From a bacterium (GTDB taxonomy: Bacteria; Myxococcota_A; UBA9160; UBA4427), in assembly GCA_024742285.1 (NCBI GenBank), contig JANSYR010000002.1, forward strand, positions 248,001-312,000: a stretch of DNA of 64,000 nt, read 5' to 3'. Both the position numbers and the translations under genes were made by a program. Shown one piece after another: positions 1-64,000 of this stretch. Every line of letters starts with the position of its first letter. Within the stretch, counting starts at the first letter, position 1. Below the pieces are notes generated by a model that made no database searches, was not told the origin of the DNA, and saw nothing but the letters and a program-made list of their open reading frames with translations.

Positions 1-658
1 CGTCTACAAGATCGGCGAGGACTTCCACGTCCTGCTGAACGAGGACGGCCTGCCGAAGCTGAAGATCAACTCGATGTACCGCGAGGTGCTCTCCACCGGT
101 GGAGCGACCGGCGGCAAGGCGGGGAGTCGGTCGGCCCCGGCCGCGGAGCTCGCCGAGAGGGACACCAAGAACTACGTCCACGACAAGGTCCGCTCGGCGA
201 TGTGGCTGATCAAGTCGATCCACCAGCGGCAGCGGACGATCTACAAGGTCATGCAGAGCATCATCCACTTCCAGCGCGACTTCTTCGAGCATGGTGTCGC
301 CTATCTGAAGCCGCTCAACCTGCGGGATGTCGCCGAAGACATCGAGATGCACGAGTCGACGGTCAGCCGCGTGACGACCAACAAATACGTCCATACGCCC
401 CAGGGCATCTTCGAGCTCAAGTACTTCTTCAACTCGAGCATCGGGCGCTCGGACGGCGGCGAGGCGGTCGCCAGCGAGAGCGTCAAGGAGAAGATCCGCA
501 AGATCATCGAGGCCGAGGATCCCGCCCGGCCGCTCTCCGATCAGCGGATCGCGGAGATGCTGAAGGCGGGGAGCATCGACATCGCGCGAAGAACCGTCAC
601 GAAATACAGAGAAGCGATGAATATCCTGTCGTCGACGAAGCGCAGACAGGTCGTGTGA
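1..658 (+). CDS. rpoN: RNA polymerase sigma-54 factor, C-terminal part (5' end outside window)
   Basis: The reading frame is open from base 2, so the gene starts upstream and only about 218 C-terminal residues are present. They include the end of the core-binding region, a helix-turn-helix segment (residues around DIEMHESTVSRVTTNKY) and, near the end, the RpoN box ARRTVTKYRE that contacts the -24 promoter element. Sigma-54 directs RNA polymerase to -24/-12 promoters and needs an AAA+ activator. The downstream neighbours ptsN, hprK and rapZ are the classical rpoN companions. A usual further companion, the ribosome hibernation factor gene hpf, is not present in the 270 bp before ptsN. Identity is certain from the RpoN box; the N-terminal activator-interacting region cannot be seen. 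Confidence 0.97.
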   Translation, partial: VYKIGEDFHVLLNEDGLPKLKINSMYREVLSTGGATGGKAGSRSAPAAELAERDTKNYVHDKVRSAMWLIKSIHQRQRTIYKVMQSIIHFQRDFFEHGVAYLKPLNLRDVAEDIEMHESTVSRVTTNKYVHTPQGIFELKYFFNSSIGRSDGGEAVASESVKEKIRKIIEAEDPARPLSDQRIAEMLKAGSIDIARRTVTKYREAMNILSSTKRRQVV

Positions 659-694
659 CCTGCCTGCGCTTCGGCGCCGCCAGGATCTTCATCG

Positions 695-751
695 GGGGCG
701 CTTCGCGCCCCTGGCGATGACTCTCTATCTTGCCGCGCGCTCTGCGCGCGG
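695..751 (+). terminator. Two GC-rich hairpins downstream of rpoN
   Basis: Stem GGGGCG (695-700) pairs with CGCCCC (706-711). A second perfect 8-bp stem pairs CCGCGCGC (733-740) with GCGCGCGG (744-751) over a 3-nt loop. Neither is followed by a clear T-run, so termination is only a possibility; they could instead attenuate transcription between rpoN and ptsN. The rest of 659-928 holds no gene that I can support. Confidence 0.35.
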
Positions 752-928
752 GGCTCGCGCACGACGCTTCGGCCAGGGAGGGGCGCTTCCGGCGTTCGCT
801 CGCCGGAGGTGTTCGTGAGGCGGAGCTGATCGGGAACGCTGACAGCGGTTCCGCCCCCGAATCCCGGAATAGGGGATAGCGGGGGGCCGGCGGGCTGGGA
901 TAGAGTGCGGCCGCACTGCGGAGCGGGC

Positions 929-1390
929 ATGAAGATCACCGACATTCTCGTGCGCGAGGGCTCGATCCTCGACCTGGTTGCGACCGGGAAGGACGATCTG
1001 CTCGCGGAGCTGGCGGGCGCGCTCTCGTCGGCGGAGCCGGCCCTCGAGCGGGACGCGCTGCTCACGGTCCTGCGGGAGCGCGAGGCGCTGCAGAGCACGG
1101 GGATCGGGGAGGGCGTGGCCATTCCCCATGGGAAGATCGCGGGGCTCGATCGCCTGGTCGCGACCTTCGCGCGGAGCACCGCCGGCGTCGACTTCGAGTC
1201 GATCGACGGTCAGCCTACGCAGCTGTTCTTCCTGCTCGTCGTGCCCGAGCAGTCCGGAGGACAGCACCTGAAGGCGCTGGCGCGGATCTCCCGCTTCTTC
1301 CGGGATGCCAGCTTCCGCGGCAAGCTGCTCGAAGCCGGGAACCTCGACGAGATCTTTCGGGCCATCGAAGAGGAAGACGCCAAGTTCTGA
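929..1390 (+). CDS. ptsN: PTS IIA-like nitrogen-regulatory protein PtsN (EIIA-Ntr)
   Basis: A 153-residue cytoplasmic protein of the EIIA fructose/mannitol family, the full usual length. The phospho-accepting histidine is H67 in the motif GVAIPHGK. The protein takes a phosphoryl group from HPr-type carriers and acts as a regulator rather than a sugar transporter. The ATG at 929 is preferred because MKITDIL is the typical N-terminus and a GGAGCGGG sequence lies just before it; an in-frame ATG 24 bases upstream would add only MRPHCGAG. It lies between rpoN and hprK in a regulatory PTS operon. No ptsI (enzyme I) gene is in the window, so the phosphate donor is encoded elsewhere. Confidence 0.93.
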   Translation: MKITDILVREGSILDLVATGKDDLLAELAGALSSAEPALERDALLTVLREREALQSTGIGEGVAIPHGKIAGLDRLVATFARSTAGVDFESIDGQPTQLFFLLVVPEQSGGQHLKALARISRFFRDASFRGKLLEAGNLDEIFRAIEEEDAKF

Positions 1391-1460
1391 CCCGGAGCGC
1401 GCCGGTTGCGCCCGCTCGTCGGCGGGGATCCTGCCCTGTGCCGACTCGGAGGAAGCGGCG

Positions 1461-2072
1461 TTGTCGATCGGTGAAGAAGAGGCGGGGGCTGCAGGCGAGG
1501 TCCCGGATCGCGTCGCGGAGACGCAGATCCACGGTTCCCTCGTCGACGTCGCGGGCATCGGCGTCCTGATCCTCGGCCCGTCGGGCATCGGCAAGAGCGA
1601 GTGCGTGATCGAGCTCGTCCGTCGCGGGCAGCGCCTCGTGGCCGACGACGTGGTCAGGCTGGCGCGCGACGACGCGGGGCGGTTGATCGGCTGGTCGCCG
1701 CCGCACATCCGCCACTTCATCGAGGTGCGCGGGCTGGGCCTGATGAGCGTCGCCGACCTCTTCGGGGCGGAAGCGACCCTCGACGCCTGCGAGGTGGGCT
1801 TCGTCGTCCGGCTCGAAGCCCTCGGTCGCGGGAATCAGTTCGAGCGGATCGGCCTAGAGCGGGAGCGCGAGACGATCCTCGAGGGCCCCATCCCGATGGT
1901 GCGCCTCCCGGTGCACGCCGCGAGCAACCTGGCCACCCTCGTCGAGTTGGCGATTCGCGACTGGCAGCTACGACTCCAGGGGGTGAATGCGGCCGAGCGA
2001 CTCGATGAGCGCCTGCGCGCCACCAGTGGCATGCTCGGGTCGGCCGGAGGCGGCGGGGGGGAAGAAGAGTGA
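1461..2072 (+). CDS. hprK: HPr kinase/phosphorylase, short form without N-terminal domain
   Basis: About 203 residues. The Walker A loop GPSGIGKS is at residues 39-46, a VADDVV motif follows with two Asp near 61-63, and the family signature around RGLGLMSVADLFG is at about 88-100. The enzyme phosphorylates and dephosphorylates the regulatory serine of HPr, encoded three genes downstream. I chose the TTG at 1461 because GGAGGAAG lies directly upstream and no ATG or GTG fits between the ptsN stop and the kinase core. Full-length HprK has about 310 residues; here the N-terminal MurF-like domain is absent, as in the short alphaproteobacterial form. The stop overlaps the rapZ start (GTGA), showing translational coupling. 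Confidence 0.88.
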   Translation: MSIGEEEAGAAGEVPDRVAETQIHGSLVDVAGIGVLILGPSGIGKSECVIELVRRGQRLVADDVVRLARDDAGRLIGWSPPHIRHFIEVRGLGLMSVADLFGAEATLDACEVGFVVRLEALGRGNQFERIGLERERETILEGPIPMVRLPVHAASNLATLVELAIRDWQLRLQGVNAAERLDERLRATSGMLGSAGGGGGEEE

Positions 2073-2944
2073 GCGGGCAGAGCGGTCAGCGGATCGTCTT
2101 CGTGAGCGGGTTGTCGGGGTCGGGGAAGACCACGGCGATGGCCGCGCTCGAGGACCTTTCGTTCTACTGCGTCGACAACCTCCCGGTTCAGCTCGTCCCC
2201 CAGTTCCTGCAGCTCTGCACGACCGCTTCGACCGAGATCGACCGGATCGCGCTCGCCCTCGATGCCCGCGAGCAGCACTTCCTCGAGCGTTTTCCCGAGC
2301 TCGTCGCCGAGCTCCGGGAGACCGGCGCGAACGTCCAGGTGCTCTTCCTCGACTGCTCGAACGACGTCCTCGAGCGCCGCTACCGCGAGACGCGGCGGGT
2401 CCATCCGCTCGCGCCGACGGGATCCGTCCTGGAGGGCGTCGAGCGTGAGCGCACGCTGCTCGACCAGGTGGTGAGCCTCGCCGACCTGAAGATCGACACG
2501 AGCATGCTCAACGTGCACCAGCTCAAGGACACGATCGGTCGTCAGGTGTCCGGCGACGCGCCGAAGCAGACCGTCGTGAACGTCGTTTCCTTCGGCTATC
2601 GGCACGGGACGCCGGCGGCCGTCGAGCTCCTCTTCGACGTCCGGTTCCTCCCGAACCCGTATTTCGAGAGCGCGCTCCGCCAGGGAACCGGTCTCGAGGC
2701 GGAAGTCGCCGACTACGTGCTGACGAGCGAGCGTGGCCGCGAGTTCTTCGAACGGCTCGATCGTTTCGTCGACTACCTCCTTCCCCTCTACGACGACGAA
2801 GGGAAGGCCTATCTCACGATCGGCATCGGCTGCACCGGCGGTCGCCACCGGTCGGTCGCCGTGGCCGAAGCCGTCGGCGCGCGGTTGCGCGAAGCCGGGC
2901 GTGAGGTCAATGTGTCTCATCGAGACGTGGAAAGGCCGCTCTGA
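2069..2944 (+). CDS. rapZ: RNase adapter / nucleotide-binding protein RapZ
   Basis: A 291-residue protein of full family length. The N-terminal P-loop is GLSGSGKT (residues 14-21), and the C-terminal ligand-binding domain carries the signature GIGCTGGRHRSV. In enterobacteria RapZ presents small RNAs to RNase E and controls amino-sugar synthesis; in other groups it is a nucleotide-binding companion of the regulatory PTS, with unknown RNA targets. The GTG start overlaps the hprK stop, and the EIIA gene begins two bases after its own stop, so all are probably in one transcript. Confidence 0.93.
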   Translation: MSGQSGQRIVFVSGLSGSGKTTAMAALEDLSFYCVDNLPVQLVPQFLQLCTTASTEIDRIALALDAREQHFLERFPELVAELRETGANVQVLFLDCSNDVLERRYRETRRVHPLAPTGSVLEGVERERTLLDQVVSLADLKIDTSMLNVHQLKDTIGRQVSGDAPKQTVVNVVSFGYRHGTPAAVELLFDVRFLPNPYFESALRQGTGLEAEVADYVLTSERGREFFERLDRFVDYLLPLYDDEGKAYLTIGIGCTGGRHRSVAVAEAVGARLREAGREVNVSHRDVERPL

Positions 2945-2945
2945 G

Positions 2946-3377
2946 ATGGCTGCTGCGAATGCGAATCTTCGGGTCGGCGTCCTGATCGTCACCCACTACC
3001 GGCTCGGCGAGGAGTTCCTGCAGGCACTGCGGCTGATCCTGCCGGAAGCACCCGAGTGGGACGCGGTGTCGGTCGATCCGTCGATGCCGGTGGAAGAGGT
3101 CCGCGGAAAGATCGCCGATGGACTCAAGGCGGCCGACGCGGGCGACGGCGTGTTGATCCTGACGGACATGTTCGGGGGCACGCCGTCGAACATGAGTCTC
3201 TCGTTCCACGACGAGCACCAGGTCGAGGTGGTCACGGGGATGAATCTCCCGATGCTGATCAAGCTCGCGACCCTCCGTGAGGAGAAGCCCCTCGACGAGC
3301 TCGCCGCGTTCATCAAGGCCTACGGCCAGCGCAACATCTCCGTCGCCAGCGAACTCGTTCCGGAGGCCGACGGATGA
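2946..3377 (+). CDS. PTS EIIA component, mannose/sorbose family
   Basis: A 143-residue single-domain EIIA(Man)-type protein. The phosphorylated histidine is H17 in LIVTHYRLG, and the segment ILTDMFGGTPSNMS is the conserved central loop of this family. No EIIB, EIIC or EIID gene is nearby, so it is probably a regulatory phosphoryl acceptor and not part of a sugar permease. The start ATG is one base after the rapZ stop and the stop overlaps the HPr start (ATGA), which marks tight coupling. The longer in-frame extension upstream lies wholly inside rapZ and was rejected. Confidence 0.9.
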   Translation: MAAANANLRVGVLIVTHYRLGEEFLQALRLILPEAPEWDAVSVDPSMPVEEVRGKIADGLKAADAGDGVLILTDMFGGTPSNMSLSFHDEHQVEVVTGMNLPMLIKLATLREEKPLDELAAFIKAYGQRNISVASELVPEADG

Positions 3378-3643
3378 GCGAGCTCACGGTCGAGAAGGAG
3401 TTCACCGTCCGTTCCGAGCTCGGGCTCCACGCGCGACCGGCGGGCAAGCTCGCTTCGGTGGCCGGTCGCTTCGAGGCGGAGGTGACCCTCGGCCGTGGTG
3501 ACGAATGGGTCAGCGGCGAAAGCGTGCTCTCGATCCTGTGCCTGGCGGCCACCCAGGGCACGGCGCTGCGTGTGCGCGCCGTCGGCGTCGATGCCGAGCA
3601 GGCGGTGATGGAGATCGGGGCCCTGATCGAATCGCCCGACTGA
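3374..3643 (+). CDS. ptsH: Phosphocarrier protein HPr
   Basis: An 89-residue HPr-family protein. The active-site histidine is H19 in LGLHARPA, and the regulatory serine phosphorylated by HprK corresponds to S50 in GESVLSI (Ser46 of Gram-positive HPr). Both sites are conserved, so it can serve both the PTS relay and HprK. It is the last gene of the rpoN/ptsN operon and is followed 25 nt later by a strong hairpin. Enzyme I, which often follows, is missing here and metK comes next. Confidence 0.93.
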   Translation: MSELTVEKEFTVRSELGLHARPAGKLASVAGRFEAEVTLGRGDEWVSGESVLSILCLAATQGTALRVRAVGVDAEQAVMEIGALIESPD

Positions 3644-3668
3644 TTCCTGTCGGCGCTGCGCGCCTCTC

Positions 3669-3692
3669 GGCAGGCCCCTTGGAGGGCCTGCC
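3669..3692 (+). terminator. Hairpin closing the regulatory PTS operon
   Basis: A perfect 9-bp stem (GGCAGGCCC / GGGCCTGCC) over a 6-nt loop starts 25 nt after the ptsH stop and is followed by TTG, without a long T-run. The core CAGGCCC/GGGCCTG recurs in the hairpin downstream of the bactofilin gene near 9474. Confidence 0.6.
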
Positions 3693-3819
3693 TTGCGCTG
3701 AGGGCTCGGGGGGAGGGTCTCCGGCCGGTGGTGCCGGCGTTCCCGGAAGAAGGCGCTCTCGGGGGCCTTCGGGGCCGGCGGGAGTGGGGCGCAACCCCGC
3801 GATTTCGGGCGATTTTCGT

Positions 3820-3848
3820 TTGATCCCGGGGGTCTTTCCGCCTACCCT
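3820..3848 (+). promoter_or_regulatory. Candidate sigma-70-type promoter for metK
   Basis: TTGATC (3820-3825) and TACCCT (3843-3848) are spaced by 17 bp, followed by about 27 nt to the metK ATG. The -35 is a good match and the -10 is poor. I searched the 232 bp upstream of metK for a SAM riboswitch and recognised none. Confidence 0.4.
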
Positions 3849-3875
3849 GCCGCCCTCAATCATGGGGAGACCGCG

Positions 3876-5039
3876 ATGGCTTCGCGCTTGATGTTCACTT
3901 CCGAGTCCGTGTCGATGGGGCACCCGGACAAGATGTGCGACCAGATTTCCGACTCGATCCTCGACGCGATGCTCGCGCAGGATCCGACGTCCCGAGTCGC
4001 CTGCGAGACGGCGACGACGACGGGCCTCGTGCTCGTCTGTGGTGAGGTCACGACGTCGGCCGTCGTCGACATTCCGACGATCGTTCGCAGCGTCGTCCAC
4101 GACATCGGCTACACGAGCTCGGACATGGGCTTCGACGCCTCGACCTGCGGCGTCACGGTCGCCCTCGGCAAGCAGAGCCCGGACATCTCGCAGGGGGTGT
4201 CCGAAGGCGAGGGCCTCCACAAGGAGCAGGGCGCCGGCGACCAGGGCATGATGTTCGGCTACGCCTGCGACGAGACGCCGGAGCTGATGCCGGCGCCGAT
4301 CCGCTTCTCCCACCGTCTGATCGAGAAGCACCGCGAGCTGCTCGAAACTGGCGAGCTCGACTACCTGCGCCCCGACGCGAAGAGCCAGGTCACGATCGAG
4401 TACGACGAGGACGACCGCCCGAAGCGGATCGACACCATCGTCCTCTCGACCCAGCACTCGCCGGAAGTCTCCCACGACCAGATTCGCAAGGACATCATCG
4501 AGAAGTGCATCCGAACCGTGCTGCCCGGTGAGCTGATCGACGACGACACGATCTTCCACGTGAACCCGACCGGCCGCTTCGTCGTCGGTGGCCCGATGGG
4601 CGACGCGGGTCTCACCGGCCGCAAGATCATCGTCGACACCTACGGCGGGATGGGCCGCCACGGCGGTGGCGCCTTCTCGGGCAAGGACCCCTCCAAGGTC
4701 GACCGGAGCGCTGCCTACGCCGCGCGCTACGTCGCGAAGAACCTGGTCGCCGCGGGGGCGGCACGTCGCGCCGAGGTCCAGCTGGCCTACGCGATCGGCG
4801 TCGCCGAGCCGGTCTCGATCCGCGTGGACACGTTCGGGACGAGCGATCTCGACCGCGGGCGCCTCGAGCAGATCGTGCGCAAGCACTTCGATCTGACGCC
4901 GCGGGGGATCGACGAAGCGCTCGACCTGCGACGCCCGATCTATCGCACGACTTCCTACCACGGTCACTTCGGCCGCGAGAACGTCGGCCTTCCGTGGGAG
5001 AAGACCGACAAGGCCGAGGCGATCCGCGCCGACCTCTAG
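3876..5039 (+). CDS. metK: S-adenosylmethionine synthase
   Basis: A 387-residue enzyme of full length that makes S-adenosylmethionine from methionine and ATP in the cytoplasm. The N-terminus carries [12 protein letters not shown] with the catalytic His. The central motif [12 protein letters not shown] and the glycine-rich loop [16 protein letters not shown] near residue 265 are both intact. The ATG is preceded by GGGGAGA. It stands between the PTS operon and a SpoIID-type gene with its own putative promoter, so it is probably transcribed separately from ptsH. Confidence 0.97.
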
Positions 5040-5068
5040 CGGGTCGGCCTCGGTCACACGTCCTCGCG

Positions 5069-6286
5069 ATGGATCGGATGCGCCCCATGACCGACGCCCG
5101 GACTCGCTCGCGCCGGTGGCGCGCCGTCCCGCGCGCGCACGCGCGTGCCGGGGCACGGCTGCGCCTGAGGGCGACGGTCCCGGCGATCCTCGTCGCGGTG
5201 CTGGTCGGCTGCGCCACCGCGCAGGCGAACGGGGGCGGCGGCGTTCGCGTCCTCGTCTACGACGGCGTCGCGGCACTGGACATCGGCGCAGCGGCCGAAC
5301 CGCATCGCGTCGAGCTCGCGGCGGGGCAGCTGCGCGTCGACGGCGAGACGGTCGGGTCCCACTGGTCGCCGAGCGGCCGCGGGCCGTGGCGCGTCGGGTC
5401 GCGAACGCTGCGGGGGCGCGTGGCCGTGCGCGCGCGATCCGGGCGGATCCAGGTGCTGAACCGCGTCGATCTCGAGTCCTACGTGGCGTCGACGGTCGGA
5501 GGCGAGATGTCGGCCAGCTGGCCTGCGGCGGCGCTGCGCGCCCAGGCGGTCGCCACGCGGACCTACGTGCTCCACGAAGCGGCGCGACGGAGCAGCAACG
5601 ACTGGGACGTGAGTTCGACGGCGACGAGTCAGGTCTATCGCGGAATCGGTGCCGAGACCGAGGAGACGCGGGCCGCCGCCCGTGCCACCCGTGGCGAGAT
5701 CCTGACCCATCGGGGCGAGCCGATCCTCGCCGTCTTCCACTCGACGGCCGGAGGCCGCACGGCGACGGCCGGCGAGGTCTGGGGCGAGGATCGTCCCTAC
5801 CTGCGCGTCGTCGACGTCGAAGGCGAAGACATCGCGCCGCACACCTACTGGCGAATGGAGTTCGCAGGCAGCGACCTGACCGGAGTGGTCTCGGTGGCGG
5901 GCGTCGAGGTGGGGGATCTGGATTCCCTGTCCGTCACGCGCCGGACGCGCGGCGGCCGCGTGGAGCGTCTCGAGATCCGCGGCGCCCAGGGCCGCCGGGA
6001 GCTGCGCGGCTCGGCGCTCCGCAGTCTGGTCGGGACGCTCGGGCTGCGCAGCACCCTGTTCGACGTCCGCGAGACGGCGAGTGGATTCGCCTTCGTCGGT
6101 TCTGGCTTCGGCCACGGCGTGGGGATGAGTCAGTGGGGGGCGCGCGCGTTGGCAGAGCGCGGCCTGTCCTACCAGCGTATCCTCGCGCGCTTCTATCCTG
6201 GCACGCGTCTCGAACGCTGGTCCTCCCGGCGGCTGGCCGGGAACCTGTCCCCAACCCCGTCGGTCGCTGCCGACCGAGGGAGATGA
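5069..6286 (+). CDS. SpoIID/LytB-domain lipoprotein (probable peptidoglycan lytic transglycosylase)
   Basis: About 405 residues. A basic N-terminus and a hydrophobic stretch end in the lipobox LVGC (Cys about 48), so the product is probably a lipoprotein. The SpoIID domain is clear: VDLESYVASTVGGEMSASWP followed by LRAQAVATRTY, and near the C-terminus GFGHGVGMSQWGA. In Bacillus, SpoIID cleaves glycan strands denuded of peptide stems; in Gram-negatives, homologues act in the envelope outside sporulation. Three in-frame ATGs (5069, 5078, 5087) are possible and I use the first. The stop lies one base before the yajC ATG. Confidence 0.82.
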   Translation: MDRMRPMTDARTRSRRWRAVPRAHARAGARLRLRATVPAILVAVLVGCATAQANGGGGVRVLVYDGVAALDIGAAAEPHRVELAAGQLRVDGETVGSHWSPSGRGPWRVGSRTLRGRVAVRARSGRIQVLNRVDLESYVASTVGGEMSASWPAAALRAQAVATRTYVLHEAARRSSNDWDVSSTATSQVYRGIGAETEETRAAARATRGEILTHRGEPILAVFHSTAGGRTATAGEVWGEDRPYLRVVDVEGEDIAPHTYWRMEFAGSDLTGVVSVAGVEVGDLDSLSVTRRTRGGRVERLEIRGAQGRRELRGSALRSLVGTLGLRSTLFDVRETASGFAFVGSGFGHGVGMSQWGARALAERGLSYQRILARFYPGTRLERWSSRRLAGNLSPTPSVAADRGR

Positions 6287-6287
6287 G

Positions 6288-6656
6288 ATGAGTACGAACG
6301 ACCTCACCCTGCTGCAGGCTCAGCCCGGTGGCGCAGACTTCTCGTTCTTCCTGATGATGGGGGCGATCTTCCTCATCTTCTACTTCCTCGTGATCCGACC
6401 GCAGCAGCGGCAGCAGAAGGACCGCGAGGAGTTCCTTCGAACCGCGGCGAAGGGCGATGACATCGTCACGTCCGGCGGGATCCACGGGAAGGTGAGCTCG
6501 GTCGACGGCGACGTGCTCGAGGTCGAGGTCGCGCGCGTGCGCGGGGAGAAGGTCAAGCTCAAGGTCAGTCTCGGTCGCGTGGATCAACTGACGAAGGCGG
6601 GTCAGGCGGACGCCGACAACAACTCAGATGGCTCGAAAGCCAAGGCTTCGAGCTAG
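6288..6656 (+). CDS. yajC: Preprotein translocase subunit YajC
   Basis: A 122-residue single-pass inner-membrane protein. The transmembrane helix at about residues 20-40 is followed by the family signature IRPQQRQQKD and a soluble domain with VTSGGIHGKVSSVDGD. YajC associates with SecD and SecF, whose genes follow, and supports protein export through SecYEG. GGGAGATG lies before the start. The last 20 residues (NNSDGSKAKASS) are a low-complexity tail. Confidence 0.95.
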   Translation: MSTNDLTLLQAQPGGADFSFFLMMGAIFLIFYFLVIRPQQRQQKDREEFLRTAAKGDDIVTSGGIHGKVSSVDGDVLEVEVARVRGEKVKLKVSLGRVDQLTKAGQADADNNSDGSKAKASS

Positions 6657-6671
6657 GCGGGAGATTCGAAC

Positions 6672-8261
6672 GTGGGTGGACCCGTAGGATTCCGAGCGAT
6701 CAGCGTCTTCCTGCTGCTCGTTCTCTTCTCCTTCATGACGGCGGCGAACTTCATCCCGAAGGAAGATCGCGTCGCGAGCAATTTCTGGCCGGACGACGGG
6801 CTGCGCCTCGGTCTCGACCTGCGCGGCGGCATCCATTGGGTGGTCGGCGTCGAGCTGGAAGAGGCGGTGACCCAGGAGCTCGAGTTCGTTCGTCAGTCCG
6901 TCGAGGAGCGCCTCGAACGGAAGCAGGTCTCGCTGGCGGGGGCGTCCGTCGACGGCGAGCGGCTCACCCTGCAGCTGCGCTCGGAGGACGACCGCGCCGC
7001 GGTGATCGAAGCCGTCGACGACACCGGCGTCGCGCGCGGCACCGGCGGCAGCGGGCTCGACCTCGAGTATGCGCTGACCGACGACTGGATCACCGAGGTG
7101 CGCGAGCGCACGATGCTCCAGGTCCTCGAGGTCCTGCGGCGCCGGATCGACGATCCCCAGCGCGGCATTCCGGATTCGGTCGTGACCCGGCAGGGCGACG
7201 ACCGCGTGCTCGTGCAGATTCCCGGCGAGCAGATCGATCGCGATCGCGCGCGAAACCTGCTCAAGAGCACGGGCTTCCTCGAGTTCAAGATCGTCGAGGA
7301 CAGTGACGTCTCCGAAGAGGCCCTGCGGCGCCGCTATCCCGACGGGATCGGCGACGACCGGGTCATCCTCGTCGAGAAGGATCGCCAGACCGAGACGGTC
7401 GTCGCGGCCTACCTGCTCCCGAAGGTCGCCGCGATCACGGGGGCGTACCTCGAGGACGCGCGGCTCGAGTTCGACCAGACGCAGGCCCCGATCGTGGGCT
7501 TCCGCTTCAACGCGGCGGGCGGCGAGATCTTCGGTCGGCTGACCGAGACGAACATCGGACGCGGCCTCGCCGTCGTCCTCGACAACCAGGTCTACAGCGC
7601 CCCCTCGATTCGCGGGCGCATCACGATGCAGGGCCAGATCACCGGCAACTACACCTCGGAGGAGGCCGCCGATCTCGCGGTCATCCTGCGCGCCGGCTCC
7701 CTGAGCGTTCCGACGACGATCGAAGAGGAGCGGACGGTCGGCCCCGGCCTCGGCCAGGACTCGATCGAGAGCGGCGCTCGCGCCTCGATCATCGGCCTCG
7801 TGCTCGTCCTCTTCTTCGCCGCCGGCTACTACCGCCTCTCGGGCGGCTACGCCGCGGTCGCGCTCCTCGCGAACCTCGTGATGCTGATCGGGCTGATGTC
7901 CTTCTTCGAGGCGACGCTCACGCTGCCCGGGATCGCGGGCCTCGTGCTGACCGTCGGCATGGCCATCGACGCGAACGTGATCATCTTCGAGCGCATCCGC
8001 GAGGAGTTGCGTGGCAACAAGTCGGTTCGCGCCGCGATCGCGACGGGGTTCCAGAAGGCGACCGGCGCCGTCCTCGATGCGAACATCACGACGCTGATCA
8101 CCGCGATCATCCTCTACCAGTACGGAACGGGGCCGATCAAGGGCTTCGCCGTGACGCTGTCGGTGGGGATCGTGACGAGCGTCTTCGCCGCGCTGCTGGT
8201 CACGCGACTGCTCTTCCAGCTCTACCCGGGCGAGCGCAACGTCCAGTCCCTGTCCATCTAG
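6672..8261 (+). CDS. secD: Protein translocase subunit SecD
   Basis: A 529-residue inner-membrane protein. One N-terminal transmembrane helix precedes a large periplasmic domain that opens with GLDLRGGIHWV, and five predicted transmembrane helices lie in the C-terminal 200 residues, including the conserved stretch GLVLTVGMAIDANVIIFERI. With SecF it forms the proton-driven RND-type complex that completes export of proteins at the periplasmic face. The GTG at 6672 follows a GGCGGGAG ribosome-binding site. It lies between yajC and secF, the usual operon. Confidence 0.96.
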   Translation: MGGPVGFRAISVFLLLVLFSFMTAANFIPKEDRVASNFWPDDGLRLGLDLRGGIHWVVGVELEEAVTQELEFVRQSVEERLERKQVSLAGASVDGERLTLQLRSEDDRAAVIEAVDDTGVARGTGGSGLDLEYALTDDWITEVRERTMLQVLEVLRRRIDDPQRGIPDSVVTRQGDDRVLVQIPGEQIDRDRARNLLKSTGFLEFKIVEDSDVSEEALRRRYPDGIGDDRVILVEKDRQTETVVAAYLLPKVAAITGAYLEDARLEFDQTQAPIVGFRFNAAGGEIFGRLTETNIGRGLAVVLDNQVYSAPSIRGRITMQGQITGNYTSEEAADLAVILRAGSLSVPTTIEEERTVGPGLGQDSIESGARASIIGLVLVLFFAAGYYRLSGGYAAVALLANLVMLIGLMSFFEATLTLPGIAGLVLTVGMAIDANVIIFERIREELRGNKSVRAAIATGFQKATGAVLDANITTLITAIILYQYGTGPIKGFAVTLSVGIVTSVFAALLVTRLLFQLYPGERNVQSLSI

Positions 8262-8319
8262 CGACGCGTCCGACGAGAACTCCCTTCCCTCCCTACCTCC
8301 CTCCCGACAGGAGAAGCCC

Positions 8320-9354
8320 GTGCCCTTCGAAATCGTCCCGGCCGGCACCCAAATCGACTTCCTCGGCAAGCGCCACATCTGCCTGGTGATCTCACTCGGA
8401 CTGATCGCGCTCGGCGCGGTCTTCGCCGGGTTGAACGGCGTCAACGTCGGTCTCGACTTCGCCGGCGGAACCGAGGTCCAACTCCTCTTCGACGAAGGCG
8501 TCGCGGTCGACGAGCAAGCGCTTCGCGAGCTGACGGAAGCGAAGGGTTTCACGAGCTACCAGGTGGTCCGCTTCAGCGACGACCCGAGCGTGAATGAGTT
8601 CGTGATCAAGTTCCTCGACGTCCTCGAGGGGTCCGAGGCGGCCGCCGAGGTCGCGCGGCTCGAGGCAGAAGCCGAGAGCGAGGGCGAGAGCGCGATCGGC
8701 CTCGAGGCGAATACCCGCGTCGTCGTGCTCGAGTCCTTCATCGAGCAGGAGATCGGCGGCCACACCGAGCAGCGCGTCGAGTACGTCGGTCCGCGGGTCG
8801 GTGCCGAGCTGCGTGAGGATGGGGCGCTCGCGCTGCTCTACTCGGCGATCATGATCCTGATCTACGTCGCCTTCCGGTTCAGCGCCCGCTTCGCGCCGGG
8901 CGCGGTCGTGGCCGTGATGCACGACCTCGCGATCACCGCGAGCATCCTCGTGATCATCGGCGAGGAGTTCGATCTGCGGATCCTGGCCGCGATGCTCGCG
9001 ATCCTCGGCTACAGCCTGAACGACACGATCATCATCTACGACCGCATCCGCGAGAACATGGACCTCCACACCACGGCGGACCTCGAGGCGACGCTCAATA
9101 CGAGCGTGAACCAGACGCTCTCGCGCACGGTGCTCACGTCGGTGACGACGCTCCTCGCGCTGCTCTCGCTCTTCTTCCTGGGCGGCGAGGTCATCCAGCC
9201 CTTCGCGAAGACGATGCTGATCGGCGTCCTCGTTGGCACCTACTCGTCGATCTTCATCGCCTCCCCGCTGCTCCTCTTCCTCGAGCAGCGCTACGGCGAC
9301 GGCGGGAAGCCCAAGGCCAAGAAGGGCCCCGGCGTCAACAAGGCCGTCGTGTAG
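8320..9354 (+). CDS. secF: Protein translocase subunit SecF
   Basis: A 344-residue partner of SecD. The first transmembrane helix leads into VGLDFAGGTEVQL, and five helices follow, with the conserved segment AILGYSLNDTIIIYDRIRENM. An acidic stretch rich in E, A and S (about residues 108-130) lies in the periplasmic loop. The GTG start at 8320 follows AGGAGA. The last gene of the set, it converges on the bactofilin gene. Confidence 0.96.
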   Translation: MPFEIVPAGTQIDFLGKRHICLVISLGLIALGAVFAGLNGVNVGLDFAGGTEVQLLFDEGVAVDEQALRELTEAKGFTSYQVVRFSDDPSVNEFVIKFLDVLEGSEAAAEVARLEAEAESEGESAIGLEANTRVVVLESFIEQEIGGHTEQRVEYVGPRVGAELREDGALALLYSAIMILIYVAFRFSARFAPGAVVAVMHDLAITASILVIIGEEFDLRILAAMLAILGYSLNDTIIIYDRIRENMDLHTTADLEATLNTSVNQTLSRTVLTSVTTLLALLSLFFLGGEVIQPFAKTMLIGVLVGTYSSIFIASPLLLFLEQRYGDGGKPKAKKGPGVNKAVV

Positions 9355-9469
9355 CGGGGCCCGGCGCTTCGACACCGCTGCGCACGAGGGACCGATCGGC
9401 CCGAACACGAAACGGCGCTCGCCGCGGCCCGCGAGGGCCGACAGCGGCGCCGTTCGTTTCGAATCCCCT

Positions 9470-9494
9470 GGTACAGGCCCGGAGGGCCTGGACC
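9470..9494. terminator. Hairpin between convergent secF and bactofilin genes
   Basis: GGT-A-CAGGCCC pairs with GGGCCTG-G-ACC (7-bp perfect core plus 3 outer pairs, 3-nt loop), immediately after the bactofilin stop. It could serve both strands. Its core matches the hairpin after ptsH. Confidence 0.5.
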
Positions 9495-9496
9495 GA

Positions 9497-10150
9497 CTAG
9501 GCCGTCTTGCGTGCCTCGGCCTCGGGGCCGCTGGCCGCGGGCTGGGGCGGGGTGGCGGGCTTCTTGGGCTCGCTCGCGCTCGCGCCGGCGCTCTGGGCCG
9601 CCATGTCGATCGAGCCGTTCAGCACCGCGCCTTCCTGCACGTTCAGACGCGGGGCCCGGAGGTCGCCTTCGACGACGCCGGTGGCCTGGATCTCGATCCG
9701 TTCGGTGGCGCTGAGGTTTCCGATCACCTGGCCGATCACGATGATCGACTTGGCCTGGACCTCCGCCTTCAGGCGGCCGTTGGCCCCGACGGTCAGCTGG
9801 TGGTTCTGCAGGTTGACGTTGCCGTCGACCTGGCCCTCGATCTCGAGGTCCTCGTCGCCGGAGAGCTCACCCTTGAAAATGATCGACTGACCAATCGTGG
9901 CCATGCGCTTGTCCCCCTCTGAGCGTGTGCTCGTGCCGGTCGTCTCGCCGGTCGCGGTCATCTTGTCCGTCGACGCGGTCTCGTTTGGTTCCGCCGAAGA
10001 ATCGCCTCGTGCCGTGACGGGGCGGGTGGACCAGGTCTGGGTTCGCTGCGAGTCGTCTCCGGACGGGACTGCGCCCGTATCCTTCTGCCGATCGCGGCCG
10101 GAATCATTTGAGGTATTATCCCCACGATTCCTCGAGCTGAAGAGCCCCAC
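9497..10150 (-). CDS. Bactofilin-family polymer-forming cytoskeletal protein
   Basis: A 217-residue protein. The first 80 residues are hydrophilic, rich in S, T, D and G, and probably disordered. The bactofilin (DUF583) beta-helix domain spans about residues 85-185, starting at GQSIIFKGELSGDEDLEIEGQVDGNV. A short A/P/E tail follows. Bactofilins polymerise without nucleotide into membrane-associated filaments that shape cells or anchor other factors. The GTG at 10150 has GGAGG seven bases upstream; an internal ATG at residue 83 (MATIGQS) would give a tail-less version of the usual bactofilin size, so the true start is not certain. Confidence 0.9.
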   Translation of the reverse strand: MGLFSSRNRGDNTSNDSGRDRQKDTGAVPSGDDSQRTQTWSTRPVTARGDSSAEPNETASTDKMTATGETTGTSTRSEGDKRMATIGQSIIFKGELSGDEDLEIEGQVDGNVNLQNHQLTVGANGRLKAEVQAKSIIVIGQVIGNLSATERIEIQATGVVEGDLRAPRLNVQEGAVLNGSIDMAAQSAGASASEPKKPATPPQPAASGPEAEARKTA

Positions 10151-10633
10151 GTGTTCCCCTCCGAACGCTTGGGCCCCCAGTCATCTGGGGGGCGGCGGTC
10201 GAGCTTAACGCATCGATCGCACGCGCGAGTCGCTCTTTTCCGAACCCGATCCTCCCTCCAGTCCCATGGATTCCGCCGTGATTGCGATCACGGCGCACAC
10301 CCGACGGGCGAGTCATCGATGCCTCACGCTTCGTCCGTTTCACACCCAGGCTGTAGAACTTCCATGGGGTCGAAGAGCACCGCAGCACTCGCCGCGGCGA
10401 TTTATCGAACGTCGCTTGCATCGATTCCAGTCGAAACGCATCATCCGCGCACGCTCCCGCACAGGCTCGATCCCATCCCCTGGACCGGTTTGCAGACTGC
10501 AAGGCCGGCCGGTCCAACCGGGCGCCCTCGGCCACGATTCGTGGCCCGGGTTCCGACGAAGGACGGGTTCGCTGCGCCTTCTCATGCCGATCGGTGCTCC
10601 GGCTGCGCCCCGAGCCCGATTCGGAGGAACTTC
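10151..10633. other. 483-bp divergent intergenic region
   Basis: This region holds no gene that I can support. It contains a hairpin CCCCCAG/CTGGGGG (10174-10191) in the leader of the bactofilin gene and a perfect 22-bp palindrome (listed separately). It should carry the promoters of both the bactofilin and the TolC-family gene. Confidence 0.6.
10274..10295. promoter_or_regulatory. Perfect palindrome resembling a CRP/FNR-family operator
   Basis: Arms CGCCGTGAT and ATCACGGCG are separated by TGCG. The inner part reads GTGA-N6-TCAC, the half-site layout bound by CRP-type regulators. It lies about 120 bp upstream of the bactofilin start and 340 bp upstream of the TolC-family start. Confidence 0.5.
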
Positions 10634-12301
10634 ATGTCCGTCTTCGGATCCCTCGCCCCCATTCTTCTGTTCGCACTCGCCATGGGCGGGGCAGGGGCCG
10701 CGTTCGCCGTCGGAGGCGAAGAAGAAGCGGACGAGGCGCTCTACGTTTCGCAGGTCTCCGCGGCGACCGAAGGCGACCTCGCGCCCGACGCCCGAATCGT
10801 GGGGGAAGGGCGGCCGATCTCGCTCGACGAGGCGATCGGGCTCTCGATCCAGAACAACCTGGACATCGAGGTTGCCCGCTACGAGCCGCTGATCTCCGAG
10901 TCCGACCGGGACGGCGCCTGGGGTGCCTACGATCCTCGGCTGGCCGCCGACATGGGCTACGACGTGCAGGCGACGCCGTCGGCGATCGCACTCTCCGGTC
11001 AGGACCCCGGCGAGCTCAACCGCGATCGCGTGAAGGGCGGTGGCATCGGCGTCGACCAGGCGATCCCCTACATCGGCGCGAGCTTCGGCGTGCGCTTCGA
11101 CGCCTCGGCGACGCGGACCCGGAGCGACATCGCGGCCTACATCGACGATCGATTCGACACCCGGCTCGTCTTCTCAGGAACGGTCCCGCTCGCCCGGAAC
11201 CTTCTGTGGAACGAGGCCTGGACGCAGGTGAAGACCTCGGAGGCCGACTATCTCGGCTCCCGCTTCGACTTCGAGACGGCCATCATGGACGTCGTCCAGC
11301 AGTCCGCGAACGCCTACTGGAACCTCGTGGCTGCCCGGGACAACGTGCGCGTCTCGCAGAAGAGCCTCGAGACGGCGCGCGCGCTCCTCGAGCAGACGAA
11401 GACCCAGTACGAGGTCGGCGTCGTCTCGCGCGTGGAGGTCGTCGAGGCCGAGGCGGGCGTGGCCGATCGCGAGTTCGAGGTCATCCGGACGGCCAACCAG
11501 TACCGCAATGCGCAGGACGATCTGATCGATGCGGTGCTCGGGCGCGAGTTGAGCGCCATGACCGATCTTCAGTTCGCCCCGTCCGACGACCCGGGCGTGT
11601 CCGTGGCCGATTCCGTCGATGTGAGGACGGCCGTCGAGACCGCCTTTCAGCGGCGCCCCGAGCTCCAGAGCTCGCGCAAGACGATCGAGCGCAGCGAGTT
11701 CTCGCTCAAGTTCGCGAAGAGCCAGCGCCTGCCGCAGTTCGACGTCGAGATGGAGTACGGGTTCACCGGGCTCGGGGGTGATCCCAATCCCGCTCCGACC
11801 TTCGGCTCGCCGGCGCCCCAGGTCGACTTCGACGACACGACCAACGACTTCTTCAACCAGAACGGCGCCGACAGCTACAGCGTGAGGGGGGTGTTCTCGA
11901 TTCCCTTCCCGAACACGTCGGCCCGCAAGCGCGTCGTTCGAAGCGAACTCGACCTCCGACGGAGCAAGACGCGGCTGGCGCGTGAAGAGCAGACGATCGT
12001 GCTCGAGGTGCGTCGCGCCGCACGAACGCTGCTCGCGTCCGCGCAGGGCATCGAAGCGGCCGAACGGCGGCGCCTGGCGGCGGAGGAGCAGCTTCGCGCA
12101 GAACGCATCCGGCTCGAGCACGGCGAGTCCACGCCCTTCGAGGTCCTGCAGCGCGAGAGTGACCTCGTCGAGGCCGAGAGCCAGAAGATCGACGCCCTCC
12201 AAGCCTATCGCTCGGCGGAGATCGGCCTCGAGCGCGCCCGGGGCACGATTCTTGACTTCCACAGCGTCGAGCTCGACACGGCGGCGGAGCTTGCCCCCTA
12301 G
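10634..12301 (+). CDS. TolC-family outer membrane efflux protein
   Basis: A 555-residue protein with a signal peptide (MSVFGSLAPILLFALAMGG, cleavage near AFA). Two outer-membrane-factor repeats follow: the first opens with LDEAIGLSIQNNLDIEVARY, the second covers roughly residues 330-540 and is rich in heptad-like helices (RRSKTRLAREEQTIVLEVRRAART). Such proteins trimerise into the exit duct of efflux pumps or type I secretion systems. No inner-membrane pump or adaptor gene is adjacent, so the partner is elsewhere. The ATG at 10634 follows CGGAGGA. ispD starts two bases after the stop. Confidence 0.9.
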   Translation: MSVFGSLAPILLFALAMGGAGAAFAVGGEEEADEALYVSQVSAATEGDLAPDARIVGEGRPISLDEAIGLSIQNNLDIEVARYEPLISESDRDGAWGAYDPRLAADMGYDVQATPSAIALSGQDPGELNRDRVKGGGIGVDQAIPYIGASFGVRFDASATRTRSDIAAYIDDRFDTRLVFSGTVPLARNLLWNEAWTQVKTSEADYLGSRFDFETAIMDVVQQSANAYWNLVAARDNVRVSQKSLETARALLEQTKTQYEVGVVSRVEVVEAEAGVADREFEVIRTANQYRNAQDDLIDAVLGRELSAMTDLQFAPSDDPGVSVADSVDVRTAVETAFQRRPELQSSRKTIERSEFSLKFAKSQRLPQFDVEMEYGFTGLGGDPNPAPTFGSPAPQVDFDDTTNDFFNQNGADSYSVRGVFSIPFPNTSARKRVVRSELDLRRSKTRLAREEQTIVLEVRRAARTLLASAQGIEAAERRRLAAEEQLRAERIRLEHGESTPFEVLQRESDLVEAESQKIDALQAYRSAEIGLERARGTILDFHSVELDTAAELAP

Positions 12302-12303
12302 GC

Positions 12304-13002
12304 ATGTCGTCGAGCGCGTCGGTCGCCGCCCTCGTCCTCGCCGCCGGCCGTGGTGAGCGACTCGGCCACGCCCTCCCGAAGGCGTTCGTGCCCCTCGCGG
12401 GCACGACGCTGGTCGAGCGTTCGATTCGTGCGCTCGCCGGCGCCGGCGTCTTCGACGTGATCCAGCCGGTCGTCGCGGCGGCGGACCTCGACCTGTGGGC
12501 GCAGATCGATCTCGCCGACCTCCCGGGCCTCCGGGAGCCCGTTCCCGGTGGCGCCGAGCGTCAGGACTCGATGCGCGCCGGGCTCGCCGCGCTTCCGGAC
12601 GAGACTGCCTTCGTCGCAGTCCACGATGCCGCGCGCTGTCTGGTGACGGCGACGGATCTTCGGGCCGTGGTCGCCGCGGCCCGCGAATCCGGCGCGGCGC
12701 TTCTCGGCGAGCGGAGTCGGGATACCCTCAAGCGGGTGGTCGACGGACGCGTGGTCGAGACGCCGCCGCGAGAAGAGATGTGGGCGGCCCAGACGCCGCA
12801 GGTGATCCGGCGGGATTGGCTCGAGGAAGCGATGGACGAGGCAGTGCGGAAAGGGCGGCTCGGGACGGACGACGCGCAGCTCGTCGAGTGGACGGGGCAG
12901 GCGGTGACGATGGTCGAGGCGACGGCGCCGAACCCGAAGATCACCCGCCCCGAGGACCTGCGGATGGCCGAGGCGCTGCTGGAAGGCGAGGGCGGATCGT
13001 GA
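12304..13002 (+). CDS. ispD: 2-C-methyl-D-erythritol 4-phosphate cytidylyltransferase
   Basis: A 232-residue enzyme of the MEP isoprenoid pathway that joins CTP and methylerythritol phosphate. The nucleotide-binding signature AAGRGERLG at residues 13-21 is followed by PKAFVPLAG, and VHDAARCLV and AAQTPQVIRRD are family motifs. The start is two bases after the stop of the TolC-family gene and the stop overlaps the ispF start, so translation is coupled. Confidence 0.94.
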   Translation: MSSSASVAALVLAAGRGERLGHALPKAFVPLAGTTLVERSIRALAGAGVFDVIQPVVAAADLDLWAQIDLADLPGLREPVPGGAERQDSMRAGLAALPDETAFVAVHDAARCLVTATDLRAVVAAARESGAALLGERSRDTLKRVVDGRVVETPPREEMWAAQTPQVIRRDWLEEAMDEAVRKGRLGTDDAQLVEWTGQAVTMVEATAPNPKITRPEDLRMAEALLEGEGGS

Positions 13003-13484
13003 TCCGGATCGGGCAGGGATTCGACGTTCATCAGCTGGTCGCCGGGCGAAGACTCGTCCTCGGCGGCGTCGACGTTCCCCACGACAAGGGACTCGAGGGA
13101 CATTCGGACGGCGACGCATTGCTCCACGCGGTCGCAGACGCGATCCTTGGCGCCCTCGGACAGGGCGACCTCGGTCGACACTTCCCGTCGAGCGACGAGC
13201 GCACGCGCGGCATCGACAGCGGCGAGATCCTGACCGAGGTGGTGGAGAAGATGACGACGGCCGGATTCCGGGTCGGGAACGTCGATGCGACGATCATCGC
13301 CCAGGCGCCCAGGCTCTCGCCCCACCAGAAGGCGATGCACGAGAATCTGACCGCGCTCCTGGGGACGGACCCGGGACGCGTGAACGTGAAGGTCACCAGC
13401 ACGGATCATCTGGGCGCGATGGGGCGCGGCGAGGGGATCGCCGGGCTGGCGGTCGTGCTCCTCGAGTCCGCCGACGGCCAGTAG
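12999..13484 (+). CDS. ispF: 2-C-methyl-D-erythritol 2,4-cyclodiphosphate synthase
   Basis: A 161-residue enzyme that closes the cyclodiphosphate ring in the MEP pathway. The metal ligands are in GQGFDVHQL (D9, H11) and the HSDGDALLHAVADA segment; VKVTSTDHLGAMGRGEGI is the C-terminal signature. The GTG start at 12999 overlaps the ispD stop (GTGA), an arrangement that often reflects joint use or fusion of the two enzymes. Confidence 0.95.
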   Translation: MIRIGQGFDVHQLVAGRRLVLGGVDVPHDKGLEGHSDGDALLHAVADAILGALGQGDLGRHFPSSDERTRGIDSGEILTEVVEKMTTAGFRVGNVDATIIAQAPRLSPHQKAMHENLTALLGTDPGRVNVKVTSTDHLGAMGRGEGIAGLAVVLLESADGQ

Positions 13485-13506
13485 AGAGGCAGGAGCACGA
13501 CCCGCG

Positions 13507-14940
13507 GTGACCCCCATCGAGTTCTACGACACGCGAACGCGTACGCGCCGCGCCTTCGAGCCCCTCGAGCCCGGCAAGGTCGGAATCTACACCTGCGGGC
13601 CGACGGTCTACGCCGAGCAGCACGTGGGGAATCTCCGCTCGCGGCTCTTCTCGGACCTGCTCAAGCGATTCCTTCAGTCCGAGGGCTTCGAGGTCACCCA
13701 CGTCATCAACATCACCGACGTGGGGCACCTCGTCTCCGACGCGGACGAGGGCGAGGACAAGATGGAGGCCGCCGCCCGCAAGGCCGGCCAGACCGCGGAA
13801 GAGATCGCGGCCCACTACACCGAGCTCTGGCGCCGGGACGGCGCCGCCGTGAACTGCCAGCCGCCGGAGCACAACCCGAAGGCCACCGAGCACATCGCCG
13901 AGCAGATCGAGCTCGGCCAGAAGCTCGAGGCCGCCGGCTACCTCTACCGGATCGACGACGGGATCTACTTCGACACGAGCAGGTTCGACCGCTACGCGGA
14001 GCTCGCGGGTCTCGACCTCGAGGGCCAGGCCGAGGGGGCGCGGATCGGCGTGACCGAGGGCAAGCGCAATCCGTCGGACTTCGCGGTCTGGAAGTTCGCG
14101 GAGGAGGGCGTTCAGCGTCTCCAGGAGTGGGACTCGCCCTGGGGCCGCGGCTTCCCGGGCTGGCACCTCGAGTGCTCGGCCATGTCCGTCCGCTATCTCG
14201 GTGAACGCTTCGACATCCACACGGGTGGGATCGATCTCTCGACGGTCCACCACACGAACGAGGTCGCGCAGGCCGAGTGTGGCTACGACGTGCATCCCTG
14301 GGTCCAGTTCTGGATGCACAACGAGTTTCTGGCACTCTCTACCGACGGAGCCGGCGGCGAGAAGATGTCCAAGTCGAAGGGCAACGTGACGACGTTGAAC
14401 GACCTGATCGATCGCGGCATCGACCCGCTCGCCTTCCGCTACTTCTTCCTCCAGGCCCACTACCGCCAGCAGCAGAACTTCACCGACGAGGCGATCCAGG
14501 CCGCGGCCAAGGGCTTCAAGCGCCTCCAGAAGGTCGCTGCGGAGCTCGAGGCCGTCGAAGGCGAGGGCGACGCCGACGTCCAGGCGCCGTACTCCGCCCG
14601 CTTCCGGGAGGCGCTGGCGGACGACCTGAACGCGCCGCGCGCGATGGCGGTCGTCTGGGACGTCGCCCGGAGCGACGAGCTCGCCGACGTCGACCGCCGG
14701 GACCTGCTCCGCCGCTTCGAGCCCGTGCTGGGTCTCAAGCTCGGCGAGCCCGCGGAGGCTGCGGCCGACGACGAGTGGGAGCGCGATCCGCGGATCGACG
14801 CCCTCGTGGCAGAGCGGACCGCCGCGCGCGCCGCGAAGGACTGGGCCGCCGCCGACCGGATCCGCGACGAGCTCGCCGCCGAGGGGATCGAGATCGTCGA
14901 CTCGCCCGAGGGCCCGCGCTGGCGCCGCATGGCCGGCTAG
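13507..14940 (+). CDS. cysS: Cysteinyl-tRNA synthetase
   Basis: A 477-residue class I aminoacyl-tRNA synthetase of normal length. The zinc ligand C30 lies in IYTCGPTVY, the HIGH-like motif is HVGN (residues 39-42), the second zinc segment is WHLECSAM, and KMSKS is at 286-290. The C-terminal DALR-type domain is present. The GTG start is preceded by GCAGGAGC and lies 22 bases after ispF; ispDF-cysS is a common neighbourhood. Confidence 0.96.
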
Positions 14941-14989
14941 CGACCGCGCGCTTCGGCCTGCCGCCCGAGGCTCGGGGGCCGTCCCGGCC

Positions 14990-14995
14990 TATACT
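14990..14995 (+). promoter_or_regulatory. -10 hexamer of a probable leaderless promoter for uvrB
   Basis: TATACT is separated from the uvrB ATG by only six bases (GCCCCC), and there is no Shine-Dalgarno sequence. Transcription would start at or next to the A of the ATG. No good -35 element and no LexA-like box was recognised. Confidence 0.5.
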
Positions 14996-15001
14996 GCCCC
15001 C

Positions 15002-16999
15002 ATGAGCAACGCCTTCAAGCTCGAGAGCGAGTTCGAGCCCGCCGGAGATCAGCCCGCGGCGATCGATGCCCTGGTCGAGGGGATGGCCGGCGGCGACAAA
15101 CACCAGACGCTCCTCGGCGTCACGGGTAGCGGGAAGACCTTCTCGATCGCCTGCATGATCGAGCGCCTCAATCGTCCGGCGCTCGTGATGTCGCCGAACA
15201 AGACCCTGGCGGCCCAGCTCTACGCCGAGTTCAAGGAGCTCTTCCCGAACAACGCCGTCGAGTACTTCGTCTCCTACTACGACTATTACCAGCCCGAGGC
15301 GTACATCCCCTCGACGGATACCTACATCGAGAAGGACTCGTCGATCAACGACGAGATCGACAAGCTCCGTCACTCGGCGACCCATTCGCTGCTCACGCGG
15401 AACGACGTCCTGGTCGTCGCCAGCGTGTCCTGCATCTACGGCCTCGGCGCGCCCGAGAACTACGGCTCGATGCACGTCTATCTCGAGACGGGGATGAATC
15501 TCGTGCGGGACGACCTGCTTCGGCGCCTCGTCGACATGCAGTACGACCGGAACGATCACGACTTCCACCGCGGCACGTTTCGGGTTCGCGGAGACGTCGT
15601 CGAGATCTTCCCGCAGTACGAAGGCGAGATGGCCGTTCGCGTCGAGTTCTTCGGCGACGAGATCGATTCGATCGCGGAGATCGATCCGCTCCGCGGGAAG
15701 GTCGTGGCGCGGCCGAAGAAGGCGATGATCTACCCGGCGAGCCACTACGTCGCCGGGCAGGAGCGGATCCGGCAGGCCTGCGACGGGATCCGGGAAGAGC
15801 TCCAGGAGCGGCTCGCGCTCTTCAACAAGGAGAACAAGCTGCTCGAGGCCCAGCGCCTCGAACAGCGAACGATGTACGACCTCGAGATGCTCGAGACGAT
15901 GGGCTTCTGTCACGGCGTCGAGAACTACTCGAGGTGGCTCGACGGCCGGAACGCCGGTCAGACGCCCTACACCCTCTACGACTACCTGCCGGAAGGGACG
16001 ATGGTCGTCCTCGACGAGAGCCACGTCTCGGTTCCCCAGATCGGCGGCATGTACCGCGGCGACCGTGCGCGCAAGGAGACCCTCGTCGACTTCGGCTGGC
16101 GTCTGCCGTCGGCCCTCGACAATCGACCGCTCCGGTTCGACGAGTGGGAGGAGCGCGCGGGCCAGCGCGTCTACGTCTCGGCGACGCCCGCGGACTACGA
16201 ACTCGAAGCCTCGAAGGGCGTCGTCGTGGAGCAGATCATCCGCCCGACGGGGCTCCTCGATCCGCAGATCGAGATCCGCAAGGCGACCGGACAGGTCGAC
16301 GACCTGCTGGCCGAGATCCAGGGCCACGTGAAGAACGGGGAGCGCGTGCTGATCACGACGCTCACCAAGCGGATGGCCGAGGAGCTTACCGACTACTATG
16401 CCGAGCTCGGTATCAAGATCCGCTACCTCCACAGCGACATCAAGACGATCGAACGGATGGACATCATCCGCGAGCTCAGAGAGGGCACCTTCGACGTCCT
16501 CGTCGGGATCAACCTCCTGCGCGAGGGCCTCGACATTCCCGAGGTGGCGCTCGTCGCGATCCTCGACGCCGACAAGGAGGGCTTCCTGCGCTCCGCGCGT
16601 TCGCTCATCCAGACGATCGGCCGGGCGGCGCGGAATGCCGAAGGGCGCGTGATCCTCTACGCGGATCAGCAGACGGATTCGATCCGGCAAACCCTCGACG
16701 AGACCGGACGACGGCGGGCGAAGCAGGAGGAGTACAACGCCGAGCACGGGATCACGCCGAAGACCGTCCAGAAGAAGATCACGAGTCTCCAGGACTCGAT
16801 CTGGGAGCGGGACTACGTGACCGTGCCGCGGGCCGAGGAGAAGACGGAGCCGGGACTGCCGCAGCACGAGCTCGGACCGTTGATCGAGCAGCTGCGCGCC
16901 GAGATGCGCGAGGCCGCTCGGGAGCTCGAGTTCGAGCGGGCGGCGGAGCTCCGCGATCGCGTGAAGGCCCTCGAGGCCGAGCGCATCCGGCTGACCTGA
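15002..16999 (+). CDS. uvrB: Excinuclease ABC subunit B
   Basis: A 665-residue DNA repair helicase-like protein of full length. Walker A is GVTGSGKT (39-46), the DNA-clamping beta-hairpin region reads [20 protein letters not shown], and helicase motifs with [11 protein letters not shown] and QTIGRAARN follow. The C-terminal UVR motif ([17 protein letters not shown]) contacts UvrC. With UvrA it verifies lesions and then recruits UvrC, whose gene starts ten bases later. The ATG has no ribosome-binding site and probably starts a leaderless message. Confidence 0.97.
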
Positions 17000-17009
17000 G
17001 GCCTCTGGC

Positions 17010-19172
17010 TTGGCCGTGGATCCCGATGCGACCGAAGACGCCGCCCCCGGCGAGGGCGACGCACGGACCTCCGAGGCGGGGGCGGCCGTCGAGGGCGACG
17101 CACGGCCCTCCGAGGCGGCGGCGTCCGGCGCGAAGAGCGACGAGAAGATCGTCGCCGCCGCGAAGCCGGCGCGGGTTCCCCTCGCCGAGCAGGCGGCGAA
17201 GCTCCCGACGAGTCCCGGCGTCTACCAGTTCAAGAACGAGCGCGGCACGGTCCTCTACGTAGGCAAGGCCCAGAACCTCCGGAGCCGCGTCCGTCAGTAC
17301 GTGAGCGGCGGCGACGGGCGCCATCAGATCCCCGCTCTCGTCGATCGCGCGAGCGACGTCGAAGTGCTGGTGACGGGCAACGTGAAGGAGGCGCTGCTCC
17401 TCGAGAACGAGCTGATCAAGCAGCACAAGCCGGTCTTCAACGTCCGCCTCCGGGACGACAAGCAGTACCTGGCGCTGCGGATCGACGAGAGCGAGACCTG
17501 GCCGCGGGTGACCATGGTCCGGAAGTTCCGCAAGGACGGAGCGCAGTACTTCGGGCCCTACACGTCGAGCGTGGCGCTCAAGTCGTCGCTCTCGAAGCTG
17601 CGAAGGCTCTTCCCGCTCCGCTCGTGTACCGAGGGGACGTTCAAGGACTATGCCCGGCGCGGTCGGCCCTGCATCGAGTACGAGATGAAGCGCTGTCTCG
17701 GGCCCTGCGTCGGGCTCGCGGACGCCGACGCCTACGCGGAGCAGGTGCGGGGGACGATGCTCTTCCTGCGTGGCAAGTCCCGGGAGCTGGTCGAGAACAT
17801 CGAACGCGAGATGCACGAAGCGGCCGCGGAAGAGCGCTTCGAGGACGCGGCGCGCTTGCGCGATCGGATCCAGGCGGTCGAGCGCACGATCGAGTCCCAG
17901 CAGATCGTGACCGAGGGCGGTGTCGATCGGGACGTGTTCGCGATCGCCCGGGAGGGCGGTGAGCTCGACGTGCAGGTGCTCCACGTGCGCGAGGGGCGGG
18001 TGATCGGCGCGCGCAGCGTCCCCTTCTCGAACGTCCGGCTCGACGACGGGGAGGTCATGTCCTCCTTCCTCGGTCAGTTCTACGGCTCGGGCGACGGTCA
18101 CGCTCCGCCCCGTGAGATCCTGACCAGCGTCGACTTCGAGGACGAGGGCGCTCTGGCCGAGCTCTGGCGCGAGCGCTTCGAGCGGCCGGTCACGATCCGC
18201 TGGGCGCAGCGGGGCGCGGGCAAGCGACTCGTCGAGATCGCCGAGCGGAACGCGCGGCTCGCGCTCGCGACCCGCCTCGCGGCCCGCGAGAGCGTCGACA
18301 CCGCCCTCGACGAGCTCGAGGAGAAGTGTCGTCTCTCGGTCCGCCCGCATCGAATCGAGTGCTACGACGTGTCCAATCTGCAGGGGACCCTCGCGGTCGC
18401 CAGCCGCGTCGCCTTCGCCGACGGTGAGCCGGTCAAGAAGGACTATCGCCGCTACCGGATCCGCGAGGCGGAGGCGGGGGACGACTACGCGTGCATGCGT
18501 GAGGTGCTCGACCGGCGACTTCGGCGGGTCGAGACGGAGCCGCTGCCGGACCTGCTCATGGTCGACGGCGGCCGCGGGCAGGTCGGGGTCGTGATGGCTG
18601 CCCTCGAGGACGCGGGGCTCGAGGTCGAGGTCCTCGGGATTTCGAAGGAGCGCGACGACGAGAGCCCGAGCGTCCGCGTGAAGCGGGGCGGTGGGCTCAA
18701 GGCGGAGCGGCTCTTCAAGCCCAATCGCACGAATCCGATCCAGCTCCTGCCGAGCAGCCGCGGGATGCTCCTGCTCCAGCGCATCCGCGACGAGTCCCAT
18801 CGCTTCGCGATCGAGTTCCAACGCGAGCTGCGCTCGAAGGTCAATCTGACCTCGATCCTCGAGGAGCTGCCCGGGATCGGGCCGACGAAGAGGAGGGCGC
18901 TCCTCAAGACCCTGGGCAGTCTGCGCGCCGTCCGGAACGCGAGCCACGCCGAGCTCCTCACGGTCCCCGGGATCACGGAGAAGGACGCCACTTCGATCCG
19001 CCGGTTCTTCGACGCGTTGACGGCGCCGGAGGAGGCCCCCGAAGAGGCGTCCGATGCGGCCGCGGACGAGGGACGCGAGCCGTCGGACGTCGTCGCCGCC
19101 GCCGGGGAATCGCCCGGATCTGCCGCCGACTTGCCGGTCGCTTCGACCGACGGCGAGCTCGAGCCGCGCTAG
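17010..19172 (+). CDS. uvrC: Excinuclease ABC subunit C, with extended termini
   Basis: About 720 residues, longer than the usual 600-620. The GIY-YIG nuclease domain (GVYQFKNERGTVLYVGKAQNLRSR) only begins near residue 68; the extra N-terminus is rich in A, E, D and G and contains a 13-residue repeat (EGDARTSEAGAAV then EGDARPSEAAASG). The UVR motif (ERFEDAARLRDRIQAVE), the RNase H-like nuclease domain (CYDVSNLQG, MVDGGRGQ) and the helix-hairpin-helix region (LEELPGIGPTKRRALLK) follow. An acidic tail of about 50 residues ends it. It makes both incisions around DNA lesions. A TTG start at 17010 is used; a GTG two codons later is also possible. Confidence 0.95.
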   Translation: MAVDPDATEDAAPGEGDARTSEAGAAVEGDARPSEAAASGAKSDEKIVAAAKPARVPLAEQAAKLPTSPGVYQFKNERGTVLYVGKAQNLRSRVRQYVSGGDGRHQIPALVDRASDVEVLVTGNVKEALLLENELIKQHKPVFNVRLRDDKQYLALRIDESETWPRVTMVRKFRKDGAQYFGPYTSSVALKSSLSKLRRLFPLRSCTEGTFKDYARRGRPCIEYEMKRCLGPCVGLADADAYAEQVRGTMLFLRGKSRELVENIEREMHEAAAEERFEDAARLRDRIQAVERTIESQQIVTEGGVDRDVFAIAREGGELDVQVLHVREGRVIGARSVPFSNVRLDDGEVMSSFLGQFYGSGDGHAPPREILTSVDFEDEGALAELWRERFERPVTIRWAQRGAGKRLVEIAERNARLALATRLAARESVDTALDELEEKCRLSVRPHRIECYDVSNLQGTLAVASRVAFADGEPVKKDYRRYRIREAEAGDDYACMREVLDRRLRRVETEPLPDLLMVDGGRGQVGVVMAALEDAGLEVEVLGISKERDDESPSVRVKRGGGLKAERLFKPNRTNPIQLLPSSRGMLLLQRIRDESHRFAIEFQRELRSKVNLTSILEELPGIGPTKRRALLKTLGSLRAVRNASHAELLTVPGITEKDATSIRRFFDALTAPEEAPEEASDAAADEGREPSDVVAAAGESPGSAADLPVASTDGELEPR
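17051..17128 (+). repeat. 39-bp tandem duplication in the 5' end of uvrC
   Basis: Two near-identical 39-bp copies (17051-17089 and 17090-17128) both start CGAGGGCGACGCACGG and contain CTCCGAGGCGG. The length is a multiple of three, so the frame is kept and 13 residues are duplicated. Confidence 0.85.
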
Positions 19173-19187
19173 GCCGGCCGGGCCGGC
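19173..19187 (+). terminator. Hairpin directly after uvrC
   Basis: GCCGGC arms flank CGG at the uvrC stop. The stem is short (6 bp), with no T-run. The remaining bases to 19281 contain nothing I recognise except the CGGAGG ribosome-binding site of the next gene. Confidence 0.35.
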
Positions 19188-19281
19188 AGGTCCGATCAAG
19201 CGCGCCGAAGCGGGGGCCGATGAAGCGGGGAAGCCCGCGCGGCGCCTTCGAGCGCGCTGCGCCCTCCCATCGGAGGCCGTC

Positions 19282-20199
19282 ATGCGCGTCGTCCATCGCC
19301 CTTCCAGGAAGAACGTCCTTCGAGCGCTGCTGTACCTCGGGATCGCGGCCGGTTGTCTGATCGCCGGAGGGGCGTCGGCGGAGATCTACCAGTGGCGGGA
19401 TGCCCGGGGCCGACTGCACTTCGCGCAGGATCTGAACCAGGTGCCGATCGAGTACCGGGCCCAGGCGCGGGGCGACGTGGTGAAGCCGGAGGAGAGCTCG
19501 CGGATCCAGCACTACGAGGCGGCGCCGGCGGCCCCGGCCTCCCGCCGAGGGAAAGCGGGCCGATCCTCGACCTCGAGCGGCGGGGGAGGCGGGCAGGTTC
19601 ACAAGATCCGCGTCGAGCGAACCGGCAGCACCATGCGCGTCAACGTGCGCTTGAACGATTCGGTGGTCGCGCCGTTCTACGTGGATACCGGGGCGTCCGA
19701 CGTCGTGCTCCCGACATGGGTCGCGAAGGAGCTCCGCCTCGATCTCGCGGGATCGCGCACGGCGCTCTACGGAACCGCGAACGGCATCATCCAGCAATCC
19801 CTCGTGACCCTCGACAGCGTTCAGCTCGGCGGCGCGCGGGTGGAGAACGTGCCCGCCTCGGTCAGTACCTCGATGTCGACCGGGCTGCTCGGACTCTCGT
19901 TCTTCAACCACTTCCGCTATCGCATCGATCCGGTCAGCGGGACGATCACGCTCCAGAGCAACGGTCTCGTCGAATCCGGTCGGATCCGAGGCGGGCGGAG
20001 CGAGTCCCAGTGGCGAACCCAGTTCGCCGGCCTGGCCGCGCGACGGGCTGCCATCGAGCGTGAGAAGGCCGCGACCAGCGCCAACCGGTCGCGGCGCCAG
20101 GCCGAGCTCGACGCGATGATCGACGAGGTCGACCGCCAGCTCGACGTCCTCGAAGACGAGGCGGACGAAGCGCGCGTGCCCATGCAGTGGCGCGACTGA
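19282..20199 (+). CDS. DUF4124 plus retropepsin-like aspartic protease domain, exported
   Basis: A 305-residue protein with a signal peptide (cleavage near GASA, residue 33). A DUF4124 segment follows (EIYQWRDARGRLHFAQD), then an S/G linker and a clan AA aspartyl-protease domain whose catalytic motif is D135-T-G in FYVDTGASDVVLP; TGLLGLSFFNHFRYRID is the matching C-terminal half of the fold. The last 60 residues are charged and helical. Proteins of this design are periplasmic in many proteobacteria, with unknown substrates. CGGAGG precedes the ATG. The gene stands alone between uvrC and a small unknown gene. Confidence 0.8.
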   Translation: MRVVHRPSRKNVLRALLYLGIAAGCLIAGGASAEIYQWRDARGRLHFAQDLNQVPIEYRAQARGDVVKPEESSRIQHYEAAPAAPASRRGKAGRSSTSSGGGGGQVHKIRVERTGSTMRVNVRLNDSVVAPFYVDTGASDVVLPTWVAKELRLDLAGSRTALYGTANGIIQQSLVTLDSVQLGGARVENVPASVSTSMSTGLLGLSFFNHFRYRIDPVSGTITLQSNGLVESGRIRGGRSESQWRTQFAGLAARRAAIEREKAATSANRSRRQAELDAMIDEVDRQLDVLEDEADEARVPMQWRD

Positions 20200-20256
20200 C
20201 CCCACCGCTCGCGGCGGCTCGAACTCGATCTGCCCTCCGTGGGTAATCCGCTTCCA

Positions 20257-20298
20257 CCCGGGCTGGATCCCGGGCCGTGGATCTCGCTGCGGCGAGAT
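20257..20298 (+). terminator. Two hairpins after the aspartic-protease gene
   Basis: CCCGGG (20257-20262) pairs with CCCGGG (20269-20274), and a perfect 7-bp stem ATCTCGC/GCGAGAT (20281-20298) closes on TGCG. They lie 58-99 nt after the stop, in the 282-bp gap that otherwise holds no clear gene. Confidence 0.35.
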
Positions 20299-20481
20299 GC
20301 GAGAGCCGCGCGAGCCGCCGCAGGGCCGGAAGCCACCGGCCCGCTGCCGGCTCCCTGCGCCCTCCGCCGTCCCGGGCCCGTGGCATGTCTCTTGCTCTTT
20401 CCCGGTCGGAACTCGCGATCGCATCGAGGGGGCGATCCAGACCGGGCCCAGCCGGGGCCGGATGCGGACGGATCTGGAACG

Positions 20482-20901
20482 ATGGAGTGGAACTGGAGCA
20501 GGCTCTTCGGGCGGAAAGACGGCGGCGCGCGCGGCGTCGGCGGCCGGCGTCCGCACCTCGAGCCGCGCAGGCTCGAAGACTGGGAATCGCGACTCGTCGA
20601 AGAGGGGGTCGCCCAGGAGTGGGCCGGGCGACTCGCGCGGCGACTCGAGGCGCAGTACCAGGCAGAGGGGACGGGTTCCGCGGAGGCTCTGATCCTGGGG
20701 GCGGTCGCCGCGACCGAAGTCCAGGCCGAGGCCCATGCCTGGGTGGAGCGGAACATGCGAGACGTGAAGGAGGTCGAGCGGCTCCTCGGCGCCTTCAGCG
20801 GTGAGCTCGAGAAACTCGACGAAGTCCTCGAGGTGCTGGCCGCCTACGCCCAGCGCATGCGCACCAAGCCGAACCGCAAGCCGACGCATACGCTGCACTA
20901 G
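20482..20901 (+). CDS. Small hypothetical protein, helical, charged
   Basis: A 139-residue protein with no family that I recognise. It opens with MEWNWSRLFGRKDGG and then shows an amphipathic, mostly helical region with high E, A, R and L content and possible coiled coil (VERLLGAFSGELEKLDEVLEVLAAYAQRM). There is no signal peptide or membrane segment. The ATG has only a weak ribosome-binding site. An in-frame GTG 243 bases upstream would add low-complexity sequence crossing two hairpins, so I prefer the short form. Coding bias and a clean stop support a real gene, but function is unknown. Confidence 0.55.
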   Translation: MEWNWSRLFGRKDGGARGVGGRRPHLEPRRLEDWESRLVEEGVAQEWAGRLARRLEAQYQAEGTGSAEALILGAVAATEVQAEAHAWVERNMRDVKEVERLLGAFSGELEKLDEVLEVLAAYAQRMRTKPNRKPTHTLH

Positions 20902-20922
20902 CGGAAAGGCCGAGCGCTGCCC

Positions 20923-20940
20923 TCGACGTCCCCGCGTCGA
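20923..20940. terminator. Short hairpin between convergent genes
   Basis: TCGACG/CGTCGA arms with a 6-nt loop lie between the stop of the small unknown gene and the stop of the LysR gene. Confidence 0.3.
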
Positions 20941-20988
20941 CGGAGTGCCTGCGGAGCCGGGTGCGCCGCCGACTTCCGCGATGAGAGG

Positions 20989-21915
20989 TCAGCTCTCCCC
21001 GTGTCCCAGGCCGTCGAAGGCCGATTCGATGCGTCCTCGCAGCCAGTGGTGCGGCGGGGAGTCATCGATCCGCTCGTGGTGGATGAGATACACGGGAACC
21101 GGCGCGACGGAGATCGGCGGCCTGCACCACGTCAGCCGGTGGCCGGGCATCCACAGGTCGATCAGCATCTTCGGAATCGTCGCCACGAGGTCCGATCTCG
21201 CGACCACCTTCGGAATCGTCACGGGCTCGGAGACCGTCAGGACGACCTTCCGGTCGAGCCCGTGCTCGGCGAGCGCACCGTCGATCGCCTCGTCGCTCAT
21301 GCTCGGATGGGCCACCCGAATGTGCTGCGCAGACACGAAGTCCTCGAGGGTCAGCGGCCCCTCGAAGAGCGGGTGACCTCGACGGCCGACGGTGACGTAC
21401 TCCGCGGAGATGAGAAAACGGCTCGAGAGACTCGGGATGTCCGCCGGGTGGTACGAGCTCACGGCGAGATCGACGGTGCCGCGTTCGAATTCGCGGACGA
21501 TCTGGTCGGGCTGGGTCCCGACCGGGACCACGAGTGAGACGCCGGGCGCCACCTTGGCGAGGTCCCGGATCAGAAGGGGCAGGAGGCTCACCTGGGCCGA
21601 CTGGTCGAGGCCGATTCGGAAGCGCTCCTGGCTCGATGAAGGATCGAAGGTGCGCTCGTCGCCGAAGACGGTCGCGGCGTCTTCCAGGAGCGCTCGCACC
21701 TGGTCGGTGAGCGCCGCGGCCTTGGCGGTTGGCACCATTCCCTTCGACGTCCGCAACAGGATCGGGTCCTCGAGGATGTCACGGAGGCGCGCGAGCGCGT
21801 GGCTCGTCGCCGATTGCGAGAGGCCGATCCGCCTTGCCGCACCGGTCACACTCGCTTCCCGGAGGATCGCGTCGAGCACGATCAGAAGATTGAGGTCGAC
21901 GCTCGCCAATCGCAT
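20989..21915 (-). CDS. LysR-family transcriptional regulator (first copy)
   Basis: A 308-residue regulator. The winged helix-turn-helix occupies residues 1-65 (VDLNLLIVLDAILREASVTGAARRIGLSQSATSHALARL), followed by a two-lobed substrate-binding domain of the NodD/LinR-like subtype. It is transcribed divergently from the MFS gene across 174 bp, the standard layout for a LysR regulator controlling its neighbour. A clear paralogue lies at 39670-40587. The inducer is unknown; the adjacent acyl ligase suggests a carboxylic acid or its CoA ester. Confidence 0.92.
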   Translation of the reverse strand: MRLASVDLNLLIVLDAILREASVTGAARRIGLSQSATSHALARLRDILEDPILLRTSKGMVPTAKAAALTDQVRALLEDAATVFGDERTFDPSSSQERFRIGLDQSAQVSLLPLLIRDLAKVAPGVSLVVPVGTQPDQIVREFERGTVDLAVSSYHPADIPSLSSRFLISAEYVTVGRRGHPLFEGPLTLEDFVSAQHIRVAHPSMSDEAIDGALAEHGLDRKVVLTVSEPVTIPKVVARSDLVATIPKMLIDLWMPGHRLTWCRPPISVAPVPVYLIHHERIDDSPPHHWLRGRIESAFDGLGHGES

Positions 21916-21969
21916 GAGGCCCCCAGTTCTGTCGATGCACCCGGTCGATTCCCGTCATCGAGACAATGC

Positions 21970-22072
21970 AGGTGCTCTTGCGATCAGAATCGCGACCATA
22001 CCGCGTCGAGCATGGATGATCATGCCTGCCGTCGACCGAGTCGCGGCGCGCAGGGCGAAGATCAGAGCACCT
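21970..22072. promoter_or_regulatory. Distant 9-bp inverted repeat in the LysR/MFS divergent region
   Basis: AGGTGCTCT (21970-21978) and its exact complement AGAGCACCT (22064-22072) bracket the central part of the intergenic region. One arm lies 55 bp from the LysR start, the other 18 bp from the MFS start. They could be paired regulator sites for looping; this is inference. Confidence 0.4.
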
Positions 22073-22089
22073 CCCTGGGAGCCGGGTCG

Positions 22090-23421
22090 ATGAAGACGGA
22101 ATCTACGAGTCGAGCGAACGGGCTCTCGAGCGGCACGGCCTATCGGAGCTACGTCCTGGGCCTGCTCTGCCTCGTCTACATGTCGAACCACATCGATCGC
22201 CAGATCCTGATGATCCTCCTGCAGCCGATCAAGGACGAGCTCGGCACGAGCGATCTCGAGATGGGACTCCTGACGGGGCCCGCGTTCGCGCTCTTCTATA
22301 CCTTCGCCGGCATCCCGATCGCTCGATGGGCCGATCGTGGGAGCCGCAAGACGATCATCGCGATCTCCGCACTCATCTGGAGCGCGATGACGACCCTGTC
22401 GGGCACGGCCCGCAGCTTCGCTTCCCTCGCGCTGATGCGTGTAGGTGTAGGCATCGGCGAGGCGGGCTGCAGTCCCCCGTCCCACTCGCTGATCTCCGAC
22501 TACTTTCCGCCGCATCAACGCGCACGGGCGCTCGGGATCTACTCGGCGGGGACGCAACTCGGCGCGGCGATCGGGTGGCTGCTCGGCGGCTGGCTCGCGC
22601 ATCTCCTCGGCTGGCGAGATGCATTCATTGCGGTGGGCGTTCCGGGTGTCGCGCTCGCCCTGCTCGTCGCGGTCAGCGTTCGGGAACCCGAACGCGGAGC
22701 CTCGGAGATCGTCCGTGATCCGGTCCCGGTCGCGGAGCGCGTACCTCGCGTACAGCAGCCGCTCGGAGAGGCGCTTCGCGAGCTCTGGCAGAAGAAGTCG
22801 TTCGTCTGGCTGCAGGTAGGCGGCGCGCTCCATGCGGTCGCCGGATACGGCGTCGCCGTCTGGGTCGCGCCATTTCTCATGCGTGTACACGACCTCGAGA
22901 TCCAGGTGATCGGGACGTCGCTCGGTTTCATCGCATTGGCAGCGGGTTTGCCGGGAATGTTCATCGGTGGCTATCTCTGCGATCGGCTCGTGCGACGAGA
23001 CGTTCGTTGGTATCTCTGGGTGCCCACGCTGGCCGCGCTCGTCGGGATCCCCTTCACGACCGCCTTCCTCTTCCTGCCTTCGACGCGCTGGGCCCTTGCA
23101 GCCTACGCGGTCCACTCGGCACTCAACCTCGCGTTTACCGCGCCGGTCTACGCGCTGATGCAGGCGCTCGTTCGCGTCGAGTCGCGGGCGCTCGCCGCCG
23201 CGGTCTTCCTCTTCGTGACGAACCTGGTGGGGCTCGGGGTGGGGCCCGTCGTCGTGGGTGCCCTGAACGATGCATTGCACCCCAGCATGGGCGTCGAGTC
23301 GATCCGGTACACGATGCTCGTCGCCGCGATCACGAACGTGATCGCATGTGTCTTCTATCTCCGGTCGGCACGGACCGTCGCTGACGAGATGGAGAATCCG
23401 ATCGACGGGGGCGTCGCGTGA
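22090..23421 (+). CDS. Major facilitator superfamily transporter (spinster/ACS-like)
   Basis: A 443-residue inner-membrane protein with about twelve hydrophobic helices. The loop between helices 2 and 3 reads GIPIARWADRGSRKTII, the MFS motif A position, and SNHIDRQILMILLQPIKDE near the N-terminus is typical of spinster-like and anion/organic-acid carriers. GGGAG lies nine bases before the ATG. The acyl-ligase gene begins ten bases after the stop with its own ribosome-binding site, so transport and CoA activation are probably co-expressed. The substrate is not evident from the sequence. Confidence 0.88.
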   Translation: MKTESTSRANGLSSGTAYRSYVLGLLCLVYMSNHIDRQILMILLQPIKDELGTSDLEMGLLTGPAFALFYTFAGIPIARWADRGSRKTIIAISALIWSAMTTLSGTARSFASLALMRVGVGIGEAGCSPPSHSLISDYFPPHQRARALGIYSAGTQLGAAIGWLLGGWLAHLLGWRDAFIAVGVPGVALALLVAVSVREPERGASEIVRDPVPVAERVPRVQQPLGEALRELWQKKSFVWLQVGGALHAVAGYGVAVWVAPFLMRVHDLEIQVIGTSLGFIALAAGLPGMFIGGYLCDRLVRRDVRWYLWVPTLAALVGIPFTTAFLFLPSTRWALAAYAVHSALNLAFTAPVYALMQALVRVESRALAAAVFLFVTNLVGLGVGPVVVGALNDALHPSMGVESIRYTMLVAAITNVIACVFYLRSARTVADEMENPIDGGVA

Positions 23422-23431
23422 GGAGGCGAGG

Positions 23432-25111
23432 ATGAGGGACTTTCGATCACGATGGGACGAGGCCGTGGCCGCGGTCACGGCGCCCGGGACACCGTTCGAA
23501 CTCACCGTGGAGCGGGTGCTCGGGCGAGAGATGCCCGTCTTCGAGCGGCGACATCGTTCGCTCCTCGAGGTGCTGGAGCGATCGGTGAGCTTCGGGGATG
23601 CCGAGGTCGCTGTCTGGGACACCGGGGAGCGATGGACCTTCGTCGGACATGCACGCCAGGTGGCCTCGCTCGCCGCCGGGCTGCGCGAGCGGTATGGAAT
23701 CGGCCCCGGGAGTCGCGTCGCGATCCTCGCGGCGAACCGCCCCGACTGGGTGCTGACGGCCTGGGCCACGATCGCGCTCGGGGGGGTCGTGGTCGCGATG
23801 AACGGGTGGTGGCAGAGTGACGAGATCCAGTACGGGCTCGATCTGACCGAGCCGGATCTGCTCTTCGTCGACAAGATTCTGGGGAAACGCCTGGAGGGCG
23901 TCCGCCTCTCGGCTCCGACGCTCGTGTTCGAGGAGGACTTCGCGGATCTGGTCGGATTCGACGAGGGGGCGTCGCTCCCGTCCACGCCGATCGACGAGGA
24001 TCAGCCGGCCGCGATCATGTTCACCAGCGGGACCACGGGACGGCCGAAGGGCGCCGTGATCTCCCACCGCAACTTCATCGCGTTCGTGCAGATGACGCTT
24101 TGTCGCGCGGCGATCGCGCACGCGATGGATCCGCCCGACGTTCTGCAGCCGTCGGTGTCCATTCTGGCCAGTCCGCTCTTCCACGTGTCGGGCTTTCAGG
24201 CGGGCGCGCTGATGGGGCCGGCGACGGGAGCGAAGATGGTGTGGGCGACGGGGCGCTTCGATCCGCGAAAGATCTTCGCGCTTACCCGGGCGGAGGGAGT
24301 GACCCGCTGGACGGGCATCACGACCCAGCTCTGGCGCTTGATCGAGGATCCGGAGTTCGAGCCGGAGCAGTTCACGCAGCTCACGGGAACCGGCGGCGGG
24401 GGGTCCACGTTCTCTCCCGATCTCCAGCGGGCACTCCGACGCAAGCTCCCCAATGCGATGCAGGATTTCGGGGTCTTCTACGGCTTCACCGAGTGTGGTG
24501 GGCTGTGCACGGCGGCGCCCGCCGCTCTCCTCGAAACGGATCCCGTGACCGTCGGGCACGTGCTACCGGGGACCTCGGTGGCCGTGCTCGACGACGACGG
24601 GAAGCCCGTGCCGGACGGCACCGAAGGCAATGTCTGCGTACGAGGCGCGAACGTCATGCTCGAGTACTGGCGGAACGAAGAGGCCACGAGAGAGGCCTTC
24701 GTCTCGGACGGGTGGATCAAGTCGGGAGACATCGGACGCGTCGAATCGGGCCGCCTCTACATCGCGTCGCGCCTCCGGGACATGATCATCCGCGGCGGTG
24801 AGAACGTCTACCCGATCGAGATCGAGAACCGGATCGAGGACCATCCCGACGTGCTCGAAGCGGCGGTGGTCGGCGTCGAGCACCGGACTCTGGGCCAGGA
24901 GGTCAAGGCGATCGTGGTGCTGCGTGATGGGGCCACGCTTTCTCCCGAGGAGCTTCGTGACTTCGTGGCCGAGACGCTCGCGTACTACAAGGTGCCGACG
25001 TGGATCGAAGTCCGCGCAGAGGCGCTGCCGAGGAACGCGACCGGGAAGGTCCTCAAGCAGGAGCTGGTGGGAGACCCGACGATCGAGTCCACTCGGTCGG
25101 AGCCGACCTAG
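23432..25111 (+). CDS. AMP-forming acyl-CoA ligase (first copy)
   Basis: A 559-residue member of the ANL superfamily. The AMP-binding motif MFTSGTTGRPKGAV lies near residue 196, the YGFTECGG motif near 351, DGWIKSGDIG near 429, and the catalytic C-terminal lysine in PRNATGKVLKQEL near 538. The enzyme converts a carboxylic acid, ATP and CoA to an acyl-CoA through an acyl-adenylate; long- or medium-chain and cyclic acids are possible substrates. AGGAGG precedes the ATG. It follows the MFS gene in the same operon and is opposed by an outer-membrane protein gene four bases after its stop. Confidence 0.9.
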   Translation: MRDFRSRWDEAVAAVTAPGTPFELTVERVLGREMPVFERRHRSLLEVLERSVSFGDAEVAVWDTGERWTFVGHARQVASLAAGLRERYGIGPGSRVAILAANRPDWVLTAWATIALGGVVVAMNGWWQSDEIQYGLDLTEPDLLFVDKILGKRLEGVRLSAPTLVFEEDFADLVGFDEGASLPSTPIDEDQPAAIMFTSGTTGRPKGAVISHRNFIAFVQMTLCRAAIAHAMDPPDVLQPSVSILASPLFHVSGFQAGALMGPATGAKMVWATGRFDPRKIFALTRAEGVTRWTGITTQLWRLIEDPEFEPEQFTQLTGTGGGGSTFSPDLQRALRRKLPNAMQDFGVFYGFTECGGLCTAAPAALLETDPVTVGHVLPGTSVAVLDDDGKPVPDGTEGNVCVRGANVMLEYWRNEEATREAFVSDGWIKSGDIGRVESGRLYIASRLRDMIIRGGENVYPIEIENRIEDHPDVLEAAVVGVEHRTLGQEVKAIVVLRDGATLSPEELRDFVAETLAYYKVPTWIEVRAEALPRNATGKVLKQELVGDPTIESTRSEPT

Positions 25112-25115
25112 CCGA

Positions 25116-26201
25116 CTAGCGACGCGGTGTCCCCTCGGATCGAGGGGACCAGTGGAAGCGAAGCCCCGTGAGGGCGCGGAAGCTCCAGCGGTCGTTCTCG
25201 TAGTGCCAGCGAACGAACTCGCCGGGTACGTTCGGATCGACTCCGACCAGGTCGGTTTCCAGGTCCCCGAAGAGCCGGATGGCCTGCCCCTCGACGTAGA
25301 GACTCGCGGACAGCGGGCCAAGCGTCGGTTCGAGCAGGTACTCGAGTTCGAGCCCCGGACCCATGCCGTGATAGACCTCGGTCTGGGCGTCGGACAGCGA
25401 GATCAAGCGGTAGCTGTCGAGCGACGTGTTGGGAGAGCCGAGGCGTACCGCGCGGCGGGACACGCCGACCACGTCGAGACGACTCCTCGAGTAGACGAGC
25501 GACGGTTTCACCCGAACCCGATTGCCGTCCAGGTCGAAAGTCCAGGCGACGCCGAGTGCCGCCACCAGGAGGGGCGATTGCTGCTGGGCGGTGATCGAAG
25601 TCCCGCTCCCCAGAATGAGCGAGTCGCCGACCACGGAAACGGTCGGAAGGATCGGGAAGCGGAACTCGTCGGGTCGGCCGTCCCTCGCGAGGCTCGTCTC
25701 GCTGGCAACGACGCCGATCACGTCGAAGTCGAGGCTGACTCGAGGGGAGCCGAGCCCCTTCGTCAGCTGGGGCGTCAGCACGCCGAAGCCGACGCCCAGC
25801 AGGCCGGAGATCACGTCGCTCCGGCCGAAGATCGGTGAGATCAGCGTCGAGGGACCATCGTTCGCGACCGGATTCGGGGGATTCGGCTGGGGAGGACCGG
25901 TGATCTGCGAGGATGAGGCGGAAGCCTTTCCCGAGAATCCGTCGATGCCCATCGCGAGGGAGAGCGAGAGGGACCACTCGTCGGACTCCTCCGCGTTCGC
26001 CGGACCACTCGTCGCCATGGCCCAAGTGGTGCAGACCGAGAGGAGGATCCTTCCTCTGCGTCCCCACGCCCGGGGCGCGGTGGTTCGGGACGGGGTGTTC
26101 GCAGACTTGTTAGGCGATAGCGAGCGAGGCTCGAACGAGCCCGTCGATCCAGTCGGAAGCGTTCTCGTCAGTCGACGCAAGGTTTTCCACTCCGTGGACA
26201 C
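25116..26201 (-). CDS. Exported outer-membrane beta-barrel-like protein, unknown function
   Basis: A 361-residue frame. A hydrophobic signal segment at about residues 50-70 (GRILLSVCTTWAMATSG, cleavage near PANA) suggests that translation may start further in than the ATG at 26201. The mature part shows alternating polar/hydrophobic strands and ends in FHWSP followed by a short basic tail; segments such as LLVAALGVAWTFDLDGNRVRVKPSLVYS look like barrel strands with turns. I do not recognise a named family. It is divergent from the TonB receptor and converges on the ligase gene, so a joint role in uptake is plausible but unproven. Confidence 0.65.
   Translation of the reverse strand: MSTEWKTLRRLTRTLPTGSTGSFEPRSLSPNKSANTPSRTTAPRAWGRRGRILLSVCTTWAMATSGPANAEESDEWSLSLSLAMGIDGFSGKASASSSQITGPPQPNPPNPVANDGPSTLISPIFGRSDVISGLLGVGFGVLTPQLTKGLGSPRVSLDFDVIGVVASETSLARDGRPDEFRFPILPTVSVVGDSLILGSGTSITAQQQSPLLVAALGVAWTFDLDGNRVRVKPSLVYSRSRLDVVGVSRRAVRLGSPNTSLDSYRLISLSDAQTEVYHGMGPGLELEYLLEPTLGPLSASLYVEGQAIRLFGDLETDLVGVDPNVPGEFVRWHYENDRWSFRALTGLRFHWSPRSEGTPRR
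25129..25149. terminator. Hairpin after the acyl-ligase gene
   Basis: A perfect 8-bp stem GTCCCCTC/GAGGGGAC over a 5-nt loop lies 18 nt downstream of the ligase stop. It sits inside the 3' coding end of the opposing barrel-protein gene, so it may terminate the plus-strand operon. Confidence 0.45.
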
Positions 26202-26557
26202 CGTGGTCCGTGGGGCGCCCGGTGCGTCTCGGCGTGTTGCCGGTTGCGTGCATGTCGAGAGTCGACTGCGGGCGCGTGATGCCTGTTGCGCGAACGGCGT
26301 CAGGTCTTCGCAGTATCTGCCACGGGCCTTCGCGTTTCAATGGAATCGTTCGCGCGATCTCGGCTTTCGAGGATTCTGGAGAAACGACTCGTCGACGCAT
26401 GAATGCCATCAATCCCCCATCTGCGAAGAATGCATGGGCGGTCGAGGTGTCGGCGTGGATAGTCATCAGTCTCGCGATCCGAGTTTCCTGCGCCGACGAA
26501 GTGCACGGCTCGCGGTCGCGATCGCAACTCTCTCCAGCAAGGACGAAGGCTCACTCC
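26202..26557. other. 356-bp divergent region between barrel protein and TonB receptor
   Basis: I see no gene, no RNA and no strong palindrome here. CCGTGG occurs three times close together at about 26193-26214, at the edge of the minus-strand gene. The region should hold the promoters of both genes. Confidence 0.5.
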
Positions 26558-29170
26558 GTGGCTTCGCAATTCCCATCGATGTCGACCCCGCTTCGACGAA
26601 ACGAATCGTCCGGAACGAGGCGCGCGTGCCGGCGCGCGCTCGCGGCCGTGTCCTTGCTCGTGTCGACCGTCGCGAGCACGATGGTGTCCGCCGAGGACGA
26701 TCCTTTCGAGGGGATCGAGGAGATGGTGGTGATCGGCGACAGCACGGCTGGGCTGCTCACGTCGCAGAGCACCTCCGCAATCGGCTTCGACGCCCTCGAG
26801 CTCGGCGAACTCGGCGTCGAGGATCTGAGCGACGTCAGTGCCAGCATTCCGAACTTGTCGATCAGCTCTTCGAACTCGACCAACGCTTCGTTCTTCGTAC
26901 GGGGCGTCGGCCTGCAGGACTTCGGTGCGAACGCGACCGGGGCCGTCTCCATCTATCAGGATGGTGTGCCTCGAAACGCGTCCGCGACGCAGTTGGTGGG
27001 ACTCTTCGATCTGTCGGGGCTCTCGGTACTCCGTGGGCCCCAGGGCGTCGGCTCGTTCAGGAACGCCTCTGCGGGTGCGATTCAGATTCAGACCGCCACG
27101 CCGGAGCCGGAGTTTTCCGCGTTCGCATTGTCGACGGTCGGGCGGCTCACGACGCCCGACGCGCGTGATGCCGCGCGATATCGCTTCGAGGGTGCCGTGA
27201 ACGCACCGATCTACTCGGATACGGTCTCCGCGCGCCTCTCCGCGATCTTCGGACACGAGTCGCCCTTCTTCGAGAACGGCTGCGCGAACCGGTCTTCGCT
27301 CGCTTCGCGTCCCGTCGCCGCGAGCCGGAACGATCCAGCCGCGCAGCTCTGCGACCAGACGGTCAGGAGCGGGCAGGGCGACGGTGAGACCCTGCAGGTG
27401 GGTGAGAGGAGTGGCGTTTCGCCGTTCCTGGGGCGCTATCTGGGCGAGGTGGACGACTGGGGCGTGCGCGCCCAGGTGAGAGTTCAATCGCCGGATCGGA
27501 CGCTCGATCTGATCGTGCGCGGCGAGGTCACCCATCGAAATCGTGACTCCACCGTCGGACAGCATCTCGGCACGGGCGGGCCGTCCGGCAATCTGCTGGG
27601 CGTGCGGGACAACGAGGGGTATCGCGACTCCGACATCACGCGGCTCCAGGATTCGTTGGCGGATCAGGGGGTCCCGTTCGCGGAGGCGCAGGCCATCATC
27701 CAGCGCGGCCTCCGAAAGGACCCGCTCGATGGCGGGCCCTATCGGGGCGACTTCGACAGCCCGGGTCGGACGATTCTCGAGACGCTGGCGCTCTCTCTCA
27801 CGGGGAAGGCCTCCTTCGAGGCCTTCGAGATGAAGACCAACTTCGGCTTTCTCGACTACCGCAAATCCGAGCGACGCGATACCGACTTGTCGCCGAACCG
27901 ACGGTTTCCGTCTGCCGGAAACGACCAGGCGTGGCAGGTCGCGGGAGATGTCGTCTTCTCGGGAGAAGAGTGGCTCGATCTCCCCGTCGTCTGGGAGGCA
28001 GGGGTCTACACGCTGACGGAGCAGGTGGAGGCGGCGCTCGCCCAGGACCTGCTGGGGTCGGCGGCCCGGGACAACCAGTTCACGCAGGAGATCTACAGCC
28101 TCGGGGCGTGGGCGTCGGTCGAGTACGAGTTCCTCGAGGGGCTCACGGTTGCGGCCGGCGCGCGTTACAACTGGGAGCAGAAGGACTTCGAGGTCCAGGA
28201 CATCAACACGCGGTTGCTCGGAAACGGCGGCACGTTCACGCTGCCGCCCCAGCGATCGTCGAATCAGCGAACCTGGGACGCGCTGACCGGCTTCGTCGAG
28301 CTTCGACACGAGTTCACGGCGGACGTCTCGAGCTATCTGCGGTACTCGCGGGGCTTCAAGGCCGGTCACTTCAATCCGAGTCGTCCGCTGGGCGCGAAGG
28401 TGCCGGGAGAGGGCTACGCCGACCCCGAGAGCATCGACGCGTTCGAGTGGGGTGTGAGTTCGTCTTTCTGGAATGGTCGCGTGGCCCTGGACGGCGCCTT
28501 CTTCTTCTATCTCTACCGCAACTACCAGGTGTTCCGACTGTCGGCGACGGAGACCGGCGTCTTCCGCGTGATCCAGAACGCCGAGCGCGCGCGAAACTAC
28601 GGGGCCGAGATGGAGCTCGACCTGCGTCCGCTCGAGGGCATCGCTCCGCCCCTCCTCGAGAACCTGCGTATCCAGTTCCGGGGTGGCTGGCTCGAGACTG
28701 AGTTCCTCGAGTTCACCGAGGTCGACTTTCGGCTCTTCGGGGCCTTCCCGACCACCGTCCTGATCGACTACACGGGCAACCCCCTGATCAGTGCGCCCAG
28801 TCTCCAGGTCTCGGGCACCGTCACCTGGCGCTTCGAGATCCCCGGTATCGGAACGATTACGCCGCGCTACGACTTCTCGTGGACCGACGACGTGCCCTTC
28901 GACGCGAACCGCGGCCGTGGGCAGATCGACGGGCTCGGGCGCAGCAAGTTCTCGCCCTATCTGATCGGGAACCTGGCCTACATGATCCACAACGTCCGGT
29001 TGAGCTACGCGACACCGGACGAAGGGCTCGAAGTTGCGGGTTGGTGTCGCAACGTGACGGACGAGCGATTCACGACCTTCGCGGCCGACATCTCGAACTT
29101 CGCCCGCCAGCAACTCCACTACGTCGGCGATCCCCGGTCCTGCGGTGCCGAAGTCCGACTCGCCTGGTAG
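26558..29170 (+). CDS. TonB-dependent outer-membrane receptor
   Basis: About 870 residues. After a signal peptide (RRALAAVSLLVSTVASTMVSA) comes a TonB-box-like EEMVVIG, then the plug domain (FFVRGVGLQDFG ... VLRGPQGVGSFRNASAGAI near residue 160), then a large beta-barrel with repeated strand/loop pattern and a terminal aromatic residue (EVRLAW). Such receptors import siderophores, vitamins, glycans or hydrophobic compounds using TonB-ExbBD energy. The GTG at 26558 is chosen because GAAGG lies nearby; an ATG at 26579 is the alternative and has no ribosome-binding site. No TonB or ExbBD gene is in the window. The ligand is unknown; the acyl ligase and MFS genes nearby hint at an organic acid or lipid. 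Confidence 0.92.
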   Translation: MASQFPSMSTPLRRNESSGTRRACRRALAAVSLLVSTVASTMVSAEDDPFEGIEEMVVIGDSTAGLLTSQSTSAIGFDALELGELGVEDLSDVSASIPNLSISSSNSTNASFFVRGVGLQDFGANATGAVSIYQDGVPRNASATQLVGLFDLSGLSVLRGPQGVGSFRNASAGAIQIQTATPEPEFSAFALSTVGRLTTPDARDAARYRFEGAVNAPIYSDTVSARLSAIFGHESPFFENGCANRSSLASRPVAASRNDPAAQLCDQTVRSGQGDGETLQVGERSGVSPFLGRYLGEVDDWGVRAQVRVQSPDRTLDLIVRGEVTHRNRDSTVGQHLGTGGPSGNLLGVRDNEGYRDSDITRLQDSLADQGVPFAEAQAIIQRGLRKDPLDGGPYRGDFDSPGRTILETLALSLTGKASFEAFEMKTNFGFLDYRKSERRDTDLSPNRRFPSAGNDQAWQVAGDVVFSGEEWLDLPVVWEAGVYTLTEQVEAALAQDLLGSAARDNQFTQEIYSLGAWASVEYEFLEGLTVAAGARYNWEQKDFEVQDINTRLLGNGGTFTLPPQRSSNQRTWDALTGFVELRHEFTADVSSYLRYSRGFKAGHFNPSRPLGAKVPGEGYADPESIDAFEWGVSSSFWNGRVALDGAFFFYLYRNYQVFRLSATETGVFRVIQNAERARNYGAEMELDLRPLEGIAPPLLENLRIQFRGGWLETEFLEFTEVDFRLFGAFPTTVLIDYTGNPLISAPSLQVSGTVTWRFEIPGIGTITPRYDFSWTDDVPFDANRGRGQIDGLGRSKFSPYLIGNLAYMIHNVRLSYATPDEGLEVAGWCRNVTDERFTTFAADISNFARQQLHYVGDPRSCGAEVRLAW

Positions 29171-29250
29171 CGGGACGACCCGGCGTAGGGCGGGTGACAG
29201 TCGTGTGGGGTTCGCAGCCGCGCCCCATGCGGTTCGCGCGATGTCAGCGT

Positions 29251-30669
29251 CTACGGGAGCTGGTAGCCGAGCGCTCGAAGCTGGTCGAGCTGCATCTCGT
29301 CGAGCTCGAGTGCGCCGGCATCGAAGATCGCGTCGGTCTCGAGATGCCGATCCGCTGCTGCGCGGAGACGGCTGGCTGCCTCCGGGGCTTCGGCGATCTG
29401 GTTGCGCGTGAAGCCGTCCTCGGAAGACAGCAACGCCTCGAAGGGTTCGCCGTCGGCATCCGTCCCGGAGACGTAGCGCAGCCGATCCTCGCTCGCGCTC
29501 ACGGCCGGCTTCCGCTCCGGATCGGGACGTCCCCAGTTCTCGTCGAGGAACGCGAACTGGACCTCCTCGATCCCCGATTCCTCGCGAACTCGTCCCGCCG
29601 GATCCAACGCCCGAAGGATGTCGTCTCGGCGAGATCGTCCGTCGCGCTCGTCGGGCAGGCGTCTTCCCAACAGCTCGAGCAGCGTGGGCCAGACGTCGAG
29701 GTTCGTCGAGGGTCGCTCGATCACCAGCTCTTCCTCGAGCCGGAAGGGCAGCCCGAGGATGAAGGGCGTGTGGGTCGTCTCGGGAAAGACGGCGCGGGCG
29801 TGCCCCTCGAAGCCGCGCTCACCGAACGCCTCGCCGTGGTCGGAGAGGAGGACGAAGAGGGTGTTCTCGAGCAATCCCTCTTCTGCCAGGAAGCTGTGCA
29901 GCTCGGAGATCAGCCAATCCGTTCGGAGCAGCGAGTTGTCGTAGATGTCAGAGGGAGCGCTGCCGAAGAGTGCCGACTGATCGTCATACGTGTACTCGTG
30001 TAGATCCATCATGTGCAGATAGAGGAGCCAGGGCTGGCGCCGGCCGTTGATCCTGAGGAACTCGATCGCGTCGCCGACCAGCTCCTCGTCGCCGGCATGG
30101 CCGAGTTCGTTCGGGCGCAGGCGCTGGAGCCCCGCGTCTCGCAGCTGTCCCATGGGCCGGTAGTAGCGATCGAAGCCTTGATCGAAACCGAAGTAGCCGT
30201 TGACCCATCCGTTTCGGTAGATCCCGACCGTCCGGTAGCCGGCCTCGGACAGGATCTCTGCCGGGAGCTCCGCGTCCTCAGAGAGGACGTGGTCGAACTT
30301 CGTGACACCCGTGCGGAGCGGGTAGAGACCTGACCAGAGCGAAGCCATCGAGGCCTTCGTCCAGGACGACTGCGCGAGATGCTGGTCGAACCGGATGCCC
30401 GAGCGCGCGAGCGATGCGATGAAGGGCGTCGTCTCGCGCTCGTACCCGTATGCACTCATGCGATCGGCTCGCAGGGTGTCGATCAGGACGAAGAGGACGT
30501 TGAGGTCGTCGCGCTGGGCGAGGGCGACGACGTCCTCGACTCCGCCCACGGGTCTCTCGTCGCCGCGTCGGAATCCGAGGTCGACGGATCGGTACACGAA
30601 GAACGAGATGGCCGCGACCGCGAGCATCCAGAGTGCGATCCGCTCTCGACGGCGACGTCCGTTCGACAC
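29251..30669 (-). CDS. Membrane-anchored sulfatase-fold protein with Thr at the nucleophile position
   Basis: A 472-residue protein of the alkaline phosphatase/sulfatase superfamily. A transmembrane anchor at residues 11-27 leads to the metal-binding motif VLIDTLRADR (D64), the nucleophile region SSWTKASMASLWSGLYP and a second metal motif LLSDHGEAFGE (D277, H278), plus H290. In true sulfatases the nucleophile is Cys or Ser in C/S-x-P-S-R, matured to formylglycine; here T104 occupies that place and the P and R are lost, as in phosphoglycerol or phosphoethanolamine transferases. A lipid- or glycan-modifying phosphotransferase or hydrolase role is therefore more likely than sulfate ester hydrolysis. 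It is divergent from a TPR lipoprotein. Confidence 0.82.
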   Translation of the reverse strand: MSNGRRRRERIALWMLAVAAISFFVYRSVDLGFRRGDERPVGGVEDVVALAQRDDLNVLFVLIDTLRADRMSAYGYERETTPFIASLARSGIRFDQHLAQSSWTKASMASLWSGLYPLRTGVTKFDHVLSEDAELPAEILSEAGYRTVGIYRNGWVNGYFGFDQGFDRYYRPMGQLRDAGLQRLRPNELGHAGDEELVGDAIEFLRINGRRQPWLLYLHMMDLHEYTYDDQSALFGSAPSDIYDNSLLRTDWLISELHSFLAEEGLLENTLFVLLSDHGEAFGERGFEGHARAVFPETTHTPFILGLPFRLEEELVIERPSTNLDVWPTLLELLGRRLPDERDGRSRRDDILRALDPAGRVREESGIEEVQFAFLDENWGRPDPERKPAVSASEDRLRYVSGTDADGEPFEALLSSEDGFTRNQIAEAPEAASRLRAAADRHLETDAIFDAGALELDEMQLDQLRALGYQLP

Positions 30670-30723
30670 GAAGCTCCTCCCTTGTGCGCTCGACTTGTGA
30701 TAGGAACGGGGAGACAGCTTTCA

Positions 30724-33081
30724 ATGTCGATCAGGACTACGCCAATGCAACGAATCGATAGTGTGTATGCAGGATCCGGCCGCCGCTCCGTCGCTCCGTC
30801 ACGACTGCGCGTCGCGCACGCGCGACGCTGGCGACCCGCGATCGCGCTGCTGTTGGCGGGGCTCGTCTGGGTGGGTTGCAAGACGAGCGAGGACTCCGTG
30901 ATCGGTCGCGTGCGCGCTCAGCAGCTCGCCGGCGAGTACGCGGAAACGATCGGTTCACTTCGCGAGCTGATCCGAGAGGGGACGATCCGCGGAGAGGTGA
31001 TGGTGCTCTACGCACGCGCGCTGGCGTTCACCGGGCATCCCGGACGGTCGTCCTGGGCGCTCGATACCGCGATGGAGGACCCCGATTGGATCGTGCCGGC
31101 CGGTCTTCAGCTCGCGCGCAACGCCTACGAGAGCGGGAACTATGAGCTGTGCCTTCGCACGCTCGACCGGATCGAATCCGAGCGGCCCGACGCCGGCGAA
31201 CTCGATCGCGTCGCAGCGCGACTGCGGGCGCAGGCCCTGATCGGTACGCGCCGCCACTACGAGGAAGCGCTCGAAATCGTGGAGGGCCTGCTCGACGACG
31301 GCCCCGACGACGAGGTGGCGCTTCGGCTCCAGGGGATCGCGCTCCTCGGTCTCGGACGCATCGAGGAGGCGGAATCCCTGATCACGCAGGCGGGCGACCG
31401 GTCTGCGATCGACGAGGTCGGGCTCCGCCCCGCCGAGGGAGAGCCCTTCTGGTGCTCCGTCCGCGCGCGCTTTCAGCGCGAATCCCGCGACGTGGAAGCG
31501 GCGCTCGTCACGCTCCGCTCCTGTCTCGAGGCCGACCCCGGCGCTCCGCTCCTCGTCCGGGAAGCGGTCGAGCTGTACGCTGCGCTCGGCCAGACGGCGC
31601 GCGTGCTGGAGATCCTCGAAGCGGCCTACGCAGCGGATCCCTCGAATCGCGACGCTCGCCTGGCCCTCGTCGCTCAGCTGGTGGCTTCGGGGCTTCCGGA
31701 GCGAGCCGAGGCGGCCTTGCGCGAGGCCACGAAGAGCAGTGAGCCGCTTCGTGCGGTCGAGGCCTGGATCGACCTCGCGGTCCATCTGGTGAATCAGGAG
31801 CGCGTACCGGAGGCGCTCGAAGCGTACGACCACGCCTTCGGCGGCATGGACGCGGAGCCCTCTCCAGAGCTCCAGTTTGCTCACGCGGAGGCGCTGATCT
31901 TCGCTGGCCGGCACGACGAGGCGCTGCGCATCGCCGACACCACTCCCGTCGAAATCCATCGCCCGATGATTCGCGGACGCGTGGCTTTCGAGCGAGGTCA
32001 GCACGAATCCGCCTTGATGGCGTTCGAAGAGGCGGCGCTCGCCTGGCCGAACAATGCGCCGATTCGCTACTACCTCGGCCGATCCGCGGAGTCGATCGGC
32101 GACTTCGACCGCGCAGTCGAGGAGTATCGGCATGCGCTGCGGTCCGATCCGGCTCTCGCAGAGGCGCGCACGCGACTCGTCGAGATGCACATCGCCGAGC
32201 GCCGCGTCCGCCACGCGCTCGCCGTCCTGCGCTTCTCGTCGCCGCGCCAAGACGCTTCGCCCGTGACGCCCAAGGAGCGATTGCTCGAGGTCGAGCTGCG
32301 CGTGCTCCTGGGCCAGGCGCCGGACCTCGCTCGACTCCCGAACGACCCCGATCGCACGGCGCAGGAGATGGAAGCAGCGGCGATCGAGGCGTTCGTCCGC
32401 GGTCTGCGACGTCGGGGGGGCGCGCAGGCCGTGTTGGTCGGCCTCGGTACGCTCGACCGAACGCGACTCGGAGCGCCGGCGTGGGACGTCGCGCGGGCAT
32501 CCCGGGTGGAGGCGCTGCTCGCGCTGGGCCGTGATGACGACGCGCTGGCGGAAGCCCACCGAGCGGTCGAGGAGAGACCGGGAGTCGACCGGGTGCAGAT
32601 CTCGCTCGCCGACGCGCTGGCACAGGGGCCGGCGGGGACGCCGAAGGCGAAGTCGATCTACACGGCGGTCCTCGAACGAACACCCGGCCACCCCGATGCA
32701 TTGCTCGGCCTGGCCCAGTTGGCTCGTGCGGACGGGGACATCGACGGTGTCGCGCTGGCGCAGCGCGCGCTCGGGGCACGGCCCGGCGACGCGGAGATCC
32801 TGGAGGAGCTCGTCGACGCGCTGTTGCGCTCCGGGCGGCGGGACGACGCGATCGCGGCGCTCAGACGCCAGCTCACGCGAGAGGCACCGTTCGACGGCCG
32901 GGCCGCGTTGCGGCTTGCGGAGCTCCTGCCGCCCAACGCGGAGACGGAGGGCGAGCGGCGTGAGCTCCTTCTTCGTGCGCTGCGCTTCGGCGCGGGGGAG
33001 CCCGCCGCACGTCGCCTCGCCGAGCTCGACCCGGAGGCGGGCGAGGAGGGCGCCTCGAATCGTCCGTCGGAAAGGCTCTGA
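30724..33081 (+). CDS. TPR-repeat lipoprotein (possibly PEP-CTERM-system PrsT-like)
   Basis: A 785-residue protein. The N-terminal hydrophobic segment ends in VWVGC (Cys 52, or 45 from the second ATG), a probable lipobox. The remainder is an almost unbroken helical solenoid of tetratricopeptide-like repeats, for instance APIRYYLGRSAESIGDFDRA with following EEYRHALRSDPALAEAR, and a second block near the C-terminus. Long TPR lipoproteins accompany exosortase/PEP-CTERM loci, and a PEP-CTERM protein is encoded 1.8 kb downstream, but the link is only inferred. GGGGAGA lies before the ATG. It faces the repeat lipoprotein gene convergently. Confidence 0.8.
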   Translation: MSIRTTPMQRIDSVYAGSGRRSVAPSRLRVAHARRWRPAIALLLAGLVWVGCKTSEDSVIGRVRAQQLAGEYAETIGSLRELIREGTIRGEVMVLYARALAFTGHPGRSSWALDTAMEDPDWIVPAGLQLARNAYESGNYELCLRTLDRIESERPDAGELDRVAARLRAQALIGTRRHYEEALEIVEGLLDDGPDDEVALRLQGIALLGLGRIEEAESLITQAGDRSAIDEVGLRPAEGEPFWCSVRARFQRESRDVEAALVTLRSCLEADPGAPLLVREAVELYAALGQTARVLEILEAAYAADPSNRDARLALVAQLVASGLPERAEAALREATKSSEPLRAVEAWIDLAVHLVNQERVPEALEAYDHAFGGMDAEPSPELQFAHAEALIFAGRHDEALRIADTTPVEIHRPMIRGRVAFERGQHESALMAFEEAALAWPNNAPIRYYLGRSAESIGDFDRAVEEYRHALRSDPALAEARTRLVEMHIAERRVRHALAVLRFSSPRQDASPVTPKERLLEVELRVLLGQAPDLARLPNDPDRTAQEMEAAAIEAFVRGLRRRGGAQAVLVGLGTLDRTRLGAPAWDVARASRVEALLALGRDDDALAEAHRAVEERPGVDRVQISLADALAQGPAGTPKAKSIYTAVLERTPGHPDALLGLAQLARADGDIDGVALAQRALGARPGDAEILEELVDALLRSGRRDDAIAALRRQLTREAPFDGRAALRLAELLPPNAETEGERRELLLRALRFGAGEPAARRLAELDPEAGEEGASNRPSERL

Positions 33082-33096
33082 CGGCGACCGGCCGTC
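33080..33096 (+). terminator. Hairpin at the end of the TPR lipoprotein gene
   Basis: GACGGC/GCCGTC arms with a 5-nt loop overlap the TGA stop. It lies in the 83-bp convergent gap. Confidence 0.35.
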
Positions 33097-33164
33097 GGCG
33101 ACTCAGGCCGCGAGACGCTCGCTGGGAGGCGGTGCACGGTGGCCGCCCCGGCGAAGCGGAGAGT

Positions 33165-34499
33165 TCAATCGGCCAGCTGGGCGCCTAGCGCGGGTCCGGG
33201 GGCGGGGGAGAGAGCGCGGGTCGGCGAAGCCGGGCCGCTGCCCGAGTCGGTGTTCGCGGCAGTGATGCGTTTCCACTGGTCGTCGGCGAGCAGCTCGCGA
33301 TGCTCGTTGATCCAGGCGCGCGCGGCCGGCTCGTCGACGCCGATCCACTTCCGTACGACCCAGAGGATCGTCACGGATCGTCGGGCCGAGTCGACGATCG
33401 CCTCGGTTCTGCGCAGCATGGCGTTCCAGTCGACGTGCTCGCCGGCCGTGTTGACTGCGCGTCGGATCGACTGGATGCGCACCGGATCCACCCAGGATTC
33501 ACCGCCATGCGCGTCGATCCATCGGGTCATCGCGGGCGGATCGACGCGGCTCCAGGTGCCGGCGACCCGCGCGACCGCCGAGTTGCGGTCCGCGGTGTCG
33601 CGCAGGGTCGAGAGCCAGTCCATCGCCGCGGTGGGGTCGTGATCCGCCCAGTTGCGCGCGATTCGAGGGACGAAGTTGCGCACGTCCATTCCGTCGGCCT
33701 CGACCTGCGAGAGCCAGATCGCAGCGAGCGCCGGGTCCTGGCCCGCCACCACCGAGAGCGCGCCGGCCATCAGCAGACGTCGCTGGTCGGACTCGAACTC
33801 CGGCGTCGACCAGGCCCACTCGAGGGCGGCCGTTCCGCCGTCACGAAGCGTTCGAACGCGGGCGTAGGTGCGGAGTCCCTGCGTGACGTCGGACGCGTCC
33901 TCGAGTGAGCCCAGGAAGTCGGCGAGCCCCGGCTGACCGGATTCGAACCAGCCGACCACCAGCGCGTCCAGCAGGTCGATGCGATAGATCGGCGCACCGG
34001 GGGCCACCTCGAAGAGGAGCCCGCTCGCCGCGACGGTCTGTGGATCCTGTCGCGCCCATGCGCGCACGATCGTCGAGATGACCCGTGGGTGGCGCGCGCG
34101 AAGGGTCGCTTCGGCCCAACCGAATGCGCTCTCCGGATCGAAGCCCGCCCACCACTCACCGAAGAGGGCGTACTCGACGTCGCCGCGGTCGAGGGCCGCG
34201 TTCTCGAAGGTGCGCCGGATGCGATCGAGCTCCCCGGGGCTCGCTTCGCTCAGGTACATCGCGACCCAGGCAATCCGGTCCAGCGCCTCGTCGTGGGTGA
34301 GAACGTCGGCGAGAAGCGCGTCGGCCGGAATCGCGTCGCCTCGGGACACGCTCTCCTGCGTCGGGGCACCGCATCCGAGCACGCCCGCGAGGAGAGTCAG
34401 TACCACGGCCATCCGGCCGCGTTTCGGAAGGCTCTGAGCAGCCTTGGGAACGAGCGGGCTGCGGCGTGCCGATGGCCGGCGGGCGAGTTCGCGAATCAT
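33165..34499 (-). CDS. Lipoprotein built of degenerate W-x3-D-P-x-A repeats
   Basis: A 444-residue protein with a basic N-terminus, hydrophobic segment and lipobox VLGC (Cys 43). The mature region contains at least six copies of a degenerate unit: WWAGFDPESAFGW, AWARQDPQTVAAS, VVAGQDPALAAIW, NWADHDPTAAMDW, TWSRVDPPAMTRW and KWIGVDEPAARAW, each separated by about 30-75 mainly helical residues. This predicts an alpha-solenoid. I do not know a function for the family. The ATG at 34499 has a very strong GAGGAGG upstream, which excludes the longer in-frame extension. Its neighbours are a TPR lipoprotein and a PEP-CTERM protein. Confidence 0.8.
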   Translation of the reverse strand: MIRELARRPSARRSPLVPKAAQSLPKRGRMAVVLTLLAGVLGCGAPTQESVSRGDAIPADALLADVLTHDEALDRIAWVAMYLSEASPGELDRIRRTFENAALDRGDVEYALFGEWWAGFDPESAFGWAEATLRARHPRVISTIVRAWARQDPQTVAASGLLFEVAPGAPIYRIDLLDALVVGWFESGQPGLADFLGSLEDASDVTQGLRTYARVRTLRDGGTAALEWAWSTPEFESDQRRLLMAGALSVVAGQDPALAAIWLSQVEADGMDVRNFVPRIARNWADHDPTAAMDWLSTLRDTADRNSAVARVAGTWSRVDPPAMTRWIDAHGGESWVDPVRIQSIRRAVNTAGEHVDWNAMLRRTEAIVDSARRSVTILWVVRKWIGVDEPAARAWINEHRELLADDQWKRITAANTDSGSGPASPTRALSPAPGPALGAQLAD

Positions 34500-34845
34500 G
34501 AGGCCTCCTCGAGGTGGACGACGCCGTCGCCAGGTCGCGAAGTCCGGGCGGGCCGAGAGTGCCGGAGGGGGAAGCGGCGGCGCAAGGCTGTGGGGATGCA
34601 GTTGCTCGATGTGCAACATGCCGTCTGTGAATTTGAATCCGACCGATCCGGAGTGAGAGAATTGATCTCGGCCACGACATGCAGAGCCGGGACCGCACGC
34701 GCGGAGATGGACCCGATTCCCGGCGCCCAGTGGTGCGTCGGGAGGAGCGGAGGGTCGAGGCTCGACGAGGCGCGCGCGACGGCACGCACGGATCACACAG
34801 ACGAATGACGGATGCGACCCGTGTCGGATCCCTAGGAGAGAACGC
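34500..34845. other. 346-bp divergent region upstream of the PEP-CTERM gene
   Basis: No gene is seen. The middle part (about 34605-34675) is richer in A+T than its surroundings and contains GTTGC/GCAAC arms around 34600-34617. It probably carries the promoters of the repeat lipoprotein (minus) and the PEP-CTERM protein (plus), but I could not define convincing -35/-10 pairs. Confidence 0.5.
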
Positions 34846-36066
34846 ATGAGCAGGTTCGAGATACCGGCAGCCGGCGCTGCCATTCTGACGATGGCCCTGG
34901 GGCTGTCGGCGTTCACGGCGACGGCGCAGACGGTGGCCATGAGCGGCCAGTACCACCAGAGTTCCGGACGCACGGTCAACCTACCCATCAATCCCCTGAC
35001 CCCCTGCGACCCGTCCCAGAGCGCACGTTGTCACGGGGCCGGTGTGAACGGCGGTACGCCCGCCTACGTCGAGCCCTCGTCGGGGGTGCCCGTCGCGGGG
35101 GGGCATCGGATCATTCCCGGTGGCCTCGGTGTCGGCGATGCCTTCACCGTTCCGACGGACGCCTTCACCCAGCCTGGCGTCCGGAGTTCGACGCCGATTC
35201 TCAACAACGTTGCGATCCTGCAGCTCGACACCACCTTTTCGTATGCCGGTCCGGCGTCGGGGCGGGCGCGAACGCCGGCGCCGCTCACGCGCGTCATGTC
35301 CGCCATGAACTGGACGAAGCCGGGCGCGGGGCAGGCCGGCCGCCTGGCCGCGAATACGACGCCCCTCGATCCGGCGACCCAGACGGAGTTCTTCGTAGGG
35401 CTCTCGTTCGACGCGGGCCCGAACGAGTTCGGTGGGACGATGGCGATGCTGCTCGCCGGATCGGGTCGCGTCTATCTGAACGGCGTCATCCTCGGCAGCG
35501 CAGCCGGCGCGACCTCCACGCGCCCCTGGGTCGGGACGAACCCGGTGGGTGGGAGTCCGACGTTTCGGACGCGCGATGGCGCGGGCTGGGGCTACACGAC
35601 GATGGGAGGCCAGCCGCCGGGCGTGATCATCAACAACGCGGGCTTCGCCGCGCCCTGCACCCAGGAGTTCCCGCCCGGCCCGGCGGGTTGTGGTCTCGTG
35701 ACCGACTTCACGGGCACGACGATCGGAACGATCCCGGCAGCGACTTCCACCCGCTGGCTCTATCCCTGGACCACCGGAACCGTCGAGGTCGTGCGGACCG
35801 GCACCGTGGGCGGCAACCCGTTCAATCAGACGCTGACGGGGATGGGGTACGACACGACGTCGATGACGACCGGTGGCGGGACCGTCCGCAACATCGGGCT
35901 GGTGACCGGCGGATACTATCGTCGGACCTCTGCGTCGGGTGTCGACAATCTCTTTACCGTCACGGGCATGGACCTTCAGTTCGTCCCGGAGCCGGGGGCG
36001 TTGGCCTCGCTGGTCTTCGGGGTCGGTTGCCTGGGAGCGCTCACGCATCGTCGACGCAACGGCTGA
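34846..36066 (+). CDS. PEP-CTERM sorting-domain protein
   Basis: A 406-residue secreted protein. The signal peptide (residues 1-28) ends near TATAQ. The body is rich in G, T, P and N with few charges. The C-terminus has the three-part PEP-CTERM signal: VPEPG near residue 380, a hydrophobic helix (ALASLVFGVGCLGAL) and a basic end THRRRNG. In PEP-CTERM bacteria an exosortase recognises this signal and anchors or releases the protein, commonly in exopolysaccharide producers. No exosortase is in the window, so it must be encoded elsewhere if the signal is used. AGGAGAGAA precedes the ATG. A long hairpin follows 65 nt after the stop. Confidence 0.88.
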   Translation: MSRFEIPAAGAAILTMALGLSAFTATAQTVAMSGQYHQSSGRTVNLPINPLTPCDPSQSARCHGAGVNGGTPAYVEPSSGVPVAGGHRIIPGGLGVGDAFTVPTDAFTQPGVRSSTPILNNVAILQLDTTFSYAGPASGRARTPAPLTRVMSAMNWTKPGAGQAGRLAANTTPLDPATQTEFFVGLSFDAGPNEFGGTMAMLLAGSGRVYLNGVILGSAAGATSTRPWVGTNPVGGSPTFRTRDGAGWGYTTMGGQPPGVIINNAGFAAPCTQEFPPGPAGCGLVTDFTGTTIGTIPAATSTRWLYPWTTGTVEVVRTGTVGGNPFNQTLTGMGYDTTSMTTGGGTVRNIGLVTGGYYRRTSASGVDNLFTVTGMDLQFVPEPGALASLVFGVGCLGALTHRRRNG

Positions 36067-36130
36067 CACGCGACGCGTGACGCAAGGCGCCTCGGACCCG
36101 GTTTCCCGGTTCCGGGGGGCGGCTCGGACG

Positions 36131-36175
36131 GGGCCCGGGGAGGTCGTCGACGTATCGACGCGCCTCCTCGGGCCC
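36131..36175 (+). terminator. Long stem-loop after the PEP-CTERM gene
   Basis: GGGCCCGGGGAGG (36131-36143) pairs with CCTCCTCGGGCCC (36163-36175) over 13 bp with one G-U pair. Inside, CGTCGA (36145-36150) pairs with TCGACG (36155-36160) over CGTA. This is the strongest RNA structure in the window. It has no T-run, so it may be an mRNA 3'-end stabiliser as well as a terminator. Confidence 0.6.
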
Positions 36176-36314
36176 ATCGCGTGGGGCAGGTGTTCCTGAG
36201 GCGAACCGAGACCCACTGTGCGCTCACCTGCGGTTGCCCACGCCGCGCGCCGTGATGCAGACTGCGTCGCGAGATGGGATGTCGACGACGTAGACGAAGG
36301 AGGCCGCAGCAGCC

Positions 36315-36731
36315 GTGAACGTAGACACCGGACGACGACGAGAAATCCTCGAGGCGTACTCGCGCCACGCCGAGGCGCGCCGAAGCTTCGAGTGGCGTGC
36401 CCTGGCCGACCTCTTCGCGGTCGACGCCCGCTACTTCGATCCCATCTTCGGCTGGCAGGAGGGGCGCGAGCAGATTCGGGCCTTCCTCGCGGAGGCCGCT
36501 CGCGGACTCGCGGAGCGCGAGTTCCGTGAGTGCTGGCACGTGGTCGACGACGATCGCGTCGTCCTGTACTGGCACTGCGTCCGGCCGGGAGAGACCACCG
36601 AGTCCGGGCGTCCGCGCTACCACGGGATGTCGTCGCTGCGCTACGCCGGAGAGGGGCTGTGGGCCGAGCAGATGGACATCTACGACCAGGCCGAAGCACG
36701 CGGCTCGCGCGAAGCCGCGCGCCTGGACTGA
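36315..36731 (+). CDS. SnoaL-like / NTF2-fold protein
   Basis: A 138-residue single-domain protein. The pattern EILEAYSRHAEARRSFEWRALADLFAVDARYFDPIFG ... EGREQIRAFL with later FRECWHVVDDDRVVLYW is typical of SnoaL/ketosteroid-isomerase-like cone folds. Members include isomerases, hydratases and non-enzymatic binding proteins, so the reaction cannot be named. The GTG start at 36315 follows GAAGGAGG. It converges on the second acyl-CoA ligase gene, which fits a role in lipid or steroid-like metabolism but does not prove it. Confidence 0.72.
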   Translation: MNVDTGRRREILEAYSRHAEARRSFEWRALADLFAVDARYFDPIFGWQEGREQIRAFLAEAARGLAEREFRECWHVVDDDRVVLYWHCVRPGETTESGRPRYHGMSSLRYAGEGLWAEQMDIYDQAEARGSREAARLD

Positions 36732-36787
36732 GCGTCACCGCGGGCTTCGCGGCGAAGGCCGGCGCGGAATCGGTCCGGCGGCCCGAC

Positions 36788-38329
36788 TCAGCCCCGGTCG
36801 ATCGTCGTCGGCGTCAGACCGCGTTCTCGCAGGACGAATTTCTGGATTCGACCGACCGGATTCCGGGGGATCGCCTCCATGAACTCGAGATAGCGGGGAC
36901 GGGCGAATCGCGGGAGCACCTCGTCGAAATGCGCGAAGAGCGCCTCGGCGCTCAGCGCGGATCCCGAGACGGGGACGACGACCGCCTTGACGTCATCCTC
37001 CCCCAGATCGCTCGGCACGGCGTGGACGGCCACGTCCTCTACGTCCGGATGGAGGTGGATCGCCGCTTCGATCTCCATGGAGGAGATGTTCTCCCCACGA
37101 CGGCGAATCGCGTCCTTCTTTCGATCGACGAAGTAGAAGTATCCGTCGACGTCGAGCTTTCCGATGTCCCCGGTATGAAACCACTCGTCGCGCTCGGCGC
37201 GGAGGGGGCCTGCGCCGCCACCCTTCAGGTAGCCCTCGAACATCGCGTGTGGCGTACGCGCGCGGATGAGGATCTCCCCGGGCTCGCCTCGCGGGACGTC
37301 TGCCCCGTGGTCGTCGACGAGCCGGATCTCGAGGTCCTCGTTGATCGGGCGGCCGGCGGAGCCGTCGGGAAACTTCTCGCCGAGCCGGGCGACCGCGACC
37401 GGAAACGCCTCGGTCAGGCCGTACATCGTCTGGACCTCGACGCCGAAGCGCCGGTGGATCTCCTCGACGGGGCACGGAAGCGGAGCGGTCCCCAGAAAGC
37501 GCAGGGGCAGCTCGCGATCGCCGGGGTCGGCGGGTTTCGACATCAGCATCGCGATCATCGGACCGACCGAGACCATTCCCGTGCAGCCGAAGCGCCGCAC
37601 GATCTCCCACGCGGTCGCGGGATGGAATCGTTTCTCGATCACGCTCTGGGAGCCTGCGAGGATCGGTGTCAGGAGCCCCTGCAGCCCGCTCACGTGGAAC
37701 ATCGGCATGGGGACGAAGACGACGTCGCGCTCGGTCATCCGGGCGCTGTCGACGAAACTCCAGCCGAGCCGCACGAGGTATTCGTGACTGAGGACCACGC
37801 CTTTCGAGGGGCCCGTCGTGCCGGACGTGTAGAGGACCGTCGCGTAGTCGCCCGGATCGGGCCAGGTCGGGACTGCCATCGGCGCGGCCGCCAGCAGCGC
37901 CTGCGTCGTCGTTGCGTTCCGCGCGGAGGCTTCGCTGTCTGCGCGCAGGATCACGTGCTCGAGCGCCGGGCATCGAGGGCGCACCTGCTCGACGGCGGAA
38001 AGCGTGTCGGCGTCGCAGACCACGGCCCGAGCCCCGCTGTCGTCGAGCTGGTGGCGGAGGAACTCGCCTCGATAGGCGAGGTTGATGGGGACCGCGACCG
38101 CGCCGACCAGCATCCCCCCCAGCCAGATCTCGGCGAACTCGAGGGAGTTCGCCAGGAAGAGCGAGTAGCGGTCGCCCGATCGGAGTCCGAGGCTCGATAG
38201 CCCTGCCGCGGCGCGGCGCGCACCGTCCCAGAGCCGACCGAACGTGACCGGCTCGCCTTCGAACCGGATCGCGATGTGGTCGGGGGTTGCCTCTGCTCGC
38301 TCGGCGAGAAGCTCGACCAGGGACTTCAC
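36788..38329 (-). CDS. AMP-forming acyl-CoA ligase (second copy)
   Basis: A 513-residue ANL-superfamily enzyme. The AMP-binding motif VLYTSGTTGPSKGVVLSH lies near residue 161, YGLTEAFP near 304, and the C-terminal PRNPVGRIQKFVL carries the catalytic Lys. It makes a CoA thioester from a carboxylic acid and ATP. The GTG at 38329 overlaps the stop of the Rieske gene (GTGA), so the two are translationally coupled; the longer frame upstream is rejected because it lies inside the Rieske gene. The coupling suggests that the ligase acts on the same class of substrate as the oxygenase. Confidence 0.9.
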   Translation of the reverse strand: MKSLVELLAERAEATPDHIAIRFEGEPVTFGRLWDGARRAAAGLSSLGLRSGDRYSLFLANSLEFAEIWLGGMLVGAVAVPINLAYRGEFLRHQLDDSGARAVVCDADTLSAVEQVRPRCPALEHVILRADSEASARNATTTQALLAAAPMAVPTWPDPGDYATVLYTSGTTGPSKGVVLSHEYLVRLGWSFVDSARMTERDVVFVPMPMFHVSGLQGLLTPILAGSQSVIEKRFHPATAWEIVRRFGCTGMVSVGPMIAMLMSKPADPGDRELPLRFLGTAPLPCPVEEIHRRFGVEVQTMYGLTEAFPVAVARLGEKFPDGSAGRPINEDLEIRLVDDHGADVPRGEPGEILIRARTPHAMFEGYLKGGGAGPLRAERDEWFHTGDIGKLDVDGYFYFVDRKKDAIRRRGENISSMEIEAAIHLHPDVEDVAVHAVPSDLGEDDVKAVVVPVSGSALSAEALFAHFDEVLPRFARPRYLEFMEAIPRNPVGRIQKFVLRERGLTPTTIDRG

Positions 38330-39372
38330 GCCGGGGCGACCTCGATCTCGTCGATCGCGTGCTTCGGATAGAACTGGTAGCACCACTGCCGAAGCTTCGT
38401 GTAGGCGTCGACTTCCTCCGGAGCGAAGTTCGCCGCGGGCAGGTATTTCATGTTCTCCCAGGCGAAGTAGTCCTGAGGGATCACCTGCCACTGGAGCTCG
38501 AGCATGTGCAGCGCGATCCCGGTCGGCTCGTCCCCGTCATCGCCCTCGACCCGCTTCGACGTCTGCTGCATGAAGTTGCGGCACATCTCGTCGTCGATGG
38601 GCGTCATGCAAGCGATCTGGAGCGTCGGGTGGGGGACCTCCCACCGGACGCAGCCGAAGAAGCCCCACGCCCTGACGTCCGTCGTCGCCTCGACCTCGCC
38701 GTCGGGTGTCATCCGAGTCGAGTCCTTGCCGGCTCCGTAGGGAACGTGCAGCTTGCATTGGAACTCCGGGTAGCCGAACACGTACTCGGTCGCCGTCGGC
38801 GCGCGACCGGCGCCGTGCACCCAGGCCACGTGCGCCGGGTCCGCGGCGTTCTCGTGGGGGAGCTGGGGGTGACACTTCACCTCCCAGCTGCGTCCGCTGA
38901 AGGGGAGCATCGGATACCAGCCGTCGTCCTCGAGCTCGGGGAATGCGGGCAGGTCCCATTGCGGAGGATTGCCTTCGGAGTCCCACCACATCATGATCAT
39001 GCCGTGGAGTTCCCGGACCTCGTACGTCTTGATCTGGAGGTGGGCCTTGCAGTCCTGCTTGCTGTACGGGATCTCGGTGTTTCGCCCCTCGCCGTTCCAC
39101 ATCCAGCCGTGCCAGGGGCACATCAGCTGATCCCCCTTGACGTGTCCCATGCGATCCGTGAACTCTCCCTTCACGCCGCGATGGGCACCGAGGTGCAGGC
39201 AGAACGCATCCTGCAGATAGAGCTGTCCCGAATCCCCCCTCCAGAGCACGAAGTCTTCGTTGAAGTACTTCAACGCCTTCACTTCGCCCTTGTCGATCTC
39301 GTGCGACCAACCGATCTGCCACCAACTCCTGGGGTAGCGAAATCGGGGGAGAGAGAGAACCGGATTGGGCAT
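38326..39372 (-). CDS. Rieske [2Fe-2S] aromatic-ring/steroid-type oxygenase, terminal component
   Basis: A 348-residue enzyme. The Rieske ligands are C58-x-H60 in FCLHLGAHRG and C85-x2-H88 in CPWHGW. The catalytic mononuclear iron site is in ENAADPAHVAWVH (D, H, H). The overall form is close to KshA/DAF-36-type Rieske monooxygenases acting on steroids or similar hydrophobic rings. The 24-residue spacing between H60 and C85 is longer than the usual 15-17, due to an insertion around EFTDRMGH. No reductase or ferredoxin gene is adjacent. The ATG at 39372 follows GAAGAGGT. It lies between the second LysR gene and the second ligase gene, all on the minus strand. Confidence 0.87.
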   Translation of the reverse strand: MPNPVLSLPRFRYPRSWWQIGWSHEIDKGEVKALKYFNEDFVLWRGDSGQLYLQDAFCLHLGAHRGVKGEFTDRMGHVKGDQLMCPWHGWMWNGEGRNTEIPYSKQDCKAHLQIKTYEVRELHGMIMMWWDSEGNPPQWDLPAFPELEDDGWYPMLPFSGRSWEVKCHPQLPHENAADPAHVAWVHGAGRAPTATEYVFGYPEFQCKLHVPYGAGKDSTRMTPDGEVEATTDVRAWGFFGCVRWEVPHPTLQIACMTPIDDEMCRNFMQQTSKRVEGDDGDEPTGIALHMLELQWQVIPQDYFAWENMKYLPAANFAPEEVDAYTKLRQWCYQFYPKHAIDEIEVAPA

Positions 39373-39478
39373 GATCGTGGACCTCTTCGCCGCTCGTCGA
39401 TCGGATGTCGAGCGGTCTTCGGGAGAATGACTTGCCCGACACGGGCGGCGTGTCTCCGTCGTGGTCGAGCGAGCCTCG

Positions 39479-39499
39479 GAAGGCAGCTCCGCTGCCTTC
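39479..39499 (-). terminator. Hairpin between the second LysR gene and the Rieske gene
   Basis: A perfect 8-bp stem GAAGGCAG/CTGCCTTC over a 5-nt loop lies 171 nt after the LysR stop and 107 nt before the Rieske start. A smaller GCCCG/CGGGC hairpin (39434-39446) lies nearer the Rieske gene. They may end the LysR transcript or attenuate read-through. Confidence 0.4.
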
Positions 39500-39669
39500 G
39501 GCCGACGAAGGGATCTGCCTGACGTCAAGGGCGAACGGTCGGCTGGCGAGATCAGCGGCCGTCGATCCCTTCATCGCATACGGCCTTCGGCATGACAAAT
39601 TCGGATCCCTCATGCGCGCTATCGAAGAGCTGCATCCGACCGCGTTCCGGCGACCGGGGCCGATCCGGG

Positions 39670-40587
39670 TCAAGCGCCGACGAGATCCCGCAGGAGTGAT
39701 CGGACTTCGCCGAGGAACCACTCGTGACCGGCGGCGCCCTGCGTCCGTTCATGGTGGACGAGATGGACGAGGGCGGGGGCCAGCTCGAGCGGTGGTTCGT
39801 GTCTCGTCAGTCCGTCGGGCTCGCCGCCGACGTCCAGCAAGGCGCGCGGAATCGTCGCGATGAGGTCCGTGCCCGCGACGATCGTGGGAATCGAGGCGGG
39901 CGTCGAGACGGTCAGCTTGATGTGTCGCTGCGCTCCGCGGGCCGCGCAGAGTTCATCGATCTCCTGGTCCGCCAGATTGGGATAGTCGACGGTGACGTGA
40001 TCCGCTTCGAGGAAGTCATCCAGGGTCAGCGTCTTGCGTTTCCTGGATCGCCTGCGGCGGGTGATGCAGATGTATTCGCTCGCGACGAGCTCCTCGACGA
40101 TCAGCCCCTTCGCGCCGCTCGGAGCGAAGGGCGTGACGGCGAAGTCGATCTCGGCGTTCTCGAGCGACCGCACGAGCTTGTCCGCCTGTACCGGAACGAC
40201 CGTCAGCACGACGTCCGGGGCCGTCGACCGGATACGTTCCACCAGGGCCGGCAGCACGGTGAGCTGTGCGGCGCTCTCGAGGCCGAGGCGCACGGCCATC
40301 CGGGACGTGCCTGGGACGAAGGGCTGGCCTCCCGTCAGGACCTCTCCGGCGGCGTCGAGAATCTTCCGGACGGGCATCTCGAGCTCGGCGGCCCTCGGCG
40401 TGACGACCATGCCTTGCGCGGTCCGCTCGAGCAGGGGGTCGTCGAGGAGTGTCCGAAGTCGGGCGAGGGCGTGACTCGTCGCCGACTGCGAGAGGCCGAG
40501 GCGCTTCGCGGCCGCGGTCACGCTGGACTCCGCGATCAGCGCGTCGAGGACCACCAGAAGATTGAGGTCGAGGCCTGCGAGTCGCAC
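39670..40587 (-). CDS. LysR-family transcriptional regulator (second copy)
   Basis: A 305-residue paralogue of the regulator at 20989-21915: both start MRLA-x2-DLNLL-x-VLDA and share the helix-turn-helix GLSQSATSHALARLR, and the ligand-binding domains align by eye over their whole length (for example ATIP, HLVHHERT against YLIHHERI). A basic run RRRRSRKRK at about 182-190 is specific to this copy. It is upstream of and co-directional with the Rieske and ligase genes, which it probably regulates. Confidence 0.92.
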   Translation of the reverse strand: MRLAGLDLNLLVVLDALIAESSVTAAAKRLGLSQSATSHALARLRTLLDDPLLERTAQGMVVTPRAAELEMPVRKILDAAGEVLTGGQPFVPGTSRMAVRLGLESAAQLTVLPALVERIRSTAPDVVLTVVPVQADKLVRSLENAEIDFAVTPFAPSGAKGLIVEELVASEYICITRRRRSRKRKTLTLDDFLEADHVTVDYPNLADQEIDELCAARGAQRHIKLTVSTPASIPTIVAGTDLIATIPRALLDVGGEPDGLTRHEPPLELAPALVHLVHHERTQGAAGHEWFLGEVRSLLRDLVGA

Positions 40588-40858
40588 GGTGTCACCTCGG
40601 AGGTAGGAGAACGTTGGATCGCTAGGTAAGCAAAGTCCCTGGCCGCGCGCCGCGGCGGGTCGCGGTCCGGACCGTGAGGCAGGGGTCGTCGGCGTCTCGT
40701 CGATGCCCGCATCGGGGAGCTCCGCGGACGTGGTAGCGGCCGTGAACGTGCGGCTCCGCTCCGTGCCCGGCCGGACGCGCGGGGGCGCCCCGTGGACGGG
40801 GCTGCGATGTTGATGCGGACGTTGCGTTCGGCCTCGGATGCGGTGGCGAGAGGGGGCG

Positions 40859-43576
40859 ATGTCGAATCGGCTCTTGGGAGCGAGTTGCCTGGCCTACGCG
40901 ATCGGCGTGGGCTGCGCGGAGGCAGGATGGGCGCCGGCGTCCGGTGTGCTCGTGGGGCTGGTGCTCGTGGGCGGCGTCCTGGTCGCCGGGCTGGCGGCGA
41001 AGCATCCGCGCGCGGCGATCGTGGCGGGGCTGCCGCTGCTGGTCTTCGTGGGTGCGCTCCGGCTCGAGCTGCGCCTCGAGCAGGCGCGGCAGGATCTCGA
41101 TCGGGTCGCCTCACTGCCTGCGGATTCCGCACAGCGTTTCGAGGCGCGGGTGGTCGATCGTCGAGAGCGGCGTTGGGGAACCGAGATCGAGATGGATCGC
41201 GTCCGGCGGCTGGGCGAGGGGCCGCCACTGCCGAATCGCTTGCTGCTCTCGGTTGCGAAAGACGGCCTTGGGAGCCGGATTCATCGCCTCTCGCAGCCGG
41301 GGGGGCGAGTGCGATTCGTAGCGCGGTTGACCCCCATCGAAGGGACACGGAACCCGGGGACCGACGACGTCGCGCGGACCTGGGCTCGCCGCGGCCTCGC
41401 GGTCCGCGCCCGGGGGCTCGACCCCGCCTGGGCGGTCGCGATCGACGATGCGAAGGCCCGCGCGCCGTCGCTGCGCCAGCGTGTGCTCGATCGGGTGGGA
41501 CCCCTGCTCGCCACCCGCTCGGGCGGCAGCCTTGCCCTGGCGCTCGTCCTCGGCGAGCGCGCAGGCCTGGCCCCCGAGCTCGTCGATGGATTTCGTGCCC
41601 TGGGCCTGTCCCACCTGATCGCGATCTCGGGGCTCCACGTCGCACTGGTGGGGGGCGGCGTGGTTCTCGTCGTGCAGCGGCGCGTTCGTCGAAGCGCAGC
41701 GGGGCGGCTCCCCGTCGCGATCGCCTGGGGCCTGGGAGCCGCTGCGGCGGTCGTCTACGCCGTCCTCGCCGGCGCGGGGCCGGCGGTACAACGCGCGGCG
41801 TTGCTCTTCGTCGGGGCGGCGCTGGCGAGACCCCTGCGACGCGATCTGACGCCGGCGCGGGCGCTGGGCGGAGCGGCCCTCGCTCTCGGTCTCGCGGAGC
41901 CCGCCTGGCTCTTCGATCTCGGGGCGCAGTTGAGCTTCCTTGCGTGCGCCGGAATCGTGTCCGTGTCCGGGAGCAGGCCGTCGCATCCGCCGCCGGAGAG
42001 GAGAGACCGGACGACGTTCCGGGAGGCGTTCCAGGTCTCGGCGTCGACGACACTGGCGGCCTCCTTCGCGGCGGCACCGGCGCTTGCGGCGGCGGGCCTC
42101 GCCCTCGTTCCGTGGGCGCCGCTCTCGAATCTGGTCGCGGTGCCGCTGCTGACCGGCATCGTGCTGCCGATGGCCTTCGTCGCGGTCGGTTGCGCCGCCG
42201 CCGGTGGCGAGGGGGTGGCGGCGATGGCGCTGCTTCCGGTGGCCGCGGCCGAATGGGCGGTTCTGTCGGCGGCGGACCTCGTGCCCGGATCGGCGGGGGC
42301 GGATCGGCTCGGGGCGATCGTGCTGGCGGCCGGCTGCGCGTGTGGCCTGGTGCTCACTCGACGACGGGCCTTCGGTGCGGCGTTCGTATCGTGGGTCGCG
42401 TTGGCCTCGCTCGGGGTGCCGCCCGGGACGGGCGCGTTCCGGCTCCCGAATCCGCCGCGGGTCGTCTATCTCGACGTCGGCCAGGGCGACGCCGCGCTGA
42501 TCGAGGGGCGGGACGCACGGGTCCTCGTCGATACCGGGCGGTCGCTCGGCGGGGCCGGGCGCGCCGGGCGGGTGGAGCGGGCCGTGCGCGCGCTGGGCGG
42601 TCGCCGGCTCGATCGGCTGGTCGTGACCCACGGCGATGCCGACCATCGAGGCGCGGCGACGGACCTGCTCGCGCGCCTGCCGATCGGCGAGATCTGGCTG
42701 CCCGCGTCGGGCGCCGAGACCGACGAGCGGCTGGCGGACCTGGCGCGCGAGGCGAGGAATCGGGGGATCCCGGTGCAGTGGTTGGCGGCGGGCGCGTACC
42801 TCGAGGTCGGCGACCTGGGATTCGAAGTCCTGTCGCCTGCGCCGGGCACGACCGCCCCGATGAGCGGGGGCAACGAGGCTTCGCTCGTCCTCCGGGCGGA
42901 GGTCGGCGGCATTCGCCATCTCCTGGCGGCGGACATCGGAATCGAGACGGAGGCCGCGCTGGTCGAGTATCCGGCGGGGCTCGCTGCCGACGTCCTCAAG
43001 GTCGGGCATCACGGCAGCGCGGGGAGCACCTCCGAGCGCTTCCTGGCCGCGGTCGCCCCGAAGGTCGCCGTCGTCAGCGCACCGTGTCGAACTCAGCGTG
43101 GTCTTCCCGCCCCGCGCGTGCTCCGCCGCCTCGACCGCTTCGGGGCCCGCCTCGCGTGGACCGGGCGCGACGGGGCGGTCGCCGTTGCCCGATCCGGGGG
43201 CGAGATCGAGATCGTTCGTTGGGGCGAACGCCGCATCTGTCCGAGCGATCCCGAAGCACGCGTACCGACCGTGGACCTACCTCCCGGAGAATCGCGGCGG
43301 GCGCTTCTGGACGAAGGCCCGCTGCGCCTCTCGCGCGTCCTCCGTGCGGCGGAGGGGCTTTCCGAGCTCTTCCTGACGAGAATACGCGTTCTCGAGACTC
43401 ATTCCCTCGAGCTCACGGACGCCCGAGAGCGTGGCCCGGACGGCGAGCGGCGCGTTGGCCGCGATCTGGTCGGCGACCTCGAAGACGCGCTCCATCAGTC
43501 GGTCGGCCGGGACCAGCTCGTTGACGAGCCCGATTCTCAGGGCGTGCTCGGCGTCGATCGGCTGGGCTGTATATAG
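40859..43576 (+). CDS. comEC: ComEC/Rec2-type DNA-uptake channel protein; 3' 300 bp overlap an opposing gene
   Basis: About 905 residues. The N-terminal membrane helices, a DUF4131 part, the competence domain (GLSHLIAISGLHVALVGG) and the metallo-beta-lactamase-like domain (VVYLDVGQGDAALIEG, VTHGDADHRGA, VGHHGSAGSTSERF) are in the normal order. In the family the motif after the HHGS region is N-x-Y-G-H-P; here it reads TQRGLPAP, so the usual His is lost. Homologues move single-stranded DNA through the inner membrane. The ATG at 40859 follows GAGAGGGGG. After IEIVRWGERR the frame continues for about 115 residues, and from 43277 this tail is antisense to the crotonase gene and does not look like ComEC. 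Confidence 0.88.
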   Translation: MSNRLLGASCLAYAIGVGCAEAGWAPASGVLVGLVLVGGVLVAGLAAKHPRAAIVAGLPLLVFVGALRLELRLEQARQDLDRVASLPADSAQRFEARVVDRRERRWGTEIEMDRVRRLGEGPPLPNRLLLSVAKDGLGSRIHRLSQPGGRVRFVARLTPIEGTRNPGTDDVARTWARRGLAVRARGLDPAWAVAIDDAKARAPSLRQRVLDRVGPLLATRSGGSLALALVLGERAGLAPELVDGFRALGLSHLIAISGLHVALVGGGVVLVVQRRVRRSAAGRLPVAIAWGLGAAAAVVYAVLAGAGPAVQRAALLFVGAALARPLRRDLTPARALGGAALALGLAEPAWLFDLGAQLSFLACAGIVSVSGSRPSHPPPERRDRTTFREAFQVSASTTLAASFAAAPALAAAGLALVPWAPLSNLVAVPLLTGIVLPMAFVAVGCAAAGGEGVAAMALLPVAAAEWAVLSAADLVPGSAGADRLGAIVLAAGCACGLVLTRRRAFGAAFVSWVALASLGVPPGTGAFRLPNPPRVVYLDVGQGDAALIEGRDARVLVDTGRSLGGAGRAGRVERAVRALGGRRLDRLVVTHGDADHRGAATDLLARLPIGEIWLPASGAETDERLADLAREARNRGIPVQWLAAGAYLEVGDLGFEVLSPAPGTTAPMSGGNEASLVLRAEVGGIRHLLAADIGIETEAALVEYPAGLAADVLKVGHHGSAGSTSERFLAAVAPKVAVVSAPCRTQRGLPAPRVLRRLDRFGARLAWTGRDGAVAVARSGGEIEIVRWGERRICPSDPEARVPTVDLPPGESRRALLDEGPLRLSRVLRAAEGLSELFLTRIRVLETHSLELTDARERGPDGERRVGRDLVGDLEDALHQSVGRDQLVDEPDSQGVLGVDRLGCI

Positions 43577-44086
43577 AAGGTGGTTTGCGTGGACTGCGTC
43601 GATCTGGCGGGGGAGGGCGATCGTGGCCTGGCCGGTGGGGTAGAGACCGAGGGCCACCTCTTCGAGCGCGAAGGTGGCCTCGGGCACTGCATAGCGGAGC
43701 TCCGTGCCCAGCATGAGGTCGAAGCCCCCCGCTCGGGCGTGTCCGTTGACGGCGGCGATCAGCGGGACGCGCAGCTGGGTCTTCACGAGGGTGGCGTGAC
43801 CCGCCGCGCGGAGCCCCTCGAAGTCGACGGGATCGATCTGCTCGCCCCGGGCCAGCGCCTGGGAGGCGGGAATGGTCTTCGTCATGTCCATTCCGGCACA
43901 GAACACGCGGTTCCCGGCGCCGGTCAGGATCGCCACCCGGATCTCGTCGTCCTCATTGATGTGAGCCCAATGGGCAGCGAGATCGCGCAGCGTCTCCGGG
44001 TCGAGACAGTTGGCGCGGTCGGGGCGGTCGATCGTCACGACGGCGACGTGGGGGTGGTCGGCGGGCAGCTCGAAGCGCGCGGGCAT
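43277..44086 (-). CDS. Enoyl-CoA hydratase/isomerase (crotonase) family protein
   Basis: A 269-residue crotonase-fold enzyme. Oxyanion-hole segments are CAGMDM and NGHARAGGFD, and the C-terminus QRAFVQKRPPRFSGR is typical. In rat mitochondrial hydratase the two acid residues are E144 and E164; here the first aligns with D (GGFDLM) and the second with E (LEEVALG), so hydration is possible but another crotonase reaction cannot be excluded. It lies divergent from an unknown gene, and its 3' end is embedded in the comEC frame on the other strand. The conserved C-terminus shows that this gene, not the ComEC tail, is the real product of the shared 300 bp. Confidence 0.88.
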   Translation of the reverse strand: MPARFELPADHPHVAVVTIDRPDRANCLDPETLRDLAAHWAHINEDDEIRVAILTGAGNRVFCAGMDMTKTIPASQALARGEQIDPVDFEGLRAAGHATLVKTQLRVPLIAAVNGHARAGGFDLMLGTELRYAVPEATFALEEVALGLYPTGQATIALPRQIDAVHANHLLYTAQPIDAEHALRIGLVNELVPADRLMERVFEVADQIAANAPLAVRATLSGVRELEGMSLENAYSRQEELGKPLRRTEDAREAQRAFVQKRPPRFSGR

Positions 44087-44241
44087 GGTCGGTCGGATCT
44101 CCAGGAGGGCCGGACGCAGTCGGGTCGGGCCGTCGGATCGGGTTCGGCTAGAGACACGAACCCGACCGGTCTGCTAGCAACCGCTCGGACGAAGTCGGGC
44201 GGTGGACCAGCCTAGCAGGCAGCGCGACGCCCATCGGTTCA

Positions 44242-44289
44242 CGAGAATCCAGATTCTCGAACTCTATGGGCGCAACCGGCCTGAGAATC
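44242..44289. promoter_or_regulatory. Perfect 18-bp palindrome plus third half-site in a divergent promoter region
   Basis: CGAGAATC-CA-GATTCTCG (44242-44259) is a perfect dyad, and a third GAGAATC copy lies at 44283-44289, just before the TTG start of the unknown gene. The spacing from the dyad centre to the third site is about 35 bp. This is a likely operator for a dimeric regulator controlling the crotonase and/or the unknown gene. Confidence 0.55.
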
Positions 44290-44305
44290 GATTAGGGAGA
44301 ACGAA

Positions 44306-44860
44306 TTGAGCCGCGGCGTGGGACACGACGAGCGTGAGGCGTTGGCGGCGGCGTGGCCCCGCGCGCTGATCGAGGCAGGCCTCGCGCAGGAGATCACCGA
44401 CGACTGGCTGGTCCGCACCCAGCGCGCCGCCGAGTCCGGGCTTCCGGCCTGGCCCCGTTACGCACTCGATGATCGGCTCGTCGACGGGCTCTTCGAGGTG
44501 CGGCGGGCGCGGCGCCTCGTGCGCGGGCTGGACGGAGCCGCCGAGGCATTGGATCGCGAGCAGGCGGGGCTGTCGCGCGCCGCCGCGACGCGACCCAGCG
44601 GGCGACGCATCTCGCGGCTGCTCCTGCTCGGTGCCGACGGGGCGGATCGCTTCTATCGCCAGGCGGCGCGCCTCGCGGAACGCCACGCCGAGCGGCTCGC
44701 GGTCGTCGTGATCGAGGCGGACGAGGCAGCGCTCGGGGAGGCCCTGTACGGCCCGGGAAAGCGGGTTCGGGCAGCGCTGGTCGACCACAAGGACGCGGTC
44801 ATCGCCCTGCTCGAGCGGTTGTTGCTCCAGGCCGAAGGCGGGCGCGCGGAGAGCGACTGA
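44306..44860 (+). CDS. Hypothetical cytoplasmic protein
   Basis: A 184-residue protein from a TTG start preceded by GGGAGA. I do not recognise a family. It is rich in A, R, L and E, without signal peptide or membrane helix. The central part (ISRLLLLGADGADRFYRQAARLAERHAERLAVVVIEAD) looks like an alternating helix-strand fold, and the end is a helical LVDHKDAVIALLERLLL. It is divergent from the crotonase gene and shares with it a region holding a perfect palindrome. Function is unknown. Confidence 0.6.
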   Translation: MSRGVGHDEREALAAAWPRALIEAGLAQEITDDWLVRTQRAAESGLPAWPRYALDDRLVDGLFEVRRARRLVRGLDGAAEALDREQAGLSRAAATRPSGRRISRLLLLGADGADRFYRQAARLAERHAERLAVVVIEADEAALGEALYGPGKRVRAALVDHKDAVIALLERLLLQAEGGRAESD

Positions 44861-44886
44861 GCCGCGACGGCCTCCGGGATTTCGAT

Positions 44887-45023
44887 CTGAAAGCCCCGTT
44901 TCAGGCGGTCCGCAATCCATTGCGGAGTTCGGCCGTCTGGCGGGGCGGATTCGTTTCAATCTGAAACGAATTCCTCGAATCGGGCTGTAACTCACTGCCG
45001 TGGAAAGGGATTCCGTTCCACGG
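44887..45023. repeat. Cluster of four inverted repeats between convergent genes
   Basis: CTGAAA/TTTCAG (44887-44902), CCGCAAT/ATTGCGG (44910-44925, 2-nt centre), ATTCGTTTCA/TGAAACGAAT (44949-44971, 3-nt loop) and CCGTGGAA/TTCCACGG (44998-45023) are packed into 137 bp between the stop of the unknown gene and the stop of the histidine kinase. The first and third share the TTTCA/TGAAA core, so alternative pairing is possible. A bidirectional terminator region is the simplest reading. Confidence 0.6.
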
Positions 45024-45055
45024 GGAACGTCCTCGGCTCGGCTCGCCGTCGAGGT

Positions 45056-48000
45056 CTAGTCGCCGTCGAGGAGCGTGCGGATCCGGGTGAGCAGCGTGGC
45101 GGGCGTGAAGGGTTTCTCGATCAGCTCCGCGCGGGTCGGGTCCAGCCCGTGCCGTGAGAGCGTTTCGTCGGTGAACCCGGACATGAAGAGCACGCGAATC
45201 CCTGGTCGTAACTCCCTCGCTCTGCTTGCGATTTCGGGCCCGGCCACCTTCGGCAGGACGACATCGCTGAGCAGCAGGTCGATCGCGCCCTCGTGCCGGG
45301 CGCAGTGTCGCAGGGCCGCGGTCGCGGACTCTGCGCAGAGGACGCGGTAGCCGCTCTTCTCGAGCGTCCGCCGGACGAGCCGCCGGACCGGGTCCGCGTC
45401 CTCGACGAGGAGGATCGTCTCGTTTCCGCCGATCTGTCGCTTGTCCGTCGACGTGTCGTCCGTCGCGGCCCCCGTCGCGGCGACCGGGAAGTAGATCGTG
45501 AAGGAGGTGCCCGCGCCCGGCGTCGAGTCGACGTCGATCTGGCCGCCGCTCTGGCTCACGATGCCGTAGACCGAAGCGAGGCCCAGCCCCGTGCCCTGGT
45601 GGGTCTCCTTCGTCGTGAAGAAGGGCTCGAAGATCTGGGCGCGCGTGTCGTCGTCCATGCCGATGCCGGTGTCGGAGACGCGGAGCAGCACGTAGTTGCC
45701 GGCTTCGACGACGCCCGACTCGGTGCGACGGTCGGTTCGCGCGACGTGATTCGCGGTCTCGATCTGCAGGCGGCCTCCCTGCGGCATCGCGTCCCGCGCG
45801 TTCACCACGAGGTTCACGATCACCTGCTCGATCTGGCCGGGATCGGCGATGATCGAACGCAGCTCGCCGTCCTGAAGGGTCACGAGCTCGATGTTCTCGC
45901 CGATCAGCCGGCGCATCATGCGGTCGATGTCGGCGACGACCGCGTTCAGGTCGACGGGCTCCGGCTGGAGGACCTGGCGCCGGCTGAACGCGAGCAGCTG
46001 GCGCGTGAGGCCCCCCGCTCGCTCCGCGGCGCGAAGGATCTCTTCGGCGTCCCGTCGTGCGCCGTGCCCCTCGCCGAGCTCGTCGAGCACGAGGTCGCTG
46101 TAGCCGATGATGGCGGTGAGGAGGTTGTTGAAGTCGTGGGCGATCCCGCCGGCGAGGCGTCCGACGGCTTCCATCTTCTGGGCCTGGTTGAGTCGGAGCT
46201 CGCTCTCGCGGAGCGCCTCTTCGGCGGAGCGGCGCGCGCCGATGTCGCGAAGCGTGACCGCGAGATAGGACGCGTCCTCCTCGCGCTCGCCCAGGAAGAG
46301 GAAGACGGTGGCCTCGGTCGGGATGGGTGCTTCGCCGGCCGGGTTGCGCAGGTGCAGCTCGCCCGACCATGGCTGAGCCGGGGTGAGGAGTGGCAGGATC
46401 TCGTTCTCGAGCCGCGCCGCGTCCACGGTCGAGAGCAGCTCGTCGAGGTGGGGCCCCTCGACTCGCGGCTCGCTGCCGGGCGCGAAGGAAGCACCCAGTC
46501 GGCGTGAGGCGGCGTCGTTCGCGAAGCGCAGCGTCGTGTCCGTATCGCAGATGAAGACGAGATCCGTGCCTTCCTGGACGACGCGGTAGAGCAGGTCGCG
46601 CCCGAACTCCGTGCGGCGCCGGTCGGTCACGTCGCGGGAGACGATCAGCGCGTGGAGCGTTCCTTCCGGAGCGTCGAAGGAGCTGCTCCGTGACTCGAGC
46701 CAGCGGTAGGTCCCGTCCTGGTGCTCGATTCGGTTGATGGCGAACGACTGGCCCTCGCCCGTGAAGAGCCCCTTCTGGAATTCGCGATTCGCCGCGCGGT
46801 CGTCGGGGTGCACCATTTGCGGGATGCTGCGCCCGATCATCTCCTGGGGCGTGAAGCCGAGCATCGGGAGGCTCGCCTCCGACGCGAAGAGGATCCGGCC
46901 CCGTTCGTCGATCTCGATCAGGAGCTCGTGGTGCTGGCGAGAGAGCGCCTCGAAGCGGTGTTGGTTCGCGCGGATCTCCGCATCCGCGCGCTGACGATCG
47001 ATGGCGGCGGCGGCGTGGGTCGCGAAGGCGGAGAGGAGCGACCGGACGAGGTCTGCATCGAGGATCGGCTGGCGGCCGTAACCGCCGACGAAACCGATCA
47101 CGACGCCGTCCGCGCGATGGAGCGGTTGGCCCGCGTAGCTCTCGAAGGTGGGCGACAGGCGTTCGGCGACCTCGGGCACGAGGGCCGACACGCCCGACGG
47201 GAAGACGCACGCGTCGCCGCCGGCGGCGGTCGCATCGGGCAGCTGCCCGAGCGCGAAGCGTTCGCGCGCCATCGGCTCGCCGTCCTCGAAGCCGACGGCG
47301 ACGTGGGCGTGGCCCGGGTCGTCGGGGGCGATGCCCGCGAGCACGATCCGATCGAGGCCGAGCGCCCGACCGATGGAGACGAGGTTCTGCTCGAGGCCCT
47401 CCCGTCCGTCGACGGCGACGCCCTTGGCGATCGAGCGGAGCGCGAGCTCGACCTGCTTCCGGGCCGTGATGTCCTCGTAGACGACGGCGAAGTTGCGCTG
47501 CTCGTCTTCGGTCTGGAAGGGCTCCCAGCTCGCCGCGTACCAGGACTCGGTTCCGTCGTCGTTCTCGTAGACGAAGTCACCGGCTCCTCGTCCGGGGCGA
47601 TCGAGGCGAACCGAGTCGTACCAGACCGTCTCCATCGCCTGACGCACGTCGTCCGACATGCGCGGGAAGAGGTCGTGCACGGAGACTTCGTGGCCGAAGG
47701 CGGTCTTGAAGGCCCGGTTCGAGAAGAGGACGGCACCGCTGCGATCGAGAATGGCGGCCGGACGGCCACCGGACTCGACGATCGTGCGGTAGTGGTCGTC
47801 CCGCTTCCGTGCGACGGCGGACTGCGCGCTCTGCTCGGTCACGTCACGGAGGACGGCGACGACCCTGCGCGGCCCGTCTCCTTCTTCGAAGCTGCGGACC
47901 CTCGCCTCGAACTCGACGCGCAGGCCGTCGCTTCGCGGAACCCGGAAATGCACCGTCGGCTCGGCGCCCGTCGCCACGATCTTCTGGAAGGCGGCCAGGG

Positions 48001-48211
48001 TCGCCGCGCGATCCTCGGGCACGATCACTTCGACGAAGCTGCGACCGACGAAGAACTCCGGAGGGCGAGCAAGGATCGGCTCGATCGCGGGGGACACGTA
48101 GAGCAGGCGGCCGTCGATGCCCAGTTCGACGACGGCGTCGGTCGCGTGGCGCAGGAGCGCCCGTTCACGGTGGCTGGGGGGCACCGGATTGTCACGATCG
48201 CCGATCGGCAT
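45056..48211 (-). CDS. Hybrid sensor histidine kinase: PAS-PAS-GAF-PAS-PAS-HisKA-HATPase-receiver
   Basis: A 1051-residue, apparently soluble kinase with no transmembrane segment. Four PAS-type sensor domains (about 20-130, 140-255, 420-530, 545-665) surround a GAF domain (about 265-410). The HisKA H-box [14 protein letters not shown] has its phospho-His near 692; the HATPase motifs [17 protein letters not shown] and [12 protein letters not shown] follow. A C-terminal receiver domain has its phospho-Asp near 982 ([15 protein letters not shown]). No output regulator is adjacent, so a histidine phosphotransferase or orphan regulator should be elsewhere. The start ATG lies just after two mutually exclusive hairpins. 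Confidence 0.92.
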
Positions 48212-48220
48212 GGATTCCGT

Positions 48221-48244
48221 CCCGAGGGTCTCGGGGCAAGCCCC
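48221..48244 (-). promoter_or_regulatory. Overlapping hairpins in the leader of the histidine kinase gene
   Basis: CCCGAG/CTCGGG (48221-48235) and GGGG/CCCC (48233-48244) share the GGG at 48233-48235, so only one can form at a time. They end ten bases before the ATG and cover the only Shine-Dalgarno-like GGGACGG. Confidence 0.35.
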
Positions 48245-48300
48245 CAGGCTCGACTCCGGTACACCTCCCGAACAATCCTATCCGGCGGCGTGCGCGAGGA

Positions 48301-48322
48301 CCACAAAAAATCAACTTTGTGG
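48301..48322. terminator. CCACAAA/TTTGTGG hairpin downstream of the permease gene
   Basis: A 7-bp perfect stem with an 8-nt A/T-rich loop lies 70 nt after the TauE-type gene stop and 90 nt before the kinase start. It could be a terminator or an operator. Confidence 0.4.
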
Positions 48323-48392
48323 CGCGTTCGGCGGCGGCGGGTCAGGGGAAAACCGGAGGGGCGGGGGGCTTCCGCTGCGTTCCGCGTCGCGG

Positions 48393-49139
48393 TCAGTAGA
48401 GGCCGAGCATGCGCCCCGACATGGCGACGACGGAGAGGACGAGCACGGGGCGGATCAGCTTCTCCCCGCCGAGGACTGCGGCGCGCGCGCCGACTTCGCC
48501 TCCGAGTGCGAAGCCGACGACGAGCGCCGAGGCGGGGGCCCAGTCGACCTGTCCGTGCAGGATGAAGACCGGCACGGCGACGACGGTCAGCGCGCCGATG
48601 ATCACGACCTTGATCGCGTTGGCGCGAACCAGGTCGAGGCCGCTGCGGGCGAGGGCGGCGATCAGGAAGAGGCCGACGCCGGCCTGGATCGCGCCGCCGT
48701 AGAGCCCGATCCCGAAGAAGATGAGCGCATTCCACCATCGAGAACGCGGACTCTCATCAGCGTTCTCCTCCCGAGCCGGCGCCCGACGCAACATCGGGTA
48801 GAGCAGTGCGATCATGGCGACGCCGAAGGCCTGTCGGAACAGCTCCGCCGACATGCGCGACGCCCCTTCGGCGCCGACCACCGAGCCGAGCAGGACGGGC
48901 ACCAGGACCGGCGCCGCGCCACGCAGACCGTCGAGGCCTTCCTTCCGGAAACGCCAGATGGCGACGCCGTTCTGGAAGAGCACGCCGATCCGGTTCGTGC
49001 CGTTCGCCGTCGTGGCGGGCAGTCCCACCATCACGAGGAGCGGGACCGTGATCAGGGAGCCTCCGCCGGCGAGGGTGTTGATCACGCCCGCGACGAGCCC
49101 GCCGACGGCGAGCAGGAGCCAGGTCGTCGGGTCTTCCAT
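48393..49139 (-). CDS. TauE/SafE (DUF81) family membrane permease
   Basis: A 248-residue inner-membrane protein with about eight hydrophobic helices. The N-terminal repeat carries GLVAGVINTLAGGGSLITVPLLV and GTNRIGVLFQN, the second half repeats the pattern with GLYGGAIQAGVGLFLI, both typical of TauE/SafE sulfite or sulfoacetate exporters and related organic-anion permeases. The ATG at 49139 is used; upstream sequence in the same frame is the antisense of a peptidase gene. It is divergent from the S9 peptidase gene. The substrate cannot be inferred from the sequence. Confidence 0.88.
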   Translation of the reverse strand: MEDPTTWLLLAVGGLVAGVINTLAGGGSLITVPLLVMVGLPATTANGTNRIGVLFQNGVAIWRFRKEGLDGLRGAAPVLVPVLLGSVVGAEGASRMSAELFRQAFGVAMIALLYPMLRRAPAREENADESPRSRWWNALIFFGIGLYGGAIQAGVGLFLIAALARSGLDLVRANAIKVVIIGALTVVAVPVFILHGQVDWAPASALVVGFALGGEVGARAAVLGGEKLIRPVLVLSVVAMSGRMLGLY

Positions 49140-49277
49140 CGAGGCGAGGCACTCCAGGGCAGGCGGGCAGGGGCGGATTCCCCGGCGCAGTCGCCACGGG
49201 GCGTCACAGAATGCAAACTCCCGTTGGAAGTCGCCAGCGGGTCGAGCGGCCGGAGCTGGGCGAGGAGAGGGCGTGTC

Positions 49278-51227
49278 GTGACGATCGAGAGGGCCTGTGG
49301 CAGCTGGGAGACGCCGATCGGATCGGCGGACCTGGTGCGGGGGGCCCTGCGCCTCGGCGCGCCGCGAATCGAGGCCGGCTTTCTCTACTGGCTCGAGGGC
49401 CGCCCCGACGAGGGCGGCCGACAGGTCGTGGTCCGTGCGTCGCTCCCCTCGGCGCCGGGCGGCGAGGTCGGAAGGACTCGAGAGGCGAGTCCACCCGGCG
49501 TCAACGTGCGCACCCGGGTGCACGAGTACGGTGGGGGGGAGTACACGGTCTGGCGCGATCGCCTCTATTACGTCGACGACGCCGGCCAGCGGATCCTGGG
49601 CGGGCGGGTCGGCGGGCCCGTCGAACCGATGGTCGATCCCGGGAGCGCCTGGGCCGATCTGACGGTGACCCCGGACGGCGCCTGGCTGCTCGCGATCGAA
49701 GAGCGACCCCGCGCAGGGACCGAGCCCGAGAACCGCGTGATGGCGATCCCGCTCGACGCGGCCGGTGCGCGAGCGGGCGCGCCGCGGGGGGTGGCCGCGG
49801 GGCACGACTTCTACGCCTCGATCACGGTCGCGCCCGCCGGCGACCGCGTCGCGTTTCTCGCCTGGGACCATCCGAACATGCCGTGGAACGGGACCCTCCT
49901 CGAGACGGTCGCCTGGGGTCCGGAGGGACCGGCCGGGGCCGCTCGGGCCGTCGCCGGCGGCGCGTCGGAATCGCTGTTCCAGCCGCGCTTCTCCGCCGAC
50001 GGGGCGCTCTTCGTCGCCACTGATGCGAGCGGGTGGTGGAACCTCGCGCGGCTCGGCGACGCGGGGCTCGTTCCGATCCATCACGAGGCCTTCGAAGTCG
50101 GGCGTCCGCAGTGGCAGTTCGGCATGTCCGCCTGGGTCTTCGCGGCCGGCGGCATCGTGGCGGCTGCTCAAGCGTCTGCGGTCGACCGTCTCGTAGAGAT
50201 CGATGTCGAGAAGGGAGATTCTCGTGATCGCAGCGGGGGCGCGTCCAGCATCGATGGTCTCACGAGCGGCGAGGGCTGGCTCGCGTACATCGGCGCCGGC
50301 GCGGATCGCGGCGCGGCCGTCTGTCTGCAGCCCGAGGCCGGGGGCGAGGTGCTGCGCGTCCGCGAGAGCAGCGGTCTGGCGCTGCCCGGCGACGTGGTGA
50401 GTCGCGCCGAGGTCGTCTCGCTCCCCTCGCGCGACGGCCGCACTGTGCATGCCTTTCTCTACGGGCCTAGGTCGGGAGCCCAGGTCCCGCGACCCGGAGA
50501 ACGGCCGCCGCTGCTGGTGAAGAGCCATGGGGGACCGACCGCCGCGGCGAGCTCGGCCCTCGATCCGCGGATCCAGTACTGGACGAGTCGCGGCTTCGCC
50601 GTCGCCGACGTGAACTACGGCGGATCGACCGGCCATGGCCGGACCTACCGCGACCTGCTGGCGGGCCAGTGGGGAATCGTCGACGTCGAGGACTGCGTCG
50701 CGGTCGCGGAGACCCTCGCGGGGGAAGGCCGGGTCGATGGCGATCGTCTCGCGATCAGCGGCGGCAGCGCGGGCGGCTACACGGTGCTGGCCGCGTTGGC
50801 CTTCCACGACACGTTCTCCGCCGGGGCGAGCCACTACGGAATCGGCGACCTCGAGGCGCTCGCTCGCGACACCCACAAGTTCGAGTCGCGCTACACGGAC
50901 TGGCTCGTCGGGCCTTTGCCCGAGTCCGAGGCGATCTACCGCGAGCGCTCGCCGATCCACCACGTCGACGGGCTCTCGTGTCCGGTCGTCTTCTTTCAGG
51001 GCCTCGAGGACAAGGTCGTCCCGCCGAATCAGGCGGAGGCGATGGTCGACGCCCTCGCCGCGCGCGGACTCGCGCACGCCTACGTGCCCTTCGAGGGAGA
51101 GCAGCACGGTTTTCGTCGTGCCGAGAACATCCGAACGGCGCTCGACGGGGAGCTCTATTTCTACTCGCGGATCTTCGGGTTCGAGGCTCCGCGTCCGGAC
51201 GCGGTGCGCGTCGTCGAGCCTTCATGA
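49278..51227 (+). CDS. S9-family prolyl oligopeptidase-like / acylaminoacyl peptidase
   Basis: A 649-residue protein. An N-terminal beta-propeller-like region precedes an alpha/beta-hydrolase domain with the catalytic triad S497 (ISGGSAGGYT), D578 (GLEDKVVP) and H610 (GEQHGF). No signal peptide is seen, so it is probably cytoplasmic. Such enzymes remove N-terminal residues or acyl-amino acids from peptides. The GTG start at 49278 follows GAGGAGAGGG. Its stop overlaps the ATG of the next gene (ATGA), so the two peptidase-like products are coupled. Confidence 0.9.
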   Translation: MTIERACGSWETPIGSADLVRGALRLGAPRIEAGFLYWLEGRPDEGGRQVVVRASLPSAPGGEVGRTREASPPGVNVRTRVHEYGGGEYTVWRDRLYYVDDAGQRILGGRVGGPVEPMVDPGSAWADLTVTPDGAWLLAIEERPRAGTEPENRVMAIPLDAAGARAGAPRGVAAGHDFYASITVAPAGDRVAFLAWDHPNMPWNGTLLETVAWGPEGPAGAARAVAGGASESLFQPRFSADGALFVATDASGWWNLARLGDAGLVPIHHEAFEVGRPQWQFGMSAWVFAAGGIVAAAQASAVDRLVEIDVEKGDSRDRSGGASSIDGLTSGEGWLAYIGAGADRGAAVCLQPEAGGEVLRVRESSGLALPGDVVSRAEVVSLPSRDGRTVHAFLYGPRSGAQVPRPGERPPLLVKSHGGPTAAASSALDPRIQYWTSRGFAVADVNYGGSTGHGRTYRDLLAGQWGIVDVEDCVAVAETLAGEGRVDGDRLAISGGSAGGYTVLAALAFHDTFSAGASHYGIGDLEALARDTHKFESRYTDWLVGPLPESEAIYRERSPIHHVDGLSCPVVFFQGLEDKVVPPNQAEAMVDALAARGLAHAYVPFEGEQHGFRRAENIRTALDGELYFYSRIFGFEAPRPDAVRVVEPS

Positions 51228-52312
51228 GGAGACGCGGGTTCCTGTCGAGCATCCTGCTCGTCATCGTCGCACGGGTCGCCTGCGTCTCGCCGACCGGCGG
51301 CTGGGACAGCGCGTCGTTCGTCTCGCTCCATCCGGAGATCGCTGGGATCCGCGGGCAGCGGATCGGGGACCTCACGCCCTACCCGGCGATCGTCGACGGG
51401 CAGGTGGCGATGGTCACCTGTCGTTTCGTCACCGACGGGCGTCCGATCCCGATCGCCGTCACCGGGGAAGGGTGGCCCGCGACGTGGGGCGAGCGCGCCC
51501 TCGAGGCCGTCGATGCCGCGGTCGTCGCGATCGAGTTCGATCGGCGCTCGCTGCCCCTCGATTCGCCGGGCATCCACATCCGATCGTTGGCGGCGGCGAG
51601 CGGCACGGGCCCTGCCGGTCTCGCGGACACGCGGGCGGAGTGCGACGTCGGCGCGGCGTCCTCGGGCGAGCGGGACGTGCGCGGGCGGCTGGTGCACGCG
51701 GAGGTCCGTATCCGTCGGCGCGTGCTCGGGACCTGGGCGCTGGAGCGTGCGGCGACCGCGGAGGGCTGGGTCGGTGCGATGCTGCACGAGCTCGGGCACG
51801 CACTCGGTTTCCAGGGCCACGCCGCCGTCGGCGACTCCCTGGTCCAGCTCGAGCAGAGTCGCCTGCGCGCACTCGGTCGACGGGTGCTCGCGGGCGGGAG
51901 CGTTTCGGCGCCGAACGTGCGCGCCCTCTACGCGGTCGCGCCCGGGACCCGGCTCGGGGTCGCGACCCTGTCGGCCTCGGCCGAGGCGGTCGTCGCGGCG
52001 GCGGTGCGCGAGATTTCGGCGCGAACGAGCAGGTCGGGTCCGCCGATCGCCGCACGCTCGGTCGTGGGCGATCGGCACGCGCGGCTGGCCTGGCGTTGGC
52101 GGGACGGGACCTCGCTCGTCCTGCGCTTCCCGAACTGGAGCGAGTCGCTCCGCTGGGGGCGTCCCGTCGAAGTCCGGCGCGGCGAGATCGGCGCGCTCGA
52201 GGCCGACCGGGCCTACTCCGCGACGTCCGGGTCGATCGCCCGGGCCCGGGCGATCAGCTCGTTCGCTCGATTCGTCTCGCCGGCGGCGCGAAGTACGAGG
52301 CCGAGTCGGTAG
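51224..52312 (+). CDS. Exported metzincin-like zinc metalloprotease (HELGHALGFQGH)
   Basis: A 362-residue protein with a short hydrophobic N-terminus (FLSSILLVIVARVAC) that looks like a signal peptide; the Cys follows RVA, which is a poor lipobox. The zinc-binding motif H188-E-L-G-H192-A-L-G-F-Q-G-H198 has the three-His plus Gly spacing of metzincins (HExxHxxGxxH). I found no further family marker apart from a possible Met-turn, which I could not place. The ATG overlaps the stop of the S9 peptidase gene. The last 100 bp overlap the 3' end of the PATAN-J-TPR gene on the other strand. Confidence 0.72.
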   Translation: MRRRGFLSSILLVIVARVACVSPTGGWDSASFVSLHPEIAGIRGQRIGDLTPYPAIVDGQVAMVTCRFVTDGRPIPIAVTGEGWPATWGERALEAVDAAVVAIEFDRRSLPLDSPGIHIRSLAAASGTGPAGLADTRAECDVGAASSGERDVRGRLVHAEVRIRRRVLGTWALERAATAEGWVGAMLHELGHALGFQGHAAVGDSLVQLEQSRLRALGRRVLAGGSVSAPNVRALYAVAPGTRLGVATLSASAEAVVAAAVREISARTSRSGPPIAARSVVGDRHARLAWRWRDGTSLVLRFPNWSESLRWGRPVEVRRGEIGALEADRAYSATSGSIARARAISSFARFVSPAARSTRPSR

Positions 52313-53709
52313 AGCACGACCGCCTCGTCCGGTGCCTGCTCGAGGGCGATCTCGAGATGCTGGAGGGCGCGCGCATGGTCCGATCGCGGTTGCTTGAAGA
52401 GCGCCCAGCCGAGCCCCATCTGGTAGGCGGGCTCGTCCGGCCAGAGCTCGACCGCGGGCTCGAAATACTCGAGCGCGCCTTCGAAGTTGCCCATCTTCGC
52501 GAGGATCTCGCCCTTGCGATACGAGGTCTCCGCCTGGGCCAGGCGGGCGGTGTCGATCTGGAGTTCTTCGCTTCCGCCCGCGTCGTAGGCCTTCTTCTTG
52601 TCCGGATCCGACAGGACTTCGAAGGCCTCGGCGATCCGGGCGAAGACCTGTGCGGCGGCTTCCTTGTGATCGTCGAGGCCGAGTCGCCCGAGCGCATCCG
52701 GGTGGTACTTCTTCGCGGCCTTGAAGTACGCCTTCTTGATCTGCGCGGCGCCGGCATCCTCCTCGAGTCCGAGCGCGGCGTAGTGGTCGAGGTCGGCGAG
52801 CTGTCCTCGTAGCGCGTCGATCTCTTCCCGGAGCGCTTCGGCCTTCGGGTTCGAGCCGGCCGCCGAGGCGGCCCCCGCGGTCTTCGTCGCGGCGGCGGGT
52901 CGGGCGGCGGTCGATGCGCCTGCGCCGGCGACCTCCACTTCGAAGTCGAAACGGGTTTCGGTCGCCTCGGTCGGGGGCTCGATCCGTCGGAGGACGCCGC
53001 TGAAGACCACGGCCCAGAGCGTGGCCGCCGCGAGGGGATCGCCCGCGCAGTCGCCGAGGACGCGCCCGATCGGCCGCGTTCCGTCGAGGCCGGCGATCGC
53101 CCGCGCCGCCATATCGCCGGCCTCCGCGAGCTTTCGCGTGACCTTGCGGTGACGCGGGGTGATGTCGCCGTGGAGCCCCTCGACCGCGACGATCGCGCCG
53201 AAGAGTCGGTCCGTTCCCCAGCGGCGCGGCAGCTCTTCCTGGAGGAGCGCGAGCAGGTCGAAGGGGCGCGCGGTCTTCGGGTCGTCGGCCTCGGGCGGGG
53301 CCTCGGTCCAGCGGTACTGGCCGGCGCCCCACTCGAACGTGTCGGCGATCCGCGCGCGGGTCTCCGCGCGCATCGCCAGATAGAGCGCCTTCGGGTCGAG
53401 CAGCTCGAGGGCGAGCACGGCGGAGACCTGGGGACAGCCGCGCTCGGCGGCGAGCCGTTCGACCTCGACACGTTGGGTGCCGTCGATTCGGCCGGTGTTC
53501 GCCAGGAAGGCCGCGAACTCGTCCTGGTTCCGCGGGGCCGAGATCGAGATCGGCGCACCCGCGCGGACCAGCAGCTTGCGTTCGCGCTGACCATGGGAGA
53601 GCGCGAGCAGACCCGTGCGCTCGTCACGCCACGCCTGGGCGAGGATCTGGGGAACGCTGACCGCGTCGAGGCCGCCCTCGTCCGGTGCGTCGATCCACTG
53701 CCCCTCCAC
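52213..53709 (-). CDS. PATAN (DUF4388) - J-domain - TPR protein
   Basis: A 498-residue cytoplasmic protein. A PATAN/DUF4388-like domain at about 12-110 (VPQILAQAWRDERTGLLALS, RKLLVRAGAPISI) is followed by a second helical part, an A-rich linker, a J-domain at about 310-375 (HYAALGLEEDAGAAQIKKAY, HPD motif) and three or so TPRs at the end (GEILAKMGNFEGALEYFEPAVELWP). J-domains stimulate Hsp70 ATPase; PATAN domains occur in signalling proteins that bind receiver-like partners. The GTG at 53709 follows AGGAGGG, which overlaps the stop of the upstream gene; it is the third gene of a signalling operon. Confidence 0.85.
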   Translation of the reverse strand: MEGQWIDAPDEGGLDAVSVPQILAQAWRDERTGLLALSHGQRERKLLVRAGAPISISAPRNQDEFAAFLANTGRIDGTQRVEVERLAAERGCPQVSAVLALELLDPKALYLAMRAETRARIADTFEWGAGQYRWTEAPPEADDPKTARPFDLLALLQEELPRRWGTDRLFGAIVAVEGLHGDITPRHRKVTRKLAEAGDMAARAIAGLDGTRPIGRVLGDCAGDPLAAATLWAVVFSGVLRRIEPPTEATETRFDFEVEVAGAGASTAARPAAATKTAGAASAAGSNPKAEALREEIDALRGQLADLDHYAALGLEEDAGAAQIKKAYFKAAKKYHPDALGRLGLDDHKEAAAQVFARIAEAFEVLSDPDKKKAYDAGGSEELQIDTARLAQAETSYRKGEILAKMGNFEGALEYFEPAVELWPDEPAYQMGLGWALFKQPRSDHARALQHLEIALEQAPDEAVVLYRLGLVLRAAGETNRANELIARARAIDPDVAE

Positions 53710-53720
53710 CCCGGTCCCTC

Positions 53721-54782
53721 CTACAGCTGGTGCTTCTGGGCGTCGGCGATCTGGAAAGCGGTCGCGATCGCCTCGGTCAGGTCCTTGCGCAGCACGAGAT
53801 GAGAGGCCTCGAGGCTTCCCATTGCCGCCTCGGCCGCGGGCGAGACGCCGGTGATCAGGCTCTGCGCGTTCCAGGACTCGATCGTCTCGAGGACCTGCTC
53901 GAGGGCAGCGGCCCCGAAGCCCTCGTCGAGCGGCCGCTCCCGCAGATCGACCACGACGGCGCGGATCTCGGAGATCCCCGGATCCCGACCGAGCATGTCG
54001 ACGGTGCCGAGGGCCTCGTCGAGGGTCGTGAACGGGAGCACCATGACGGGGCCCCAGATGTGGACCACCGGCTGGGAGCGGTCGAACTGGCCGTCGGGAC
54101 CGGCTCCCTTGGAGAGTGTCGGCGTCGCCTCGGCGCGTTCGATCGGTGGACTGACCGCGACCTTCCGGAATGCCTCGAAGGGAACCTTGGCGAGCAGCCA
54201 CTGCATGTCACCGTCGCCGCGGGTGTTCCACACGCCGGCTTCCTGGACCTCGAAGCGACAGGCCTCGTCGCCGCGGGCGGCGCATTCGACCTCGCGGGCC
54301 ACGAGGGATCGATTGAGCGTGCCCGAGAGCCAGCCCGTCGTATAGCCGGCACTCATCCAGCACGAGGGCCGCTCGCCCGCACCGAGTCGCGAGCAGCGCG
54401 CGACGGCCTCGTGTCGTTCCGGCCAGCAGCCTTCGAGGGAGAATGCGCCCTCGTCGTCGGTGCACGCGCCGGAGGTCCAGTGCATCACGAGGGCCGTGGT
54501 GTCCGGTCCGTCGCTGCCGAGCTCGTCGTCGTGCTCGTGGCAGACCCGCGCTGCGTCGCGCAGTCCGTGGAGCAGACCGATCTGGAAGAGGGCGAGGCTC
54601 GCGTCCCGGGGGCCGAGCTCGTCCTGGAGCTCCACGAGGAGGGACGCCAGGAAGCGCCCGTCCACGAAGAGCTTGGGATCGTTCATCAGCACCGTGTCGG
54701 GGCCGAATCCCAGGGCGGTGAGCATCTCGAGGGCGTCGTGTCCGCGCTCGGGCTCGGTCGGAGGCTTGGGGGGATGTCGCAC
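53721..54782 (-). CDS. V4R-domain protein with C-terminal STAS-like domain
   Basis: About 353 residues. The N-terminal half is a V4R (4-vinyl reductase)-type small-ligand sensing domain: WMSAGYTTGWLSGTLNRSLVAREVECAARG, then GDEACRFEV with the two conserved Cys. The C-terminal half (HIWGPVMVLPFTTLDEALGTVDML ... IRAVVVDLRERPLDEG) looks like a STAS/anti-sigma-antagonist-type fold. The start is uncertain: the GTG at 54782 lies 21 bases after the HD-GYP gene; an internal ATG (MLTALGFGPD) is also possible. It lies between an HD-GYP regulator and the PATAN-J-TPR gene. Confidence 0.72.
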   Translation of the reverse strand: MRHPPKPPTEPERGHDALEMLTALGFGPDTVLMNDPKLFVDGRFLASLLVELQDELGPRDASLALFQIGLLHGLRDAARVCHEHDDELGSDGPDTTALVMHWTSGACTDDEGAFSLEGCWPERHEAVARCSRLGAGERPSCWMSAGYTTGWLSGTLNRSLVAREVECAARGDEACRFEVQEAGVWNTRGDGDMQWLLAKVPFEAFRKVAVSPPIERAEATPTLSKGAGPDGQFDRSQPVVHIWGPVMVLPFTTLDEALGTVDMLGRDPGISEIRAVVVDLRERPLDEGFGAAALEQVLETIESWNAQSLITGVSPAAEAAMGSLEASHLVLRKDLTEAIATAFQIADAQKHQL

Positions 54783-54802
54783 GTCGGGGCCGGGGGTTGC
54801 TC

Positions 54803-55969
54803 TCAGCCTTCGATGAAGGCGTAGATGTCGAACTTCTGGTCCTTGCTGATGAAGGCTTCGCCTTCGTCTTCGAGGAGCCTCAGGAACGCTTCGACCACGA
54901 CCGGGTCGAACTGGGTTCCGGAGTACTTGTGCATCTCCTTCACGACCACGTCGATCGGGAGCGCCTTTCGATAGGGACGATCGGAGGTCATGGCCTCGAC
55001 CGTGTCGGCGACGACGATCACGCGTGACGGCAGCGGGATCTGGTCGCCGGCGAGCCGGTCCGGGTAGCCGTGCTGGCAGCCGTCGTACCACTCGTGATGG
55101 TGGCGGACGCAGGGGACGACGCTGCGCAGGAACTCGACCGGCTCGAGGATCTTCGCGCCGATCTCGGGGTGGCGCTTGATCTCTTCGTACTCCGCCTCGT
55201 TGAGGCGATCGGGTTTGGTGATGATCGCGTCCGGGATCCCGATCTTGCCGACGTCGTGGAGCAGGCCGGCGAAGTAGACGCGCTCGATCAGCTCCTTGCG
55301 GAGGTTGAGCTCGCGGGCGATTCGCGAGGCGTAGACGGCGACGCGCTCGGAGTGGCCGCGGGTATACGCATCCTTGGCGTCGATCGCCTCCGCGAGCGCG
55401 CGGATCGTCTGGATGTACGCGGTCTTGAGCTCGGTGTTCTTCCCGTCGAGCTGCTTGGTTCGTTCGCGAACCTTCTCCTCCAGGTTCTTGTTCATGTCCT
55501 GGAGCTTGAAGTTCTGCTCGCGGGTGACGGAATTGAGACGCTTGATCTCGGCCTTGAGGTCGTAGTGGTCGAAGGCCTGGCGGAGGGTCGCCTTCAGCTC
55601 CTCGTCGTTCCACGGCTTGGTGATCAGGCGGTAGATCTCGCCCTTGTTGATCGCCTCGACGGCGATCGTCATGTCGGTGTATCCGGTGAGCATCATGCGC
55701 ACGACGTCCGAATGGCGATCACGCACCGCCGAGAGGAAGTCGACACCGCTCATCTCGGGCATCCGCTGGTCGGAGACGATCACCTGGGGCCCGACACGGT
55801 CGATCAGCTCGAACGCCTCGGCCGGGCTGTTGGCGGTCAGCACGTCGATCGGCTCGTTGCGGAGCAGGCGCTGGAGCGCCTTCAGGATGTTGACTTCGTC
55901 ATCGACGAAAAGGACGGTGTGGTTCTGCACCGGAGCTCCCTGGACGAAAGCCCGGACCTGCGGAGGCAC
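54803..55969 (-). CDS. Response regulator with HD-GYP cyclic-di-GMP phosphodiesterase domain
   Basis: A 388-residue protein. The receiver domain (about 16-135) has its phospho-Asp D67 in VIVSDQRMPEMSG. A coiled-coil linker (NFKLQDMNKNLEEKVRERTKQL) leads to an HD-GYP domain (about 185-380) with GLLHDVGKIGIPD and HHHEWYDGCQHGYPD. Such proteins hydrolyse cyclic di-GMP in response to phosphorylation, RpfG-style. The GTG at an internal position (VQNHTVLF) is an alternative start. It is the first of three co-directional genes; no histidine kinase is in the operon, but a large hybrid kinase lies about 7 kb away. Confidence 0.92.
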   Translation of the reverse strand: MPPQVRAFVQGAPVQNHTVLFVDDEVNILKALQRLLRNEPIDVLTANSPAEAFELIDRVGPQVIVSDQRMPEMSGVDFLSAVRDRHSDVVRMMLTGYTDMTIAVEAINKGEIYRLITKPWNDEELKATLRQAFDHYDLKAEIKRLNSVTREQNFKLQDMNKNLEEKVRERTKQLDGKNTELKTAYIQTIRALAEAIDAKDAYTRGHSERVAVYASRIARELNLRKELIERVYFAGLLHDVGKIGIPDAIITKPDRLNEAEYEEIKRHPEIGAKILEPVEFLRSVVPCVRHHHEWYDGCQHGYPDRLAGDQIPLPSRVIVVADTVEAMTSDRPYRKALPIDVVVKEMHKYSGTQFDPVVVEAFLRLLEDEGEAFISKDQKFDIYAFIEG

Positions 55970-56322
55970 GGAGAACTCGTCCTGCGTGAGGCGATCGGGG
56001 GCGCTTCACAGGGAGTCCCATCGGCCCCTCGCCCGCGAACCGTTAGAGGACGAGCGCCTTCGCCGCGGTTTACGACCGCGCGACCGGCAACGACGAGCGC
56101 CCGGTCGGCAACCGATCCGCAGACGCGGGGCACACCACGCGCACTCGTGGCTTTTCCCTACGCCACCGCACGCCCGCCCCCAGCGACCGGCGAGCCGTCC
56201 GCGTAGATCGAAACGGAGAGCGCCTGCGGTCCAAGCGCACGCGCCCGAGGTAGCGAGCGCCCGCGGCCCAAGGGCGCGTACGCGCCCGAGGTAAACAGGG
56301 CCCAAGCGCGCTCTGCGCGCGC
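55970..56322. other. 353-bp intergenic region rich in palindromes
   Basis: There is no gene here. It contains the 16-bp perfect palindrome GGGCGCGTACGCGCCC (56272-56287), two copies of CGCCCGAGGTA (56242-56252 and 56282-56292) and the hairpin listed next. It is the leader of the HD-GYP operon and the trailer of the AAA gene. Confidence 0.6.
56302..56322 (-). terminator. Hairpin at the end of the AAA ATPase gene
   Basis: A perfect 8-bp stem AAGCGCGC/GCGCGCTT over a 5-nt loop abuts the TAA stop of the AAA gene. No T-run follows. Confidence 0.5.
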
Positions 56323-57249
56323 TTATAGATAGTTCCCGCCGTCGGTCCGGATGCGCGTGTTGGCCTGGCGGAAGCGGCTGAGCTCCCGGGCGAAGTCGTC
56401 GTTCGCGACGACCTCCGGCGTCTCGCCCGCGGCATCCAGGCGCGCCTTCCGTCGCAGGACCGCATGCAGGATCCGGATCCAGTCCCCGATCGAGGGCTCC
56501 CGCGTGTTGTTCACGACCTTGCCCCAGTCGATCTCGCCGAAGAGCGCACGGTCGGCGCGGGATTCCGCGGAGACCGAATGAATCCGCAGCGCCTCGATCA
56601 CGTCGTCGGGGAAGAGCGGATTGACCTCGACGATCCGCTCGAAGCGTCCCGGGGTGAGGAACGCCTCGGTCAGCGTGTCCGGGTGGCTCGTGCTGCCGAT
56701 CACGAGGCACTCGTCGACCGAGAGCGATCGATCGATCAGCTCGAAGAGCAGGTCCATGATCGGCCCGATCGGGAGCTCGGAGGCCCGTTTGCCCATCTCG
56801 TGGGCGCGGGTGAAGTCGAGCTCGTCGAAATAGACCGTGACCGGGGGCATTTCCTCGAGGGTCTGCGACCAGCCCTGGACCAGCTCGCCGATCTTGTTCG
56901 CGCCGTGGATCACGTCGAGGACCATCCGCGGCACGTCGACGCGGACGAAGGCCGTCTCGGTTCGAGCCGCCAGGTACTCCGCGAGGAGCGTCTTTCCGCT
57001 GCCGGCCCGTCCGATCATCAGCATCGCGCTGGGCGGAAAGGTCCCCCAGCGGCCGTAGACCTCAGGGCTCGTCTGGGCATAAGCGTAGGTGAGGATCTCC
57101 TCTTTCGCGCTCGCCAGACCTCCGATCGAATCCGCATCGATCACCGGCGCCGGCACGATCGTGGCTCCCCGCGCCAGGGGATCTACATTCCGCTGGAAGC
57201 TGGACCAGATGTTCGCCGCTCGGTCCGCCTGGATGCGTCTGTCCGTCAT
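56323..57249 (-). CDS. Stand-alone AAA-family ATPase
   Basis: A 308-residue protein. Walker A is GRAGSGKT (80-87), Walker B is VYFDELD (D142, E143), a sensor-like GSTSHPD follows, and the arginine-finger region TPGRFERI resembles FtsH/26S-type AAA modules. There is no protease, membrane or N-terminal adaptor domain beyond about 40 residues, so the partner is unknown; ring-type remodelling of a protein substrate is the family role. The ATG at 57249 has a -10-like TAGACT seven bases upstream and no ribosome-binding site, suggesting a leaderless message. It is divergent from tRNA-Glu. Confidence 0.85.
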   Translation of the reverse strand: MTDRRIQADRAANIWSSFQRNVDPLARGATIVPAPVIDADSIGGLASAKEEILTYAYAQTSPEVYGRWGTFPPSAMLMIGRAGSGKTLLAEYLAARTETAFVRVDVPRMVLDVIHGANKIGELVQGWSQTLEEMPPVTVYFDELDFTRAHEMGKRASELPIGPIMDLLFELIDRSLSVDECLVIGSTSHPDTLTEAFLTPGRFERIVEVNPLFPDDVIEALRIHSVSAESRADRALFGEIDWGKVVNNTREPSIGDWIRILHAVLRRKARLDAAGETPEVVANDDFARELSRFRQANTRIRTDGGNYL

Positions 57250-57256
57250 GGCCCGC

Positions 57257-57262
57257 AGTCTA
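57257..57262 (-). promoter_or_regulatory. -10-like hexamer upstream of the AAA gene
   Basis: TAGACT (minus strand) is seven bases before the ATG, with no Shine-Dalgarno sequence, the same geometry as at uvrB and the P450 gene. Confidence 0.35.
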
Positions 57263-57282
57263 GCGGCGGGACGGGTCGGCGC

Positions 57283-57311
57283 TTCCGATCCCGGCGGAGT
57301 TGCGCCATACT
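57283..57311 (+). promoter_or_regulatory. Candidate promoter of tRNA-Glu
   Basis: TTCCGA (57283-57288) and CATACT (57306-57311) are spaced by 17 bp, ending 13 bp before the tRNA. Both are partial matches. Confidence 0.35.
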
Positions 57312-57324
57312 GCGCCGCCAGCGC

Positions 57325-57399
57325 GTCCCCATCGTCTATCGGTTAGGACTCCAGCCTTTCAAGCTGGCGAGGCGGGTTCGATTCCCGCTGGGGACGCCA
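57325..57399 (+). tRNA. tRNA-Glu (anticodon TTC), CCA encoded
   Basis: Acceptor arms GTCCCCA and TGGGGAC pair, the anticodon stem CCAGC/GCTGG (57351-57367) encloses the loop CTTTCAA with anticodon TTC at 57358-57360, and the T-arm GCGGGTTCGATTCCCGC is canonical. The 3' CCA (57397-57399) is encoded. TTTTT follows at 57403-57407 and may end the transcript. The unit stands alone, without other tRNAs. Confidence 0.97.
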
Positions 57400-57420
57400 T
57401 CCTTTTTGTCGCTGCGCTGG

Positions 57421-57444
57421 GCGGAGCCTCTTTCGCAGCTCCGC
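57421..57444 (+). terminator. Hairpin between tRNA-Glu and the EamA transporter
   Basis: GCGGAGC/GCTCCGC (7 bp) closes a 10-nt loop, 22 nt after the tRNA. It could end read-through of the tRNA transcript. Confidence 0.4.
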
Positions 57445-57577
57445 GAAGGCGTGGCAATCCTCGACGACCCTGAGGTCGCCTTCGTCGTCGTTCGGTCCGC
57501 GGCGCGAAGATCCACCGCACTGATCCGCCCCGAATCTTCTCGTGGGGCGGGTTTGCTGGCGCCCCCGCGGAGAATTG

Positions 57578-58468
57578 ATGTCGAGCGGCGCGGCGCGGCG
57601 GGTGGGGCTTTCGTGGGCGTTGGCTTCGGCCGTTGGGTCGGCGTTCATGGCGATTCCGTGGAAGCTCGCCAATGACGTGGGGACGCCGGCGCATTCGGTG
57701 TTCGTGCTGCTGCTCGTGGCGGCGACGGGGAACACGCTCCTGTCGGTCGGGCAACGATTGCGGGGGCCGATGCGCGGCGGGCGGATCGGGCTGATCGATC
57801 TCGGGGTGGCGATCGGGCTCGCGGGCTTCACGCTGGCGGGGAACCACCTGGCGGCGTTGGCCGTCCAGACCATGTCGCCGTCGATGATGAACCTGTTGCT
57901 GCGGGCGGAGCTGCCGCTCACGGCGGTGGCGGCGTGGATCTTCCTGGGAGAGCGCGCCCCGGGACGCTTCTGGGTCGGCACGGCGATCGCGGCGGCCGGG
58001 CTCGTTCTCTTGCAGGGCGCGCCCGAGGGCGACGTCGGTGCGCTTCGCCTCGATGCGCTCGGCCTCGCCCTCGCGTCGGCGGCCTGCTTCGGTTCGCTCG
58101 CCGTCGTGACTCGCGCTTTCGTCCATCGAATCGACGTCGTGGGCGTGAACGCGATCCGGTTGTGGCTCGCGGTCGGTCTCTGGTTCGTCTTCAACGATCC
58201 GAGTGGGCTGGCCGGGATCCCCGAGGCGCAGTGGCGCTACGCGACGCTGGCTGCGATCGCGGGGCCCTTCCTCGGTCGACTCACGCTCATGATCTCGGCC
58301 CGCACGATCGAGGCGCGCCTGTCGAGTCTCGTGATGCTGCTTGCGCCGGTACTGACGCTCGCGCCGGCGTACGTGCTTCTCGGCGACTGGCCGACCGATC
58401 GACAGCTGCTCGGCGGGGCCGTCATGCTCGTGGGGATCGCCTGGCCGCTCTCCGCGTCGCGACGCTAG
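57578..58468 (+). CDS. EamA/DMT-superfamily transporter
   Basis: A 296-residue inner-membrane protein with about ten hydrophobic helices in two EamA repeats; the pattern LLLRAELPLTAVAAWIFLGER at the end of the first repeat is the usual DMT signature. Family members export amino acids, nucleosides or other metabolites; the substrate is not evident. The ATG at 57578 follows GCGGAGA; a TTG one codon earlier is equally possible. Its stop lies at the edge of a 31-bp tandem repeat shared with the end of the opposing P450 gene. Confidence 0.85.
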   Translation: MSSGAARRVGLSWALASAVGSAFMAIPWKLANDVGTPAHSVFVLLLVAATGNTLLSVGQRLRGPMRGGRIGLIDLGVAIGLAGFTLAGNHLAALAVQTMSPSMMNLLLRAELPLTAVAAWIFLGERAPGRFWVGTAIAAAGLVLLQGAPEGDVGALRLDALGLALASAACFGSLAVVTRAFVHRIDVVGVNAIRLWLAVGLWFVFNDPSGLAGIPEAQWRYATLAAIAGPFLGRLTLMISARTIEARLSSLVMLLAPVLTLAPAYVLLGDWPTDRQLLGGAVMLVGIAWPLSASRR

Positions 58469-58577
58469 GCGGCGGCCTGCACCTTCGGCGCGGCGCTATG
58501 CGGCGGCCTGCACCTTCGGCGCGGCGCTATGCGGCGGCCTGCACCTTCGGCGCGGCGCTATGCGGCGGCCTGCACCT
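58469..58577. repeat. 31-bp tandem repeat, 3.5 copies, over the P450 stop codon
   Basis: Three identical 31-bp copies (58469-58499, 58500-58530, 58531-58561) and a 16-bp partial copy (58562-58577) start GCGGCGGCCTGCACC and end CGGCGCTAT. The P450 stop (58558-58560) lies in copy 3 and its last codons in the partial copy, so the repeats duplicate the 3' end of that gene. A length of 31 is not a multiple of three. The array fills the whole gap between the EamA stop and the P450 gene. Confidence 0.92.
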
Positions 58578-59868
58578 CGAGGCGGTGGATCGCCGAGACG
58601 TGGAGGTTCGGGCAGCGCTCCGGGCCGTTCACGAGCTCCACCTGCGGCAGGATCGGCGCGAGGGCCCGTAGCGCGGCCCGCAGCTCCCAGCGCGCGAGGT
58701 TCGCGCCCAGACAGAAGTGGGCGCCATAGCCGCCGAAGGCGAGGTGGCGGTTCTTCTTGCGCGTGATGTCGAACGCGTAGGGTCGGTCGAAGATCTCAGG
58801 GTCCCGATTCGCGGACGGGTACCACATGCCCACGTCCTCACCGGCCTTGATCTTCACGCCGTTCAGCTCGAAGTCCTCGACCGCCGTCCGCGCGAACTGC
58901 AGCACGGGCGAGGTCCATCGGAGGATCTCCTCGCCGGCGGAGACGATCAGCTCATCGTCGTCGGCGTTCTCGTGGAGGAGCTTCAGCTGCTCCGGGTGCT
59001 GGAGCAGGGCGGCCATTCCTCCGCTGATCGCGTTCTGGGTCGTCTCGTTGCCGGCGGCGAGGATTACGAAGAGGTAGCCCTGGAGCTGCTGTTCGGTCAG
59101 CTCCTTGCCGTCGACTCTTCCGAAGACGATCCGGCTCGAGAGGTCCTCACCGCCGGGGCCCTTCTTCCTGCGGTCCTTGATGACGTCGAGCATGTACTCG
59201 GTCATCTCGTTCGACGCGCGGATGCGACCCATGTTGCGGTCTTCGCCTTCCTGGAACCACGTCTCTTCGGGCGCGCCGATCATCACGTTGGTCAGCTGCT
59301 TGAGCATCTTCCAGTCGCCGTCCGGCAGGCCCATCATCTCGCCGATCGCGGCGAGGGGCAGCTTCTCGGCGAAGCCCTTCACGAAGTCCGTCGTCTCGCC
59401 TCGCGCGCTGGCGGCCTTCAGGTTCGTCACGAACTCCTGGGCGAAGTCGTGGGACATCCGGGCGAAGTGCTTCTCGAGGGGACGGAGCGCGGCCGGGGTG
59501 AACTGCTTGGCCGTGATCAGACGGAAGTTCCGGTGGCGCGGGTCGTCCATGAAGATGAAGTCCGGGACTTCGTCCGGATCCCAGCCGCGGGATTCGTTGC
59601 GCATCCGCTGGGACCAGTCTTGACGCGCATCGTCTTCCTTCGACTGAAGGCGCAGACGGCGGCTGTTCACGAAGACTTCGCTGTGTTTCGAGATCTCGAG
59701 GATGTCCGCGTGACGGGTGATCGCGTAGAAGGGGTCGATGTCGTCGCGCTCGTACCAGAAGACCGGCGCCTTCTCGCGGAGGAGATCCCATTCGGCGAAG
59801 GGGTAGCCGCGCTCCAGATAGAGCTCCGGGGTGTGGATGTCGAGGTTGTCGAGGGTGAGTTCCGCCAT
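58558..59868 (-). CDS. Cytochrome P450 (bacterial class I type, steroid/lipid-hydroxylase-like)
   Basis: A 436-residue soluble P450. The I-helix is LAAGNETTQN, the E-x-x-R pair is in EEILRW, and the heme-binding loop FGGYGAHFCLGANLAR has the axial ligand C386. The overall form resembles the CYP125/142-type family acting on sterol side chains or fatty acids, with electrons from separate ferredoxin and reductase genes that are not here. The ATG at 59868 lacks a ribosome-binding site and has TACGAT six bases upstream. The 3' end enters a 31-bp tandem repeat. It may be transcribed with the DUF1214-like gene 61 bp upstream. Confidence 0.92.
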   Translation of the reverse strand: MAELTLDNLDIHTPELYLERGYPFAEWDLLREKAPVFWYERDDIDPFYAITRHADILEISKHSEVFVNSRRLRLQSKEDDARQDWSQRMRNESRGWDPDEVPDFIFMDDPRHRNFRLITAKQFTPAALRPLEKHFARMSHDFAQEFVTNLKAASARGETTDFVKGFAEKLPLAAIGEMMGLPDGDWKMLKQLTNVMIGAPEETWFQEGEDRNMGRIRASNEMTEYMLDVIKDRRKKGPGGEDLSSRIVFGRVDGKELTEQQLQGYLFVILAAGNETTQNAISGGMAALLQHPEQLKLLHENADDDELIVSAGEEILRWTSPVLQFARTAVEDFELNGVKIKAGEDVGMWYPSANRDPEIFDRPYAFDITRKKNRHLAFGGYGAHFCLGANLARWELRAALRALAPILPQVELVNGPERCPNLHVSAIHRLEVQAAA

Positions 59869-59874
59869 GCATCG

Positions 59875-59880
59875 ATCGTA
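59875..59880 (-). promoter_or_regulatory. -10-like hexamer upstream of the P450 gene
   Basis: TACGAT on the minus strand, six bases before the ATG, with no Shine-Dalgarno sequence; the spacing equals that at uvrB. Confidence 0.35.
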
Positions 59881-59929
59881 GTGCGCGGGAATCCGGGGAT
59901 CCAGCCGGGCGGACGGCGTTCTGGCGCGT

Positions 59930-61180
59930 CTAGATCGCTTCGCGCGAGGCGACCCGGGTGCGCACGTCGAGCCGGCCTGGCGCCTCGCCGACCGGCACCC
60001 AGCGGAAGCTCATGAATCCGTCGGTCCTTCCGCCGGTGTCGAGCGCGTTGGCGTGGTCGACGGGGCCGGGCGCGATCACGATCTGGAACCCGCCGTCGGC
60101 CGTCGGGGCGACGGTCGCGTCGTTCAGGTGGACGCGTCGGCTGCGGAAGTCGGCGGTCTCGTGCCAGCGGTCCTCGATCTGGAAGATCCAGTAGGGCGTC
60201 TCCGGCGGAAAACGACCCTCGACGATCAGGACTTCGTCGTCGGCCAGGCGCCAGGCACCGACGCGATAGCGAACGTCGGCGTTCAGCCCGAGGTCTTCTT
60301 CGTCGCCCCGCGCGCGGGTCGTATCGGGGAAGGTGTTGAGCGCCGTCGGCTCGAGGAGTTCCGGCATCCAGTCGCGGGACGAGAACCAGAAGCGGCTCAT
60401 GCCCGCGACCCGCTGGAGGCGGGCGGCGACGACTTCGTCCGTCAGGCGCGCCGGCGGCGGCACCGGCCCGATCACTTCGACGGCCAGGTCCGGGTCGCCT
60501 TCGGCCTCGAGATCGTGGTGATACTCGCGAATCGTCACGTTGAAGCTGTCGTCGTCCATCGACAGGAAGTCGCCGATCCAATCCTCCGGGCGCGTCCGCG
60601 CGATCAGGATCTCGAAGCGGTCGTCGGCGTCGTAGCCGATCTCGTCGGCCCGCAGACTCGAAGCCAGCGAGATGGACGGACGCATCGCGACCGCGTCGAA
60701 TCGCATCGACTGCACCTGGATGTTCGAGAAGGGCGCGCGACTGCGCCGCCCCGTCAGCCGGTACGTGTAGTCGGGTGAGACGGTGAACCCGTGGTACTCC
60801 GCGTCGGGGCTGTTGCCGCCGACCTTGGTGAGCGCCGGCTGGAGGTCGAAGGTCGTGATCACGGGGCGGGCGGGGTCGTCGGTGAACGGCATGCGCGCGG
60901 TATTCGACAGGATCGCGAGCAGGCCCTGGAAGCGATCGATCGCGTCCTGTTCGGTCGGCGCGCCGTACGGTCCGTCCCCCACGGTCGCGGCCCCCGCCTC
61001 TCGCAGGGTCTCGACGAGCCGGTGCCAGGCGGCGTACGAGGAGAGCGCTTCGAGCTCGGCGCGTGCGTCGCCGACCGGCGGCGGTGCCTGCAACGAGGCC
61101 AAGCGATAGAAGAAGACCGCGGCGCCCGTGCTCACGACCAGCGAGAGCGCGAGGACGGCGACGAGGAGGTTTCGGCCCAA
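59930..61180 (-). CDS. DUF1214-like exported or membrane-anchored protein
   Basis: A 416-residue protein. The N-terminus is a hydrophobic signal/anchor (LLVAVLALSLVVSTGAAVFF). The C-terminal 100 residues match the DUF1214 pattern: YRVGAWRLADDEVLIVEGRFP, YWIFQIEDRWHETADFRSR, HLNDATVAPTADGGFQIVIAPG and NALDTGGRTDG. Only the N-terminal 200 residues are unfamiliar. The function of DUF1214 is not established; it often occurs with DUF1254 in lipid-linked contexts. The TTG at 61180 is used, ten bases after the amidohydrolase stop, without a ribosome-binding site; coupling is likely. Confidence 0.72.
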   Translation of the reverse strand: MGRNLLVAVLALSLVVSTGAAVFFYRLASLQAPPPVGDARAELEALSSYAAWHRLVETLREAGAATVGDGPYGAPTEQDAIDRFQGLLAILSNTARMPFTDDPARPVITTFDLQPALTKVGGNSPDAEYHGFTVSPDYTYRLTGRRSRAPFSNIQVQSMRFDAVAMRPSISLASSLRADEIGYDADDRFEILIARTRPEDWIGDFLSMDDDSFNVTIREYHHDLEAEGDPDLAVEVIGPVPPPARLTDEVVAARLQRVAGMSRFWFSSRDWMPELLEPTALNTFPDTTRARGDEEDLGLNADVRYRVGAWRLADDEVLIVEGRFPPETPYWIFQIEDRWHETADFRSRRVHLNDATVAPTADGGFQIVIAPGPVDHANALDTGGRTDGFMSFRWVPVGEAPGRLDVRTRVASREAI

Positions 61181-61190
61181 TGTGCGTCGA

Positions 61191-62897
<1,707 letters not shown>

Positions 62898-63148
62898 GTC
62901 GAGTGCTCCTGGTCTGCCGCAGCCCGAGGGCGACGGGGTGGATCGGGATCTGGAGAGGGTAACCGTCGCGCAGGCCGGGGAAAGGCAGGGCGCAGGGGGG
63001 CCTCCGGGGGGCGGACTCAAGGATTTCCGGCGGTCGCCGATGTAGAAAGGGACCGGGGCGAGGCATCCCGGTCGCCGCATCTGAATCGGGTCGGGCGTTC
63101 TCGAGGGACGACCGGCCCGTTTCTCTTTCGGGACACCGGCCTCGGGCG

Positions 63149-63886
63149 CTAGGCCTCGACGCCGAGCCGCCGCGATTCCGCCGCTGCGATCCGCGCCTCC
63201 ATGCGCTCCAGAAAAGCGGCGAGGGTGGGGCGGTCCGCGATCGCTTCGGCGCAGCCCGGGATGGGACCGTCCCGGAGCACGAGCAGCATCGCGTAGACGG
63301 AGACGTCGGCGACGGATGGCTCGTCGGCGTGGAAGAAGGTGCGGTCGCCGAGGAAGCCCTCGAGATCCGTCATCCGGTCGAAGAGCTCTCCGATGATCTC
63401 GAGCTCCCGGGCGTCGGCGCGGGTCTGAGGGGTCTTGCCGAAGCGCCGCCCGACGTGACCCAGGAGACGGGCGAGGAGCGAGTCGTCGACCGGCTGGTCG
63501 TCCCCCGGCTGCGGGTAGCGCGCCGTCCGCCAACGATTCCAATAGAAGGTGAAGGAGTCGTTGGACCATTCGGCGAGGCGCTGCTGGGCCTCGGCGGTCT
63601 TGGGCACGCTCGACAGCAGCGGCGGCTCCGGGGCCACCTCTTCGATCCAACCGAGGATCACCGCCGAGTCGGCCTTGCGCCGCCCGTCGATCTCGAGCAC
63701 CGGCAGCGTCCGCGCGATCGGACTCCAGCGGGCCACGTCCTCCGGATCGTCCGAGACGACCCGCTCGAAGGGCAGGCCCTTCAGCGCGAGGGCGGCCGCG
63801 ACGCGTTCCGAGTACGGATTGCGCGACTGGGTGTAGAGCCGGATCGTGGTCGGTCTCGGGCCCGGCGCGGGCACGCTGTCGCTCAT
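63149..63886 (-). CDS. Glutathione S-transferase family protein
   Basis: A 245-residue protein. The N-terminal thioredoxin-like domain (TIRLYTQSRNPYSERVAAALALKG) includes the glutathione-binding ADSAVI, and the C-terminal helical domain (DRTFFHADEPSVADVSVYAML) carries the N-capping box. Substrate unknown; conjugation or isomerisation of electrophilic intermediates is the family role. Its ATG overlaps the stop of the gene cut by the window edge (ATGA). Confidence 0.88.
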   Translation of the reverse strand: MSDSVPAPGPRPTTIRLYTQSRNPYSERVAAALALKGLPFERVVSDDPEDVARWSPIARTLPVLEIDGRRKADSAVILGWIEEVAPEPPLLSSVPKTAEAQQRLAEWSNDSFTFYWNRWRTARYPQPGDDQPVDDSLLARLLGHVGRRFGKTPQTRADARELEIIGELFDRMTDLEGFLGDRTFFHADEPSVADVSVYAMLLVLRDGPIPGCAEAIADRPTLAAFLERMEARIAAAESRRLGVEA

Positions 63887-64000
63887 GCCAGCCCGCTCAC
63901 CGATTCCGGCACGTCGGGCCGGTCCGCGCTCGGCGCTGGAAAGAGATCGTCGATGGCGCGCACCACGTCGTCGGGGAGCGTCACGCCGACGGCTCCGGCG
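63883..64000 (-). CDS. C-terminal end of a gene extending beyond the window (possibly aldo/keto reductase)
   Basis: The minus-strand frame is open from 63999 to the TGA at 63883-63885, giving 38 residues (GVTLPDDVVRAIDDLFP in the middle). The length is too short to identify; the tail is reminiscent of aldo/keto reductases, but this is weak. The stop overlaps the GST start. Confidence 0.45.
   Translation of the reverse strand, partial: AGAVGVTLPDDVVRAIDDLFPAPSADRPDVPESVSGLA

Follow-up and report, generated by a model that had tools for sequence, protein, structure and literature searches.

The PEP-CTERM/exosortase (EpsH/XrtA) system with its PrsT protein was described by Haft in 2006 (PMC1569441). 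In Anabaena, the zinc exoprotein ZepA, which belongs to the PEP-CTERM proteins, mediates the uptake of zinc, and TBDT genes are found around its own gene (PMC10957091). Other points of reference are the IPTL-CTERM/XrtH system (TIGR04174/TIGR04177) and the SusCD-type PULs and TonB islands. The fate of PEP-CTERM proteins after exosortase cleavage, and the proteins that act on them, are to our knowledge largely unknown. The module described here is a concrete multi-copy partner set for one cargo family, with a predicted phospho-chemistry, so that the exosortase pathway gains candidate partners. No published description of it was found in searches of open-licence papers on PEP-CTERM combined with sulfatase, TonB, exosortase, TPR and Myxococcota.

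The window (the whole stretch of 64,000 nucleotides that was analysed, C2:248001-312000) is part of a 6.5-Mb draft genome (G000). A first-pass annotation had proposed a cluster of the four genes SULF, TPR, REP and PEPC, and all four are present where it had placed them. Its extent has to be widened, as the genes for a TonB-dependent receptor (TBDR) and an outer-membrane barrel (OMP) to the left also belong to the unit. The resulting six-gene unit, OMP< TBDR> SULF< TPR> REP< PEPC>, occupies window positions 25,116-36,066:

25116..26201, minus strand: OMP, outer-membrane beta-barrel-like protein; start possibly 26018
26579..29170, plus strand: TBDR, TonB-dependent receptor with a TonB-box-like EEMVVIG and a plug domain
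30669..29251, minus strand: SULF, membrane-anchored enzyme of the alkaline-phosphatase superfamily, with Thr104 at the nucleophile position
30670..30723, divergent, 54 bp: intergenic region between SULF and TPR, whose sequence was read
30724..33081, plus strand: TPR, lipoprotein with tetratricopeptide repeats, similar to PrsT but under its cut-off
about 34499..33165, minus strand: REP, alpha-solenoid repeat lipoprotein with W-x3-DP-x2-A repeats; start possibly 34412
34846..36066, plus strand: PEPC, with a signal peptide, a WTTG...GxD C-terminal domain and a PEP-CTERM tail

Gene calls are our own, made with a codon model on fetched stretches; starts are uncertain by some codons. The four genes of the first-pass annotation alternate in strand (-, +, -, +), giving three divergent pairs, and because of this alternation they cannot be read as an operon. 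The 54-bp gap between SULF and TPR is probably a shared promoter region. Divergent SULF-TPR gaps are short in relatives too, e.g., 39-96 bp in L074, L076, L078 and L079.

In the host genome, SULF and TPR are paired at four loci, all of which also have cargo, TBDR, OMP and REP genes nearby: the window copy on C2, two copies on C3 (~450-468 kb and ~326-337 kb) and one on C7 (~188-199 kb). When 60 relatives were searched with SULF and REP as queries, the two were found a few kb apart in many of them, in multiple copies per genome. The relatives are nearly all MAGs, filed as Myxococcota or Deltaproteobacteria, and all data are MAG sequence. After 20 loci had been fetched, their genes called with the codon model and their proteins clustered, the order OMP< TBDR> SULF< TPR> REP< PEPC> was found again in different genera and families of a single order of uncultured Myxococcota, and the alternating orientation itself is kept over the same range. 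Reshuffled variants of the same parts occur as well, such as OMP< REP< TBDR< SULF< TPR< pep> and REP> TPR> REP< TBDR> SULF< PEPC<. Other lineages carry a short form consisting of SULF, a PEP-CTERM gene and one or two TPR proteins, without TBDR, REP and OMP; in L140, L156, L160 and L163, for instance, a PEP-CTERM gene adjoins SULF, and there is usually a TPR gene as well. Genes scattered in all relatives, which the first-pass annotation had named as the outcome that would speak against it, are thus not what is seen.

Counts around SULF agree with this picture. Within 6 kb, 60 of the 76 unique loci contain a TPR gene, 54 a TBDR, 44 a REP and 35 an OMP gene, with many of these loci cut by contig ends. 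Where at least 5 kb is available on both sides, a PEP- or IPTL-tailed gene lies at most 6 kb from SULF in 28 of 34 loci, against a background of 7 tailed genes out of 216. By hand count, the same distance holds in the host for all four module sulfatases and for three of its 18 others (Fisher p 0.005). OMP has the same neighbour in 14 of the 21 loci compared. REP is present in 42 of the 379 phylum genomes sampled, all of this order. There is strong support for the genes being a unit.

Some copies have additional features. In L116 (G024:C17:13471-16758), two identical SULF genes stand in an inverted array, OMP< TBDR> SULF< SULF> TBDR< OMP>, which reflects either an inverted duplication of recent date or a fold-back in the assembly. 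Extra AlkP-type or TPR lipoprotein genes adjoin SULF in the short-form loci L155, L156, L160 and L161 of other lineages; in L160, D-Ala-D-Ala ligase and LarE genes are next in line, and in L161 look-alikes of D-Ala-D-Ala ligase and LarE and of GatC/GatA come after. In two genomes of one genus (L083, L084), one module type has a fused MFS-like/spermidine-synthase gene and an FG-GAP/ASPIC-UnbV protein on its flanks. Beyond OMP, many copies (L078, L079, L082, L087, L092), though not the one in the window, have an adjoining gene for MEM6, a membrane protein of ~710 amino acids with a DDLWWHL motif and, in one member, a TPR-like C-terminus; no family was found for it.

PEPC has the make-up of a PEP-CTERM substrate, with an N-terminal signal peptide and a C-terminal PEP motif, hydrophobic helix and basic end. 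Its tail scores 23.4 bits with TIGR02595 (cut-off 16), and in the genome search the protein scored 19.8 bits with PF07589, under the cut-off of 20.7. The PEP-CTERM proteins of the module are one family, with a conserved C-terminal domain right before the tail (PWTTGTV ... GxDxRT ... I.LV). An initial PEPC HMM missed divergent cargo, and tail patterns were used instead, together with an HMM of the C-terminal domain trained on 11 cargoes, window PEPC included, with their tails removed. Window PEPC scores 85.6 bits on this HMM as a member of its training set, and cargoes of other module types are detected too. In contrast, of the 38 further PEP-CTERM proteins that were read from the host genome, the HMM matches a single one; the domain is missing from the other 37, and the sole match is a cargo paralogue without a module. 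The PEPC proteins of the modules are a dedicated cargo family. The orphan paralogue (G000:C3:78300-79646; L205:8300-9646) scores 359 bits with the PEPC profile, has no SULF, TPR or TBDR nearby and is followed by a second PEP-CTERM-like gene. The AlphaFold2 model of PEPC (pLDDT 47) was too poor for a fold search, and a comparison of its profile with PDB sequences gave nothing meaningful.

The tails of this family are not all of one class. Four of the eight IPTL-like tails tried score 22.0-24.6 bits with the IPTL-CTERM model TIGR04174 (cut-off 20.5), and another scores 18.8. Compared as profiles without their tails, the PEP-rich and an IPTL-tailed cargo set match with 98.6% probability and a third set with 93%; the hhalign probability of the most distant sets is only 20-30%, yet at the same motif. 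On the SULF tree, the IPTL label requires nine changes, at least five of which are forced by supported branches, and the PEP clade of the window is nested within a mostly IPTL clade. The tail class is exchanged between PEP and IPTL while the module is retained; this amounts to a natural experiment, with two exosortase classes handling cargo of the same kind.

A genome without an exosortase was the other outcome that the first-pass annotation had regarded as contrary to its proposal. The host encodes four PF09721 exosortases over the cut-off, on contigs other than that of the window, and one XrtH-like protein under the TIGR04177 cut-off, as well as 69 PEP-CTERM matches (63 over the PF07589 cut-off). 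An exosortase is present in all 42 REP-positive genomes, compared to 83 of 337 other sampled genomes of the phylum, although this comparison is confounded by descent and exosortases are present also in order members without REP. No exosortase gene was seen inside the module. With loci matched to genomes by contig, XrtH (TIGR04177) is found in 10 of the 11 genomes with IPTL cargo (G011, G012, G019, G021, G022, G024-G027 and G029), eight times over the curated cut-off, and was not detected in the remaining one, G045. Of the suggested sorting or assembly module tied to an exosortase elsewhere, the tie to exosortases is upheld by the dedicated cargo family and by the exchange of tails with the module kept, whereas a role in assembly or sorting is something we infer.

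The XrtH-like gene of the host (G000:C3:410473-410880; L206:7459-8043) has an ExbB-ExbD pair on one side and a DUF3450-ExbB-ExbB-ExbD-ExbD run on the other. In the relatives inspected, no Ton genes were seen beside XrtH, and most have a partner ORF of ~160 amino acids there. A linkage between XrtH and TonB was given no weight, as the ExbB/ExbD neighbours are not repeated in these relatives.

Protein distances correlate at 0.77-0.90 for each pair among SULF, TPR, TBDR, REP and OMP. As a control, partners were shuffled among the paralogous copies inside each genome, by which the species tree is preserved. The shuffled means are 0.33-0.55, and the observed value was reached in none of 500 shuffles for nine of the ten pairs; the exception is REP-OMP (n = 20), with 11 of 500. 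Because this co-divergence at the level of paralogues exceeds that under within-genome shuffling, the module copies descend and diverge as units. In a partial-correlation test (n = 22), in which SULF distances are the least noisy, cargo divergence follows SULF (partial r 0.35, p ~0.001) and TPR (partial r 0.195, p ~0.008), while the relation with TBDR, after accounting for SULF and TPR, is not significant (partial r 0.046, p ~0.26). These partial correlations, together with the loci that lack a TBDR, lead us to regard SULF, TPR and cargo as the core and the TonB receptor as an added arm.

SULF matches PF00884 with 157 bits (cut-off 25) and has a single N-terminal membrane segment. It has the fold of an S1 sulfatase, but not the C/S-x-P/A-x-R with a catalytic Cys or Ser. 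Aligned to PDB sulfatases, it has Thr where they have FGly, and Met replaces Arg; all 76 homologues read T-K-[ACST]-S-M compared to the FGly maturation motif C/S-x-P/A-x-R. An identity as FGly-dependent (S1) sulfatase is ruled out by these active-site residues. Equally invariant in all 76 are D64, T104, K105, S107, M108, H219, D222, H224, D277, H278 and H290. Thr at the nucleophile position, as part of the set D64, T104, D277 and H278, and the second set D222, H224 and H290 are what is expected of a Thr-type AlkP enzyme. NPP-type phosphodiesterases and EptA/LtaS-type transferases are characterised by an Asp-Thr-Asp-His set that is joined by a second set, Asp/His/His. The roles of these residues as metal ligands and nucleophile are presumed from knowledge of the superfamily rather than from a structure. 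Because the invariant residues match this pattern, SULF is predicted to be a phospho-enzyme of the phosphodiesterase/phosphotransferase type.

REP has no Pfam or NCBIfam family. Its AlphaFold2 model (pLDDT 84) is an all-helical solenoid, for which a fold search against the PDB returned only generic alpha-solenoids (best E 0.013, with TM-scores not above about 0.28 for the matches listed). Searches of PDB sequences with the REP and OMP profiles gave nothing meaningful; we consider REP a new family. The earlier description of two solenoid lipoproteins is accurate for the window copy but does not extend to the family, since only 11 of 56 REP homologues have a lipobox and 33 have a plain signal or anchor. 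In the TPR family, a simple pattern finds the lipobox in 44 of 70 members. OMP has a C-terminal FxWxx ending and no Pfam, NCBIfam or PDB match.

The explanation that we tentatively place first is a multi-copy, cargo-specific envelope module for surface display or modification, in which SULF and TPR act on the cargo and TBDR, OMP and REP serve as an outer-membrane arm. PEPC would be secreted, and its C-terminal tail would keep it in the inner membrane, where an exosortase encoded elsewhere would cleave it and hand it on, presumably XrtA/D/W-like for PEP tails and XrtH for IPTL tails. SULF and the TPR lipoprotein would be the core that acts on the cargo, with SULF most likely attaching or trimming a phospho-linked group on the cargo or its acceptor, by phosphodiester or phosphoalkyl chemistry and not by removal of sulfate. 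TBDR, the OMP barrel and REP would be an added outer-membrane arm, present chiefly in two of the order's families; this arm may hold the displayed cargo or employ it in catching a substrate whose uptake TonB drives. Several observations fit this explanation less well: TonB receptors normally import, which favours plain uptake; the module is without a visible exosortase gene; G045 pairs IPTL cargo with no detected XrtH; the most distant cargo types are only weakly similar; and REP is a lipoprotein in some copies only.

Plain uptake is the strongest competitor, possible but somewhat less probable. The unit would then be a nutrient-capture island like a polysaccharide-utilisation or metal-uptake locus, with TBDR as importer, the TPR and REP lipoproteins as a SusD-like lid, the cargo as a surface binding protein, SULF as a periplasmic phosphodiesterase degrading the imported substrate and the copies devoted to different substrates. 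SusD-like proteins are helical TPR-type lipoproteins, which counts in its favour, as do the several diverged copies per genome and the fact that 54 of 76 loci have a TonB receptor with both plug and barrel; in the window, TBDR scores 80 bits with PF00593 (barrel) and 36 bits with PF07715 (plug), both over the cut-off. Nonetheless, SusD and SusC models have no match in the unit, glycoside hydrolases are absent from it, SULF, cargo and TPR occur without TBDR in other families, and cargo divergence does not follow TBDR once SULF and TPR are accounted for. Among the NCBIfam TonB subfamilies, all scores of TBDR are under the cut-off, with no substrate-specific match. What keeps this explanation alive is the precedent of ZepA, the zinc-uptake protein with a PEP-CTERM tail and TBDT genes nearby (PMC10957091). 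The TBDR-free loci and the partial correlations make us favour the display or modification unit.

Export or surface assembly without any uptake, with the barrels carrying cargo outwards and the solenoids acting as chaperones, appears unlikely. The TPR protein, which has many TPR-family matches, is closest to PrsT of the XrtA system, although its 110.7 bits with TIGR02917 are under the equivalog cut-off of 312.2, and PrsT-like TPR proteins have been suggested as adaptors for protein modification (PMC1569441). A dedicated cargo with its constant domain immediately before the tail would also suit an exporter. However, the TonB box is retained, and we know of no TonB receptor that exports. Just as improbable in our judgement is a bolder version of the display and modification unit, a cargo-specific anchoring machine downstream of exosortases, in which SULF would attach a phospho-linked envelope anchor to the cleaved cargo C-terminus and the displayed cargo would complex with the TonB receptor at the outer membrane. 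If true, it would fill in a step after cleavage that the exosortase pathway has so far lacked, and the exchange of PEP and IPTL tails would represent two sorting routes that deliver to the same machine. A loose neighbourhood, close by descent without a common function, is very improbable: alternating strands, the lack of an operon in most copies and the possible inheritance of gene order in MAGs would allow it, but the order is kept across families despite high divergence (~50% identity for SULF, ~30% for REP), several paralogous copies per genome co-diverge at the paralogue level, and the cargo family is specific to the module.

The module resembles several known systems without coinciding with any of them. 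With EptA/MCR, LtaS and NPP, SULF shares the Thr nucleophile position, the Asp/His metal ligands, a membrane anchor and a predicted periplasmic side, yet it has one N-terminal membrane segment and an overall sequence closer to S1-type sulfatases. In SusCD-type PULs and TonB islands, too, solenoid lipoproteins and an enzyme of the phosphatase superfamily accompany a TonB receptor, and a genome has several copies, whereas the module has neither a SusC/SusD match nor carbohydrate enzymes, and its cargo is exosortase-sorted. ZepA is also a PEP-CTERM exported protein near TBDT genes, but belongs to a different protein family, and the consulted part of its description reports no AlkP enzyme, TPR or REP (PMC10957091). 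The EpsH/XrtA-PrsT system is similar in the signal peptide and PEP-CTERM tail of the cargo, the TPR lipoprotein, and the exosortase and large PEP-CTERM set in the genome. The module differs in that its TPR protein is under the PrsT cut-off, multi-copy and outside an EPS/exosortase locus, that it adds TBDR, OMP, REP and, linked to a single cargo family, an AlkP enzyme of the Thr type, and that its cargo tail may be IPTL instead of PEP. The latter recalls the IPTL-CTERM/XrtH system, as several module cargo tails exceed the IPTL cut-off and most such genomes have XrtH; in the module, however, the same cargo family has PEP-CTERM tails in other members, including the one in the window.
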